Part shown: positions 1 to 64,000 of the stretch, piece by piece
Layout: the number at the start of each line of letters is the position of its first letter
How positions within the stretch are numbered: the stretch's first letter is position 1
Source of the DNA: Heliocidaris erythrogramma
Lineage: Eukaryota > Echinodermata > Echinoidea > Camarodonta > Echinometridae
Length of the DNA: 64,000 nucleotides
Direction of reading: 5' to 3'
Assembly: GCA_025617745.1 (NCBI GenBank)
Contig: CM046866.1
Span: 20,854,216 to 20,918,215 of the forward strand
Notes under the pieces: generated by a model
Seen by the model: the letters and a program-made list of their open reading frames with translations, nothing else
What the model was told of the DNA's origin: nothing
Database searches by the model: none
Program-made: the position numbers and the translations under genes

Positions 1-254
1 CAGATGTTCCGGCTAATGAAAACGAGATCGGGACACCATGGTGTCATCCGTGAGCGGACCAGGAGTTGCCTTAAACTGTGGTCTTTCTTGTATGCTATCA
101 GCGGTGGGTCCTTGAAGAGCTCTCGAGTCGATGCATCTTGTTGAAAGATACGAATGTTGTCAACTATGGTAGAGACCAAATTAGCGGTGGTTGGGTGGTA
201 CGTGAGAACTAGTGGGACACGATCTGAGCTCCGTTTAGTTTTAGGTCGCAGAGC
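1..254 (-). pseudogene. Penelope-like element RT ORF, downstream part
   Basis: Reading the minus strand from 254 to 1 gives an open stretch with hallmarks of the region after the RT core in Penelope-like elements: PLVLTYHPTT, then a TRELFKDPPLIAYKKDHSLR block and LLVRS. In this family the segment lies between the RT fingers/palm and the C-terminal GIY-YIG endonuclease. It is the continuation of the RT fragment at 3679-4035: removing 255-3678 with one copy of the 8-bp repeat CGCAGAGC brings the two parts together in one reading frame just upstream of the HP motif. The gene runs off the left edge, so the endonuclease part is not seen. Family is clear; exact clade (Neptune-like is my guess) is uncertain. 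Confidence 0.75.
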
Positions 255-262
255 GGGGAACC

Positions 263-893
263 GACATTTGCTCCGGCGGCAATTGCTCCTGCGACAAATG
301 CTCCTAAAAATACGACAATTGCTCCGCGACAATTGCTCCGCGATAATTGCTCCTGCGACAATTGCTCCGTCGACATTTGCTCCTGCGATAATTGCTCCGG
401 CGACATTTGCTCCTGCGACAATTGCTCCGACGACATTTTCTCCTGCGACAATTGCTCCGTCGACATTTGCTCCTGCGACAATTGCTCCGTCGACATTTGC
501 TCCGATCGAGCGACAATTGCTCCGTCGACAGAAATACTTATATGCGACAATTGCTCCTGCGACAATTGCTCCGTCAACATTTGCTCCTATTGAGCGACAA
601 ATGCTCCGCGACAACTGACTGCTCCGTCGATAGAAATGCAACAATTGCTCCTGCGACAATTGCTCCGCCGACATTTGCTCCAAAATATGATTATTGTTCA
701 GTCGTTAAAAATGAATATGCGACAATTGCTCCGCGACAATAAACTCGGTAGACATGGTAGATAAAAAGGAATATGCGACATTTGCTCATCGACAATTGCT
801 CCGCCAACATTTGCTCCATTTGAGCGACAATTCCTCCGCGACATTAGCTCCGTCGAAGAAAATGAATATGCGACAATATCATTGCCTCGAGAT
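263..893. repeat. Left inverted arm of the TU-like element (15-bp tandem units)
   Basis: Tandem 15-bp units alternate between GACAATTGCTCC and GACATTTGCTCC cores, with CGATCGAG and GAATATGC interruptions. The same order recurs in reverse complement at 2871-3670. Units are regular near the outer end and degenerate towards the centre. Confidence 0.9.
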
Positions 894-2870
894 ATCTCGA
901 ATATCTCGAAATACATGTATGTCGAGACAATTACTACCGTACCTCTTACTGCTTATTCCACGAGAGTACGATGACACTGGCGTAAATCCGTTTCGAGGAG
1001 TGGGATGGGGAATGAACAAAATATTTTGCCGAAATTTCTTGCTCACATTAATTTGACTATACACACCCCTCACCCACACACCCCAAGACACATACTTTTA
1101 TTTATTTTGCGAGCGAGCCAAAAATTACCATATCTTGCCTTAAAAGAAGTCTCGTTTTTTTGTCAAAATACACTCTGGACTTATAAGATATTTAAATGGT
1201 ATATTTGGTTACCTCACTGCCAAATATTACATACTTCGCTGTTGCAAATGTTTGCTGTCCAAAACCACACTGTTTCTAAACATTGCGAGCAAGGAAAACG
1301 CACTCTCTTGGGGATAAAGTATCATTTCGTCATCAAAATACACCACAGGCCTATAACCTTTCTAAAATATATTCGTCCGCCTCCCGTTGCATGCCCAATT
1401 TGTTTGCCTTCCCAATAAGTTTCACTCTAGCTTTTCAGTGAGCGCAGCGAAAAATATTATGATATGCGGGCATCCGCTGCTGGAATAAAAATGATTGCTA
1501 ATCGAAAACGTCTTGTTTCTAGATTTTATAAGAGGGCAAATATTGATTTTTTTTTTTAAATACTAAGAACAGGTTTAAGTGTATTGTTACAATCCCTTCT
1601 CGTGATTTTAGTAACGTACATTTATCGGCATCATCCGTTCACACAGAGAGTATGATCAGGGTGTGATGATATGAATAGGCTAATGGTCACAGGCGGTTTT
1701 ATTTTAAAAATGTATTAATGGCTAGACAGGGGCGAATGATGGGCTCTGACAATCAGCCTGACAATCATATTTTGATCTAGTCCTTTAACCTTTAGTGTGC
1801 ACATTTTCTCTTTGCATTTAGATGTTTTTAAAGAATCCATGTTCGGGGGGGGGGGGGGGGGGGGGGAGGTGTTTTGCCCGAAAATGACATTTTCTGGTCC
1901 AATTATCACACTTTTTACCAAATATCACATTCTTTGGCCATAAATATCATTAATTTTCAAGTCTCCCACAGCCTCCTGGGTCGTAGCATATGTTTCTTTG
2001 TACTCTGTAATTAATTTCGCTTTACAAATAACCGTAAGACAAGCATATTCAGACAGATGTCACAAAAAATTTACGTTTTATTTTAAGATAAAAATGAAAA
2101 CAAACAAGGAAACACAACTAAACTTTCAAAACAAACTAAAAACAGTTGTTCATATTCTACAAAGTTGAATGCAAAAAGGATAAAATGAACTTTTAGATAA
2201 CAGAGTGATACAGTCCAGTTTATAAAATTTGTATTTTTCTTTTTAGCAAACGTGCTGGAAGATGAAAAATATATGTTTTTTACGTATCTCAGTCATACAA
2301 TTTTCTACTCGTTGTTTTCATAGTGCTGACACAAGATTGTGGTATTCAATAAAAATCATTTATGAAAGTCTGAAAAAAACAATCATATCAAAAGTTTATA
2401 GTTTGGATACGAAGCATTAATAAATACGTAAGATTCATCATGAATCTCAAAACAAGAATAACTCTTATACATTTGTATAACTCAGTTTTTCTGACTGTTT
2501 ACAATATTGAATTGAACCTATGAACTTTAGCAATTCGCAACAACCCACATACAGGACTGGCTTGTTTTCCCCACCAGCAAGTGTTATGGCTAGTAGATAG
2601 AATGGCTATAATTTAGAAATAAATGTTCGCCATCATTTACTCAGTTGTGTTAAAAATGCCCAAGATAAAGAAAGAGAGAGAGAGAGGGGGGGGGGGGGGG
2701 AACAAAATAATAAAACATATAGATGAATAATTAATAGGTATACGAAAAATCACAAGGGAAAGTGGTAGAAAAAATCTTTAAATAGGATTATTTCCAAATC
2801 CCGAAACACCAACAACAGCTATTGTTCTGAATTCGTTGTGTTCGCTTTTGATGAGGATTTTATATAAGGT
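894..2870. other. Central segment of the TU-like element, no gene seen
   Basis: AT-rich DNA with no conserved reading frame. It holds a run of 22 G at 1845-1866 and a (GA)n-G run at about 2673-2700. TU elements are known to have modular, often unrelated centres, which fits a segment without recognisable content. Confidence 0.6.
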
Positions 2871-3670
2871 TGTCGTTGGAGCAATTGTCACATACATAAG
2901 CATTAACGACAGCCGACGGAACAGATGTCGGCGGACAAGTTGTCGCATGAGCAATTGTTGCGGAGCAATGATATTGTCACATATTCATTTTATTTGACGG
3001 AGCTAATGTCGCGAAGGAATTGTCGCTCGAATGAAACAAATGTCGGCGGATCGAGTGCTTTCCGCCGGAGCTAATGTCGCCGGAGCAAATGTCGACGGAG
3101 CAATTGTCGAGGAGCAAATATTTATTTCTATTTACTGAGTTTATTGTCGCGGAGCAATTGCCGCATATTCATTTTTATCGGCGGAGCAATTGTCGCATAT
3201 ATTCATTATTATCGACGGAGCAGTTGTCGCGGAGTAGGTAATTGTCGCTCGATCGGAGCAAATGTCGACAAAACAATTGTTGCAGAAACAATTGTCGCAA
3301 TTGTCTCATATATTCATTTTATCGACGGAGCAATTGTCGCTCGATCGGAGCAAATGTCGCGGAGCAATTGTCGCAGGGGCAATTGTCGCATATTTGCATT
3401 TCTATCGACGGAGCAGTTGTCGCTCGATCGGAGCAAATATCGACGGAGCAATTGTCGCAGGAGCAAATGTCGACGGAGCAATTGTCGCAGGAGCAAATGT
3501 CGACGGAGCAATTGTCGCAGGAGCAAATGTCGTCGGAGCAATTATCGCAGGAGCAAATGTCGACGGAGCAATTGTCGCAGGAGCAATTATCGCGGAGCAA
3601 TTGTCGCGGAGCAATTGTCGTATTTTTAGGAGCATTTGTCGCAGGAGCAATTGCCGCCGGAGCAAATGTC
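2871..3670. repeat. Right inverted arm of the TU-like element
   Basis: Reverse complement of the left arm: GGAGCAATTGTCGC and GGAGCAAATGTCGAC units of 15 bp, most regular at 3430-3600. It is about 170 bp longer than the left arm, consistent with slippage or unequal exchange in tandem units. Confidence 0.9.
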
Positions 3671-3678
3671 ATACATTC

Positions 3679-4035
3679 CGCAGAGCTTGCTGTCGACTAA
3701 TGGAAGAGGCATTACTAGATCACCTGTTCTGGGTAGCCTCTTTGGTGGGAAAATCCAGCCATTTCCTTGGATCGTTTGCGGAAATCATCGTCATCACTAC
3801 AAAGGCGGTGAAGTCTAGTCAGCTGCGAAAACGGGATTGATCGTTTGCAGCTAGGTGGATGCGTAGAAGAAAAGTATAGGTAGTGGGCACCTGTCGGCTT
3901 GTATTGCACACTTGTGATCATCCGGGTGCCATTAAGGCGGAGACTGATGTCTAGGAAGGGAACAGCCTCATCAGAGATGGTGCACTCTAAAAAGTCAAAT
4001 GTTAAATCTACATTTAAAAGGTTGGAGGGGTGACA
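3679..4035 (-). pseudogene. Penelope-like element RT ORF, upstream part
   Basis: On the minus strand from about 4035 the frame reads NVDLTFDFLECTISDEAVPF and LDISLRLNGT, then TSVQYKPT and SIPFSQLTRLHRLCSDDDDF, followed by a GYP motif. This is the thumb-side region typical of Penelope-like RTs (PFLD, YKPT, SIPFSQ, R-x-CS). The frame shifts by one near 3718 and then runs to the insertion point of the TU-like element at 3679, continuing at 254. The upstream catalytic YxDD part is missing, because beyond about 4035 the sequence no longer aligns with RT. A 5'-truncated, dead copy. Confidence 0.75.
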
Positions 4036-4044
4036 ACATTTTCA

Positions 4045-4112
4045 AAATGAACACTTTTAACAATGCTGAATCCAACCTTTAAACTATTAGATCCAGCATG
4101 TTAAAAGTGTTA
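4045..4112. repeat. Imperfect hairpin
   Basis: AACACTTTTAACAATGCTG at about 4047 is matched in inverted orientation by CAGCATGTTAAAAGTGTT at about 4093-4111. It abuts the truncated 5' end of the Penelope fragment and may be a short remnant of a DNA transposon end. No further assignment is possible. Confidence 0.5.
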
Positions 4113-4430
4113 AAGGTCCCCTTTTATGAAATTCTAATTCTTGGTATTTTGTACATGATACTCATCTAAATTGAAAAATGAAATCCGTTTGCAATAAATA
4201 CGTATCAAAATATTTTTAAAATAATATTTTCCCCAGGTATTCATGTCCAAAACAGTCTGCTAAGCTCCACCCCCTTTTAAACCCCGAATTCTCGTTTCGC
4301 GAGCATGATTGACGTGTGACGTCACAAACCGACATTGCCGATGCTTGTTTACAATATTGCATATGTATCACATGTGCAAACTAACTTGCTGTTGTATATA
4401 CCACCTCGAAAACCACCTCTAAAGCGAAGT

Positions 4431-4580
4431 ATGCCGCAACGCTGCGTTGTTGCAAAAGTAAAATTAACTCGCGCCCATTGGAAGGGGCCGAGTAACCGCA
4501 GTGTTGTGTGCTCCGAGCACTTTTGTGCGGAGGACTTCGCGTTTGGCATCAAGAAGAGGCCGTCCCTGAAACAAGTTTGA
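4431..4580 (+). pseudogene. THAP-domain fragment with internal deletion
   Basis: A 49-residue frame starts MPQRCVVA, the usual N-terminus of a THAP zinc finger, and then continues with KVKLTRAHW and SVVCSEHFCAEDF. The latter holds the C-x2-H pair of the C2CH finger and the following F. The stretch between the first Cys and the LTRAHW segment, which normally holds the second Cys and the FP motif (about 20-25 residues), is absent, so a zinc-binding finger cannot form. It ends at a TGA after SLKQV, before any AVPTIF motif. It could be a retrocopy or exon with an internal deletion, or an exon joined with loss of a small exon. THAP family assignment is solid; function is not expected. Confidence 0.6.
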
Positions 4581-5090
4581 TCATATATGTATCAATAATA
4601 TGAAATTTGGCGACTCTGAGCTTTACCTCACAAGCACCTCTCTCAATTAGTCTTTACTATTAAAAATGATTTTTTTTTTGTTCTTGATGAAGAAAAAGAT
4701 CTTTCTCCATAAGGAGGGTGTGATAAAAATGTTTATCATGGTAGAGTGGAAACTCAGTATAAAGAGGTCTGATACAACAATATTCCTGATATAACAAGGT
4801 AATATTCTGGTCTCAACTCTTTATATTCGTTTTTTTTTAATGATATAACGAGATTCTGGATTTAACCAGGTAATTTTAACCAAGAATACTTAATTGGAGA
4901 ATACCAACTTGAAAATCAATTTTAGAATTATCATTCATTTTATTTATTTTATGCTCACTTGATATTCGTTATTATTGTCGCTATTGTTGTTGTACTGTTA
5001 TTACTACTTTACTTTTATTGATTGTAAATAATGTATATGTGTTATTTAAAAAAAAGATATATGTGATGTACATTTTCAATTAATTTGCTA

Positions 5091-5442
5091 TTCGGAAAAT
5101 AGCGTTAAACACGGACATAATATGTACTAAAATACTAAAGCTTTTCGACATGCACTCATCAGAGTAAATTCGCATGAATGAACAGAACGCCAGAAAACGA
5201 AACAATATAATAGAGCCGAAGGAACAGTGGACGCTAAATGGCGCGATATGATTGGCTGAACAAGGTTAGGCCTAGTAACAGCCGTTCGGTCGAACAAATG
5301 CTAAAATAACGCAAGTGTTCTTACGAACTCCTTCTGACGGCACAGAATGGGGTCAGTAAGCCGAATGTATGATGCCTCGAGCATGCGCAGGTGATTAAAA
5401 CTTCTCGCTCGGCTGAGTTTAACGCTATTTTCCGATTTTGCA
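5091..5442 (-). pseudogene. Penelope-like element 3'-terminal fragment
   Basis: The minus strand encodes DPILCRQKEFV, then ALF and a stop at 5301-5303. It is the same C-terminal tail as the copy at 47318-48425 (DPLLCRQKEFV, then ALRLF and stop), so this is the last part of a GIY-YIG-bearing Penelope-like ORF plus its 3' tail (CTCTGATGAGTGCATGTCG followed by AAAAGCTT). The fragment is flanked by an inverted repeat, CGGAAAATAGCGTTAAAC at 5094 and its complement near 5418. No RT or endonuclease core remains. Confidence 0.6.
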
Positions 5443-5549
5443 GTACCAAGCACTTATTTAATTTGCTATTGATTTATGTAATCAATTTTACAGGGCTAAC
5501 CTCCATTAGCATCTGCTATTTGTTAGCTCCCTTTACCAAGACGTTATTG

Positions 5550-5626
5550 TGATTTTTACCAATATGTATGTATCATTGTGACTTGGTAATAAACTCATTC
5601 ATTCATTCATTCATTCATTCATTCAA
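5550..5626 (+). repeat. LINE-type 3' end with (ATTC)n tail
   Basis: TGTGACTTGGTAATAAACTC followed by about seven ATTC units. The arrangement of a short conserved 3' UTR and tetranucleotide tail is typical of CR1-like LINE 3' ends; no coding part is attached. Confidence 0.5.
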
Positions 5627-5786
5627 TTTTAATAGTCCCAAGGACCTCGTTATACTAAGTTTCCGCCGTATATTTAATATTGATTGTTGTTACCACCCTG
5701 AATGTAGTGAAAATGTAACGGGCAATTTTCAACCTACAACCCCCCCCCCCCCCCCCGGCAGGAAAAAGGACAGAAAATCTATTTTC

Positions 5787-6040
5787 CAATGATTCCCTCT
5801 CTCTCTTTCACCATTTCTTCTCTTGTGCTTTCCTTCCCTTTCTCCCTCTTTATGCCCAAAATTCTCCACTTACACACATCTTCCCTACACTTTTTAGCTC
5901 TCCTTTTCCCCCCAATGATTCCCTCTATTTCTATTTCTTCCCTTGTGCTTTCTGTCTCCCTTTCTCCTTCTTTTTGCCCAATATTCTCCATTTACACACA
6001 TATCCTCTCAACCTGTTATCTCTCTTTTTTCTTTTTCCAT
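5787..6040 (+). repeat. CT-rich tandem duplication, ~127-bp period
   Basis: Two head-to-tail copies share CCAATGATTCCCTCT, CTTGTGCTTTC, TTTGCCCA and TTACACACAT in order, starting near 5786 and 5912. Strongly pyrimidine-rich; the open frames across it follow from low complexity. Confidence 0.75.
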
Positions 6041-6850
6041 TCTGCCAGTTGTTGGTTTTGATCTCATTCACGCACTCACACCTTTCTTTTCAATTGTTAG
6101 TTTCATTCACGACAAGCCTTGCATAGTAAATGTGTTTGAGCTCTTCCAGAGATGACAAAAATATTCAATTGATTTGAAATATATTATTACTTCTGGAGAA
6201 ATGTAGATATAGATGGTGTATCCATGCAGGAAATGGTTGTCTTAGAATTGAACATCTAAATTCAATCAAGGAGAATGCTCACCCCCCCAAAAAAAAATCA
6301 TAACAAAACAAAACAAACAAAACTGATTAGCTTCCAAAGTGTGTTTCATTAACAAATGAAACAACAAATGCCATAAAAAATAACAGACATCATATTATGC
6401 CATTAACAATAGAGTTATCATTCTTACCTGAGATACATGTATCTTTACGACATCAATTACAAAAAAATGCTCTGGGCAAATACTTAGATGTGACGAAACT
6501 CAGACCAGCTGCAGCTGGATTGTTTTGCGTTTGTGAACTTGGTTACCCAATTCCAATTTCTGACAGTGAAAATGAATATTCAAAATAAGCCTCCTAGACT
6601 CCTCTTTTCCTGTGATACTTGAACCAAAAACAGCAATATAATTTTTACCATATTGTCACAGTGTAGCACACCCTCATGTAATAAACCCAACTTTCAGGGA
6701 AACTGATATCCATGTATAGGAATTAAATATCATGAAAAGATAGAAATGACGTTCTAGCATTTTTAACATTTCTTATAAACAGTTATGTACGTGATAAATG
6801 TATATGCTATCTAAGCGTTATCAAGTTAACAACTAGACCAACATAATTTT
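6041..6850. other. No gene seen
   Basis: AT-rich sequence without conserved motifs. A 63-codon frame at 6397-6588 has no recognisable domain and no splice context, and I do not call it. Confidence 0.5.
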
Positions 6851-6859
6851 TATATACTA

Positions 6860-7935
6860 GGGGAATTAAAATCATTTCAAAACCCCTGTTTTCATGTGTT
6901 AACCTATGGGAGATGGAAGGCCAAAAGCATGCATATTCCCGGGGATTTATAGGGGGGGGGGGGGGTTTACTGGACTCACCAAGCCTTCATTATACCTTAT
7001 CAGAGCTTTAAATTTCATGTAAATCACATTTTTTACATTTTCAAAGAAAAATTATGGGAATTATAATCACCCTAAAATTCCTTGTTTTTGCGTGTTAACC
7101 TATGGCAGGAGAGACGTTTTTGGTCAAAAGCATGCATATTCCCGGGGATTTATGGGTGGGGGGGGGGGGGGGGGGGTTTACTGGACTCATCAAGCCTTAA
7201 TTATACCTTTTCAGAGCTTTAAATTTTATGTGAATCACGTTTTTTATAATTTCAAATAAAAATTATGGGAATTATAATCATCCTAAAATTCCTTGTTTTC
7301 GCGTGTAAACCTATGGCAAGAGAGACTTTTTGGGGTAAAAAGCATGCATATTCCCGGGGATTTATGCGGGATCTATTCAACTAGTTGAGTCTTTATTATA
7401 CAGAGCTTTAAATTTTATTCAACTGGGCGTTGTGGCGTGCGCCTGTAATCCAGCTAACAGTGGAAGTTATAAACTGATTCAGCGGACCCAGGTTCGAGGC
7501 TGAGTCACGTCTTTCGGATGGTGACGTTAAAGGTCGGTCCCCAGACGTAAATAATCATATTTGATTGATACACGTCTGTAAAAACCCAATTACACACACA
7601 CATTCAAGGCACATTTTTCAAAATTTTGATTTAATTCTGCGGGAATTATAATCATTCAAAAATTCCCGTTTTTGCGTGTTAACCTATGGGAGATGGAAGG
7701 CCCAAAGCATGCATATTCCCGGGGATTTACGCGGGGTCCCTTGCACCTTTTGAGCCTTCATTAAGCCTTTTCAGAGTCTCAAATTACATGTAAGCCACAT
7801 TTGCACTAAATTCAAGGTAATACTAGAGGAACTATAATCATTTTTAAAATCCATGTTTTCACGTGTTAACCCTATGGCAGATGACTCTGTCAAAAAGCAA
7901 GCATGATCCAAGGGATTCATATCGCCATTTATTGA
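6860..7935 (+). repeat. ~210-bp tandem repeat array, about five units
   Basis: Units share GGGAATTATAATCAT, GTTAACCTATGG and GCATGCATATTCCCGGGGAT and recur at about 6863, 7053, 7267, 7632 and 7833. Two units carry poly(G) (6953-6966; 19 G at 7158-7176). A SINE at 7424-7612 interrupts the third unit. The last unit is the most diverged. Confidence 0.85.
7424..7612 (+). mobile_element. SINE with 7SL-like head, copy 1
   Basis: The head GGGCGTTGTGGCGTGCGCCT then GTAATCCAGCTA resembles the 5' domain of 7SL RNA/Alu, and GGTTCGAGGC further on fits a pol III B box. The body ends in TTTACAGACGTG on the other strand and an ACACAC tail. Two further copies lie at 8168-8602 in the opposite orientation. 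Whether the head derives from 7SL or is a chance similarity of a tRNA-type head is open. Confidence 0.7.
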
Positions 7936-8167
7936 CAAAAAAGGTTCTAGAAATGTTTTTTTTAACTATCCGTCCTTGTACTCGTGCAAAAATCAGACTT
8001 GAAAAAGATAGAGTAAGAAAAAGTGAGACATATTTTCACGTGTTATATATACCTATCGAGAACGTATTTTCCCCCCGAGTCTGTTTTTAACACAGCAAAG
8101 TATGCCTCCAAACTGCACTACGGAAGTAGGTCAGAGTAATCTGTCTTGATACTATTTAAAGCCTTTG

Positions 8168-8198
<31 letters not shown>

Positions 8199-8412
8199 TG
8201 GGTTTTTACAGACGTGTATCAATCAGATATGATTATTTACGTCTGGGACCGACCTTTAACGTCACCATCCGAAAGACGTGAGTCAGTCTCGAACCTGGGT
8301 CCGCTGAATCAGTTTATAACTTCCACTGGTAGCTGGATTACAGGCGCACGCCACAACCACAGAACTCCTAAAGACGTCTTTAGGAGTTCTGTGGCCACAA
8401 CGCCCAGTTTTG
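8168..8412 (-). mobile_element. SINE with 7SL-like head, copy 2, interrupted
   Basis: Minus-strand copy of the 7424 SINE preceded by a (TG)n tract. It is interrupted at 8357-8394 by a perfect 38-bp palindrome flanked by the 6-bp direct repeat CCACAA. It is followed head-to-tail by copy 3, so the pair forms a tandem dimer separated by (TG)n. Confidence 0.75.
8357..8394. mobile_element. 38-bp perfect palindrome with 6-bp target duplication
   Basis: CCACAGAACTCCTAAAGAC is followed directly by its exact reverse complement. CCACAA occurs on both sides (8351-8356 and 8395-8400) but only once in the uninterrupted SINE copies at 7424 and 8413. That makes this an insertion with a 6-bp duplication rather than a stretch of original SINE. 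It may be a minimal foldback footprint or a templated repair insert. Confidence 0.8.
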
Positions 8413-8602
8413 GTGTGTGTGTGTGTGTAATTGGGTTTTTACAGACGTGTATCAATCAGATACGATTATTTACGTCTGGGACCGACCTTTAACGTCACCA
8501 TCCGAAAGACGTGACTCAGTCTCGAACCTGGGTCCGCTGAATCAGTTTATAACTTCCACTGGTAGCTGGATTACAGGCGCACGCCACAACGCCCAGTTTT
8601 GT
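8413..8602 (-). mobile_element. SINE with 7SL-like head, copy 3
   Basis: Intact minus-strand copy ending GCGCACGCCACAACGCCCAG. It differs from copy 2 at few positions and serves as the empty site for the 38-bp palindrome. Confidence 0.75.
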
Positions 8603-10981
8603 CAAAAGTGCCATTCAACGAACGTAGAGGGCGGCAACACTTTGCAGTATTGCTATGAGGAAGGTTCACTTTGCTAAATTTCTGTGACCATCGTTTTCTC
8701 TCAGAGAGGTTTTTGGGTAGATTGTAGATTTGATTTTTTTTTTCAATTTATACTTTAAAAAACTTTTGAATTAAAATGTTAAAATAAGATGTTATGTTCA
8801 ATAATATTTTTCACTGATTTTTATAATTTTGAAGAGAAAAAATATTAAAATGGTTATAAATTTATCATTTTACTTTACGATACAATAATATGTATTTGTG
8901 AGGTTGCTAACGTTTTCCTGCTATATTTCGCTGCTACTGCACTGTATTTCGATTTCGATCCATGTCCGTACCACCGTGTGCATATATACCGTGTACATTA
9001 TCGCTACATACAGTTCTCTCTCTTGATCTGACCGCCTAAGTAGACTCAGAGTCAGAGCTCGACGATGGATCAATCAAGGTTTGATTTTAGTTATAAATTT
9101 AGATTAACTTATTTGAAATGCTGATTTTTGGCAATCCAGGGTAATAAAATAGAGAGAGCTGTTAGTGTTACTAGTGAGTAGTGTTAGCATGCATGTAACG
9201 TTAATTTGTTAAATTAAAAAAAAAATGTTCGGATGCTGGATGGAGCGATGATGATCATGATGATGGACATGATGGATGGGGGATCAGATTCGGATGACCG
9301 GACACTTAACAAGAATGAAAAATAAGGTGGCTGGGACATAAGGAATTCTTGCCGTGATAATCATCATCGATATATTTTTCTATAAATAATATCGGGCAAA
9401 ACCCACAAAATAGGGGCAGGTCGGCGTGCGCGTGCCATGTTTTACAGTGCGGTAGAGGCAAAAATGAACACATGTAGGCCTGACAAGTTCATAATCAAGT
9501 TCAAAACAACTTCCAAGTATATTTTAAATCAGGTAATTAATGCTGTGATAATCATATTGTCCTCTTGGCTTTCAGATTTGTAGTTGTTTGATGAAAATAA
9601 TAACGATTTTGGCCAGAAATGGAGTCAAACTCGCAAATGTTTCATCGCTGAATCTGGTATGTGGTACAAGATCGTCGCCGCCGCCGCCGCTGGGCTACAT
9701 TTGCTTGCACACAAATGAATACAGCACGCGCAGACCAGCCCCTATTCTCCGGGTTTGCCTAATAATATCGTCGAAGTTAGATCAAAATAAGTCTAACTTA
9801 GGCCTAACATTAACAAAGTTAGGCCCTAACGTTAACCATAATGATAATTGTATTTGTAACTTGTAAATTTTCACAAACTTGAGACAAGGTCAAACTCAAA
9901 GGCAAGCATGATGGGTTTTTTTTTAATTTCAAGAGAGAGAGAGAGAGGGGGTTCATATTTAGTCTTGATTATACTATTTGTAGACCAGAATCAAAGCACT
10001 TTTAATGAGAGGTAATAATACATCTCCACAGAGTAATATATCATATGGATGGCCTTTGTTGTTTCACTCAGTGTCTTTCAGTAATCAAATTCATTAGTCT
10101 CATGTTGACTTTGATTGCCCTCAGATAAACTTGGCAAGGAACTAACTTGTGGCTGATCTACTTGAAGATCTAATAGAGCCTAATGTTAGAGGTCTACATA
10201 ACTCAACAACTGTTGGAGGTGCCGGATGAAGCGGAAAGTCCTACTATAAAAGACTTTGATGAGACGTGAGAAATAAGCAGGTAGGTCTAGACATAACTAG
10301 TTGGACCTACACTTAATTATACCAAGGAGTTACCACAGGGTATTACAGCTAAAAATGATAGGTCTGGTAATGGTAGTGGATCCAGTATCGGTTTACTTGA
10401 GGGGGGGGGGGGGGATTTTTTAGTTTACATTGTCCAACCAAAACAACAACAACAACAAAAGAATTCTGAGAGAATGGACATTTCATTTGTACTTTTCCTT
10501 TATCCACCACTGAGATCTGTTTTCTTCAGTGTAATATTAAATTAGCCGTTTTAGTGTCTTTAAAAATCAATTATGAGATCTTTAGGGACTGTTCAGTGTG
10601 ATGTCAGTATAAATATAATTTTTAGTCCCCCTTAATTTTTTTATTAAACATTTCATTAATTAATGCAAACAGAAACAAAACAAAATAAGATGGGTGAATA
10701 CATTACACTTTTATTAAAATCCACAAATATTTTAGGATGGATTGTACATGCAGTTAGTATTTATCCTCTTTGAAAAAGATCACGAGGGTGAGGATGAGCG
10801 TATCTCATATTTTTTTCTTAATACATACTAATGCTTCTCTACACGACTCTCCTTCATCTATTTTACAGATGATGATGAAGATGAAGGCTTACCGCTGAGA
10901 ATGAAGACAAATTCTGAGAGGAGCAAATAAATACTTAGCTGCTCGAGTTTTGCATGGTAGGTCTATGCTGTAAGAGTAAGA
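8603..10981. other. Non-coding stretch
   Basis: AT-rich with simple sequence (a CCG run near 9668, GA near 9934, a G run near 10401). No frame shows a recognisable domain. The 92-codon frame at 9588-9866 has no supporting feature. Confidence 0.5.
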
Positions 10982-11181
10982 TCAGGGGTGTCGATCCGTT
11001 TTTGGATTGGGGGGGGGGGGGGCAAAACAGCCTAATAGTACTCTATATGATTTTTTCAATGCCTCTTAATTACCAGCTTATCCACGGTTACGGGGGGGGG
11101 GGGGGCAAAATGATATATTTGCCCTCTCAATATTATCGGGGGGGGGGGGGCAACTGCCATTGCATAATCGACGCCCCTGGT
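10982..11181. mobile_element. Short MITE with three poly(G) tracts
   Basis: Ends form an imperfect inverted repeat: TCAGGGGTGTCGAT at 10982 and ATCGACGCCCCTGG at 11168. Inside are three runs of 12-14 G, each followed by GCAAA or GCAAC, at about 11009, 11092 and 11139, suggesting an internal triplication of a G-run unit. Confidence 0.5.
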
Positions 11182-11770
11182 TGTTATTAGTACCTCAATA
11201 CAATCTAGGTACACATATTTTTTTTCACATAAACATACCAACTGAATTTTCTCGAGACTTTACTAATTTGGTTGCTTTTGAATAGCCTTGAAAATTTTAC
11301 TTTTGAGAATTCACACTTATTATTCCATTTCATATAAAGAGTTGATGCTAACTGTGTTAATAGGAAGCTCGAAGTCTCAGGGTTTTATTTTAATTCTAAT
11401 TGTTGCTTGTTTAATTATCAAATACACAATGGATGCTATTTTCTAAAATCTTTCCTCTTTTCTTTCAAGAGATATGGATTTCTACTTCAGCTCTTCTGTG
11501 AAATAGCCCCCTGCTTTGATCAACATGTATCTCTTCTGGGTCCGCTCGCTATTCAAAAGGACAGCTATTCATAGAAAACCACTATATTCATTTAACACAC
11601 GTTATGAATAGCAGTTCTTATGAATAGTTATGAATAATGGTAATTTGTCTATTTAGAAGGGCCGCTATTCATTCAGTCACGCATTATGAATAAGCGGTCC
11701 TTGTGAATCGCGAGGTTACCCCATTTCTTCATATTAAAATCATATCTGGATTCAAGTATAATATGCATGT

Positions 11771-12018
11771 TGAGGTGTCGTGGTCTAGTGTATACGTCAC
11801 CAGACTGTGGATCATATGGTTCACGGTTCGAATCCTGCCGCAGCTCTAATGGCACAACAGTCATCTACATTTGTCACTCTCCACCCAGGTGAAGTAAATG
11901 GGTACCAGTTGGGAGAAATTGCTTAAATGCTTTAGCGCCTTTCATGGCGGCTCGGCTAAAGCTGCGGTAATTAAAGGGCAGAGAGTATATTTGTATAGTA
12001 GTTGCGCTATATAAATGG
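11771..12018 (+). mobile_element. tRNA-derived SINE
   Basis: The 5' end reads like a tRNA: GTGGTCTAGTG fits the A box and GGTTCGAATCC the B box, about 50 bp apart. Then comes a tRNA-unrelated body with AAATGGGTACCAGTTGGGAG and GCTTTAGCGCC, ending in TTGCGCTATATAAATGG. This body and tail pattern is common in echinoderm SINEs (my recollection). It stops about a dozen bases before a Tc1 element. Confidence 0.75.
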
Positions 12019-12031
12019 ACATAATTATATA

Positions 12032-13726
12032 CACTGTTGGTCATAATGGTAGCATAATTTTTTTTCTACCTTTCGTACACTATTGACAACAATACGAGTC
12101 ATTTTTTTTTTGCAAAATAAAGCTTATATCTTCACCGATTTTATTGATAAATATGTTCTCAACATATGAAATAAAAATATAAGACAAAAAATAATTCATA
12201 CAAACTTTATACACTGGTTTAAACCACTTTTGACAAACACAATCATCCAGACCTTGGATTCCTTGAAAAAATGTATCGTTTTTGGATAATGTTTAACCAT
12301 GATAATTTTATCGTGAAAATAAAATCTTGGGATCTTTTGATGATTGAAGGGAAGTGTTCCTCTTTTTAATCTTGTTGGGTCACTTAGTACCTGGTATGGC
12401 CACCTCTGGCACGCACCAGTGCCTCCACACGCCGTGGCATACTGTCCACAAGGTTGTTGATGGTGTTCAAGGGCAGTGCATCCCACTCTTTGGTCAGTGC
12501 CTGGGCTAACTCCTGCACATTTTGAGGATGATTGTTTCTCTCACTGATGGCACGGCCCAATGCATCCCAGACGCGCTCAGTGGGGGTTCATGTCGGGGGA
12601 ACAGGCAGGCCAAGGCATCTGCTGCACGTCCTCTGCGTCAAGGAATTCCCTCACCAGACGTGCCTTATGTGATCGAGCGTTGTCGTCTTGGAGCTGAAAG
12701 TTATTGCCATATACTGTTCTCGCGTATGGAAGACAATGGCGTTCCAGGATATCGCGGTACACGACGGCGTTGACGTTTCCTTCAGGTGCAGCCAATGGCG
12801 TTTTTCCGCCATAATGTATTCCGACCCATACCATCACTGAGCCTCCACCTGCTTGATTGGTTTCCTGGACACAGTCATTACGGAGGTTCTCGCCCCACAA
12901 TCGTCGAACCCTCTGCCTCCCATCGGTGCGGTCAAGGATGTACCGGCTTTCATCAGTGAAGATTACATGGCGCCAGTGACCAAGCTGCCATCTCCTGTGC
13001 CTTCTAGCCCACTGGAGTCGAGCAACCCGGTGGCGAACAGTGAGACGTGGAACCTTTGTCATTCGCCGAGCTCTGTAGCCATGTTGGACAAGTCTCCTGT
13101 TTACGGTTTCCCGTGAAACGTTCACTCCGAAGTGCCTCCTCCACAAGTGGCAAAGACGACTCGCTGGCATTCTCCGGTTCCTACGGCACATGTTCAGCAG
13201 TTGACGGTCATCCCGTGCGGATGTTCTTCATGGTCGACCTGTAGATCTCTCTGGACTCAAAGTACCCGCCTCTCGATGTCTTCTGAGGATGCGGCACACA
13301 CAACTCTGCGATAGTCCAAGAATATCTGCAATCTGGGCCTGTGTACGTCCATTCCGTCGGAGTGCAAGGACCCTCTGACAAATTGCAAGTGCCGTTGGGC
13401 GAGGCATAGTGTAAGGAATCAATGTACCAAATTTGGTAGGAATTGATCAAGCTAACTCTGAAAACGGGCTGTTAACACACGTAGGCTTTCTGCACGAAAT
13501 GGACAGCAAAACAACAGCAGAAAGGAGGCTCTGCCTTTCATAGCACCAAACAATAAGATAGGCCACGTTATGGAATGTTTCACTTGACCGACTTTTACCT
13601 CGACAATACAAAATCATTATGTTATCAATGAACCTGGTCAATATTATGTATTTAGGCTTTTAAATATGATTAAATCAACGGATGACTATGAAAATACGAA
13701 TTATGCTAACATTATGACCAACAGTG
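12032..13726 (-). mobile_element. Tc1-family transposon, full length
   Basis: TA dinucleotides at 12030-12031 and 13727-13728 flank terminal inverted repeats CACTGTTGGTCATAATG / its complement, with an AGCATAATT block just inside both ends. Length is 1695 bp, normal for Tc1. It contains a single transposase gene on the minus strand that is broken in two places, so the copy is complete but inactive. Confidence 0.95.
12384..13422 (-). pseudogene. Tc1-type DD34E transposase, one stop and one frameshift
   Basis: About 345 codons from ATG at 13422 to TAA at 12384. The N-terminus (MPRPTALAICQRVLALRRNG) is a helix-turn-helix with a GRP motif. The catalytic triad is D in FTDESRY, D in LQDDNARSH and E after SPDMNP, with 34 residues between the second D and the E: a Tc1 DD34E enzyme. 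Two lesions are visible: an in-frame TGA at 13228-13230 right after GRP (consistent with CGA to TGA at a CpG), and a one-base gain in the C-run near 12588 just before the catalytic Glu. Without them the frame is open. Cut-and-paste DNA transposase; inactive here. Confidence 0.92.
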
Positions 13727-13739
13727 TATTATTATAATT

Positions 13740-14750
13740 AGAATGACTGAACAGGAGTTTAAAGTTCTTCAATTATATCTTGACCATTTTACCCACCCCC
13801 TCCCCAAATGTTGTAGTCACATGCAGCCATTTTGTTATAGTAGCTCGTTATTGTGAGGAAGTCTTCCTCTTCTGTGTGGCCTATATAGTGAGATTACATG
13901 GCCCCTAAGTGATATTAACTCGGATAAACACTGCCAGGGCCAATCCTTTATTAAATCTGCCCGCAGTGTATCACAAACTAATATTAATCTTATCTGGTTC
14001 TATGAATTTATAAATTATTAAGTAAATTATTATTTTATTCATTATCTACTGAGAAAATCCATACTATTCAACACTTCATTTGACTTGAAACTATCTAATT
14101 AGATCTCTATGTGTGTTCCTCCTGCCCATTTTTATAGTTAGATTTATAATAATAGTAACATGCAATATACATGTACCAACCTAAAAGGAGATGGATCATT
14201 TAAAGAGTTCTTACAACTGTCAAATTAGATTGAAATTCTTTTTTTTTAATGCATGTACATAATTTGTACAAAGAGAATATTATTTGACCTTGACAAGTCG
14301 GCTGTGATGGAACTATATTGTATTGTAGTATATGAAAAAAGAGTATGACTGCAGATGAATTATATAAATTATGTTGGATTTTTAAAGGAGAAGAAGTAAA
14401 CGTGCATTTAAGAAGTAAGACAATGTCTAAACTTCTTTAAAAGCTGTCCTCATTTCTGCATGCAAGAAAATATTCATTAAAAAGAAAAAAAATGTTAACG
14501 TATTTCTGAATCGACGTGTATAAACTATTGTACCTTAAATCTTGATTGTGAGAAAGATATACATGTAATTGAAAATTATTCTGTGAACATGATAAAGGTC
14601 CTTTCACATTATATCAATGAATTGAACCATATAGGGGAGGGGTGAATGAACCAGGACGTGTGAACAAGGTGTATGTATGAGATAGAGAGGGAAGACAAAA
14701 AAGATGAGAAAAGGCGAAACTGAGAAGATATGGTGAAAAGGAAAGAGAGA
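13740..14750. other. No gene seen
   Basis: AT-rich intergenic DNA. No domain, splice-bounded frame or clear repeat boundary recognised. Confidence 0.5.
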
Positions 14751-15067
14751 AGGGGCGGATCCAGGGGGCACTTCCTGGCCCTGCCCCCCCCCCCCCCTTG
14801 GAAGAAAAGTATGCATTTTGTGCCCCCCTTTCAGAATGAAGACCATTTTTCTTTTCTTTTTTTTTACCCCCATAGCCCCCCCCCCCCCCCTACTGAGCAA
14901 ATTTTGAAGGTCTGGCAAAATTTTTTTGTTGTTGACAAACGCCCCCCCCCCCCCCCCCCCCTAGAGCGACTTTTCGAGAAGCTGGCGAGACCAACAAAAT
15001 ACGGGTGTACCCTGACAAACCTTCATTTGTGTGCCCCCTCTTATACTCAATCCTGGATCCGCCCCTG
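14751..15067. mobile_element. MITE with GGGGCGGATCCAGG ends and poly(C) tracts
   Basis: AGGGGCGGATCCAGG at 14751 and TCCTGGATCCGCCCCTGG at 15051 are inverted copies. The interior carries C runs of 14-21 bases (14942-14962 is 21 C). The same terminal motif occurs at 18511, 23633-23647 and throughout 32.1-33.3 kb, so this is a dispersed family. Confidence 0.65.
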
Positions 15068-15578
15068 GGTGAGGTCTGAATAGATGTGGTGGCGATGTCA
15101 AATTAAATTTAGCTTAACCCCTCCTCTAAAAATAATAATGAAATTAGGTTAATAAATGAATATATACATACATAAATACACACCTAATATTAATAATATT
15201 GATTATTAATTTTAAAAAACTAAATATTTGAATAAATGATTAAAAAATAATACAAAAAATAAATCATGAATAACCAAAAATTAATGAATAGAATTCATGT
15301 CGAAATTTCCAATTTCCAATTAAATTCCCTGCAGCAAGAATCACTGGTTTTGCCTTTAACGTTGTTGTTGCTGTTTGTTTTTTGGATGTGTTTAGCCGTT
15401 ATCATAAATTATGAAATATTCATACCCTGACAGCCCAGCTATATATACGTCCTCCGACACGTCCAGTGCAGCGAGATGGTATGACGCTCGGTACCTTTCC
15501 CTCCAAGGGGTCTCAACTCCGCTTCTGCATCCGGCTTTCCATGGGGGCATTTCCGGCGGGTCAAAAGTGCACACTGCT
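15068..15578. other. No gene seen
   Basis: AT-rich, low-complexity DNA leading into the left arm of the large inverted repeat. Confidence 0.5.
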
Positions 15579-15774
15579 CCCACTTTTCATGTATTAGCCT
15601 ATGAAGCCAACTTTTTTTCAGTGTACCAGCGAAAACCAGATTTTAGCCGGCGCGCAGCGCGTAAAGTTATTGAAATTATATATTTGAATATTCATGAGCT
15701 TTTATAACTAATTAACATAAAATTAAACTGTACTTAGGCGTATACTGTACTTTTGCAGCAAAAATGTGCAGATG

Positions 15775-16103
15775 ATGAAGAACTAGAAGACAAAGATAAA
15801 GAAGAAGAAAAAAAGAAGAGGAAGAAGATGAAATAGAAGACGAAGAGAAAAAGAAGAGGACGAGGAAAAGGAAGAAGAGGAAGAAGAAAAGGAAGATGAA
15901 GAAAAGAAGACGAAAAAGAAGAAGAAGATGAAAAGGAAGTGCAAGAAGAAGAAGAAAAAAAAGATGAAGAAAAAATGTTGAGGAAGAGGAGGAAGAAGAG
16001 GAAGAGGAGGAAGAAGAACAAGAGGAAGAAGAAGAACAAGAGGAAAAAGAAGAAGAAGAAGAAGAAAAAGAAGAAGAAGAGGAGGAGGAGGAAGAAGAAG
16101 CCT
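15775..16103 (+). repeat. Polypurine (GAA/GAG) block
   Basis: About 330 bp almost purely purine on the plus strand, mainly GAAGAA and GAGGAA units. The mirrored polypyrimidine block is at 26108-26425. Long GAA/TTC tracts can form triplex DNA. The lysine/glutamate-rich frames across it are artefacts of the repeat. Confidence 0.9.
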
Positions 16104-17039
16104 TCCTTCGATATTGAATTTACCTTCATTGAACGCTTTTCTTGTGCCTTGCAGATCTGGCATATCATATGTCAAGTAAAAGTACAAAGGGAAAATTTGC
16201 TCCCCATGACCTCATATATGTACCACCATGCACTGGCTTCTGGTGCGTGTACCCCCCCCCCCCCCCCCCCCACACACAAAAAAAAACCCAAAACAAAACA
16301 AAAGCACAACAAACAAAAAACAACAAAAAAGGCACAAAACAAAACGCAACAAACAGCAACAAACAAACAAACCTAAAAAATCTGATTTGATTTTTGTCTT
16401 CTTCTTCTTCCTCTTCTTTTTTCTTCTTCATCTTCTTGTAAAATGAGTCCATCAACAGAAAACCCACACAATTCAGTCTATCATCCAGTTATTCAAGGTT
16501 GCATAAGGCTGTATTTACCAATCCACCTTCACACTTAAGAACACATGCCATATTGTGCCTGCATCATCATCAGCATCACCACCACATCTTTCACAAAATT
16601 ATGGGGAAAAAAGCAAATAGAAGTTTCTCAGTGTGAAATGATGTTTATTAAACTAACTCACTTGTCAACATAAAAGTAATGCTCTCTTGAAATGCAATAT
16701 ACAGATTATAACATGTTGTTCATGGACAACAAATCACGGGGCAGGTGAGGGGGTGGCATACCAACTGCTATTTTATTTCAGTTTGTAAGCAAACAAGTTT
16801 AAATCTAGTGACATCCGATATATAGGTGGATTATAATGTATATCCATGTACATCCCTTCAATCTATCATCAGAATATACAAGACATAAAAGTCCAAAGAG
16901 ACCACATTACTGCCCAAAATGATGAGGCGATGTTTGTCCAAATATTGGTAGTTTTGAAAATTTCGGGGTGGGCTGAAACTCCCAAGCGCTTGATTCGTTT
17001 GCCTAGAAACATGCCTGAGGTGGATCAATTCACATCTGG

Positions 17040-17416
17040 TGCATGTTCTCTCTAGCACCACCAGATGTTAGAAATTGAAACAACTAGGAGGATGTACATG
17101 AGATGATGTTAGAAATTAACATATTTCCTCCCCCCACCCCCCCCCCCCCCCCGCCTGGTTCTGGAGAAGGAGATGTTTGAAATTTACATAGCTTTTACAA
17201 TTGGGGGCCCTCGCCCTGGGCCCCCTGGGGGCCACATGTACCATTATAGCAACTTTGGGTCCCCTACCCCTAAGGATGATTCCTACCAAGTTTGGTTGAA
17301 TTCCAATCATGGGTTTTGGAGAAGAAGATGAAAATGTAAAAAGTTAACGGACGACGGACAACGGACAAATTTCCATCGCAATAGCTCACTCGAGCCATAG
17401 GCTCAGGTGAGCTAAA
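17040..17416 (-). repeat. Dispersed repeat inserted in left arm only
   Basis: The block ending in TAGCTCACTCGAGCCATAGG and CTCAGGTGAGCTA is missing from the right arm, where about 30 bp of unrelated sequence lies between the flanks. The same family occurs in opposite orientation at 60846-61070, sharing AACTTTGGGTCCCCTACCCC, TTGGTTGAATTCC and AAAAGTTAACGGA. The left boundary is approximate. A 17-C run is at about 17136-17152. Confidence 0.7.
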
Positions 17417-19161
17417 AAGGAAGAAATTACAGATTATAGAACCATTCAAGAAAAATTATCATAGCTATCGCAGGATAGCTTCAAGAATTTGATGAAAGGG
17501 ATTATCACTTAAGGTTGAAGATCAAATAAATATGATTACATCTTAATGCACTACTTATGCATACAATTATAAACACACGTTGCATTAAAGATGATGAACT
17601 AAAATCATATTTCATAATGTAGTCATGCCACATTTTTCTAACTCTATTTCTAAATTACATTGGAATTAAAAGGAAAATTATTTGATTTTGAAAATTTATT
17701 GGTTATAGTTTGAATTTAAATTACTGCATTATTCTGAGGTGACATGATAACTGACTGTACTTAAAAGGTTTTTATCAAATATTTTTTTGAAGTGTGAAAA
17801 GAATTTAGAATTAGGCTGAAGATTAATCACTTTCTCATAATCATGTTTCAAATGGGCCAACCGTACCAATTGCAATATATTTTTAATTACGTGTACATGG
17901 ACATGTACACCTACAAAAGGTAAATCCGATGTAAAATTTAGTCTTTGCTTTTATAAAAATTACGAATTAGGGGGTGTATCTATAAATGATCTTGAAGTGA
18001 AATGTCAAGTGACTGCAATAAGGGCCATTCAACCCTGAAACAACCCCCCCCCCCAAAAAAAAAAAAAAAAAAAAAAAAGTAATGAAAAAAAAATGAAAAA
18101 AAAAGGAAAAAATCAATCAATAAATAAATAAAAAAATGAAAGTTACAAATCTGTTTGTTTCCCCTTTGAATAATATGTTACCTCTTTCTTTTGACCCAAA
18201 CTTTGACATTCAATTTCCAGCTCAGAAATAGCATTCCTGACATTTGGAAATAAATGTAATTGCCATTATGTAAATTAGCAATAAATCTCGAGAGAAATTA
18301 ATAAAACTTTATGTTTAAATGATAATAAATATAAAAATACTTTGATCCTTAATGACTCTGTTACTTGACACGTAACAAGCAATGTAACTGATGAGCTTCC
18401 TTGGACAACCTGCATTATAAAAACAAAAAGAAAGGACAAACAAAAATTATACTTCTTGTAGACTGTTGACTGGATTTTAAAGAAGGAAACAAAAATGGGT
18501 ACATCTATCCAGGGGCGGATCCAGGATTTTGTATAATAAGGGGGGAGGGCATACAAATGCTGGATTGTCAACTTTGGGAAACTGCTAGGAGGGAGATCCG
18601 TATATTGTTTGGTCTTGCCAGCCCTCCAAATATCGCTCAGTGGGGGGAGGGGGGAGGGGGGTTATGGGGTCCTGTTTCCCTCCATAAATATCTGACACGA
18701 AAACTAAAGAACAAAAACAAAAACAAAAAAGGTTTTCCGTTCTAAAAGGGAGGGCACAATGTATACTGCTGTTTGAAAGGGGGGCACGGGTCGGGATTGT
18801 TCCCCCCCCCCAACCCCCCCCCCCCCCAAAAAAAAAAAAAAAACCACCACTGCATTTGTTCTTCCTTCTTAATTATAGAAATGTAAATCTAAGTTTAAAT
18901 CAGGCGTACATATTTTCATCTTCCATTCCAAATTCGATCCTAGACCAAGGCATTTAGTAAACTTTAAAACGGCTAAATCAAAATAATTTACTGGACTTAA
19001 GAATTTTGATTTTGACTGCACAGACTATGTCGGTAGAAATATAAGTCTATTAATAATAAGATCTAATCTTACAGAGCTACTACTAAGACTAAGCAATGGA
19101 ATATTGAAATTTACACCAATTATGTGGGCTTAGAGGTCTACATTTTCAAAAAACAATTTAC

Positions 19162-19314
19162 CTTTCCAGTTCAACTTGGGTTTCCTGCAGTGAGTGGATG
19201 ACAATGATCTACAGCCCAGCCCCAGGTAGGGTCTATCAGTTTTTAGTATCACGATATTGAATGATCTGGTCCTGGTCCCCCTGTGTTTCTCTACTTCGGT
19301 CCAAGGCAATAGCT
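19162..19314 (-). other. Candidate exon conserved in both palindrome arms
   Basis: On the minus strand, TTTTGATTGCAG precedes a 153-nt open block ending in AAAG|GTAAAT, i.e. acceptor and donor signals. One frame is open throughout (TEVEKHRGTRTRSF and NIVILKTDRPYLGLG). The identical arrangement exists on the plus strand at 22852-23004. I recognise no domain. Conservation of both splice signals in both arms is the only support and could simply reflect recent duplication. Confidence 0.25.
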
Positions 19315-20127
19315 CTGCAATCAAAAGAGAACAAGAGGTTAGAATCATAGTAGTAATTAAAAGCATGCCACAGATCTACTGTTTAAATTAATAATATTAC
19401 TCGCACATGAAGGCCCTATGTACTCTCTCGTCTCAGTGACAGTGGTGACTCGTCATGGTTGTCACTACAGAGTACAGTACACAAAATAAATTGGGACAGC
19501 TCTCAGTAGCAGCATAAGGTTTATATATATAATAAAGAACATTTTAATCTGGTCCAGCATGATTCAAGACATTATCATTCAAATTTTAAGTTGATCTTTC
19601 TAGACCCTCCTTAAACAAAGTTCAAGGCGAGGCCGAAGGCCTAACTCTAAGTCTAAGGTAGGCCTAGAATAGATCCAGGCTATCGTAGCCGTAGGCAAAG
19701 CACAGTTAGCCGGCCAGGATCGGCGCACCCAAAACTAACAGACCGCTGGGCAAGATCTTACCCGGCGCGGCCCAGCTCCCCAGAGTGAGGATCTTGCGCA
19801 TTCAGTGTCATGATCAATCTTGAACAGGTCCACATCTACCGCAGATTGTCGGTAATGAAGCCATGCACTTTACTTTTTAGGCTTGAGCACTATCATAATA
19901 TACATATCTTCGGAAAATATCTCATCTTCTCGAAAAATATTACAAGTACACTATTCAAAATGACCGTTTTAGAGTTCAATCAAAGATAATAATTTTGTTT
20001 TGTCATGCATGAGAAGGGGGACTGGGTGGGATGTGGGATAATACGTTTTGTACAGTGAACTCACTAGCAGCCACGACGAACACATCCCAATTAAGAGGAA
20101 TGTTCAACAAAATACATATTTACTTAC

Positions 20128-20214
20128 ATTTCATGGCATCATACGGCATTACTTTGATGAGAATGTCCACCGGAGAATTTTCTGCTTTCGTGCGACTTAC
20201 AAGACAAACTCCTT
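20128..20214 (-). other. Candidate exon near the palindrome centre, left arm
   Basis: An 87-nt minus-strand block lies between TTCTGTTTTAG and a consensus GTAAGT donor. One frame reads KAENSPVDILIKVMPYDAMK. The mirror copy is 21212-21298. Phase does not join cleanly to the candidate exon at 19162-19314 (the junction would create TAG), so a two-exon gene is not supported. Confidence 0.2.
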
Positions 20215-20612
20215 CTAAAACAGAAAATTCTCAAAAACAAAGTTTTTTTGAGATTTGTGTTGAAATGGCACAAAAGTAGCACTACCCCCACGGCCGCCAT
20301 TTTCCCTATTTCGTGTCCAAATCGTAGGGAATTGTGGGAATGAAAAAAAATGAATTATGTATGATCTTATACATAAAACATTATGTTAATATGAGCAACT
20401 AACCTATCATCGAACAGTATTTGACGAGTTTTTGACGTCATTCCTCATGAATAAACATTTATTGAAATTGACCCTCCTAGCTCACTGTTCAAATTGGCCA
20501 AAGCTCCCACAATGCATCCAATGCAAAGCCTATGGAATGTCAAAGGTCAGATTTTAGCTGGCCCTCTAGCCCTCCTTCGGAGGGCATACTGTGTATGATC
20601 GAATCTCTTTGG

Positions 20613-20814
20613 CCCGAATTCACAAAGGTGTTTCAGTCAAATCCATGGTTCAACAGTGGTTTGAAACCATGGATTAGACCACGGTTTCACTTTTGCGATT
20701 CACAAAGTGGTTTCAAAGTGAATCCATGGTTTCACCACGGATTTTACGTCATCATTTGAGTCAACTGTTTGGGGTGGTCTGAAACCGTGGATTCAGGTGA
20801 AACCACGGTTTTAA
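20613..20814. other. Spacer of the 11-kb inverted repeat
   Basis: 202 bp between the arms, itself rich in short inverted motifs: GAAACCATGGATT, GAATCCATGGTTTCA, GAAACCGTGGATT and GTGAAACCACGG. These could form small hairpins at the apex. Confidence 0.8.
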
Positions 20815-21211
20815 CCAAAGAGATTCGATCATACACAGTATGCCCTCCGAAGGAGGGCTAGAGGGCCAGCTAAAATCTGACCTTTGACATTCCATAGGCT
20901 TTGCATTGGATGCATTGTGGGAGCTTTGGCCAATTTGAACAGTGAGCTAGGAGGGTCAATTTCAATAAATGTTTATTCATGAGGAATGACGTCAAAAACT
21001 CGTCAAATACTGTTCGATGATTGGTTAGTTGCTCATATTAACATAATGTTTTATGTATAAGATCATACATAATTCATTTTTTTCACTCCCACAATTCCCT
21101 ACGATTTGGACACGAAATAGGGAAAATGGCGGCCGTGCGGGTAGTGCTACTTTTGTGCCATTTCAACACAAATCTCAAAAAAACTTTGTTTTTGAGAATT
21201 TTCTGTTTTAG

Positions 21212-21298
21212 AAGGAGTTTGTCTTGTAAGTCTCACAAAAGCAGAAAATTCTCCGGTGGACATTCTCATCAAAGTAATGCCGTATGATGCCATGAAAT
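21212..21298 (+). other. Candidate exon, right-arm mirror
   Basis: Mirror of 20128-20214 with the same TTTTAG acceptor and GTAAGT donor. The upstream AAAATGGCGGCC at about 21122 has a good start context and a 54-codon frame that stops before the donor. If this were a gene, the two copies would be transcribed divergently from the palindrome centre. Confidence 0.2.
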
Positions 21299-21889
21299 GT
21301 AAGTAAATATGTATGTTGTTTAACATTCCTCTTAATAACTGGGATGTGTTCGTCGTGGCTGCTAGTGAGTTCACTGTACAAAACGTATTATCCCACATCC
21401 CACCCAGTCCCCCTTCTCATGCATGACAAAACAAAATTATTATCTTTGATTGACCTCTAAAACGGTCATTTTGAATAGTCTACTTGTAATATTTTTTGAG
21501 AAGATCAGATATTTTCCGAAGATCTGTATATTATGATAATGATCAAGCCTAAAAAGTAAAGTGCATGGCTTCATTACCGACAATCTGCGGTAGATGTGGA
21601 CCTGTTCAAGATTGATCATGACACTGAATGTGCAAGATCCTCACTCTGGGGAGCTGGGCCGCGCCGGGTAAGATCTTGCCCGGCGGTCTGTTAGTTTTGG
21701 GTGCGCCGATCCTGGCCGGCTAACTGCGCTTTGCCTACGGCTACGATAGCCTGGATCTATTTCTAGGCCTACCTTAGACTTAGAGTTAGGCCCTCGGCCT
21801 CGCCTTGAACTTTGTTTAAGGAGGGTCTAGAAAGATCAACTTAGAATTTGAATGATAATGTCCTGAATCATGCTGGACCAGATTAAAAT

Positions 21890-22617
21890 ATACAAATAAT
21901 GAATGTTTATGAGTGCAATGGACAGAATATTTCATGAGGTGAAAGATGAAATGATCCATTCAACGAGGCGGAGCCGAGTTGAATGGATCATTTCATCTTT
22001 CAACGAATGAAATATTCTGTCCATTGCACGAATGAAAAAACATTCATTATTTGTTTTATATGACACCTAAAAATAGCTATCCTTCTCATTTGACATTTTA
22101 TGAATAAAGAAACAAGAGTGAAGGGACTTACATTTTGTTATGCAACACTGGTCCTTTTCAGGTCAAGATGTTCATAACAGTCAAACAAGAAATTCAAATA
22201 GAAATCCAATCCAATCCAAAATTGTTGTCAGTTAACTTGCAAAAACAGTCAGTTATTTCAAACACAATACAATCCAAAATTGTTCATAAATCCTTGGCAT
22301 AACAGATAAACTGCGGCATGGTCATTTTGTTTTTCGTTTACCGGCCAAACCATGCATGTCAGAGGTTAGATGCTAAGCGCGCAGCCGCGGCGGTCCATCA
22401 ATGTACTTGATAGTCGCATGCGCGCTGCAAAGGCAAGTCGTTTGCGCGTATGTAGACGTGTTGGTGGTCGCGAGTGCAATGGACAATTTCGTATGGATCC
22501 AAAATTGCACGGTGAATGGATCAAATTTGCACGATTGATGACGTCATTGTTCAATGGGACAAATGATCAACATCAAACAACCAATCAAATGGCAAGGATC
22601 TAATGAGGTGTCATATA
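21890..22617. mobile_element. ~730-bp insertion in right arm with terminal hairpin
   Basis: The left arm has the uninterrupted sequence (GATTAAAATG joined to TTCTTTATTA, read in reverse complement at 19525-19550). The insert starts with a hairpin of about 160 bp (21893-22053: AATAATGAATG ... CATTCATTATTTG; paired halves meet at ACGAGGCGGAGCCG) and then TTATATGACACCT, whose complement AGGTGTCATATAA closes the insert at about 22606-22618. No transposase frame. Non-autonomous, class unknown. Confidence 0.75.
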
Positions 22618-22851
22618 ATGTTCTTTATTATATACAGTCAGTATAACCTTATGCTGCTACTGAGAGCTGTCCCAATTTATTTTGTGTACTGTACTCTGCA
22701 GTGACAACCATGACGAGTCACCACTGTCACTGAGACGAGAGAGTACATAGGGCCTTCATGTGCGAGTAATATTATTAATTTAAACAGTAGATCTGTGGCA
22801 TGCTTTTAATTACTACTATGATTCTAACCTCTTGTTCTCTTTTGATTGCAG

Positions 22852-23004
22852 AGCTATTGCCTTGGACCGAAGTAGAGAAACACATGGGGACCAGGACCAG
22901 ATCATTCAATATCGTGATACTAAAAACTGATAGACCCTACCTGGGGCTGGGCTGTAGATTATTGTCATCCACTCACTGCAGGAAACCCAAGTTGAAATGG
23001 AAAG
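22852..23004 (+). other. Candidate exon, right-arm mirror
   Basis: Mirror of 19162-19314 with the same acceptor and donor. The open frame is kept with four replacements, one of them N to K near the end (KLKWKG against KLNWKG). See that entry for the doubts. Confidence 0.25.
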
Positions 23005-24613
23005 GTAAATTGTTTTTTGAAAATTTCAATATTCCATTGCTTAGTCTTAGTAGTAGCTCTGTAAGATTAGATCTTATTATTAATAGACTTAGATTTCTAC
23101 CGACATAGTCTGTGCAGTGAAAATCAAAATTCTAAAGTCCAGTAAATTATTTTGATTTAGCCATTTTAAAGTTTACTAAATGCCTTGGTCTAGGATCAAA
23201 TTTGGAATGGAAGATGAAAATATGTACGTATGTTAAATGTTTTAAACTTAGATTTACATTTCTATAATTAAGAAGGAAGAACAAATGCAGTGGTGGTTTT
23301 TTTGTTTTTGTTTTTGTTTGTTTGTTTGTTTTTTGGGGGAACAATCCCGGCCCATGCCCCCCCTTTCAAACAACAGTATGCATTGTGCCCCCCTTTTAAA
23401 ACGGAAAACCTTTTTTGTTTTTGTTTTTGTTCTTGTTTAGTTTTCGTGTCAGATATTTATGGAGGGAAACAGGACCCCATAACCCCCTCCCCCTCCCCCC
23501 ACTGAGCGATATTTGGAGGGTTGGCAAGACCAAACAATATACGGATCTCCCTCCTAGCAGTTTCCCAAAGTTGACAATCCATCATTTGTATGCCCCTCCT
23601 CCCCCCCCCCCCCCCTTATTATACAAAATCCTGGATCTGCCCCTGGATAGATGTACCCATTTTTGTTTCCTTCTTTAAAATCCAGTCCACAGTCTACAAG
23701 AAGTTTAATTTTTGTTTGTCCTTTCTTTTTGTTTTTATAATGCAGGTTGTCCAAGGAAGATCATCAGTTACATTGCTTGTTACGTGTCAAGTAACGGAGT
23801 CATTAAAGATCGAATTATTTTTATATTTATTATCATTTAAACATAAAGTTTAATTAATTAATTTCTCTCGAGATTTATTGCTAATTTACATAATGGCAAT
23901 TACATTTATTCTAAATGTCAGGAATGCTATTTCTGAGCTGGAAATTGAATGTCAAAGTTTGGGTCAAAAGAAAGAGCTAACATATTATTCAAAGGGGAAA
24001 CAAACAGATTTGTAACTTTCATTTATTTATTTTTCCATTTTTTTTCATTATTTTTTTCCTTTTTTTTGGGGGGGGGGTGGTTCAGGGTTGAATGGCCCTT
24101 ATTGAAATCACTTGACATTTCACTTCAAGATGATTTATAGATGCACCCCCTAATTTGTAATTTTGAAATAAAAGCAAAGACTAAATTTTACATCGGATTT
24201 ACCTTTTGTAGGTGTACATGTCCATGTACACGTAATTAAAAATATATTGCAATTGGTACGATTGGCTCATTTGAAACATGATTATGAGAAAGTGATTAAT
24301 CTTGAGCCTAATTCTAAATTCTTTTCACACTTCAAAAAAATATTTGATAAAAACCTTTTAAGTACAGTCAGTTATCATGTCACCTCAGAATAATGCAATA
24401 ATTTAAATTCAAACTATAACCAATAAATTTTCAAAATCAAATAATTTTCCTTTTAATTCCATTGTAATTTAGAAATAGAGTTAGAAAAATGTGGCATGAC
24501 TACATTATGAAATATGATTTTAGTTCATCATCTTTAATGCAATGTGTGTTTATAATTGTATGCATAAGTAGTGCATTAAGATGTAATCATATTTATTTGA
24601 TCTGCAACCTTAA

Positions 24614-25038
24614 AGACCTCAGCCTGACCGAATTTTGAAGTATACCCTTTATTCATCCACGGGGAGCTATATATTTTCTGAACAAATTGAAACCAACTTC
24701 ATGAGATTCCGTTTCCTGTGGAATGAGTAACAGCGTCCCGAATGTTGAGCCCCGGTGGTTTGGGACCCGTCTCTGAGGAACGCTACTTTGCGGGGGGTGA
24801 AAATTTGATGACGACATATCGTGTAGACGCACTCGGAGCTGTATACATGACATGTCATCACACGTCTAGCGACCCCCTGCAGTGTTACGCCATAGGGAGG
24901 GGGCGGACCAAAAAAATTATCTTTTTTATTTTTTATGGATAAACGGAGACGAAAATTTATGAATAACCAGGGTAATTATATTCTTTGTTTACTAAGCTTA
25001 ACGTCAATATATGGTTGTTTTGGGTCAGGCTGAGGTCT
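24614..25038. mobile_element. TTAA-flanked MITE (425 bp) in right arm only
   Basis: Terminal inverted repeats AGACCTCAGCCTGACC (24614-24629) and the exact complement at 25023-25038, flanked by TTAA at 24610-24613 and 25039-25042. The other arm has one TTAA at 17509-17512 with matching flanks, i.e. the empty site. TTAA duplication is the signature of piggyBac-type transposition. No transposase inside, so it is non-autonomous. Confidence 0.92.
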
Positions 25039-26107
25039 TTAAGTTATAATCCCTTTCATCAAATTCTTGAAGCTATCCTGCGATAGCTATAATAATTTTT
25101 CTTGAAACGCAAATGGTTCTATAATCTGTAATTTCTTCCTTTTTATCATCTGTGCAATGGTTGTGTCATCAATCTGGGGCATGTTTCTAGGCAAACGAAT
25201 CAGGCGCTTGGGAGATTCAGCCCACCCCGAAATTTTCAAAACTACCAATATTTGGACAAACATCGCCTCATCATTTTGGGCAGTAAGGTGGTCTCTTTGG
25301 ACTTTTATGTCTTGTATATTCTGATGATAGATTGAAGGGATGTACATGGATATACATTATAATCCACCTATATATCGGATGTCACTAGATTTAAACTTGT
25401 TTGCTTACAAACTGAAATAAAATAGCAATTGGTATGCCGCCCCCTCACCTGCCCCGTGATTTGTTGTCCATGAACAATATGTTATAATCTGTATATTGCA
25501 TTTCAAGAGAGCATTAACTTTTATGTTGATAAGTGAGTTAGTTTAATAAACATCATTTCACACTGAGAAACTTCTATTTGTTTTTTTTTCCCCCATAATT
25601 TTGTGAAAGATGTGGTGGTGATGCTGATGATGATGATGATGCAGGCACAATATGGCATGTGTTCTGAAGTGTGAAGATGGATTGGTGTAAATACAGCCTT
25701 ATGCAACCTTGAATAACTGGATGATAGACTGAATTGTGTGGGTTTTCTGTTGATGGACTCATTTTACAAGAAGATGAAGAAAAAAGAAGAAGATGAAGAA
25801 GAAAAAGAGAGAGGAAAAAGAAGAAGACAAAAAACAAATCAGATTTTTTAGGTTCGTTTGTTTGTTGCTGTTTGTTGGGTTTTGTTTTGTGCCTTTTTTG
25901 TTGTTTTTGTTTGTTGTGTTTTTGTTTTTTTTTGTTTTTTTTTTGTGTGTGTGTGGGGGGGGGGGGGGGGTACATGCACCAGAAGCCAGTGCATGGTGGT
26001 ACATATATGAGGTCATGGGGAGCAAATTTTCCCTTTGTACTTTTACTTGACATATGATATGCCAGATCTGCAAGGCACAAGAAAAGCGTTCAATGAAGGG
26101 AAATTCA

Positions 26108-26425
26108 ATATCGAAGGAGGGCTTCTTCCTCCTCCTCCTCCTCCTCTTCTTCTTCTTCTTCTTCTTCTTCTTCTTTTTCTTCTTCTTGTTCTTCTTCCTC
26201 CTCTTCCTCTTCTTCCTCCTCTTCCTCTTCATTTTTTTCTTCATCTTTTTTTTTCTTCTTCCTCTTGCGCTTCCTTTTCATCTTCATCTTCTTTTTCGTC
26301 TTCTTTTCTTCATCTTCCTTTTCTTCTTTCTCTTCTTCCTTTTCCTCGTCTTCTTTTTTCTTCTTCATCTTCTATTTCATCTTCTTTTCCTTTATCTTTG
26401 TCTTCTAGTTCTTCATCATCTTCTG
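26108..26425 (-). repeat. Polypyrimidine block (mirror of 15775-16103)
   Basis: CTTCTT/CCTCTT units on the plus strand, reverse complement of the left-arm purine block, with copy-number differences between arms. Confidence 0.9.
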
Positions 26426-26614
26426 CACATTTTTGCTGCAAAAGTACAGTATACGCCTAAGTACAGTTTAATTTTATGTTAATTAGTTATAAAAGCTCAT
26501 GAATATTCAAATATATAATTTCAATAACTTTACGCGCTGCGCGCCGGCTAAAATCTGGTTTTCGCTGGTACACTGAAAAAAAGTTGGCTTCATAGGCTAA
26601 TACATAAAAAGTGG

Positions 26615-26860
26615 GGCATACTCGTGATACAGGCCCCGCTAGTTTGCAATTGTAATCGATCATACCTTTGTATTAGGGTTCTAACTTCAGCCAGCTCACT
26701 AGTTATACTCGTGATACAGGCCCCGCTGCATGTCCTACAGTGCCCGAATGGGGCCTGTTCCACGACTATACTACTTATAATCGTTATCGATGCCCCGTGC
26801 TACGAAATTTCAAGCCACAGAACACAGCAGCGGGGCCTCGATATTGAGGACTGTTGTTCC
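26615..26860. repeat. Dispersed repeat with GATACAGGCCCCGC motifs
   Basis: ACTCGTGATACAGGCCCCGC occurs at about 26619 and 26707. Related motifs in both orientations occur at about 33383-33590 (GGGGCCTGTATCACGA, GGGGCCTGTAACACGAG), together with a shared ACTAGTGAGTTGGCTGAAG block. A short interspersed family of unknown class. Confidence 0.55.
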
Positions 26861-26991
26861 ATATCTACTCGTGAAAATGCCTTGGGGGTGGGGGGTGTAC
26901 AATAAAAGTAGGGAACGCAGTGAGCATTTATAATCGAACCAAGGGCGTAACATTTAAAGGACTATATGTACTGCCTGATGGATGGTGCCAT

Positions 26992-27103
26992 GGGGGGGGG
27001 GGGGGGGGGGGGGTTGAAATGTACATGTATTCATATATTCTTGATTTATTTATTCGTGGGCGTACCAGACGGGGCTGTGAACCGCTTCCCCCCCCCCCCC
27101 CCC
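26992..27103. repeat. Poly(G) and poly(C) tracts
   Basis: A run of 22 G at 26992-27013 and a C run at about 27090-27104 lie 80 bp apart, so the strand could fold back G against C. Confidence 0.8.
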
Positions 27104-27499
27104 CTTTCATTTTTATTCTGTTATTTTGCTCAACCCCTCTTTTGTTCCTGAGGACACCCCCCGCCTTTTTCAGTTGGACCCCCATATGAATTTCTCACCC
27201 CCTGATTTGTTCACATAATTTGAAGGTTTAATTCTGCTTTAGTCAGCTGTGCGCACATACAAACGCGACTCGAGTACGCGCTCGATCAGCTGGGTGGTCT
27301 TGGCATGGGTCCAGGTCATTGCTCTGTATAAATCGGTGTTTTGTTCGCGGCTGTTCTATTATAGCAATGGGGGGCAACGGAGAAGGGAGGGACAGAAGAG
27401 CTGCTATTTACGAATCTCACTCCGAGTACACAACAGTGCGTACGCGGGAAGGAAGAATTTTACACTTTCTCATTCGACATGATTCATCCACGGTATGCA

Positions 27500-29760
27500 A
27501 CATATCACTCCACAGCTTTAACGACTGCTCAATTCGCATTCACGGTCGTTCAACACACACATTGGATTGATGCGCCCCGTTTTACAATGGCACGGTCCAA
27601 ATCGAGCCTATATACGCAGCATTACATACTGTACGTGCTTTATATACATGACATCTTTTTTGCTATGTTTCTTTTTAATTATGCAAAATAGACGGCGGTT
27701 TTTTTCGACCAATCAGGACGAACCTGATATCACAAGAAAGAGTAACATCTTGGCTATTTGCTAGTCTTTGCCCCCATACATTTTGACACGTAAGTCAGAA
27801 GCTATAGGAGGAATACGAGAGCAATGAGTGCAAAAAAGTGCTTCTCCTCACACAAAAAGCATGAAACCATGCATTTTCAGTCGAAAATAGACGGCGGTTT
27901 TTTTCATTCAATTAAAAAATAACTGATATCATGAGATGTAGAATTAATCAAAGTTTTATAAACCGTTTGCCCCCATGAAAAATCTTGCGCGGTTCTCGAG
28001 ATATGATTTAAAATGTGCCGAAAAGGACGTGTTTTCGCCAAATTTCCGTCGAAAGATCGGGATCACGACCGGTTCGCGTTAAGTGAACATGACAAATTCA
28101 TATGCTTTTAATTTAATTTTTATCTGCCACTTCAGCGCAGTACCCCCCCCCCCCCCCAAAAAAAAGAAAAGAATATCAAGCCATTTTATTCATCTGTTCA
28201 TTTAAATAATAAAGCATGATGTACCGGGGGAACTACCTCCGACACAATCCCCCCTAAACAATCTCCCCCTAAAAGAGCAACCATCCCCCCCCCCCTTTTT
28301 TTTTATTGACTGCCAGAAATGTCATTAAATTTCATTTTGTTAAAAACTTACCTTTTCTTAATGACTCAATCGTAATAATGAATGGCGTTTTCTTTTAGAT
28401 AGGTCTACTGTTTCATTATTATTCCGAAAAAGTGAGATTTAAGGCCATTCTCTCTTCCAGATATCTAGTTCATTGGGAATCATGAGAGGATGACATCAGT
28501 TTCAGACCGCATTGCTAATTTGCCTCAAAGATGTAATTAATTGTACCACTTTCAATTTCTTTTTAATTGTAAGATCTTTCTCACATTTCCACGAAGATGT
28601 TTCTCCAGTTTTTCTACTTCTATTAAAACCAACTTTTTTTTTGTTCGGGTTCCCCTTTGAAGAATAATATTTCTTGTATATTGTTTTTCATAACAATTTA
28701 GGCTTACATATTACTACAGATCAAACTCTTATCTTATGATAATTTCCATTGACCGGACTTTTTCTTGTTTTACATCTTTACAAACTATCATTTCATGTAA
28801 ATAGTTAACATTTTTATATATTTCACATATTTTTGGCAAATGTATATACATGTATATATATTGTCGAAATTTTTAAACTTTCTTGTTATTTCCATCTCTT
28901 CATTTACATCTTTCAGTGTTTTTTTTTTCAGTTTTAGGCATACCTCGTCAGTAATAACGTCATAGAGTCTGACTTTTGAGACTATAGCTCTTAAACTGTA
29001 CATGATATGTAGGCCTAGCCGTTTCTGACATATCTACTAGAGTGGAATACTAATATTCACTTAAGACCCATTATCAATTTCTTGCCCGTTTTGGATCACT
29101 GTACATAGTCCTTTCCAGTAAAGAAAGTGACAAATTGGATTACATGATCGACATCTGTCCAGAATTAACAAAGTCATATAAAGTGATCATGTCTTAAATT
29201 GACGACTACTTCCAAAGATGCAGCATGCGTATGAGGATGAATGAAATGATTGTTTAATGATACACTCGTGGTGCTGTAAGGTCATGTGAGGTGTCTAGCA
29301 TGTATATGTATGAGTGAGAAACAATGTTATTATTTATTAGCCAATGGGTCATCAAACCTGGTAGCAGGCGCTAAATGCAAATCAGTTTACTATGGGCTGT
29401 CCCACCCCTCATTTTTATCTTGCCTGTACTATACCAATACGAAATTCTCATAACTCATCTTACAGAGGATCCGTTGTATGTGCATATAATAATGATTCAT
29501 CCAACCAAATGTCAAGACGGGGTTGTCTATCATAGGCTGGACATTTCATTTATGGACTGAATGTCTCTTATCTTGATGCTAATTCAAGATAGATTTTCTT
29601 GGTTTTTCACTACACAGGCGCACATACATAATATTTAAGTGAGATGTGCAAATCAATATCATGAAAGAAAGTAACAGTATATGCTTATAACATATAATAT
29701 AGCGTATAAATAACACACATTCACATAATTTTTTCTTCAGAATTATGAATACTTAATAAG
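27500..29760. other. No gene seen
   Basis: Mostly AT-rich. AATAGACGGCGGTTTTTTTC appears twice (about 27688 and 27886), a direct repeat with ~200-bp spacing. Poly(C) runs lie at about 28143-28157 and 28286. No recognisable coding domain. Confidence 0.5.
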
Positions 29761-29775
29761 TTGCAGACGGGCCTG

Positions 29776-29905
29776 ATTTGCATGTATGCAGCTTTCACCG
29801 TGAAAAAAGAGGGAAAGCAGGGGTCCAATCACATGTCAGTAAGATGGAGTAAATTGATCATCTGGAAAGGTATATATAACGTGCCTTTTCAAATAGATCA
29901 TCAGT
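29776..29905 (+). promoter_or_regulatory. Histone-like compact promoter (octamer, CCAAT, TATA, initiator)
   Basis: Upstream of the ATG at 29919 lie ATTTGCAT (29776-29783, the octamer motif), CCAAT (29825-29829), TATATATAA (29871-29879) and TCAGT (29901-29905) about 30 bp after the TATA box. Octamer, CCAAT and TATA in this order and spacing are characteristic of animal H2B promoters. The individual motifs are short, so the case rests on order, spacing and the histone-type 3' end of the same transcription unit. Confidence 0.55.
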
Positions 29906-29918
29906 ATTATCTTCAACG

Positions 29919-31242
29919 ATGGCTGGTAATTTTCGCAAGCGTGTCGATCCCTCAACATGTACCGTAGCAGATTTCTACAATCCGTGGAACTTTTATAGTT
30001 TATTCCTCTCTCCACCAAGAGATGTAGTGGAGTGGATGATGGACCAAGGGCTGCTCTGCGACAAGAAGGTGTGTCCACATTGCCAGAAGAATTGTCGTCT
30101 CGTAGAGCGTAAAGGCAAACATCACGGGTTTCGTTGGCGGTGTCGTAAGAACGATGTCCACAAAGATGTTGAATTTTCCATCACGGAGAATTTTTTCTTT
30201 AGACGAACCCACTTCGCATTCCAAGACGTCATGGAATTCATCCGCAATCTACTCCTGAAGAACTCCCTGAGATGTATGGCGACGCAGGCAGGATTCGATT
30301 ACAAGAAAACGGCAGTTGACTGGGCCAATTTCGTTCGGGATCTCTTTCGCCAATATGTTAAAGAAGTCTACAGCCAAGAAGCCCCCATCATGCTGTCTGG
30401 AGAGGTCGAAATATACGAGTCGCTCTTCGGGAGACGATGTAAATATCATAAGGGGAACCCGAATGTCGCACGAAGGTTTGGGTCGTCGGCCTCATCGAGC
30501 GCTCCTCCAACAAGCTCATCCTCTATCCAGTAGAGAATCGGAAGGAAGAGACCCTCCTCCACATCATCACTCGCCACATCGAACCTGGATCGACAATCCT
30601 CACCGACGGCTGGGCGGGTACGCGTCCCTGAACGACCTCGGCTTTGAACACTTCAACGTCATCCACAAAGAAACGTTTAAAGCCACGTATGAACACGTCG
30701 CCACGGGTGAAGTGAAAGAGGTGTGCACCAACCGGATCGAGGGGGCATGGAAGCATGCCAAAGACCACTTTCGCAAGATAAATGGCACCACCATGTCGAA
30801 CTTTGAAGCCCACATGGCAGAGATTATTTGGAGGAACCACGTATCAGGGCAGAACATATTCGAAGCATTTTTCTCTCTCCTGCGACGATGTTACCCACTT
30901 ACAACGCCCAATATCCTAGATGTCGAATCATCTCTCTTTGACACATGGACAGGTGAGAAAGCAAACCTTGCTGAAACGTCATTGACGAGGATAAGTGACG
31001 GCGAAGACGAGAGTGAAGACGAAGACGGCGTGGTCCCAGTCGCCGCCTCCACGCCGACTGGTCCTGCCTCCAAGAATCGACCCAAGAAGAGGAAAAAGAT
31101 GTCAGCCAGAAAAGTCTGCTGCCCCGCTGACTACATTGAGGTGCCTACCCATGACGAGAGACCAGGTCCCAGTGGCCAAGCCCAAAATAACTACTCAAGG
31201 GGTGCCTTCACATGGTCTGATGACGGCGATGACTTCCAATGA
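29919..31242 (+). pseudogene. ISXO2-like (IS1595/Merlin-type) transposase, frameshifted
   Basis: The N-terminal part (29919 to about 30470) has a zinc-binding pair region CPHCQKNCRL, then FRWRCRKNDVHKD and FFFRRTHF, the usual start of ISXO2-type transposases. Next comes the segment before GRRCKYHKGNPN, then a frame change near 30475 to VVGLIERSSNKLILYPVENR and LTDGWAG, then a second change near 30614 to NDLGFEHFNVIHKETF and TNRIEGAWKHAK. Expected catalytic residues: D of TDGW and E of NRIEG are present, but the first, normally D in the DESLFG motif, reads YESLFG (TAC for GAC). The C-terminus has an acidic stretch (DGEDESEDEDG) and a basic one (KNRPKKRKK). So it lacks one catalytic Asp and has two frameshifts. 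DDE-type DNA transposase, inactive in this copy. Confidence 0.8.
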
Positions 31243-31291
31243 CTTTCATAAGTCATTGGTGGAGATTTTATATCTCGCCAAATAATCCAAC

Positions 31292-31325
31292 GGCTCTTTT
31301 GAGAGCCCCAAAATTTCAAGAAAGA
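31292..31325 (+). terminator. Histone-type mRNA 3' end: stem-loop plus downstream element
   Basis: GGCTCTTTTGAGAGCC at 31292-31307 is a 6-bp stem with a 4-nt loop, preceded by CCAAC and followed after 9 nt by CAAGAAAGA (31317-31325). This matches the replication-dependent histone 3' processing signal: stem-loop bound by SLBP and the downstream element that pairs with U7 snRNA, whose sea urchin form is CAAGAAAGA. The loop reads TTTG where the usual form is TTTC or TTAC. It lies 49 nt after the stop of the transposase frame, the normal distance for a histone gene. No histone coding sequence is nearby. Confidence 0.8.
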
Positions 31326-31329
31326 ACTC

Positions 31330-32060
31330 GAATATATAACTCTCTTTCTAAAAAAAAAAAAAATTAATGAAAAAAATCAACCCCCCCCAAAAAAAAACCG
31401 CATTCGAGCCCCTCTTATAACGCCTTCTTAAAATGTCTTTTTCTTATCAAACTGATGATTTTATTTTCTTTCCCTCCACTCTACATTTCTTTCATAAAAT
31501 ATTTAACTTTCCTGCAGTAATGATATGATATTCTATTTTATTATTTTTTTTCCTTAATACATGATGAAAATGGTTTCCTAATATTCTTCTATACTTCCAA
31601 TGATATCAAATTTCACCATTCACTGTGAGGTCTTAGAACCAAGATATATATAAAAAAAAACCCATCTGCATATTAAAAACTGACAGGGGAAATGTTATTA
31701 CGATGAATTTCAGTTTTTCTTTATAAAAAATATCAATATATTTTAATATAAGGCCATAAATTAAAAAAAAGAGAATCATTTGATTTGATTTGATTTGATT
31801 TGATTTATTTTCCGTTTCAAAATAATTATACAAGATATATGTTGATCAAATGATTAAACATAAAACAATGTAATAAGTCTAGTACATGTATATCAAACTA
31901 ACATACAACGATAAAGGGTACTAAGAAGAGTACAAACAATAATTTACACAAACGGATCATAATTGACCTAACATATACAACGAAACGGAGGGGCATGCTA
32001 AGAAAGCAATGCTTGTATGATGCATGACCCAAGATCAAACTTAAAAGTCCTAGCCAAATT
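31330..32060. other. No gene seen; (GATTT)n microsatellite
   Basis: AT-rich DNA with poly(A) and poly(C) runs just after the histone-type 3' end and a TTTGA/GATTT pentanucleotide repeat at about 31780-31806. Confidence 0.6.
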
Positions 32061-32063
32061 CCA

Positions 32064-33330
32064 GAGGCAATTTTTTTATTGTGTAGTTAAGGCATGCCCC
32101 TTAGATTTTAAGGGGGCACGGCCGCTTTAGCCCTTGGATCCGCCCATGCCTTTGTCCCCTCCTTTGCAATTACCCCCCCCCCCCCTCGCCATTACCCCCT
32201 CAAAAATATACATTGGGGGAGTCCCCCATTAAAAAAATTGTTTAGATATTGGGGGAAAGTATCCCCTTATATCCCTTTAACCCCTCGCTTGCAATTCCCC
32301 CTCCGCCCCCCCCCCAATAAATTAAAGAGGCAATTTGTTTTATCGGGTACTTAAGGGTTTCAAAAGGGGGCCGCGGCCTATTCTGCCTCCCCCGGGATCC
32401 GCCCAAGCCTTTATCCCCTCCCTTGCAATCACCCCCCCCCCCCCGAAAAAAAAGTTTAAATATTGGGGGAAAGTATCCCCTTATATCCCTTTAACCCCTC
32501 GCTTGCAATTCGCCCCTCCGCCCCCTCCCCCCAATAAATTAAGGAGGCAATTTGTTTTATTGTGTACTTAAGGGTTTCAAAAGGGGGCCGCGGCCTATTC
32601 TGCCTCCCCCGGGATCCGCCCAAGCCTTTATCCCCTCCCTTGCAATCACCCCCCCCCCAAAAAAAAAGTTTAAATATTGGGGGAAAGTATCCCCTTATAT
32701 ATCGTTGTAACCCCTCCCTTGCAATCCCCCCACCACCACCCAAAAAAAGATGCAATTATTGTGTAGTTAAAGCATACCACTTAGAATTTAAGGGGGGCAC
32801 AGACGCTTTAGCCCTTGGATCCGCCCATGCCTTTATCCCCTCCCTTGCAATTACCCCCCCCCCCCCCCGCCATTACCCCTCCAAAATATACATTGGGGGA
32901 GCCCCCCATTAAAAAAATTGTTTAAATATTGGGGGAAAGTATCCCCTTATATCCCTTTAACCCCTCGCTTGCAATTCCCCCCTCCGCCCCCTCCCCCCCC
33001 CCCAATAAATTAAAGAGGCAATTTGTTTTATTGTGTACTTAAGGGTTTCAAAAGGGGGCCGCGGCCTATTCTGCCTCCCCCGGGATCCGCCCAAGCCTTT
33101 ATCCCCTCCCTTGCAATCACCCCCCCCCCCGAAAAAAAGTTTAAATATTGGGGGAAAGTATCCCCTTATATCCCTTTAACCACTCCCTTGCAATTCCCCC
33201 CTCCGCCCCCCCCCCCCCCAATAAATTAAAGAGGCAATTTGTTTTATTGTGTACTTAAGGGTTTCAAAAGGGGGCCGCGGCCGATTCGGATCCGCCCCTG
33301 CCTTTATCCCCTCCCTTGCAACTATGCCCT
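32064..33330 (+). repeat. Higher-order tandem array, A-B-B' twice
   Basis: Units begin with GAGGCAAT or GATGCAAT at 32064, 32327, 32544, 32749, 33015 and 33231, giving lengths 263, 217, 205, 266, 216 and a truncated last unit. The long type (A) contains TTAGATTTTAAGGGGGCAC or close to it; the short types contain AAAAGGGGGCCGCGGCC. Order A-B-B'-A-B-B' gives a ~687-bp higher-order period. All carry GGATCCGCCC and C runs, linking them to the MITE family at 14751. Open frames across it are repeat artefacts. Confidence 0.85.
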
Positions 33331-33375
33331 TATATGTAATCGTCAAGCCCCTCTACCGTGTTGTCTGTCTTCATT

Positions 33376-33595
33376 TTGCATAGGATGGGGCCTTTTTCAC
33401 GAGTTTATAATGTTAAATCGTGATACAGGCCCCATTTCCGTTTTGTAAGTTGTTCAACGTGGTTGCGCGGGGCCTGTAACACGAGTATAACTAGTGAGTT
33501 GGCTGAAGTTAGAAGTCTAAGAAGATGACTAGTAATCGATTACAAGACGGGTAAGTTGCGGGGCCTGTATCACGATATTGCCAGTAATATGTGGT
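33376..33595. repeat. GGGGCCTG dispersed repeat copy
   Basis: Shares TCGTGATACAGGCCCC and CACGAGTATAACTAGTGAGT with 26615-26860, in a different order and orientation. Confidence 0.5.
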
Positions 33596-33635
33596 GTAAT
33601 TGTGTTAGTGAGGTTGACCTGAATCCTGATGTTAA

Positions 33636-34070
33636 AGGGAAATCCAACCTTAATTAATAGCAAGTTGCTTTAAAAGAAAGAGGAAAAATCAGAGAAGCAG
33701 ATTGGTGAAAGTTTGAACGAAATCCGACAAGCAATAATGAATAACAAAATGTATTAGGGCCTACTCAGTAGGATCTTTTTCTTTTATGAGGACCTACATA
33801 ACAATATGCTATCTCCAATATATTACTGCCCCGAGGGTAAAAGCGCCTCAAATAAAACTGCAAATTAATGATATTTTTGTGTACGACAAACGGGAGAGTT
33901 GTCCACAAAAATGTCACAATTTGAGCCTTGCATAGATGTAGTGATCTCATTTTTCAAACATCCATAACTTTCTTAGTCCTTGTCCGATTTCTTTCAAACT
34001 TTCACCATCCTATTTTTCTTATTTTTCTGCGTTCACACAAATCATCTTATTACCAAGGTTGGATTGCCCT
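33636..34070. mobile_element. TTAA-flanked MITE (435 bp)
   Basis: AGGGAAATCCAACCTT at 33636 and AAGGTTGGATTGCCCT at 34055-34070 are terminal inverted repeats with one mismatch, and TTAA lies on both sides (33632-33635, 34071-34074). The inner parts also pair (GGTGAAAGTTTGAACGAAAT with a complement near 33990), so the whole element can fold. No transposase. It sits upstream of the THAP exon, probably in an intron. Confidence 0.85.
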
Positions 34071-34248
34071 TTAACTTAAAAAGTAATGTATTGATTAAAT
34101 TAAATTATTAAACAATTCTTTTATTTCTTTATCAAACATTTCTGATTTTTCTTACAATGTAGTTTGTATTTCCAAAGAGATTCTTTTCAATTAGGATTAA
34201 TTCCTAGAAATTAATTGTGATCTTATGTTTTTATTTTTCCACTTTCAG

Positions 34249-34444
34249 ATTTCCAAGAGGTGATAGTTCTCTCCTAAAGAGATGGATCGTGAACATGAGA
34301 AGAGACAACTGGACACCTGGTCAGTATTCGTCCATATGCTCCGACCACTTTGCAGAGGAATGCTTCGATCGTACTGGTCAGACAACTCGGCTCCGCTCAG
34401 ATGCTGTGCCAACACTGTTCAACTTTCCCCAACATCTTATAAAG
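34249..34444 (+). CDS. THAP-domain protein, internal exon
   Basis: The exon is bounded by CACTTTCAG and AAAG|GTAACT. Residues include FPRGD, RW, RRDNWTPGQYSSICSDHFAE and DAVPTLFNFP. These are the second half of a THAP zinc finger: the conserved W, the C-x2-H pair of the C2CH site, the following F and the AVPTxF box. The first two Cys must be on an upstream exon I could not find in this window. THAP domains bind DNA in a sequence-specific way, often in transcriptional or transposon-derived proteins. The donor is phase 0 and joins the exon at 34925 in frame. No lesion is visible, so it is probably functional. Confidence 0.8.
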
Positions 34445-34924
34445 GTAACTAATGTTCATGCAACATTATGGCACCAACAACATGCAGGGTTTAGATACAA
34501 ATAATACATTATATTATATGCCTTTATAGCTTTTTTTTTTTAATTTTATTTATTTATTTTTATTTGAATCTTGTTTATATTTACGTGAATGGTACAGGCA
34601 ATTCTCATTTTATGCATTTTTTTTCATGTCTCCTAATATCAAAGGTAAATTTGTTGGGCCGAAATTATATTCTTAACTTTTATGATTGTGAACTAAGGTA
34701 AAGAATGATTGAACCAATGTTGATCTAATGATTAGCAGTCAACAGTACTGTCTTGCAAAATCTGTGCAAATGTAAGATTAATTTTATATATATATATATA
34801 TATAAAGAAACAGAGTTGAAAACTTTTCATGCATTTTCCATCATCAGACTCTGTTACTTGATATTTATTTTTTTATTGTAACTGTCTACTTTTGATTAAC
34901 TTTTCCCCTCCCTTCTCATTTCAG

Positions 34925-35311
34925 AATGTCAAACAGCGCAAGCCCCCAATACCACGAGATACTGCTCAACCACACTCTGCCCTTAAACAGGTTGATGACT
35001 CCAATCTTCACATTGCCGAGTGTTCAAATGAGGATCCAGCACGTGATACCTACAGACAAGAACTCAGTACCCCGATCAAACCCAAGCCCCTTGCAGACAA
35101 CACTGAATCCATGTATTTACATCCATATGCCAAAGTTACTCGTGCAATTTTATTTTCATTAATTAAACCAAAGATACTTAATGGAGATACAGTTACATGC
35201 ATCTGTGATAATCATAAAACAAACAACATAGTGATGGGTACAATGACTTCGTTTTCTCTCCTTATTATGGGTTACTTTGCAGACATTGTCAAATATTATT
35301 CAGTGGAGTGA
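34925..35311 (+). CDS. THAP-domain protein, terminal exon
   Basis: The acceptor TCTCATTTCAG is followed by an open frame in phase 0 with the preceding THAP exon (NVKQRKPPIPRDT, a polar Pro/Lys-rich linker usual after THAP domains) and ends at TGA 35309-35311. The last ~40 residues are more hydrophobic (FSLLIMGYFADIV) and may be read-through of an unused donor, because real THAP proteins often have further exons. AATAAA at 35708-35713, about 400 bp downstream, would serve as polyadenylation signal. Confidence 0.55.
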   Translation, partial: NVKQRKPPIPRDTAQPHSALKQVDDSNLHIAECSNEDPARDTYRQELSTPIKPKPLADNTESMYLHPYAKVTRAILFSLIKPKILNGDTVTCICDNHKTNNIVMGTMTSFSLLIMGYFADIVKYYSVE

Positions 35312-35707
35312 AAGGATCATTTGTGATTGAAATGAGCAAGTCCATCATCATATTCATCTGTTTCTTAAATGATATTGATTAGACTCATAAAATTTGCTTA
35401 CTTATCAAGAATCTCATATTGGACCAGCATCAAAAAAAAAAGGAACACAGAGAAAGGAGCATTTGAGTCTGGTGGGAAAAAATATTGTTTATGATAAAAC
35501 TGTCTTATACATGTAATAGAGTTCTTAAATTTATAATGAGAGTTTACTGTCTGTAGCATTTTGCCGGGCTATGGGGGCTTATGTAGCAATGTGACCACTG
35601 GCAATATGCACTTACATATAGTAACTATCACATTCATTGCTACTGGTACTAATACATGTATTTTGTGTGAAAAATTTGTAACTTGCCAATGCTTTGTCAG
35701 TTTCTGC

Positions 35708-35713
35708 AATAAA
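35708..35713 (+). terminator. Candidate polyadenylation signal of the THAP gene
   Basis: AATAAA, followed by a T/GT-rich stretch (TTTTATTGTTC, TTTTGTGAAC), about 400 bp after the stop codon of the THAP frame. Confidence 0.45.
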
Positions 35714-35759
35714 ACATAGTTTTATTGTTCAAAGATTTTGTGAACTTTTGAATTATTTT

Positions 35760-36770
35760 TGGAAAATAAACGTTGAACTTAACTATTAAATTTTGTTTTT
35801 TTCGATTCCATAAAATTTAATATAAGATTTGCCTGTAACAGTTGATAAATCTCCCTACTCCTCTCCTCTTTCTTTTCTCTTTTTTTCCAGTTGTGATGTA
35901 TGTGTACAATGTAAATTTATTTACAAATGTAGTAAGCTTCTCTTTGAGTTTGTGTAATGCTATGAAGAGTGACATGTGCATTGTGTTGGGGGTGTACTGT
36001 GACAAGCTTGTGCTTCATTGTTGAGCTACTAGCCTACATGTACATGAGGAAAAATGTCAGTGTGTATTAAGAAAGAGAAGATAAGGTGAATAATATTGAT
36101 TCGAGGGCCGTTAAGCATTTGTTAAACTGGGGGGGGGGGGGGGTGCTTAGCATGTGAACTAGCATATTATTGCGAAGCTGCAGTATTGTGAAATGTATCC
36201 ACTAAAACAAGTTTATATAAGAATTATCATTAAAGACAGAGCAGGGCATAAAACAAAACTAAAACTTTGCAAAAAAGCAAATTAAATCAAAAGGAAAATT
36301 GTCCAATGTTTAAAGGCAAATAATATACAGTACTTGGAAAAAATACCTTTATATAAATTTGTATCGATAACACATTGGACAACCATATAAGTAATATCTT
36401 TATTTTTAAATGTTTCGTTTTTGTTTTTGTTTTTGTTTTGTATGTGATTTGTTTTTGTTTTTTCCAAGGGGAGGGGGGTGTCAAGAAGGATGATTGCGAA
36501 CAAATGAACTCGGGCTCCGATGTACCTTGAAGGAGAACTACAAAACTTAGTATCTTGGAAACTAAGTGAAATTTAACTCTTGTCTCCTGAAAGAGAACTA
36601 AAATTAAACTGTTACATGTGTAATACACATTCAGTTGATGTCATTTATGTAAGGAAAATCAGACTTAAAAATTTTCAAATGATAGACAGATGGCCCTTTT
36701 GAGAAGATCGAATATAATAGGCATTGTGACGTGCACGATCGGTAAGCTCACTGAAAAGAACGAGGACTAA
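35760..36770. other. No gene seen
   Basis: AT-rich with an 18-G run near 36130 and a (GTTTTT)n tract near 36420. Frames here lack domains. Confidence 0.5.
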
Positions 36771-36775
36771 GCAAT

Positions 36776-36910
36776 ATGGCGGCGTGTGCACTCGAGCGAA
36801 TCTTCCAGCTATACCGCGATCTGTGCGTTGTGAATGGGTATGAGCCTTCTACGTCTTTTGGAGTTCTGTGGTTCACCCGGGCCGTGTTGATTCTTTTCGT
36901 CGCCGGCTAG
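36776..36910 (+). CDS. Small ORF or first exon, unknown
   Basis: A 44-codon frame begins in a good start context (CAATATGGCGG) and reads MAACALERIFQLYRDLCVV then NGYEPSTSFGVLWFTRA and a hydrophobic end LILFVAG. I recognise no family. Local base composition is richer in GC than the surroundings. It contains ACGTCTTTTGGAGTTCTGTG, close to one half of the 38-bp palindrome at 8357, so part of it may be repeat-derived. No splice donor is clear. Confidence 0.25.
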   Translation: MAACALERIFQLYRDLCVVNGYEPSTSFGVLWFTRAVLILFVAG

Positions 36911-37030
36911 TCTCATCTCAGGCACAGCATGACGAGGAAAATGGCCAAGTCACGAGGCCTTGTCAAAAGGCTATCCTCATAGCAATGATACTGCAAAGTG
37001 TTGCCGCCCTCCACGTTCGTTGGTGCCATT

Positions 37031-37103
37031 ATTTCTACAGGTGAAAGGAATGCGAGACAGCACAAGGAACACTCACATTTTCCACAATCTAATCGTCGAT
37101 GGT
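37031..37103 (+). pseudogene. LINE ORF2, 5'-most piece
   Basis: The frame GMRDSTRNTHIFHNLIVDG resembles the spacer just before the RT domain in LINE ORF2 proteins (basic stretch, then a short hydrophobic run and DG). Its last six bases, GATGGT (37098-37103), are repeated at 40530-40535, where the frame resumes. The LINE is cut off upstream of about 37031. Confidence 0.55.
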
Positions 37104-37127
37104 TATGGAACGATAGTTGTCCAAAAA

Positions 37128-37666
37128 TTCGATAAACCTAGTTTATCGACGATAAACTAGGTTTTTCGCCGAGAATCCTAGATTATCGAATTGATAAACC
37201 TAGTTTTTCAACAACAACCCCGAATATCAAGCGATAAACCTAGTTAATCGAATTCTTTGAAAAACCCGGTTTATCAATTTGATAATCCTAGTTTTTCGAT
37301 TCGATAAACTAGGTTTATCAAATTTGATAATCCTGGTTTATCAGAACCCTGAATATCGACCGATATCACAGGTTTTTTGATAATCATGGTTTTCCGATTC
37401 GATAAACCTAGTTTTTCAATTCGATAAACTAGGTTTATCAAATTTGATAATCCTGGTTTATCAGAACCCCGAATATCGACTGATATCACAGGTTTTTCGA
37501 TTTGATAATCTAGGTTTATCGAATTCGATAATCTAGGTTTATGGAATTCGATAAACTAGGTTTATCGAATTCGATAATCTAGGTTTATGGAATTCGATAA
37601 TCTAGGTTATCGAATTCGATAATCTAGGTTTATCGAATTCGATAAACTAGGTTTATCGAATTGATC
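37128..37666. repeat. Satellite-like array of near-palindromic 22-bp units
   Basis: Units alternate GATAAACCTAGTTTATCGAA and TTCGATAATCTAGGTTTATC and are nearly self-complementary. The counterpart at 39930-40510 is in inverted orientation, and a third block is at 37971-38190. Confidence 0.9.
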
Positions 37667-37690
37667 ACATGACATGTCGAAAGTGCAAAA

Positions 37691-37789
37691 ATGGCTCCGA
37701 AGAACATGACAGTGTTGGTTTTTGTGGTAGCTAATTTAACTTTCGTGTTGGCACCTTTAAGGTTGACTGAGAAAACTAGCTTGAATTAA
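37691..37789 (+). CDS. Signal-peptide-like small ORF, copy 1
   Basis: 32 codons from an AAAATGG start: MAPKNMTVLVFVVANLTFVL, then APL and a diverged tail ending at TAA. It shares the first 23 codons with the copy at 38222 except the third residue (Pro for Ala), and diverges exactly where an inner inverted repeat begins (37755), so its tail is not original. Confidence 0.3.
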   Translation: MAPKNMTVLVFVVANLTFVLAPLRLTEKTSLN

Positions 37790-38221
37790 AACCTTGCCAA
37801 AACTAATATTTCAAAACACTCACTAAAGCAGTTAATTTCTCACTGAAGCATGAACATATTGATGAGATACAGAACATACAGAAAACAGAACCTCTTCTTT
37901 AATAAATTGTCTATTATTGATCTCAAATATGAATATTTATAAGCCTTGCCATGACACTCAACTTTGCTAATCCTAGTTTATCAAATCGAAAAACTAGGTT
38001 TATCGAATTCGATAATCTAGGTTTATCGAATTCGATAATCTAGGTTTATCAAATTCGATAATCTAGGTTTATCAAATTCGATAAACTAGGTTTATCAAAT
38101 TCGATAAACTAGGATTATCAAATTCGATAATCTAGGTTTATCGAATTCGATAATCTAGGTTTATCGAATTCGATAAACTAGGTTAATCGAATTGATCACA
38201 TGACATGTCGAAAGTGCAAAA

Positions 38222-38365
38222 ATGGCGGCGAAGAACATGACAGTGTTGGTTTTTGTGGTAGCTAATTTAACTTTCGTGTTGGCACCTTTACCCAATCGTG
38301 ATGAACGTAGCAATGGTCCTGGCGTCTTCCGGTTGTGGGATCATGTGAATAAAATCCAGACTTGA
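38222..38365 (+). CDS. Signal-peptide-like small ORF, copy 2
   Basis: 47 codons with a strong start context (AAAAATGGCGG): MAAKNMTVLVFVVANLTFVL, a hydrophobic core and a small-residue end like a secretory signal, then NRDERSNGPGVFRLWDHVNK and a stop. Upstream, GATCACATGACATGTCG with a CACATG E-box-like motif is shared with copy 1. I read it as a captured first exon (promoter-proximal region plus signal peptide) of a host secreted protein. No family recognised. Confidence 0.35.
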   Translation: MAAKNMTVLVFVVANLTFVLAPLPNRDERSNGPGVFRLWDHVNKIQT

Positions 38366-38379
38366 CAAGAATTGTTATT

Positions 38380-38480
38380 TTTAATAATAATAATAATAAT
38401 ACCTGGCATTTATAAAGTGCCTTTTCCAAACTGGATCAAAGCGCTGATATATATTATTACCCCGGTCATTTTACTGGCTG
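38380..38480 (+). repeat. LINE/SINE 3'-end type repeat with (AAT)n
   Basis: TAATAATAATAATACCTGGC then ATTTATAAAGTGCCTTTTCC and GGATCAAAGCGCTG: a widely dispersed invertebrate repeat tail, present here inside the foldback element. Confidence 0.5.
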
Positions 38481-40529
38481 GTATCAGCAAAGTTGAGTGT
38501 CATGGCAAGGCTTATAAATATTCATATTTGAGATCAATAATAGACAATTTATTAAAGAAGAGGTTCAGTTTTCCGTATGTCTTTACGTATCTCATCAATA
38601 TGTTCATGCTTCAGTGAGAAATTAACTGCTTTAGTGAGTGTTTTGAAATATTAGTTTTGGCAAGGTTTTAATTCAAGCTAGTTTTCTCAGTCAACCATAA
38701 GATTTTGATGGGATATGTCAAGACACAGAAAAGAAAGCCTATTCTTTCATATATTGCCTTTTAATGATCAGAATATAAAGGTTTCTAAGCCTTTTCAAGA
38801 CTCTTAACTTGGCTGATACTAGACAGAACCAATACAAAGTTTTGTCAACCGTGGATTTTGCACCATTTCACAATAATGGCTTTTGCTCACTCGAGCTCAA
38901 AATATTGCCAGATATTTTGGTGTCATTTGATAGAAGAGACCCCAATCTATCCACAAGTATGAAAATTTCCTACAAATACTTTGAAATATATATTTTGGGA
39001 GACTTTATCCAACTGTTTGGGGGACGCACTGTGTGTGTATATGATATTTCAATATAGAGTTGTCCTCAGCACTTCTAATTCGATTAAAAACTTTCAGTGA
39101 GTGCAACAAAGACTTTCTATAATAAACTTACAAAGTTCTTACTGCTGGCAGTTTGCTGAATCAGGTTTGATATCAGGTATCAAATTTTCTTGGAGGTCCC
39201 TTAAAGAAAAAGAAAATAAAGGGAATGCAAATGTGAGACAGGATGTTTGCATTAACTTTTACCTTAAAGGGATACTCAATCGCAGATTGTGGACGTTAAA
39301 TCATGTCGCGAGAGGGCACCGTGATCGTTACCTGAGCATGCCGTTGCCCCGTGAATACACAAATCTTTACAAGTAGCCTGATTGTCATGTAAACAATTAA
39401 CATTAATTAGCAAAGATTAAACTCTGTTATACATGTTTTTTTTTATTATAAATGTTTTGTATATAAACTCTGTTCCAATTAGTCACATACGGTTTGTAAT
39501 TGTAGTAAATGTATTTATGAGCCTTTAATGTTTGTGATTGTTTTTGTTTTAATTTGTAGCTGTTTATTTCAGCTAGACAGATCTAACCTTCAAAAAAACA
39601 AAATATAATTTAAATTAGCCTTAATAGAATGGAGATTTTTAATATCAGCTTATAAAAATCAGCTTGATAATATGTGTATTTTCAAAGAAAAATATGAGTC
39701 AGTATTTTTTGCACGTTGAAATATACATTACATGAAAGAGGATGGTATGGTAATTATTTTCATGTATATTCATAAATTATTAAAAGAACGGGGTAATGAT
39801 TGGATGAGAAAACCCGAAGTTATTCCGGCGTGCGAGTAGGTACCGGCTGCGCATGCCCCGAGCCGCCCCACGGGCGCGGGACTAAGTGCGCATGCGCATG
39901 CGATAATCACGTGATATTCGGGGTTACGATCGAATTTGATAAACCTAGTTTATCGAATTTGATAAACCTAGATTATCGAATTTGATAAACCTAGATTATC
40001 GAATTTTTGGACAACTATTTTGATAAACCTAGTTTATCGAATTTGATAAACCTAGATTATCGAATTTGATAAACCTAGTTTATCGAATTTGATAAACCTA
40101 GTTTATCGAACTTGATAAACCTAGTTTTTCGATTTGATAATCCTGGTTTATCAGAACCCTGAATATCGGCCGATATCATAGGTTTTTTGAAAAACCCGGT
40201 TTATCAATTCGGTAATCCTAGTTTTTCAATTCGATAAACTATAGGTTTATCAAATGTGATAATCTTAGTTTATCAGAACCCCAAATATCGACCGATATCA
40301 CAGGTTTTTTTGATAAACCTGGTTTTTCGATTCGATAAACCTAGCTTTTCAATTCGATAAACTAGGTTTATCAAATTTCGGTTGATAAACTAGGTTTATC
40401 GCTTGATATTCGGGGTTGTTGTTGAAAAACTAGGTTTATCGATTCGATAATCTAGGATTCTCGGCGAAAAACCTAGTTTATCGTCGATAAACTAGGTTTA
40501 TTGAATTTTTGGACAACTATCGTTCCATA

Positions 40530-41229
40530 GATGGTAATATGGTAAGTGAGTCTAAAGATAAAGCAAACGCCGTGGCATCCTTTTTCAAATCTATTGATAG
40601 ATCATTTTCCGTAAATGATAATGAAATTGATGACGATGCTCTATTTACCCACATTATGGATAATGACTTTATTAATGATTATTTTAATATGAATGAGTTG
40701 AGGAACGTTTTAAAAGAAATGAGAAACTCCGCTCCAGGTAAGGATGACATTTATGTGATTATGTTAAAAAACTTGCCCCCAATAGCAGAGTTATATAATG
40801 AAATCTGGGAAAATTCATGTTTTCCAAGCCAGTGGTATGAAGTTGTCCAGATACCAATTTTGAAACCTGGAAAAGAAGCGACGGATGTGTCATCTTACAG
40901 ACCAATTTCGTTATTATCTTCCCTCTTTGAAGTCATGGAAAAAATGATTAAAAATCGGCTGACTTGGTATTTAGATAAAAATAAACTTTTAAACCCAATT
41001 CAATCAGGATTCCGTAAATATCGAAATGTCAAAGATCATTTAATCAGACTCGAGACCGACATACACTCAGCATTCAATGAGAAAAAATATACTGTAGCTG
41101 TTTTTCTAGACTTGGAAAAGGCATATGACTCGTTATGGAAAGGAGGTCTCTTAAAAAAATTGTCAAGGTTAGAAATTCATGGAAAATTATTGTGTTTTAT
41201 TAAAGCTTTCTTAAAGAATAGATATTGTA
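40530..41229 (+). pseudogene. LINE ORF2, reverse transcriptase N-terminal half
   Basis: An open frame with NSAPGKDDIY, ILKPGKEATDVSSYRPISLL (RT motifs 1-2), QSGFRKYRNVKDHL and VFLDLEKAYDSLW (motif A, catalytic Asp in FLDLEKAYD). This is a non-LTR retrotransposon RT. It is interrupted after codon TGT at 41226-41228 by a TA-flanked element and resumes at 42542. No stop or frameshift in this part. Confidence 0.9.
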
Positions 41230-42539
41230 CACTGTTAAAACATGTATTAAAAAACTACGGATTAAAAAAATGTTGATTAAAAATCGCTCAACATTGGTTA
41301 TAAAATGAATGTTGGTTAAAAATGACTTTTAATCTTGCGTGGGTTAAAAATATTGTTGATTAAAATTATTGTTTTTATTCTTGTTGGTTACTTTGTAACC
41401 AACATTGATTAAAAACAGTGTTCTCTGCTTTCCCGCCAAACTGATAGTGCTAACTGTCAAGACACTTTATCTTTTTGTTGGTTAAAAGTTTGATCAAAGT
41501 TGATTAAAATACCAATCGCGTGACCGAACAGCGCATGCGCATATGGATTTGGAACAAATTCGCTGCGCACAAATCTATCACAGAAATTGTTTGCGATAAA
41601 AATGGAAGGCATTGTCATTCAAGTCGCTGAATGAGTGGGGACTTTCAAAGAGTTTGTCGGCGTGTTTGAAGGTGAGAAACTATTATTCATATATGTGATT
41701 GTTGTCCAGCTTAATCTTGGGAAGAAATAGATCTACAGTGTGCTCTTTCTTTCTAATTTAAACGGCTTGGGAGCAAGTTCGACCTGCTCGATCTGGACTA
41801 GACCTGGCTAAGCCAGACCCACCGGTAGATTTACTGACTGCGCCTATGGTAGCGAGGAGGCGACGCCGGCGGTATGGCGGTGTGTTCAACTTCGCGCATG
41901 TCCATATTTCGCGGACAGGGCAATATGACAAACACTGAAACTAGAACAGTTTTTTGAGAAAAAGATATAAGCACCAATGTAGGCGTAGGTGTAGTCTACC
42001 GGTGGGCCTGGCTTAGTCAAGTCTAGTCCAGGTCTGAGAAGGTCGAACTTACCAAACCGCTGAAAGTAGATCACTGAGTAGATCTATTTCGTTATAAGGC
42101 TAGCTAGACAACAATTACAGATATGAAAAGAGTTTCTCCGGGGAGTTTTTCATCAAATAAATCTAACCAACAAATGGTTAAACATTTAACCAACAATTTG
42201 TTTCAGTTTAATCAACACCATTTTGACCAATGTTGAGCAAAATATGATTAACCAACAAATGGTTAAACATTTAACCAACGAAATAAAACTAACCAACAAA
42301 TGGTTAAACATTTAACCAACAATATGTTTTAGTTTAATCAACACCAATTTAACCAACGTTGAGCAAAATACGATTAACCAACAAATGATTAAAACTTTTA
42401 ATCGACCACAGGTTAAACTTTAATCAACAGGCCGTTGATTAAAGTTTTAACCTACAAATGTGTGGTTCACCTGGTAACCCTCGGTTGATTAAAATTTTAA
42501 CCAACAAGATTAAAAATTTTAATCAACGTTCTAACAGTG
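41230..42539. mobile_element. TA-flanked 1310-bp inverted-repeat element in the LINE RT
   Basis: Starts CACTGTTAAAAC and ends GTTCTAACAGTG, with TA on both sides (41228-41229, 42540-42541). Ends are packed with GTTGATTAAA and TTTAATCAAC motifs in both orientations. An inner inverted repeat pairs 41775-41835 with 41993-42060 (AGTTCGACCTGCTC, GACTAGACCTGGCTAAGCC). Removing the element and one TA restores the RT frame. TA duplication suggests Tc1/mariner-type mobilisation. No transposase, so non-autonomous. Confidence 0.88.
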
Positions 42540-44300
42540 TAATGTTAAGGTTAACAATTGTTTGTCGGAAAATTATGTGTTAGAAAACGGTATCCCACAA
42601 GGGAGCTCTTTAAGTCCTGTACTTTTTACTTTGATGTTGAATGACTTAAAGATTAACGAAAGTAGAGTTAAATTATCATGTTATGCCGATGATATTGCAA
42701 TTTGGTTTTCAGGTTCCAACTTAGATCTGGTTCGCCAGAAACTACAGGAAGCCCTCCATGAAATTGAAATTTGGTGCTGGAGGTGGAAATTAAAGATTTC
42801 ACACACCAAGTCGGTAGTTTTGGTATTTACCAATAAACAAAAGAAAGACATTGCTTTGAAAATAAATGGGCATGTTTTGCCTCATTGCGAGCAGTTTATA
42901 AGTTTCTTGGTATGTGGCTGGATTATAAACTAACTTGGTCGGTCGATATCAACGCACTTATTGAGAAGTGTAAGAAAAGATTAAAATTTATTACGTTGCG
43001 TTTCAGGTACTACATGGGGAAATAAGTATGAAATTTTGATGATGATATATAAAGGACTTATTTTATCTGTTTTAGACTATGGCAGTGAAATGTATGATTC
43101 TGCGTGTATATCTCTGAAGAAAAAGCTATAGACGCTATACAATACAGAGCACTAAAAATTATTACAGGGACTATACATAATGTATCCTTGGAGGCTCTAC
43201 AGGTGTTAACCGGAGAATTGCCGCTGGAACTTAGGAGAAAATTATTTAATGATAAATTTAGATATTATTTGTTGTTTAGCTCATCCAGTCATCCTTCTAA
43301 AGAAATTCTTGGTGATCATGATTCCATGAATAGAAGTGAATGGAAGGGTGGGAAAGCACCATTTAGCCTTAGAGCCAGTCGAGACGAATTAAATGTAGAA
43401 AATCAAGACAATTTAATACCGAAAATTCCCGAATGGCGATTATCCCGTCCTCTTGTGTCATTTGATACTCGAGGCAAAATACCAAAAAGGGATATGCTTG
43501 CAGCCGAGATGAAATCCATTGTTCAGGATAGAATAGGAATAACATGGAAAGGATATTTGCATGTATATACAGATGGGTCTAAACTTGAAGATCTCAGAAC
43601 AGGAGCTGCGTTTTATGTTCCCCAATATCAGGTGATTAAATCTTTTAGATTGTCACATGTATGTATCATGAGAGCGGAACTCGTCGCCATTCTAATGGCT
43701 CTGGAGTGGTTAGACAGTTTCGTAAAGTCTTGATCAGTGGTCATTTTTAGCGACTCATTGTCAGCCCTTTAATGATCGACTCATACCATGCGCTATTGTC
43801 AATGAAATCTTACACAAAATTCATAATTTTTTGTCAAAGGATATTCTTGTCTTTTTTGAATGGATTCCATCTCACTGTGATATTAACGGCAATGAAATAG
43901 TTGATAGGGCTGCCAAGAATGGCGCTCTGAAAAATCATTTAGACATTGTTTTATCTAACACTACAAGCGAACTTGCATGCTCTCGGTTGGTCATTATAAA
44001 AATATTTGGCAAAATGAATGGAATAGTTCAGAAAAGGGAAGATTTCTATATGCTCTGCAGGACAAGGTTACCGAGCAGGCATACAGAAAAGGCTTGTCTC
44101 GGAGAGATGAATGCCTTATCCAACAACTGAGAGTAGGTATACATTAAATTTTTATATGTTACAAATTAATCAGCATTCTTCCGGTCTTTGCGAAGTGTGT
44201 AAAGTATTTGAAACTATCGAACATTTCATTTTACGTTGTTCAAATACGAAAAAGAGAGACACATAATGATCAGAAATTTAAAACTCAATAACCCAACCCT
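42540..44300 (+). pseudogene. LINE ORF2, RT C-terminal half, RNase H and zinc knuckle
   Basis: In order: NGIPQGSSLSPVLF (RT motif B), CYADDIAIW (motif C, catalytic YADD), then a frame change near 42895 to KFLGMWLDYK, LDYGSEMYDSA, RALKIITG and GELPLELRRKL. An RNase H domain follows (YTDGSK with the first Asp, MRAELVAILMALEW with the Glu, FFEWIPSHCDINGNEIVDRA with the late His/Asp) and a closing CEVCKVFETIEHFILRC knuckle near 44195. RNase H after RT points to the I/R1/Loa/Jockey assemblage. At least four frame breaks (near 42895, 43020-43110, 43740-43800 and 44130) make it inactive. Confidence 0.88.
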
Positions 44301-44702
44301 TATAAGCAACTTTTGCTTTTGACTAACCCTGATTATATTCGGGAAATATTATGTTATGTACATGCCACTAACCGTTTTGGTTAGTCTGCTTTTTCCATGA
44401 ACAGTTAGTATCGCGCGCATTTCATTTATTAAATCTCACAATTCTTAAACTGGATTTTTGAATTTTTGCTATTTCGCTTCGGCTTTCGTGTACTAATTAA
44501 GGTGATGGAATATATATATATATAATTTGTTTTTCACTAATGATTTCATGCAACTAATAATCACCAAATGGATCGACGTTATACGTGGGCCTTCCTTAGC
44601 CGAAGTCCCACTGACGAAAGTGGCTGGCGCGTATAATCTGGAGAGATTGAAGTGCGCCATCATATTCAACTACAACAACAACAACAACGTAACAACAACA
44701 AA
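44301..44702 (+). repeat. LINE 3' UTR with (CAA)n tail
   Basis: After the zinc knuckle the non-coding 3' part runs to GTATAATCTGGAGAGATTG, AAGTGCGCCATCATATTC and then AACTACAACAACAACAACAA, a trinucleotide tail as seen on several LINE clades. It stops about 120 bp upstream of the RPRD1 start codon. Confidence 0.65.
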
Positions 44703-44822
44703 AATTAACACGCGCCATGCAGATATCGGAGAAAAACGGTACCGGAGATATATACTCGCGAGCTGAATCTGAGAAGTCGCTGAGAAATTACCTACTTTTT
44801 TTTACATCTTAACGAAGAAACA

Positions 44823-44973
44823 ATGAGTTCTTTTACAGAGAAAGCACTTGTTGACAAGTTAACTACGCTAACAAATACACAACAGAGCATTCAGACGATG
44901 TCTTTATGGCTGATTCATCATCGAAAGCATGCCAAAAAAATAGTGACTGTCTGGTACACACTACTGGTGAAAG
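44823..44973 (+). CDS. RPRD1: RPRD1 (CREPT/RPRD1A-B family), first coding exon
   Basis: ATG at 44823 in AACAATGAG context starts MSSFTEKALVDKLTTLTNTQ, QSIQTMSLWLIHHRKHAKKI and VTVWY. This is the beginning of the CTD-interacting domain (CID) of RPRD1 proteins, nearly colinear with the vertebrate N-terminus (SLWLIHHRKHA is diagnostic). The exon ends at AAAG|GTAAGC (44973), phase 1, compatible with the Ala codon that follows in the family. RPRD1 proteins bind the phosphorylated RNA polymerase II C-terminal domain in the nucleus and act in transcription elongation and cell-cycle gene expression. Later exons are not identified here and may lie beyond the window or behind the repeats. A or B paralogue cannot be decided from 50 residues. 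Confidence 0.85.
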
Positions 44974-45075
44974 GTAAGCCGAGTGACTGGGCAGGAATCC
45001 CGGACGAAGCCGCTCGACAATCGCGTGTCTTGCGGCTGAGCTGAGCTGAGGCGTGGCGGCGCGCTGTAATTTTGT

Positions 45076-45132
45076 AAATGTAATCCACATTCCACATTCC
45101 ACATTCCACATTGCATATCATCCACATTCCAA
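45076..45132 (+). repeat. (CACATTC)n simple repeat
   Basis: Four adjoining CACATTC/CACATTG units in RPRD1 intron 1, then a fifth after a short gap. Confidence 0.8.
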
Positions 45133-45762
45133 TGTTTCTGTAGTAGACAGGGATACCATTAGCCTGGAAAAGGCTCTATGAAGAGTTTGGCAAGAGTTTT
45201 TTTTAAAAAGCTGGGCGTTATCGTGGATTAAAAGCAAAAGTAACCAGTCTGTTCACTGACAAGTGACACTGACAGTGACACTGTGCTGCAGGTCACTGCT
45301 GGCCATTCAAAAGCGTTGCGAACCGCGACTACAAAATAGCGACTAGGCCTACACACTTTTTGATTATTTAAATTACATCCTTTCTCGAAGTAATTATATT
45401 ATAGTACCAAATCGAGCTTAAACTATCACTTTATTGCGCTCCCTAACTTAAAATTGTTAAAAAACTAACTTACAACTTACCAAAAAATGATGATTTATTG
45501 CGTCCTCTGCCATGTCTGCCCACAGTAGCTGTGGACCTGGACCGAAAATTCTGTCTCTCTCGTTAGTGAGCTCTTCACTTAGAGACAGAAATGGCCGTAT
45601 CACTCACTCATAGCTACATTCCTATACTTCGTGTGTATAATGTAGGCAGTCATACACCTCAACTTTTTAAAACACCACTGCACAGAAGTCACAAACATTC
45701 ACTCAAAATCGGCATTTAATTTACAAAAACCGACCACAAAATATCCAAGAAATACAATAAAT

Positions 45763-46203
45763 TCAACTCACCGATGTTGGAAAAGATATTTCCAAAAATG
45801 AAATCCGTAATTTACTGTTGATTCTCGCGAAACGAGCTATCGGAGTCAATGTGTACATTTCCTGGTCGCCGCGGGCGCTGACATCTCCCCAAAAGAGTTT
45901 TGTCCTTAAAAATTCGGTCCCTGTGGCATACACGGAAAAGTCCCGATTTTCTGTGTGTGCGATCGTAAAGATCGACGTGCGCTTGCGATCCCGAGTTTCT
46001 TCGTGGACAAAAATTTTATTGGCCGATTTTAGTCTAAGACATCGGCAGTATGTAAACAACACGCGATCGCGAAACAAATCGGCGGGGATTTCTCCGGTTT
46101 TGGACAAGATTTTGACTTTGGATTTTGCTGAAAATATCAAAAGTTCTTCCTCACGGCCATTTGAGGTAGGAGTGAGATTTTTAAGGGCTGAATTTGAAAG
46201 CAA
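45763..46203 (-). CDS. Unknown ORF, 146 codons (duplicate 1)
   Basis: Minus-strand frame with LSKTGEIPADLFRDRVLFTY, CRCLRLKSANKIFVHEETRD, RTSIFTIAHTENRDF and TKLFWGDVSARGDQE. I do not recognise the family. The frame is retained over ~85 codons in the second copy before a one-base shift. A possible acceptor (TTTTGATATTTTCAG) lies at the start of the conserved part, so this may be an exon rather than a single-exon gene. No start context or promoter evidence. Confidence 0.35.
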   Translation of the reverse strand: MLSNSALKNLTPTSNGREEELLIFSAKSKVKILSKTGEIPADLFRDRVLFTYCRCLRLKSANKIFVHEETRDRKRTSIFTIAHTENRDFSVYATGTEFLRTKLFWGDVSARGDQEMYTLTPIARFARINSKLRISFLEISFPTSVS

Positions 46204-46574
46204 GTATTTAAAATATTTATCTTATTTTCCCCCCATACCTTTACTACACGCGACAGAAAATAGCAACTATTTTTGCATGTTGTATTCATAGTGGTCAATA
46301 TGACCACTATTCGTGGTGTGGTATCACTCACTCATAGCTACATTCCTATACTGCGTGTGTATAATGTAGGCAGTCATACACCTCAACTTTTTGAAACACC
46401 ACTGCACAAAAGTCACAAACATTCACTCAAAATCGGAATTTAATTTACAAAAACCGACCACAAAATATCCAAGAAATACAATAAATTCAACTCACCGATG
46501 TTGGAAAAGATATTTCCAAAAATGAAATCCGTAACGTAATTTACTGTTGATTCTCGCGAAACGAGCTATCGGAG

Positions 46575-46871
46575 TCATTGTGTACATTTCCTGGTCGCCG
46601 CGGGCGCTGACATCTCCCCAAAAGAGTTTTTTGTCCTCAAAAATTTGGTCCCTATGGCGTATACGGAAAAGTTCCAATTTTCTGTGTGCGCGATCGTAAA
46701 GATCGATGTGCCCTTGCGATCCCGAGTTTCTTCGTGGACAAAAATTATATTGGCCGATTTTAGTCTAAGACATCGGCAGTTTGTAAACAACACGCGATCG
46801 CGAAACAAATCGGCGGGGATTTCTCCGGTTTTGGACAAGATTTTGACTTTGGATTTTGCTGTAAATATCAA
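46575..46871 (-). pseudogene. Unknown ORF, duplicate 2, frameshifted
   Basis: Second copy of the frame at 45763-46203, matching from KVKILSKTGEIPADLFRDR to KFLRTK. It then loses frame at an extra T in TTTTTTG near 46629 and ends in unrelated residues. Confidence 0.4.
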
Positions 46872-47194
46872 AAGTTCTTCCTAACGGCCATTTGAGGTAG
46901 GAGTGAGACTTTTAAGGGCTGAATTTGAAAGCAAGTATTTAAAATATTTATCTTATTTTCCCCCCATACCTTTAGTACATGCGACAGAAAATACCAACTA
47001 TTTTACAGTAATGTACCCGTGAGTGGTATCACTCGTATCAGCAAGCAATGGTCATATTGATTAGGAAATATACATGTGTGTATACTGGGTATTGGGGATA
47101 CAGATGTAATTTTGTTTCAAATGGAGGTTTTTGTGGGCAAACTTATACTTAGGTTTCAGTCTATATAAATCAATTTAAAGATAACATTTAACAA

Positions 47195-47317
47195 ATTCAT
47201 AGTGATGAAGCTTTTCGACCTGCACTCATCGGGTCACAACGCAGGAATGAGAGAATACAAGAAAATACAAAAGTCAAGGGAGGGTGTGTATAGCGACCCG
47301 GGTATGATCCGGGGACG
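47195..47317 (-). repeat. Penelope-like element 3' tail
   Basis: Non-coding tail ending CGATGAGTGCAGGTCG then AAAAGCTTCATCAC, the same type of terminus as at 5120-5160. Confidence 0.55.
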
Positions 47318-48425
47318 CTAAAATAATCGAAGCGCTTGTACAAACTCCTTTTGTCGGCACAACAGCGGATCTCTCGACTGAATGAACAACGCTTCTAAGA
47401 AGCGAAGATGTTGAAAGCTGCGTGCTCGGGCAACAATAGTGAACTGAGCCGGGTTATACGCCTCGGAACAAGCCGGACTATTTAGCAAGTGCTGACCAAT
47501 AGCAGAGTCGCTGTGACTGCGGCATTGAACATTAGCGACGCTAGCAGCGGTTTTGCAGTTACGCCTTCGGCTGTGCTCGGCTACCAGCTGATGTCTGTCG
47601 TACCACGGAGGGTACGTGCTGTTTAATGCGGTCCGCTAGACGCTGAGATGTACGGCCAACGTAGACGGCTTCACACCGACAATGATACTGATAAACGACA
47701 TTGCTCATTTGGGGGGAAGGCAGTACATCCTTGCGAACTGCGGGTAGCATTCTATTAGTAGAGAACACGACACGCGTAGCCACGGAAAAGTAACAGCGTG
47801 ACACTGTATGCTTAATATCGCGCGCATACTTATCGGACACTTTACCTCGCCAAGGTAATTTGAGGTAGACCGGGTATTTATTGGGTCCATACACAGGGCG
47901 AGTCCGCGAGTCAATGGTACGCTGCACAACGCGATCAGTGACAAGCTCCGGATAGCCATTGTCTCGTAGGATTTGCTTGATGCGAAGAAGCTCAGGGTTG
48001 AGCTTACACGGAGAACAAATTTGCAAGGCGCGACACACTAAGCTATCAAACCAGTTTTATACGATGTAGCACTGTACGAATCCCATCGCGTGTACTGGCC
48101 CGTAAACGTAGGTTTACGATATACGGACGTGAGAAGTTTGCCGTCACTCTTCACAACCAGTACATCCAAAAATGGAAGCGCGTTAGACTGCTCCATCTCA
48201 CATGTAAACCGAAGCGCCGGATGAAGCGAGTTGAGTTGTGTAAGAAAGTCCTTGCACGCAGCGCTTGAATCAAACATAGCAAAGGTATCATCAACGTAAT
48301 GAAAGTAGGCGAGCGGGGTAAGGCTAGGATCAGTGATGTTTTCATGAAGGCGGGCTTCATGAAAGCCAACAAAGATATTAGCAAGCATGGGGCCCAACGG
48401 GGAACCCATAGCAACACCATCGATC
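47318..48425 (-). pseudogene. Penelope-like element: RT end and GIY-YIG endonuclease
   Basis: Minus strand from about 48425: MGSPLGPMLANIFVGFHE, FHYVDDTFAMF (catalytic YVDD), LPFLDVLV, YRKPTFTGQYT, then a one-base frame change near 48040, LVCRALQIC, LPWRGKVSDKYARDI, and a GIY-YIG-type domain VVYQYHCRCEAVYVGRTSQR with ADRIKQH. After a further frame break near 47570 the C-terminus ends DPLLCRQKEFV, ALRLF, stop at 47318. Penelope-like elements combine RT with this single-strand-nicking endonuclease for target-primed reverse transcription. The N-terminal RT motifs are missing (5' truncation at about 48425). Inactive. Confidence 0.88.
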
Positions 48426-48429
48426 TAGT

Positions 48430-48755
48430 AGATACTGTTGGCTACGGAACATTTTATCGTCCGAAAATCAATGGAAATGTGTTCTAAAAACCACAAACAA
48501 GGTAATCAAATGTAATAAAATTATAACCGTATATTTTATGAATTTTATCCATTTCTTACCTGTTTCCTCATTTTTCTTGAGCAAGTGAGTCTGGTTCGAT
48601 TGGGTTGCGCATTGCGCTTAGTCCCATGCATATTTCTTATACATACGTGATGAGTCTATGGCAAGAAGGCGGTCGGTTTAAAAAAGGGTGGTCGATATGT
48701 AGTGGACCTACCATACTATCTCGTCTCGCAAACGGCAGAGGTGATAGTACAGCTA
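48430..48755. other. No gene seen
   Basis: Mixed sequence between the truncated Penelope copy and the right arm of the composite block. Confidence 0.5.
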
Positions 48756-49064
48756 CTGTGGGCAGACATGGCAGACGACGCAATAAATCATCGTTTTTTG
48801 GTAAGTTGTAAGTTACTAGTTAGTTAACTAAATTTAAGTTAGGGAGTGCAATAAAGTAATAGTTTAAACTTGATTTGGTACTATAATTACTTCAATAAAG
48901 GATGTAATTTAATCAAAAAGCATGTAGTCGCTATTTTGTAGTCGCGGTTCGCAACGCTTTTGAATGGCCAGCTTGTACAGTGCTGTCGCTTCGTGACAGC
49001 GCTGTGTATAGTTATGCTGGTGACAGCCTTCCACTCCCTAGTCCGACCAGACTAGCCAGGCATG

Positions 49065-49823
49065 CCAGGATTAGCCAGGACTAGCTTCCTGAGTGTAAAA
49101 AAAAAAATGGGCTAACTGCACATGGTTAGCACTAGCAGGTCATACAAAATGGGCTGAAAAATCACTTTCGTGATAACTTCTGCGACCGACAGGTTCTTCA
49201 CCACAGCATCTCTACTCTAGTCCTAGGGAAACTTTTGGAATGTTTGTTTTAAAATAATTGTAAATATTAAAAAAAAAATATATAGCATAAGAAATTTGCA
49301 AGAACTCACCAGTGTTTGTGTATCCATGCCTCTTCTTGTCATGCAGATTTAAAAAGGCTGCTGCGTGCGTCGGCGTGCGCGCTTGCGGCAATACGACCAT
49401 AATCAAAACTATATGATGTGGTGCAGTGGTGGAGATGTCTGACAAAATTTCCATTAATGCTAAACAAAAAGTCAGCATAGATGGCACTAAGCCAGTTGAG
49501 ACCTCAAGGCTCAATGTTTAGCATTAATGGAAATCTGCACCACATTCCTAAAGTTTCCCGAACAGTTAGGAGGAGATGCTGCGGTGAAGAAGTTCTGAAC
49601 CTGTCGATCATAGCCAGGATTAGCTTTGTGAGTGTAAAAAAAAAAAAAATTAGCTATACGCCTTTTACATCACGAAGCCAGGCGTTTTTCCCCAGCAATC
49701 TAATTGCCCACGGGTTAGCAGGACATGGAAATGCCCTGAAATAACACTTTCCTGATAACTCCCGCGACCGACAGGTCCTTCACCACAGCGTTTCCTCCTA
49801 GGGAAACTTCTGGAGTTAGTATG
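49065..49823. repeat. Two direct copies of a TAGCCAGGA repeat
   Basis: The block GCCAGGATTAGC ... GCGACCGACAGGT, TCTTCACCACAGC and CCTAGGGAAACTT occurs at 49065-49235 and again at 49610-49812. The first copy continues without interruption into AACTCACCAGTGTTTGTGTA. The second is split by the LTR element and continues at 54983, so the first is its empty-site paralogue. An inverted pair (TTTCCATTAATGCTAAAC at 49449; its complement at 49517) lies between. Confidence 0.7.
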
Positions 49824-49920
49824 TGTCATGTTAGAGGCCTAGCAGACAGGCTGGTTAGTTGGTAGACATGTTTAATCGAAGTAGACTGATACCGATGTCA
49901 CAATATCGCATATCGTAACA
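49824..49920 (-). repeat. LTR (3' end of element), 97 bp
   Basis: TGTCATGTTAGAGGCC to CATATCGTAACA, TG...CA bounded, matching 54857-54982 apart from a ~38-bp indel and a short extra piece. Preceded by GTATG (49819-49823). Confidence 0.9.
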
Positions 49921-49933
49921 TCCCCCTTCCTCT
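49921..49933 (-). promoter_or_regulatory. Polypurine tract
   Basis: Minus strand GAGGAAGGGGGA immediately next to the 3' LTR, the plus-strand DNA priming site in LTR-element replication. Confidence 0.8.
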
Positions 49934-50060
49934 GTAAAGATTGGGAATCGTCGGTCATTAATTATTAACGATCTTGCATGTATAAACATATTGATTTGAA
50001 AGCAATCATTTTCCTCTTTTTGGTAGGATGCAACTTTGTGGTTATTTGCTTTACAGTTAA

Positions 50061-50983
50061 AGGAGAATTAACCCCGGAGTACAAATTTACTTATATTGAA
50101 AGGTGTAATATATTCCTATTTATTGGCCTAAATCATTTTCTAATAAGATATCAGAAAAGGGTATAAATAAAGATATTCCAACACCCGGTATCGTCTCCTA
50201 CTCATTTACATGGGGGCTGCCATTTTCTTGCTGATTTGGATTTGTACATGAACCATTGAGAAATGTTCCGGTCAGGAAGATATTTTGCATCCAAGACCTA
50301 AATTGATTTTCTTCATTACCTAAAATCCCATATGTGACGAAAAATATAAAGTGGGTGTTTACATGATTTATAAAAATTAAATCTTTATAATGATACTTTT
50401 AAATTGTCTGGTTTTGCTTAACAAAAATCTATTTTATTGGGTTTGCCAAACAGAGCAGAACATAATATATGCAGCATGCATTCTGACTTTTCAAGTCCCA
50501 TTATCCGAAAGCAGGTGAATGCATAGTTTGCCGCTATAGATGCTCAGGGAAGAAGCATCCATAAAATTTGAATTAATTTGCTCCGTCCATTGCGTCACAG
50601 TATCTAGAAAATAGATTTATATTAAGCGAATATCGATTTTCAACAGAAATATATAAGGAAATCTTCAGTTTAAAAATAAATTGACATATCTATTCTATAT
50701 TTTTAATCTCAAATGGGTTTTTAATTTTGAAAAAGGCAATTGGGCAATTGGATTAAGAAAATCTTCTTGTACACATAAAAAAAATGGCAGCCCCCATGTA
50801 TTGCTAGCCCCCATGTATTGCTAGCAGACGATACATATTGCTAGCAGATGATAAATTTTGCTCAGAAAATCTTGATTCGTATCGATCTCGTATATTTTGA
50901 CGCGAAGCCGTATAGTCTAACAAGTAGGAATAAATAACACCTTTTGAACACTATCGTCTTTATTGTTTGAGGTTAATTCTCCT
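50061..50983. mobile_element. TTAA-flanked MITE (923 bp) inside the LTR element
   Basis: Terminal repeats AGGAGAATTAACC (50061) and GGTTAATTCTCCT (50971-50983), perfect over 13 bp, with TTAA at 50057-50060 and 50984-50987. The interior is AT-rich without a transposase. It includes a short duplication of CCCCATGTATTGCTAGC near 50790-50825. It inserted after the LTR element, between its integrase frame and 3' LTR. Confidence 0.88.
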
Positions 50984-51334
50984 TTAACTTTTCTCAATGA
51001 GGTTAACAAAATAAAATATTCTGTTCTGTTTGATAAGATTAATTTTGGATTAGAACAAACTGGTACAACTCACTGTTAAAGTGTATGAGTCATTGCATTT
51101 TCAACTTAACATAATTTTCCTCTTATGTGAAACTGAATATAGTCTTGACATGACTACATTCATCTGTGAAATTAATTCCAAGCAAAACAAATGTTTCAGC
51201 TAGCATCCTGTATATATACAACAAATGGTTATAATGCTGTTCTATGACTATACATGCATTATGAACAATAAACTTCTTAGACTACATTAAACTACATGTC
51301 TTCAGCGTTCTTTATATCTTCTGTCTTCTCTCTT

Positions 51335-52558
51335 CTAAGCTTTGAGAGTTATTTTCAATCTTAGAACATATATCTCGCTGGTTTCCGAATGTTGCAACTG
51401 GATCTGGTCGTAGTTTTTTGAGTTCGCTGGGTTTTGAGTTTGATTGATCTGAGTCTCTGATGATGAAGTTGCTTGGTGTCGTGGTGTATCTGGTTGGGTG
51501 GACGTGGTGTGGTCTTCGTCGAACCTTACACGCTTTGGAGTTGGGTATGCTGATGGAATCTCTCTCAGGTGAGATCGGTTCCGTCTGAGGATTCCTCCGT
51601 TGGGTGTCGATACTTCATACGACCGAGGTTCTTCACAGATTTGGGATACTTTGGCTGGTATCCAAATATGATCTTTGGGGTGTAGGACTCTGACTGGCTG
51701 TCCTACATGGAGTGGTGGAAGATCTGAACCTGCATGTCGATCATGCGTTTCCTTCATCTTGTTTTGACGATTCAAGAGATGATCAGTGATTCTTTCAGCT
51801 AGTCCGTTTGATCTTGGATAGTGCAGAGAAAAGGTGGTGTGTTTAATGGACCACTTCTTGCACATGACCTGGAATGGCTTTCCTACAAATTGTGGACCGT
51901 TGTCTGATATGATCTCCTCTGGTGGACCAAATAGCCTGAAGATCCCACTCATCACGTTTGCTACCACTGCACTTGATGTATCAGTCAGCTTATAGACTAC
52001 CGGATGTTTGGAGTAGTAGTCGGTGACGAGCAAGTACTCTTGTCTGTTGAGCATGAACAAGTCTGTTCCTAGTCTAGTCCATGGTGCTGGAGGTACATCA
52101 TGGGGAAGCAACAGCTCCTTCTGTTGCCTTGCTTGGTGTTCCTGGCATGCATCACATTGCTTTGTGATACGTTCAATGTCTTTGTTGATGTTTGGCCAGA
52201 ACACTGTCTCACAAGCTAGTCGCCGTGTGCTCTCAATTCCCATGTGTCCATGGTGAAGTTGTGTAAGGATATCTTCCCTAAATGTCCTTGGTATAATCAC
52301 TTGACTTCGTTTGAAGAGTACTCTGTGTGACACGCCAATCTCTTCTCTGTAAGACCAGAATTGTCTTAGTGATGTCGGCAGCTCCTTGACTGTCTCAGGC
52401 CAGCCCTGGGTGACTATCTGCCACAATGACCTAAGAACAGGGTCCCTTGATGTTTCCTTTTGGAGTTCTGCCCTTTTGTGTTGTCCGAAGAAGATCAGGT
52501 TAATTTCGTGGGAGTCCTCAACTTCAGAGCAGATGGCTTCCACTCTGTGGAACATCAC
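51335..52558 (-). pseudogene. Gypsy-type integrase region
   Basis: An open 407-codon frame. The zinc-binding HHCC domain lies around residues 100-145 (HHGHMGIE, TKQCDACQEHQ). The catalytic core has D in LGTDLFMLN and D in IISDNGPQFVG, and E in YPRSNGLAER. After that E the frame jumps to LLNRQNKMKE and a C-terminal HPKDHIWIPAKV part, so about 100 residues usually found between are missing: an in-frame internal deletion. The Ser/Thr/Gln-rich tail lacks a chromodomain. Integration would not be expected from this copy. Confidence 0.88.
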
Positions 52559-53496
52559 GTGCTTCTTTGGGGTTGGGGAGGCGACTCAAGGTATCTGAAA
52601 GAATCATTTCTTTCCCGGGTCGGTACTTGACTTGGCACTGATCAGTAGTCTTTGTAGACAGGGGTTGTACGTTCCTCAAAGGTTTTTTTTCCAAATCATC
52701 TCCAATGGTCTGTGGTCAGATATCACAGTGAATTCTTTCCCGAACAGGTAAGTATGAAATCGGGTGATACCAGACACTAGGGCTAAGGTTTCCCTTTTTA
52801 TGTTTGAGTAGTTGGACTGCGCATTGGAGAGACTCTTGGAAGCAAAAGCTATGGGTTTGCCGTCTTGGAGCAGGCATGCTCCCAGTCCTTTCATGGACGC
52901 GTCGATCTCGAGGGTTGTCTCTTTCCTCGGGTCATAGAATTGCAGGCATGCACCCGATGAGATCGCTCTTTTCATGCTGTTTAGAGCATGTTCGTGATCC
53001 TCGTCCCAGATGAAGGGAATTTCCTTGTGAAGGAGTTCACGAAGTGGGGCTGACTTCTCTAAGAAGTTGGGAATGTATGCTGCTAGGTACGTGAATAATC
53101 CTAGACATCTGTGGACATCCTCCTTGTTCTTGGGTGAAGGCATTGTTGCGATGGCTTCGACCTTGCTAGGATCTGGGTATATTCCAGATCTTGTGTACTT
53201 AGATCCAAAGAAGTTGATAGCTTCTTTCTTGATGGTACACTTGGAGCTATTGAACACGAGGCCTTCCTGCTTCGCTGCTTCCATGAGCAATTGGAGATTC
53301 TTGTCGTGTTCCTCCTCTGTTCTTCCAACAATCGCAATGTCATCTGCGATACATACACAGCCAGGCACATTCTGGACGATCCTATCCATGTGCTGCTGGA
53401 AGATATCTTGGCTTGTGCATAAGCCGAAGGGTAATCGTTGGAAACAGTATCTTCCGAATGGTGTTCTGAAGGTAGTCAGGTCTTGGCATTACTCTG
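52559..53496 (-). pseudogene. Gypsy-type RT C-terminal half and RNase H
   Basis: The main open part is 53389-52676. It starts near CIADDIAIVG, where the catalytic motif reads IADD, then GLVFNSSKC, FFGSKYTRSG, YLAAYIPNF and the RNase H region LEIDASMKGLGACLLQDGKP with FASKSL and TVISDHRPLEMIW. Between 53496 and 53389 the RT palm (motif B) lies in broken frames. From 52676 to 52559 another shifted stretch links to the integrase. The enzyme would copy element RNA into DNA, but it is not intact. Confidence 0.88.
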
Positions 53497-54387
53497 CTAG
53501 GTGCACTGACCAGTATCTACCTTGGAGAAGTATTGCGCTCCTGCGAAGATGGGTTGGATTTCTTCCAAGGTTGGAACTTTATGAGGACATCTCTTTAATG
53601 CATCATTCAACCTTCTGGGGTCAAGACATATCCGTACAGACCCATCTTTCTTCACAGTAGTGGTCGTCGAGCTACACCAGTCTGTGTTGTTCTTTATTTT
53701 TCTCATGGGCCCCTGCTTTTCCATGTTATCAAGTTCGGCCTTGCTCCTGTCTTTCAAGTGGACACTGCACTTTCTAGGTCCATCTATGGTGGGCCTTGCA
53801 TCATCTTTCAGATGCAGCAGTGCTTTCCCGCGAAAGCTTCCTATGGCATCAAACTGCTCTGGGTACTGTTGTTTGAGGTCACTAACACTGTTGATTAGTG
53901 TAGGTGTAGGTGTTTGATGTGTGGATGTGTCTTTGTTCATCTCGTGGATTGTGATAATCCCAAGATCAGTACACGTTAACAACCCTAGGATTGCTGGCTC
54001 CTTGACATCTGCTACATAGAATGTATGTGTAGACCACTCTGGATTCTTGTATCTACATTTTATGTCTGTGGTACCCCTGCATGGTATTGATACTTTCCCG
54101 TAAGCTACGAGCTTTACTGGTGTGGGTTTTACTACTGATTACCACTTGTCACCATATATGTTTTTGACTGTACGCACTGTTATGGTACTAACGCTTGCTC
54201 CCGAATCTATTTTCAGGTATAGTTTATGCTGTCCTGTCCTCTGTGGGCATATGATGTCAATGTTTGCATAAGCTACTGTACCCTCTGGGTTGACGACTGT
54301 GTGTGGTCCGTTTGTGTCTATGGTGTCGAATTGTGCGAAATTTGATGCACATGTGCTAGTGCCATGTCTCGTGTCCATTTCGCTCAC
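53497..54387 (-). pseudogene. Gypsy-type protease and RT N-terminal half
   Basis: The frame from 54387 contains an aspartic protease (LYLKIDSGASVSTI, catalytic DSGA), then an in-frame TAA at about 54141, and in the same frame AILGLLTCTDLGI and the RT start VRICLDPRRLNDALKRCPHK and YFSKVD (catalytic Asp of motif A). It ends in a frameshift near 53500. Order protease-RT-RNase H-integrase identifies Ty3/gypsy; a Mag-like clade is possible but not shown. Confidence 0.85.
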
Positions 54388-54856
54388 TGGCTTACTTTTT
54401 CGACTTTATTTTATAGTTTTATTTAGCTAAGGCTATACCTGACACAGAATAGGCATACACTCATGATAATACACACAACAGAGGTACGTGTGGATAATCG
54501 AGAAGATTGATTCAATTCTCAAACCTTGGTCAAGTTGGTGCATCGATAGTGCGAGCTCGAAACCTTTTCGCGAGTTATCCCTTGGTGAGGGGCTTTCCAT
54601 ACATGCAGCTACGGTGGCTATGGCATGCCAGTTGTGACAACGCTAGCGCAATGGCAATACCACGGTGCGGTATAATGCATATGGCTATGGCTATGGAGCC
54701 TGTGTACATGTGACTGTGCTCTACACATCAACTACGGAACGACGCTGCACTACTGAACTAATTTTCGCGAAAATTTGGGTTTCTGGCATTTGTTCGCTGT
54801 CGTGAACTACATCAGGACGTGTTATGGATTTAACGAAGATCCCGACGCTGCCACCA
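54388..54856 (-). other. LTR element leader with primer binding site
   Basis: TGGTGGCAGCGTCGGGA (minus strand, 54856 downwards) abuts the 5' LTR and fits a tRNA primer binding site. The remaining ~450 bp show no gag domain. Confidence 0.65.
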
Positions 54857-54982
54857 TGTCATGTTAGAGGCCTTGCTTTATCTTAGTACGCAGTATAATG
54901 ACGACAGTTAGCAGACAGGCTAGTTAGTTGGTAGACATGTTTAATCGAAGTAGACCGATACACAATATCGCATATCGTAACA
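54857..54982 (-). repeat. LTR (5' end of element), 126 bp
   Basis: Matches 49824-49920, with an extra TTGCTTTATCTTAGTACGCA-type segment. Followed by GTATG (54983-54987). Confidence 0.9.
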
Positions 54983-55092
54983 GTATGTGTTTTTGATCGT
55001 ACGTATTTTTACAAAAAAATAGCATAAATTCCAGAGAACTCACCAGTGTTTGTGTATCCATGCCTTCTCTTGTCATGCAGATATAAAATGGC

Positions 55093-55162
55093 GGCTGCGT
55101 GCGACGGCGCGCGCTGTCGGTAACAATAATTATGGTTGTATCGCGCGCCGTCGCACGCAGCC
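55093..55162. repeat. GC-rich hairpin, 21-bp perfect arms
   Basis: GGCTGCGTGCGACGGCGCGC plus G at 55093-55113 is exactly complementary to 55142-55162, with a 28-nt AT-rich loop. It belongs to the repeat split by the LTR element (the paralogue at 49358-49390 is less symmetrical). Confidence 0.9.
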
Positions 55163-55199
55163 ACAAAAAGAAAATTAGGTAGGAATTTTTATTCACTCC

Positions 55200-57058
55200 T
55201 TTAGCCCCCATTAAAAAGCAAAAGTAGTTCCTTTCCGTGTGCTCTAGATCGAATGTTAGACCAAATGCTGGCCTAGATGTAATATCTAGTGCTGTAGCTC
55301 GGACCGTTTTCCGGTCTTTGGTCCGGCGGACAAAGCATTCCGAGCCAGACTGAGGCAAGAGTTGGGTCAACTCGGTAACAGAGACCGGTTGTGAAAGGTC
55401 ATTAATCGTCGCCTTTTATCATCATAAATCTTGCAAAGTAACTGTAAACAGTTACGGTCCGAACGCCACAAGTTCATACACGTACGTGTCTTGCTTAAAT
55501 CCACAGCTATTTTGACCAAGGAGTTATCACAGGTCTGGGATAACTCCTTGTTTTGACCTTATGCATGGCATGTGGTAGGGTCCATGCTTGCATTATCCAC
55601 ACACTGCATTCACAAATGCACGCAAGATTGCTGTTCTGCGCTGTGCACACAGCTAGCTCGCTGTATGTAACAAGCTCAAGTTGTGAAAACCTAGTGAACA
55701 ATCAGGAGTGAGATGTTGAAATTAACATAAATGAAAGTTCGGCAAACTTTGGTGACCGGTGACCCAAGTGCCTGGCAGCTTGGTCCACTTGCATTGGTCC
55801 AATAAGCCACTTCGGAGATGCAATCTGAGCATGAGCAGATAAAGGTCATCTGTACCAAATTCTAAAACCCACTGACACTAATATTCGATATGTGCTCATG
55901 AATGTCATGTAATCATTATTCAGTTATGCACTAATGGTGCATTCCATGATATCCAGGTGGAAGTATTCCTTTTAAAGGGGGAAACAAAAGCTATTCATGA
56001 GGCACCTCTATCACTCCCAGAGTTATTTTTCTGAAGTGCACATAAAGGGACCCTCCATGTCTAAAATATCTGTGGATATTTGGGGTCATTTGTACCATGC
56101 GCTAACCCCGAACTGGCTTATTAAAAAGCAACGCCGATGATTTTGTGTGCGCGCGCACGCACCCAGTCGAGATATGATCGGAGCATGCAGGGGGATTGGG
56201 AAAGGGTGAAAAGGGCGTTCAGTTGATAAAGTTTGTTGACCTGTAAAACTGTCAACAATGCCCAGAGAGAAAGGCAACGTGTTTGTATTATGTTGATGAT
56301 ACAAAGGGTGTGTTTTGTCAGAAACTCGCAGCGCAATCGAAGGTGCTTCATTTATTGCGATATCGATCATGCCGGCATGATAAATGTATAATCTTGTTTC
56401 TTTGACTGTAAGTTAGGATCGGAAGAATTATTTTTGAAGATTCATGGTGATGCCAGATAAAATACAGCGTCGACCGTAAGATGAAAAAAAGAATACAATT
56501 GCCAGATTGAACGAAGGACTGCCGATGATTATTGAGTTTTGCGCCCCAAATGCGCGTTATTTCTTCCGATATTAAGACGCAAAATATAGCTGATTTTTTT
56601 TTTTAATGAAATGTATGGATCGCAAGAATTATGCTGAAGTTTAATGGTGAAAGAAATTGAAGCTCATCATATGAAATAAAGTAATAATCATCAGATCAAA
56701 TTAAATTGCACTGGCTTAATGATACAGATTTACGGTCGCCCAAAGAAATAATATTAATATTACTACAGTATAGACAGATGAATAAATGATGGCCGATGTA
56801 TATTTTTGTGGCCCTTAAATAAATTCACTGATGAGAATGATCAATACATGGAAAATGCACGATATGATTGATAGTATTAACAAATGATCTATTTTGCGCA
56901 CCAAATGCGCTTCATGTTTCTTCAGATATTAAGACGGCAATGATTTTTTTTAAGGAACTGTATGGATCGCAAGAATTATTGCGGAAGTTTAATGTATGTA
57001 TGTATTTTGTTGCCCTTAAATAACTTCACTGATGAGAATCAGTAAAGTTATATATCCA
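55200..57058. other. No gene seen
   Basis: Intergenic DNA. GCTCGGACCGTTTTCCGGTC near 55299 is related in inverted form to 61590-61640 (ACGGTCCGGTCGAC, CCGAACCGAGTTTTG). The phrase GGATCGCAAGAATTA is repeated near 56418, 56608 and 56963, suggesting diverged ~190- to 350-bp repeats. Confidence 0.5.
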
Positions 57059-57062
57059 TTAA

Positions 57063-57989
57063 GCCTGAGTCATATCGAATATTTCATAAACCGGTATTCG
57101 ACGGCTTTGATTCGATCGAATACCGGTGCATCGATAAATGATGGGCGGTGAAAACAGAGTTGCACACAGTTGCACGCAGTGCATGCACCATGCATGCACC
57201 GGTGACCGGTCCGCTGGCATCGCGGGCATATGTATGGGCTCTCGCTGCTCGAAATTAACGATAGCCCGCTAGCCAATGGCTAGTAAAAATCACAGCGGAC
57301 GAGCCAAAATCTTAAGTTTCTAGTCCGCATGGCTAGCCAAAATATCACTAGTGTCGCACGAAGCGATGCTCATTGTCGACACACCCGACAATGATTCAAA
57401 TTCAAAGAATTAATAATCTTACTTTGTCTTTGGAGAGCTGAATAGAACACGTTTGTTCGATGCCAAAAAAAAAACAATACGAAATAAACTTCTCGTCGCT
57501 CAATATAATATAGACTCGACTTCATTCAGCTTCAGAGATCATTCAGAAGTAATTGCCAATTTGATGAGAGTGTGATATTAGTTATTGCGAATTAAGTAGG
57601 AACACTCGTACTCATGCCCGTATTTATCATCTTCAATTATACAATTGTCAAATTGACAATGCAGAGAGAGTGCAAGAAAATTATCGTAAACTTCAGTTCG
57701 CAACGACAAAACGATTTTTCCATAGAGAAAGCACAGGTAAAGCACGACGTCCTCCGCGAGCGAATTAGCGAAAGTTAGCCAACAGTTTGAACTTTGAAGT
57801 CGCCTCACGTTCTCTGCTAGTATATATGCTGTACGTTACGGAGTTTCTTTTTTTATTTGATTTTTTCATGGTGGCTACGGTAGTCAAAAATCTGGCGGAC
57901 TACAAATCGATGCACCGAATTTGCCAAAACGTATTCGGGATTCGATGTCTTCGATCGAACACCGGCTAACCAATCGATTCGACTCAGGC
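57063..57989. mobile_element. TTAA-flanked MITE (927 bp)
   Basis: GCCTGAGTC at 57063 and GACTCAGGC at 57981-57989 are inverted, with TTAA at 57059-57062 and 57990-57993. Both ends also carry ATCGAAT/ATTCGA blocks and CGATCGAA(C/T)ACCGG motifs. No transposase. Outside TTAA both flanks read TATCCAT. Confidence 0.75.
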
Positions 57990-57993
57990 TTAA

Positions 57994-60840
57994 TATCCAT
58001 GACGATGTATATAACTTTTTTTTCATGTGTATATTTTAATTATGGTGACAACCCATCTATTTATAATAAAACGATGTATTAAGCGAAGGGCGCCAGAATA
58101 GAGCGGCGACCGCGAGGTGAAAGAGGTGATCAGATAAAATAATGAAAAAAAGTGAAAATTGATAAAAAGTGACCAACAGGATTTATTTCTTTAGCATTCA
58201 CCATGGTCACGATATTCATTTCTTTTTGCCAAGATATTTTTCGTAGTACTGGTTACTTGTGGCTTTTCTGGAGGTTCAATTTGGAAAAAATTCATAGTCC
58301 GGATTATGAAATGGGAGCGGTACAATTAGGATTGAGACATGAGGAAAAAGAGAGCATTAAGAGAAGAGGGCAAACACTGTGTGAGCAGAATAGAAATGAG
58401 GAGAGGAGAGAGAAAAAATGTAATGGTGTCAACGTGATAGATAGAAGAAGAAAATGACAAATTATAGCGAAACATCGGAAAAGGTGAATGAAAAGCTGAC
58501 AGAATAAAAACAGCCATAAGAAAATGATGATTATTCTTGATAAAAACAAACACAAGGAAACACGATAGAGGCTTAAAATAACATTTTGTATCCAGATTCA
58601 TGTTGTGATTCTAGCTTCAAGAATTGCTTGAACGCACCCTCAAAGATCACATTGCAAGAAAATCACAAATATGGCAATTAATGTATCACTAGAAACTGGG
58701 AAGCTTACAGATGGCAATCGTATAAGTTTTATGTCAACTGCGTATCTGATGATTATAAAAACAACATAAATAAAAGCTCTTCTCAGCATCTGGAATATCC
58801 GAGGATTCGCCAGAAATATAGCGATGTTTTGATGTCGTCACACAAGGGATCGATCCTGCTTAAGCAGACGACGTCCTATAATGAACGTAATTGCAATGCA
58901 ATTATTTATCAAATTATAAAGAGCTTGGTATATTTAACATGACCTTATTTCACACCATTCTAAAAGGCAATGTGAAACTGATTCTGATAACTAAAACCAT
59001 TTGATTGTAAATACACAGGAGAAGGGTCAATGATCAATGAAATAAACCCCATTTTCAAATTGAAAAGCCCTCCGAATAAAAGCATGGATGTTATTCGTTC
59101 CCTCTTGAAACGCCGAACATGCCCCGGTGCAAGCAGCTGAAAATACAATGGCGTCTTATTTTGTTTACAAGTGACTGATTCCTTTATTTTTTTAACGCTG
59201 CATTTTTCATCAAAATAATACCATACACGAAGTTAAGAGTGAGGCAACAGACTAACATTAAGACTGACGCTAGTGAAGTAAGAGAAATAAGTGAAGAGGA
59301 GATGACAAAACAAGCACTGAAAAATGTGTAAGATGTTATGGGACATCGTCTGCTTAGACAGGACTGGTCCTTCGTGTCACGTCACACATCTCAGCAGCGT
59401 TCAAGGAGCTCTTCAGCTGCTATATTGGGGGCTGTATTTTACCGTTTTATAATTGATAATAATCATTAATTCAAATGTTTCCAAGCGTTGAATTTGGATA
59501 ACCTTGTTTAATTTATGCCATCTATGCAATAATAAGTATTAAGCCAATATTTATTTTGATGGAATTTTCTTGCAATGTGATCTTTAAAATTGAGGCACCG
59601 GCCATCGACAAATTCCCCAAAAGTAAATGAATTAACTCAACTCATTTTAACAATATTCCTCTCGTTGCTTTTGCATGATCCCCTCTTTCCTAGCTCATTT
59701 TTACCCCTTTTCTTGCTCCATCAATCCGTCCATACAACACAGACTTTATGTAACTCTCCCCCCCCCCCCCTCTCTCTTTCTCTCTCTGTATTTTTTACAA
59801 ATTCCACAGTGATATCAACAAGCTACCAGACAATGGCTCCCAGTAGTCTCTCAATGTCATTGACCCAGTTAATGATTTATGACCTGCTGTGATTTTTTTT
59901 TCATGCTAGCCTACGCTATGCGTCGGGCTTTGATCTGGCAAGTAGATCTACATGTATACTAATCGCGTTACGTAAACTAATCGCGTTATGGAGACGGTAC
60001 GGACAATGGGCGAGGGCGTTAGCCCAAGCGAGTATCATCACTGGTGAAATCATTATTCATATACATGCATGTTTATCGATGTGAGATGAGTGTATTCCAT
60101 CATGGACCTACACTCTAGTAGGTCCATGGTACGATCTTCTTTCTTATACTCGTGTTATCCTTATCATTCCTCTTCCAATATTTTCTCCTTTATTCTCGTT
60201 CGCTTTCCTGCCGACTTTCGTTTTCTTGGAGAATCAAAACAATAGTATTCCTTATCAAAGCTTATGGGAATTATTTGAGCAAAGATTTCAGCTTGCCAGT
60301 CATGCCAAACAGCTGGCGCCCAGCTTGGGTGTCATGTTACATCGCAGTCTCTTTACACAGAGTGCGTGGCCTGAGCGACAAGCACATTCCACGATGTTAT
60401 GCAAATAAATTTATGCCGGTTGGCCGCATTACTCCCTCCTCCATGGAGTCACGTGTGACATTTTTTTTTTAGCCAGGCAAATGGACCAATCGTATTATAA
60501 CTGGGCACCGGTCTTGTTAACTAACACTAACAGCAAAATCTTGTTTGCCATTGGCTTGCAAGGAGCTAGGACTCGGCTTTGGTAAATTGAGACACGCTCT
60601 CTCAAGTGTATGAACTTAAATTTATGCTCAATATATAGCTCATTACAGGAGTGGCGCGGATATGATCGGGTGACTGACAGGTGGGCAGCGCAGTCGGTCG
60701 GAGACGATAACTTTCACAACTGATCCTAAAGTCGTGGCACGTGGCATGTCTGGACCGCAGACGGTGAAATAAGAATGTAACGGTCCACTGACTGTACTTA
60801 CTAAGGACAAAGGTCATTAACTGACTCGGGAGGCGTAAGC
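57994..60840. other. No gene seen; inverted repeat 58835-59390
   Basis: TGTCGTCACACAAGGGATCG and AGCAGACGACGTCC at 58833-58883 recur inverted and diverged at 59340-59390 (GGACATCGTCTGCTTAGACA ... GTGTCACG), a possible 555-bp MITE. Frames near 60150-60470 lack a domain. CT-rich stretch at 59755-59790. Confidence 0.45.
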
Positions 60841-60845
60841 TTTTT

Positions 60846-61070
60846 AGCTCACCAGAGCCAAAGGCTCGAGTGAGCTATTGCGATGGAAATTTGTCCGTCG
60901 TGCGTCGTCCATCGTCCGTCGTGCGTCGTCCATCGTCCGTCGTGCGTCTTCCGTTAACTTTTTACATTTTCATCTTCTTCTCCAAAACCCATGATCGGAA
61001 TTCAACCAAACTTGGTAGGAATCATCCTTAGGGGTAGGGGACCCAAAGTTGCTAAAATGGTACGTGTGGC
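60846..61070 (+). repeat. TTTTAGCTCACC dispersed repeat
   Basis: Same family as 17040-17416 in the opposite orientation. It contains a short tandem GTCCGTCGTGCGTCGTCCAT block (three units, 60892-60950) and AACTTTTTACATTTTCATC. Function unknown; widespread in marine invertebrate genomes as far as I recall. Confidence 0.75.
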
Positions 61071-61580
61071 CCCCCAGTAACTCAGTTCCGGGTTACTGTA
61101 AAAGTGGTTTCTTTCGCGGTGGTTTTATTTTCGCGCTTTTCGCGTGTTGAGATTGAACCGCGAATTTAACATCACGCGAAAATTTTTCGAAAAATCGCGC
61201 GAAATTAACGACGCTAGGAAATGTTTTGTACTCGCCGCTTGCAAAGCTTACGGCTTCTTACATGTACATGCTACACATACAACGCTATTGCACACACACG
61301 AAGATTCCGCGCATTGCCACATGCCACACACAGCCACGCACAGCGGTACACAGCGATACCGCGCAATGTAGGTCAACTCCTGTGTGGTCATTGTACTGGA
61401 CTCTGGAGTATGTTGGTGATGCTAGTAAAACAAAAGAATTCATACATGTGCAAAAAAACAGTTTTTGCCGACTGTGAATTCACAGATTTTGCCGACCGCG
61501 AATTTAAACACACGCGGAAAAGTCGGCACCGATGGAAACCGCGAAAGTATCTGTACGCGAAAGAAACCACTTTTACAGTA
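61071..61580. mobile_element. MITE with ACTGTAAAAGTGG ends
   Basis: TTACTGTAAAAGTGGTTTCT at 61073 and AAGAAACCACTTTTACAGTA at 61560-61579 are inverted copies. Inner GCGCGAAATTAACG and CGCGAATTTAA motifs are repeated. About 508 bp, no transposase. Open frames inside have no domains. Confidence 0.8.
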
Positions 61581-61992
61581 CCGTCCGGACCAAAACGGTC
61601 CGGTCGACATTAAAGAAATACTTCACCGGACTGAGCCGAACCGAGTTTTGCGTTTCGAGCTACAGCACTACTAATATCAGGCCTATATGTACATAATACC
61701 TCTTAACACCTGTGAAATTACACTTCGAATGATGCCTACTGTCTTTATTTCTCATGACTAATCAGCAAAATTCGCATAGCTAGAAACACCAACACTAACA
61801 CCGACCGTGAAATCAGCATTTCTTTATCCATAGGAGTATACATGTAGTGTTAGTGAATGGGAATTTGTACATGATAATTTAAGCACCGATGGCCGAGCTC
61901 GGTTCAGCAGACGATAATTAACAAAAAATAAACACCGGCATTGGGAACTACGTCAAAAAATCAGAGGTCAACACCTAACACCGCCTGATTTT

Positions 61993-63660
61993 TATGCCTC
62001 CGCCCACCGAAGGTGGGTGCCGGAGGCATTATGTTTTCGGGTTGTCCGTCCGTCAGTGTGTCTGTGCGTCCATGCGTCCGTCCGTCCCACTTCTCGTTAC
62101 CGCGATATCTGAAGAATCATTTGAGGTAGGAACCTCAAACTTGGTACTAGTATGTATCCCCATACGAAGATGAACTGATTAGATTTTGGGGTAAGTAGGT
62201 CAAAGGTCAGAGGTCACAGAGGTCAATTTACATGAAATTACATAAAAATTCTTGCTTTTTAGCACCGTTACCACGATATCTCAAGAACAGTTTGAGGTAA
62301 GAACTTCAAACTTGGTACTAGTATGTTTCCCTATATGAAGATGAACTGATTAGATTTTGGGGTAAGGAGGTCAGAGGTCACAGAGGTCAATTTACATGAA
62401 ATTACATAAAAATTCTTGGTTTTTAGCACCGTTACCACGATATCTCAAGAACAGTTTGAGGTAAGAACTTCAAACTTGGTACTAGTATGTTTCCCTATAT
62501 GAAGATGAACTGATTAGATTTTGGGGTAAGGAGGTCAGAGGTCACAGAGGTCAATTTACATGAAATTACATAAAAATTCTTGGTTTTTAGCACCGTTACC
62601 ACGATATCTCAAGAACAGTTTGAGGTAAGAACTTCAAACTTGGTACTAGTATGTTTCCCTATATGAAGATGAACTTATTAGATTTTGGGGTAAGAAGGTC
62701 AAAGGTCAGAGGTCACAGAGGTCAATTTACATGAAATTACTTGAAATTCTTGGTTTTTAGCATCGTTACCGCGTTATCTCAAGAACTGTCTGAGGTGAGA
62801 ACTTCAAACTTGGTACCAGTATGTATCCCCATAGAAAGAGGAACTGATTAGATTTTAGGGTAGGTAGGTCAAAGTTCAGAGGTCACAGAGGTCAATTTAC
62901 ATGAAATTACATAAAAATTCTTGGTTTTTAGCACCGTTACCACGATATCTCAAGAACTGTTTGAGGTAAGAACTTCAAACTTGGTACTAGTATGTTTCCC
63001 TATATGAAGATGAACTGATTAGATTTTGGGGTAAGGAGGTCAAAGGTCAGAGGTCACAGAGGTCAATTTACATGAAATTACATAAAAATTCTTGGTTTTT
63101 AGCACCGTTACCACAATATCTCAAGAACTGTCTGAGGTGAGAACTTCAAACTTGGTACCAGTATGTATTCCCATAGAAAGAGGAACTGATTAGATTTTGG
63201 GGTAGGTAGGTCAAAGTTCAGAGGTCACAGAGGTCAATTTACATGAAATTACATGGAATTAGTGGTTTTTAGCACCGTTACCGCGATATCTCGAACTATC
63301 TGAGCTGAGAACTTCAAACTTGGTACCAGTATGCATACCCATAGAAAGATGAACTGATTAGATTTTGGGGTAAGTAGGTCAAAGTTCAGAGGTCAATTTA
63401 CATGAAATTACATGGAATTAGTGGTTTTTAGCACCGTTACCGCGATATCTCGAACTATCTGAGCTGAGAACTTCAAACTTGGTACCAGTATGCATACCCA
63501 TAGAAAGATGAACTGATTAGATTTTGGGGTAAGTAGGTCAAAGGTCAGAGGTCACAGAGGTCAATTTACATAAAATTACATGAAATTACTGGTTTTTAGC
63601 CTCGTTATCAAATATTTCTAGAAGAGTTTGAGCTATCAACTGAATTTAGGCGGAGGCATA
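61993..63660. mobile_element. TATGCCTCCGCC element filled with ~165-bp tandem repeats
   Basis: TATGCCTCCGCC (61993-62004) and GGCGGAGGCATA (63649-63660) are exact inverted termini, so the target duplication could be TA. Just inside the left end is a small hairpin, CACCGAAGGTGGGTG. The interior has about ten units of ~165 bp with GCACCGTTACCACGATATCT, GAACTTCAAACTTGGTACTA and AGGTCAGAGGTCACAGAGGT, at about 62090, 62257, 62420, 62585, 62756, 62929, 63099, 63267, 63429 and 63595. Middle units are nearly identical, end units diverged, typical for unequal exchange. No coding frame. Confidence 0.85.
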
Positions 63661-64000
63661 TAGGAGACGCAGTCGCATTCATCTTGTTTCTTATTTCATA
63701 GTCGGTGTCAGATCACGATTTTGCGGCAAAATAGAAACTAACACCAAACACCAACACCGAGGGTGAAATCACCCAATATGATCTTTATTACAAATTGTAT
63801 TTACATGTAGTTCAACATTGCACTTATATGCGAACTTACAATGTAATAAACAGAGTTGTTTTTTTATGGATTCATCTTTATTGTAACATATAAGACACAT
63901 AAAACATGTATTACATAATAATAAAGATGTTGACAAAACCAGGTCAGGGATGGTCATAGCCATTACGGCATCACCTGCAGGGTACAAGAACAAAAACAGT
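63661..64000. other. No gene seen
   Basis: ACACCAACACCGAGGGTGAAATCA at about 63748 resembles AACACTAACACCGACCGTGAAATC at 61791, so the tandem-repeat element may have inserted into an older repeat. A 74-codon minus-strand frame at 63769-63993 shows no domain. Confidence 0.45.

Follow-up and report, generated by a model that had tools for sequence, protein, structure and literature searches.

For work on the processing of histone RNA, sea urchin embryos are a classical system. In animals, poly(A) is taken to terminate all mRNAs except those of replication-dependent histones, according to a previous study (PMC6303110). On histone mRNA, SLBP sits on a hairpin and the U7 snRNP on a downstream element, and cleavage takes place a few bases past the hairpin with no addition of poly(A), in line with two reports (PMC6303110, PMC3169594). 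A histone hairpin within a DNA transposon has been described as well: in the accessible text of the second report, Tm1-HH of root-knot nematodes is presented as a set of non-coding, non-autonomous Mutator/Foldback-type elements with this hairpin, and the transposase-coding Tm1-A was predicted to use poly(A) signals (PMC3169594). Among the papers listed by a search of the open-access literature (with few subscription papers and no preprints), none described a histone 3' end on a transposase gene, in agreement with the sequence-only reading, which knew of no described case; on the accessible text, Tm1-HH is the nearest. The DNA transposon and the histone 3' signal are each known; within the literature searched, it is new that the two are combined on transposase genes, and in four transposase types.

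The window is the whole 64,000-nt stretch of Heliocidaris erythrogramma DNA that was analysed. It contains a transposase gene of a transposon family termed here family A (sister family: family B), for which a stem-loop 49 nt after the stop and a downstream element 9 nt further on had been proposed. Both were located at these positions, and the 3' side of the gene has the following features:

31292..31307, + strand: histone-type stem-loop GGCTCTTTTGAGAGCC, identical in all four family A copies
31317..31325, + strand: histone downstream element CAAGAAAGA, identical in all four family A copies
31236..31259, + strand: extra hairpin spanning the stop codon, CCAATGACTT/AAGTCATTGG, with a similar one in family B
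31350..31363, + strand: run of A, about 25 nt past the downstream element, with a similar run in family B

The hairpin begins 49 nt past the transposase TGA (31240-31242). Like the replication-dependent histone 3' end, the transposon signal consists of a six-pair GG...CC stem, a four-base U-rich loop, AAAC/ACCA-like flanks and CAAGAAAGA, spaced as in the host (the Harbinger type described below has a weaker element). Unlike it, the signal lies on transposase genes, and family A has a UUUG loop and a spacer of 9 nt, one base shorter than the 10 nt of most host histones. The UUUG loop is also found 3' of a real H2B gene in the same genome, and the exact window hairpin occurs five times genome-wide, four times after a family A transposase and once after an H2B gene (L001/L009). 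The stop-codon hairpin reads ATGACTT/AAGTCAT in family A versus ATGAGTT/AACTCAT in family B, with one pair compensated (C/G). Ahead of the histone-type stem-loop, from the stop codon on, two hairpins are predicted (31236-31281; z -3.3 for the whole stretch), the first of which is kept in family B.

The Rfam family Histone3 (RF00032) gave 28.7 bits at the window site (E 7.5e-7 in a 106-base stretch), below its gathering score of 34, and an Rfam scan of the window at the gathering threshold returned no match. A covariance model made from host histones only gave 52.3 bits (E 2.7e-10, 220 kb searched), and across the window it detected no strong site besides 31284-31329. CAAGAAAGA is exact in 28 of 31 aligned host histone ends, all picked by a pattern requiring AAGARAGA, and occurs on its own four times in the window versus one expected. 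Such single motifs (the octamer described below is another) are common, which might favour chance, or a histone gene fragment lying beside the transposase, as the source of the site. The probability of either is negligible, and both were rejected: reversed-pattern controls gave 0 and histone-model scores lie above background, tblastn with five host histones as queries found no histone coding sequence in the window (best E 0.053), so that the unrelated histone neighbour envisaged by the sequence-only reading is missing, and the signal moves with the element.

Merlin transposons produce target duplications of 8-9 bp. The genome encodes bindin (PF02084, E 2e-68), a sea urchin marker, which fits its sea urchin origin. 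In a scan of 1.06 Gb (26 contigs), three further copies of the window element were recovered (L006, L007, L008), and the comparison delimits a Merlin-like transposon:

26615..33582, + strand: Merlin-like DNA transposon, family A, common to L006, L007 and L008, with inverted repeats marking its ends
26615..26639, + strand: left terminal inverted repeat GGCATACTCGTGATACAGGCCCCGC, 25 bp
33558..33582, - strand: right terminal inverted repeat GGCAATATCGTGATACAGGCCCCGC (on the - strand), 25 bp
27183..28105, no strand given: nested insert, absent from the other three copies; aligned blocks end at 27182 and restart at 28105/28106
29919..31242, + strand: transposase gene (ISXO2-like DDE), ATG at 29919, broken in the window copy

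The element measures 6,968 bp in the window including the nested insert, and 6,045 bp in L007. Its 25-bp inverted repeats are complete in the window copy and in L006, and the right end of L007 and L008 is without the last six bases. Family A has been mobile in the past: target duplications of 8 bp flank L006 on contig C11 (AGAAAAAT) and L007/L008 on C15 (ATTAAAAC), and none was seen at the window copy. Identity of the other three copies to the window is 99% across the 1.6-kb gene unit; across about 5.5 kb, with gaps counted, it is 98.5-98.7% for the two C15 copies and 92% for the C11 copy. Because the two C15 copies have the same flanks, they represent one insertion that was later duplicated (or an assembly duplicate), which leaves three insertions among the four copies.

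The single large sense frame of L007 is the transposase (441 aa), and this frame is intact in three of the four family A copies. The exception is the window copy, whose frame is broken by two frameshifts and carries Tyr in place of the first catalytic Asp, beside an intact RNA signal, as had been described. The L006 transposase belongs to PF12762 (84.7 bits, cut-off 27, E 8.7e-24), and the window pieces score under that cut-off. In all four copies the signal of hairpin and CAAGAAAGA follows the stop at a distance of 49 nt; that it is peculiar to a single damaged copy was rejected, because three intact copies carry it. There is strong support for the core idea that a transposase gene here has a histone-type RNA 3' end and that this end moves together with the transposon. 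The window also holds other mobile-element genes, namely a Tc1-type transposase (12577-13191, - strand; HTH_Tnp_Tc3_2, DDE_3), a reverse transcriptase (40509-41276, + strand) and an integrase (51335-52558, - strand).

Family A resembles Merlin (IS1016/IS1595-like) in its PF12762 transposase, its inverted repeats starting with GG and its 8-bp duplications, and differs in its 6-kb length, its long 3' part without coding sequence and its histone-type RNA end, which is missing from 13 loci of other Merlin lineages in this genome. With Tm1-HH, as far as the accessible text describes it, the present elements share the histone hairpin within a DNA transposon, but here the hairpin follows intact transposase frames, is accompanied by a downstream element and occurs with four transposase types. 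Family A is not a member of Tm1-HH, since it is coding, carries PF12762 and makes 8-bp duplications, whereas Tm1-HH is given in the same partial source as non-coding with 9-bp duplications (PMC3169594).

The DNA search with the family A gene unit also yielded six diverged relatives, four of which carry GGCTCTTTTCAGAGCCACCACAACTCCAAGAAAGA, of host histone type; of the other two, L024 is without the gene end and L020 is decayed. A protein search listed 81 matches, which were grouped into 30 loci. In family B, the signal is a perfect host-type histone end and is present in all seven copies retaining their 3' end (L029, L030, L031, L032, L035, L036/L042 and L038), 26-32 nt from the stop in the three copies measured. 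The expectation that other copies would keep the stem-loop and CAAGAAAGA at a fixed distance was thereby borne out in four of four family A copies, and the signal itself in seven of seven of family B. Overall protein identity between the A and B transposases is about 55%, and within the catalytic part it is 65-67%. Six deletion derivatives of family B carry the signal too. ATTAAA lies between the stop and the hairpin in family B, so poly(A) may be used there. The family B elements L021, L022, L024 and L025 have inverted arms hundreds of bases long and are foldback-like.

Other Merlin lineages are 46-56% identical to A in the catalytic part (L053, 40%). Their 13 loci, which extend 1.0-1.7 kb beyond the last matched residue (nine checked) and some of which may lack gene ends, gave no signal (Rfam, E up to 1); together with L043, a decayed A-like piece, they reached at most 11.6 bits with the histone-only model. 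In a small tree with these lineages as outgroup, A and B are neighbours, suggesting a single gain of the signal before the A/B split as the simplest reading.

Genome-wide, the pattern CTTTTNARRGCC followed by 4-20 bases and AAGARAGA gave 66 sites, all of which were read, and the reversed-pattern control gave 0. Histone genes precede 35 of them (33 by tblastn, the H2A and H2B of L009 by Pfam), and one more (L090) is H1-like by eye, with a broken stem and no tblastn match. Transposon-linked sites number 22: four of family A, 13 of family B (seven with transposase and six deletion derivatives, five by blastn and L078 by 3' sequence), two of Tc1/mariner and three of pogo type. Six sites (L063-L066, L067-L068) follow frames without family assignment, and Pfam found nothing over cut-off in the three proteins beside L063, L066 and L067; the last two (L073, L074) are stemless and are attributed to chance. 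One single spacing, giving a site of 31 bases, is found in 56 of the 66 sites although 17 were allowed. The same pattern in viral contigs gave 35 matches of 24-40 bases, none of them 31 bases long, which looks like chance.

Two further patterns, again with reversed controls of 0, showed five pogo sites that were also read in the pogo sample below (L144-L148) and six Harbinger sites (first pattern) and four Tc1-like sites, among them L153 and L156, besides seven other sites (second pattern). An intact or near-intact hairpin is thus present at 39 transposon sites (Merlin 17, pogo 10, Tc1-like 6, Harbinger 6, with L149 and L152 counted); two of the six Harbinger and four of the six Tc1-like sites were read in sequence and the rest placed by coordinates. 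In every transposon case read, the hairpin is on the sense strand, 24-67 nt after located stops, except at L157. As for the sites without family assignment, L063-L066 (C1, C11, C21, C2) are dispersed UUUA-loop hairpins with CAAGAAAGA, perhaps of another mobile element, with a fifth such site by pattern at C2:61071213. L067 and L068 (C12:50860019 and C12:50888150) are near-identical, lie 28 kb apart and have a perfect hairpin and CAAGAAAGA; the frame beside them starts with MDSNLYSNQQ and has no Pfam match.

The pogo-type sites L069 and L070 follow PF03184 DDE_1 transposases (E 1e-36 for L069), and L072 was assigned to pogo by 3' sequence common to L149 and L150. In a pogo sample chosen by protein likeness and blind to the signal (nine further listed matches reaching the last residue), seven have both the hairpin and the downstream element, which in L149 carries a single change; the remainder are L150, decayed, and L151, without signal. 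The Tc1/mariner-type sites L061 and L062 belong to PF13358 DDE_3 (E 1e-13). Four listed relatives of 42-52% identity that reach the C-terminus were sampled by protein likeness, relatives of about 31% being left out, and the signal was found in two: L153 and L156 have GGCTCTTTTCAGAGCCACCATAATGTCAAGAAAG, 26 nt after the stop, whereas L154 and L155 have no hairpin and carry GAAATAAAGC (AATAAA) instead, so that both kinds of 3' end occur among related transposases. Approximately twenty or more Tc1-like transposase fragments lie on one strand at C5:41.395-41.409 Mb, apparently as a tandem array.

The Harbinger-type transposase of L157 is PF13359 DDE_Tnp_4 (E 6e-13). Seven dispersed copies of this type are 98-100% identical, and six have the hairpin 46-47 nt past the aligned part, one of them (C14) with a broken stem pair. 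The frame of L158 ends about 33 nt before the hairpin, and that of L157 continues into the hairpin. As its downstream element this type has CCAAAGAAAA, which matches CAAGAAAGA poorly. Other Harbinger relatives among the at least 150 matches listed have no site of these patterns adjoining.

At least four transposase types (Merlin, pogo, Tc1/mariner and Harbinger) carry the hairpin at the same place, and the best reading of the sequences is that DNA transposons repeatedly adopted histone-type 3'-end formation. One could also suppose that these are host genes derived from transposases and placed under histone-type control, and not transposons, as each family has few copies with an intact frame. 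This is very improbable, given the inverted ends, 8-bp target duplications and near-identical dispersed copies of family A, the deletion derivatives of family B and the dispersed, near-identical Harbinger copies.

The histone-only covariance model was built from 31 of the 35 host histone 3' ends, with near-identical rows dropped and no transposon rows, and was run on 53 sources (220 kb), L157 being outside that run. Family B scored 61.7-62.8 bits and all family A copies 52.3. Pogo L069/L070 scored 59.2, the pogo relatives and L072 33.9-46.7, and the decayed L150 26.5; Tc1 L061/L062 scored 57.8/55.1 and L153/L156 50; L066 scored 54.9, L067/L068 48.3 and L063-L065 46.4. The best background matches (21.9, 19.7 and 19.0 bits) belong to one repeat, which by eye has no such hairpin. 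In the window, a repeat that L006 contains too is present in two adjacent copies, 45605-46273 and 46329-47025, which give the best background matches of the model there, at 19-20 bits.

Standard pairs make up 113 of the 114 stem cells in 19 transposon ends, and stem changes occur on both sides in 12 cells (two pairs) and on one side only in none. When the stem partners are slid, pairing drops to at most 63%. The cells paired, the cells changed on both sides and the score each beat 500 of 500 shuffles. The count of pairs with both-side changes (reached by 170 of 500 shuffles) and that of further pair types (reached by 500 of 500) are not above shuffles, and, as rows are related within families, the covarying cells are not independent events.

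These data also bear on what the signal does. Its palindrome and CAAGAAAGA might act on DNA, as a protein-binding site or terminator that came to resemble histone ends by convergence and has no RNA function, and a second palindrome indeed lies nearby in families A and B. We regard this as improbable, because both parts, the spacing and the flanks fit the histone-only model, the sense strand and the short distance to the stop are kept in the cases detailed above, the signal is common to four transposase types with different DNA-binding parts, and two relatives (L154, L155) have AATAAA in its stead. Slightly less improbable, though still unlikely, is a signal that was inherited once and now sits idle, the messages receiving poly(A) at weak or distant sites: in the window copy the signal is intact next to a broken frame, and family B has ATTAAA ahead of the hairpin. 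However, copies that are intact and have moved recently retain the signal, as do lineages whose proteins differ by 45%, its stem changes are compensated, and family A has no AATAAA or ATTAAA within 300 nt downstream of the stop.

Upstream of the gene, the sequence-only reading had recognised an H2B-like promoter, the parts of which are as follows:

29776..29783, + strand: octamer ATTTGCAT, in four family A copies, putative promoter role
29825..29829, + strand: CCAAT box, kept in four family A copies
29871..29879, + strand: likely TATA box TATATATAA, kept in four family A copies

The three are present in the proposed order, which occurs once in the window versus 0.1 expected (40 first-order resamplings, with spacing limits set post hoc). 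The octamer itself is at chance level (six in the window versus 6.5 expected) and is absent from all three family B copies tested; in L030 of family B, no octamer, CCAAT or TATA was found within 300 nt. The case for an H2B-like promoter is accordingly weak, and such a promoter (octamer, CCAAT and TATA) is not a trait common to the sister family.

Copying of histone gene control, which had also been suggested, gained no support: up to 60 nt before the hairpin in ten transposon ends (two supplying only about 33 nt), compared with 33 histone genes, gave no match above 20 shuffles each. A recent capture of a histone gene end was rejected on this ground. An ancient capture, by which each transposon type took a host histone 3' end (transduplication), is a possibility to which we give distinctly less than even weight. 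The spacing and the flanks (AAAC before, ACCA after) are close to host histone ends, in family B above all, yet the stretch before the hairpin resembles histone genes no better than shuffles do; such a capture would concern the origin only, and the signal could still work. Judging from these comparisons, the hairpin may have arisen by old capture or by growth from scratch. As a whole, the sequence-only reading is partly supported.

We consider, with a probability of roughly 75%, that the window site is the 3' end of a Merlin-like transposase RNA processed in the histone manner without poly(A), likely giving transposase in S phase and early cleavage. The processing of the RNA, its S-phase timing and the benefit to the transposon are what we infer by analogy with histone genes. 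Stem-loop binding protein would bind the hairpin of the transposase pre-mRNA and U7 snRNP would bind its CAAGAAAGA; a cut a few bases past the hairpin would leave a transposase message without poly(A). A search for the U7 snRNA family gave no match in this genome, and none in the control genomes either. If transposase RNAs are processed like histone RNA, transposase supply would follow S phase, and the protein would be made in S phase and early cleavage. The likely benefit is that copies jumping from replicated to unreplicated DNA would gain in number.

We lean towards the broader view that at least four transposase superfamilies, independently or by exchange, have put transposase under histone-type 3'-end control and so form a second poly(A)-less class tied to S phase. 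The messages of intact transposase genes that possess a complete histone 3' end would represent a second class of animal mRNA without poly(A), and four transposase types with the same device would be a strong example of convergence upon a single host pathway. If true, this would explain the way in which some transposons coordinate jumping with replication; it would also be a general transposon strategy to supply transposase during DNA replication and in cleavage-stage embryos. Cell-cycle control of transposition is an old question, which would hereby become testable in sea urchin embryos.
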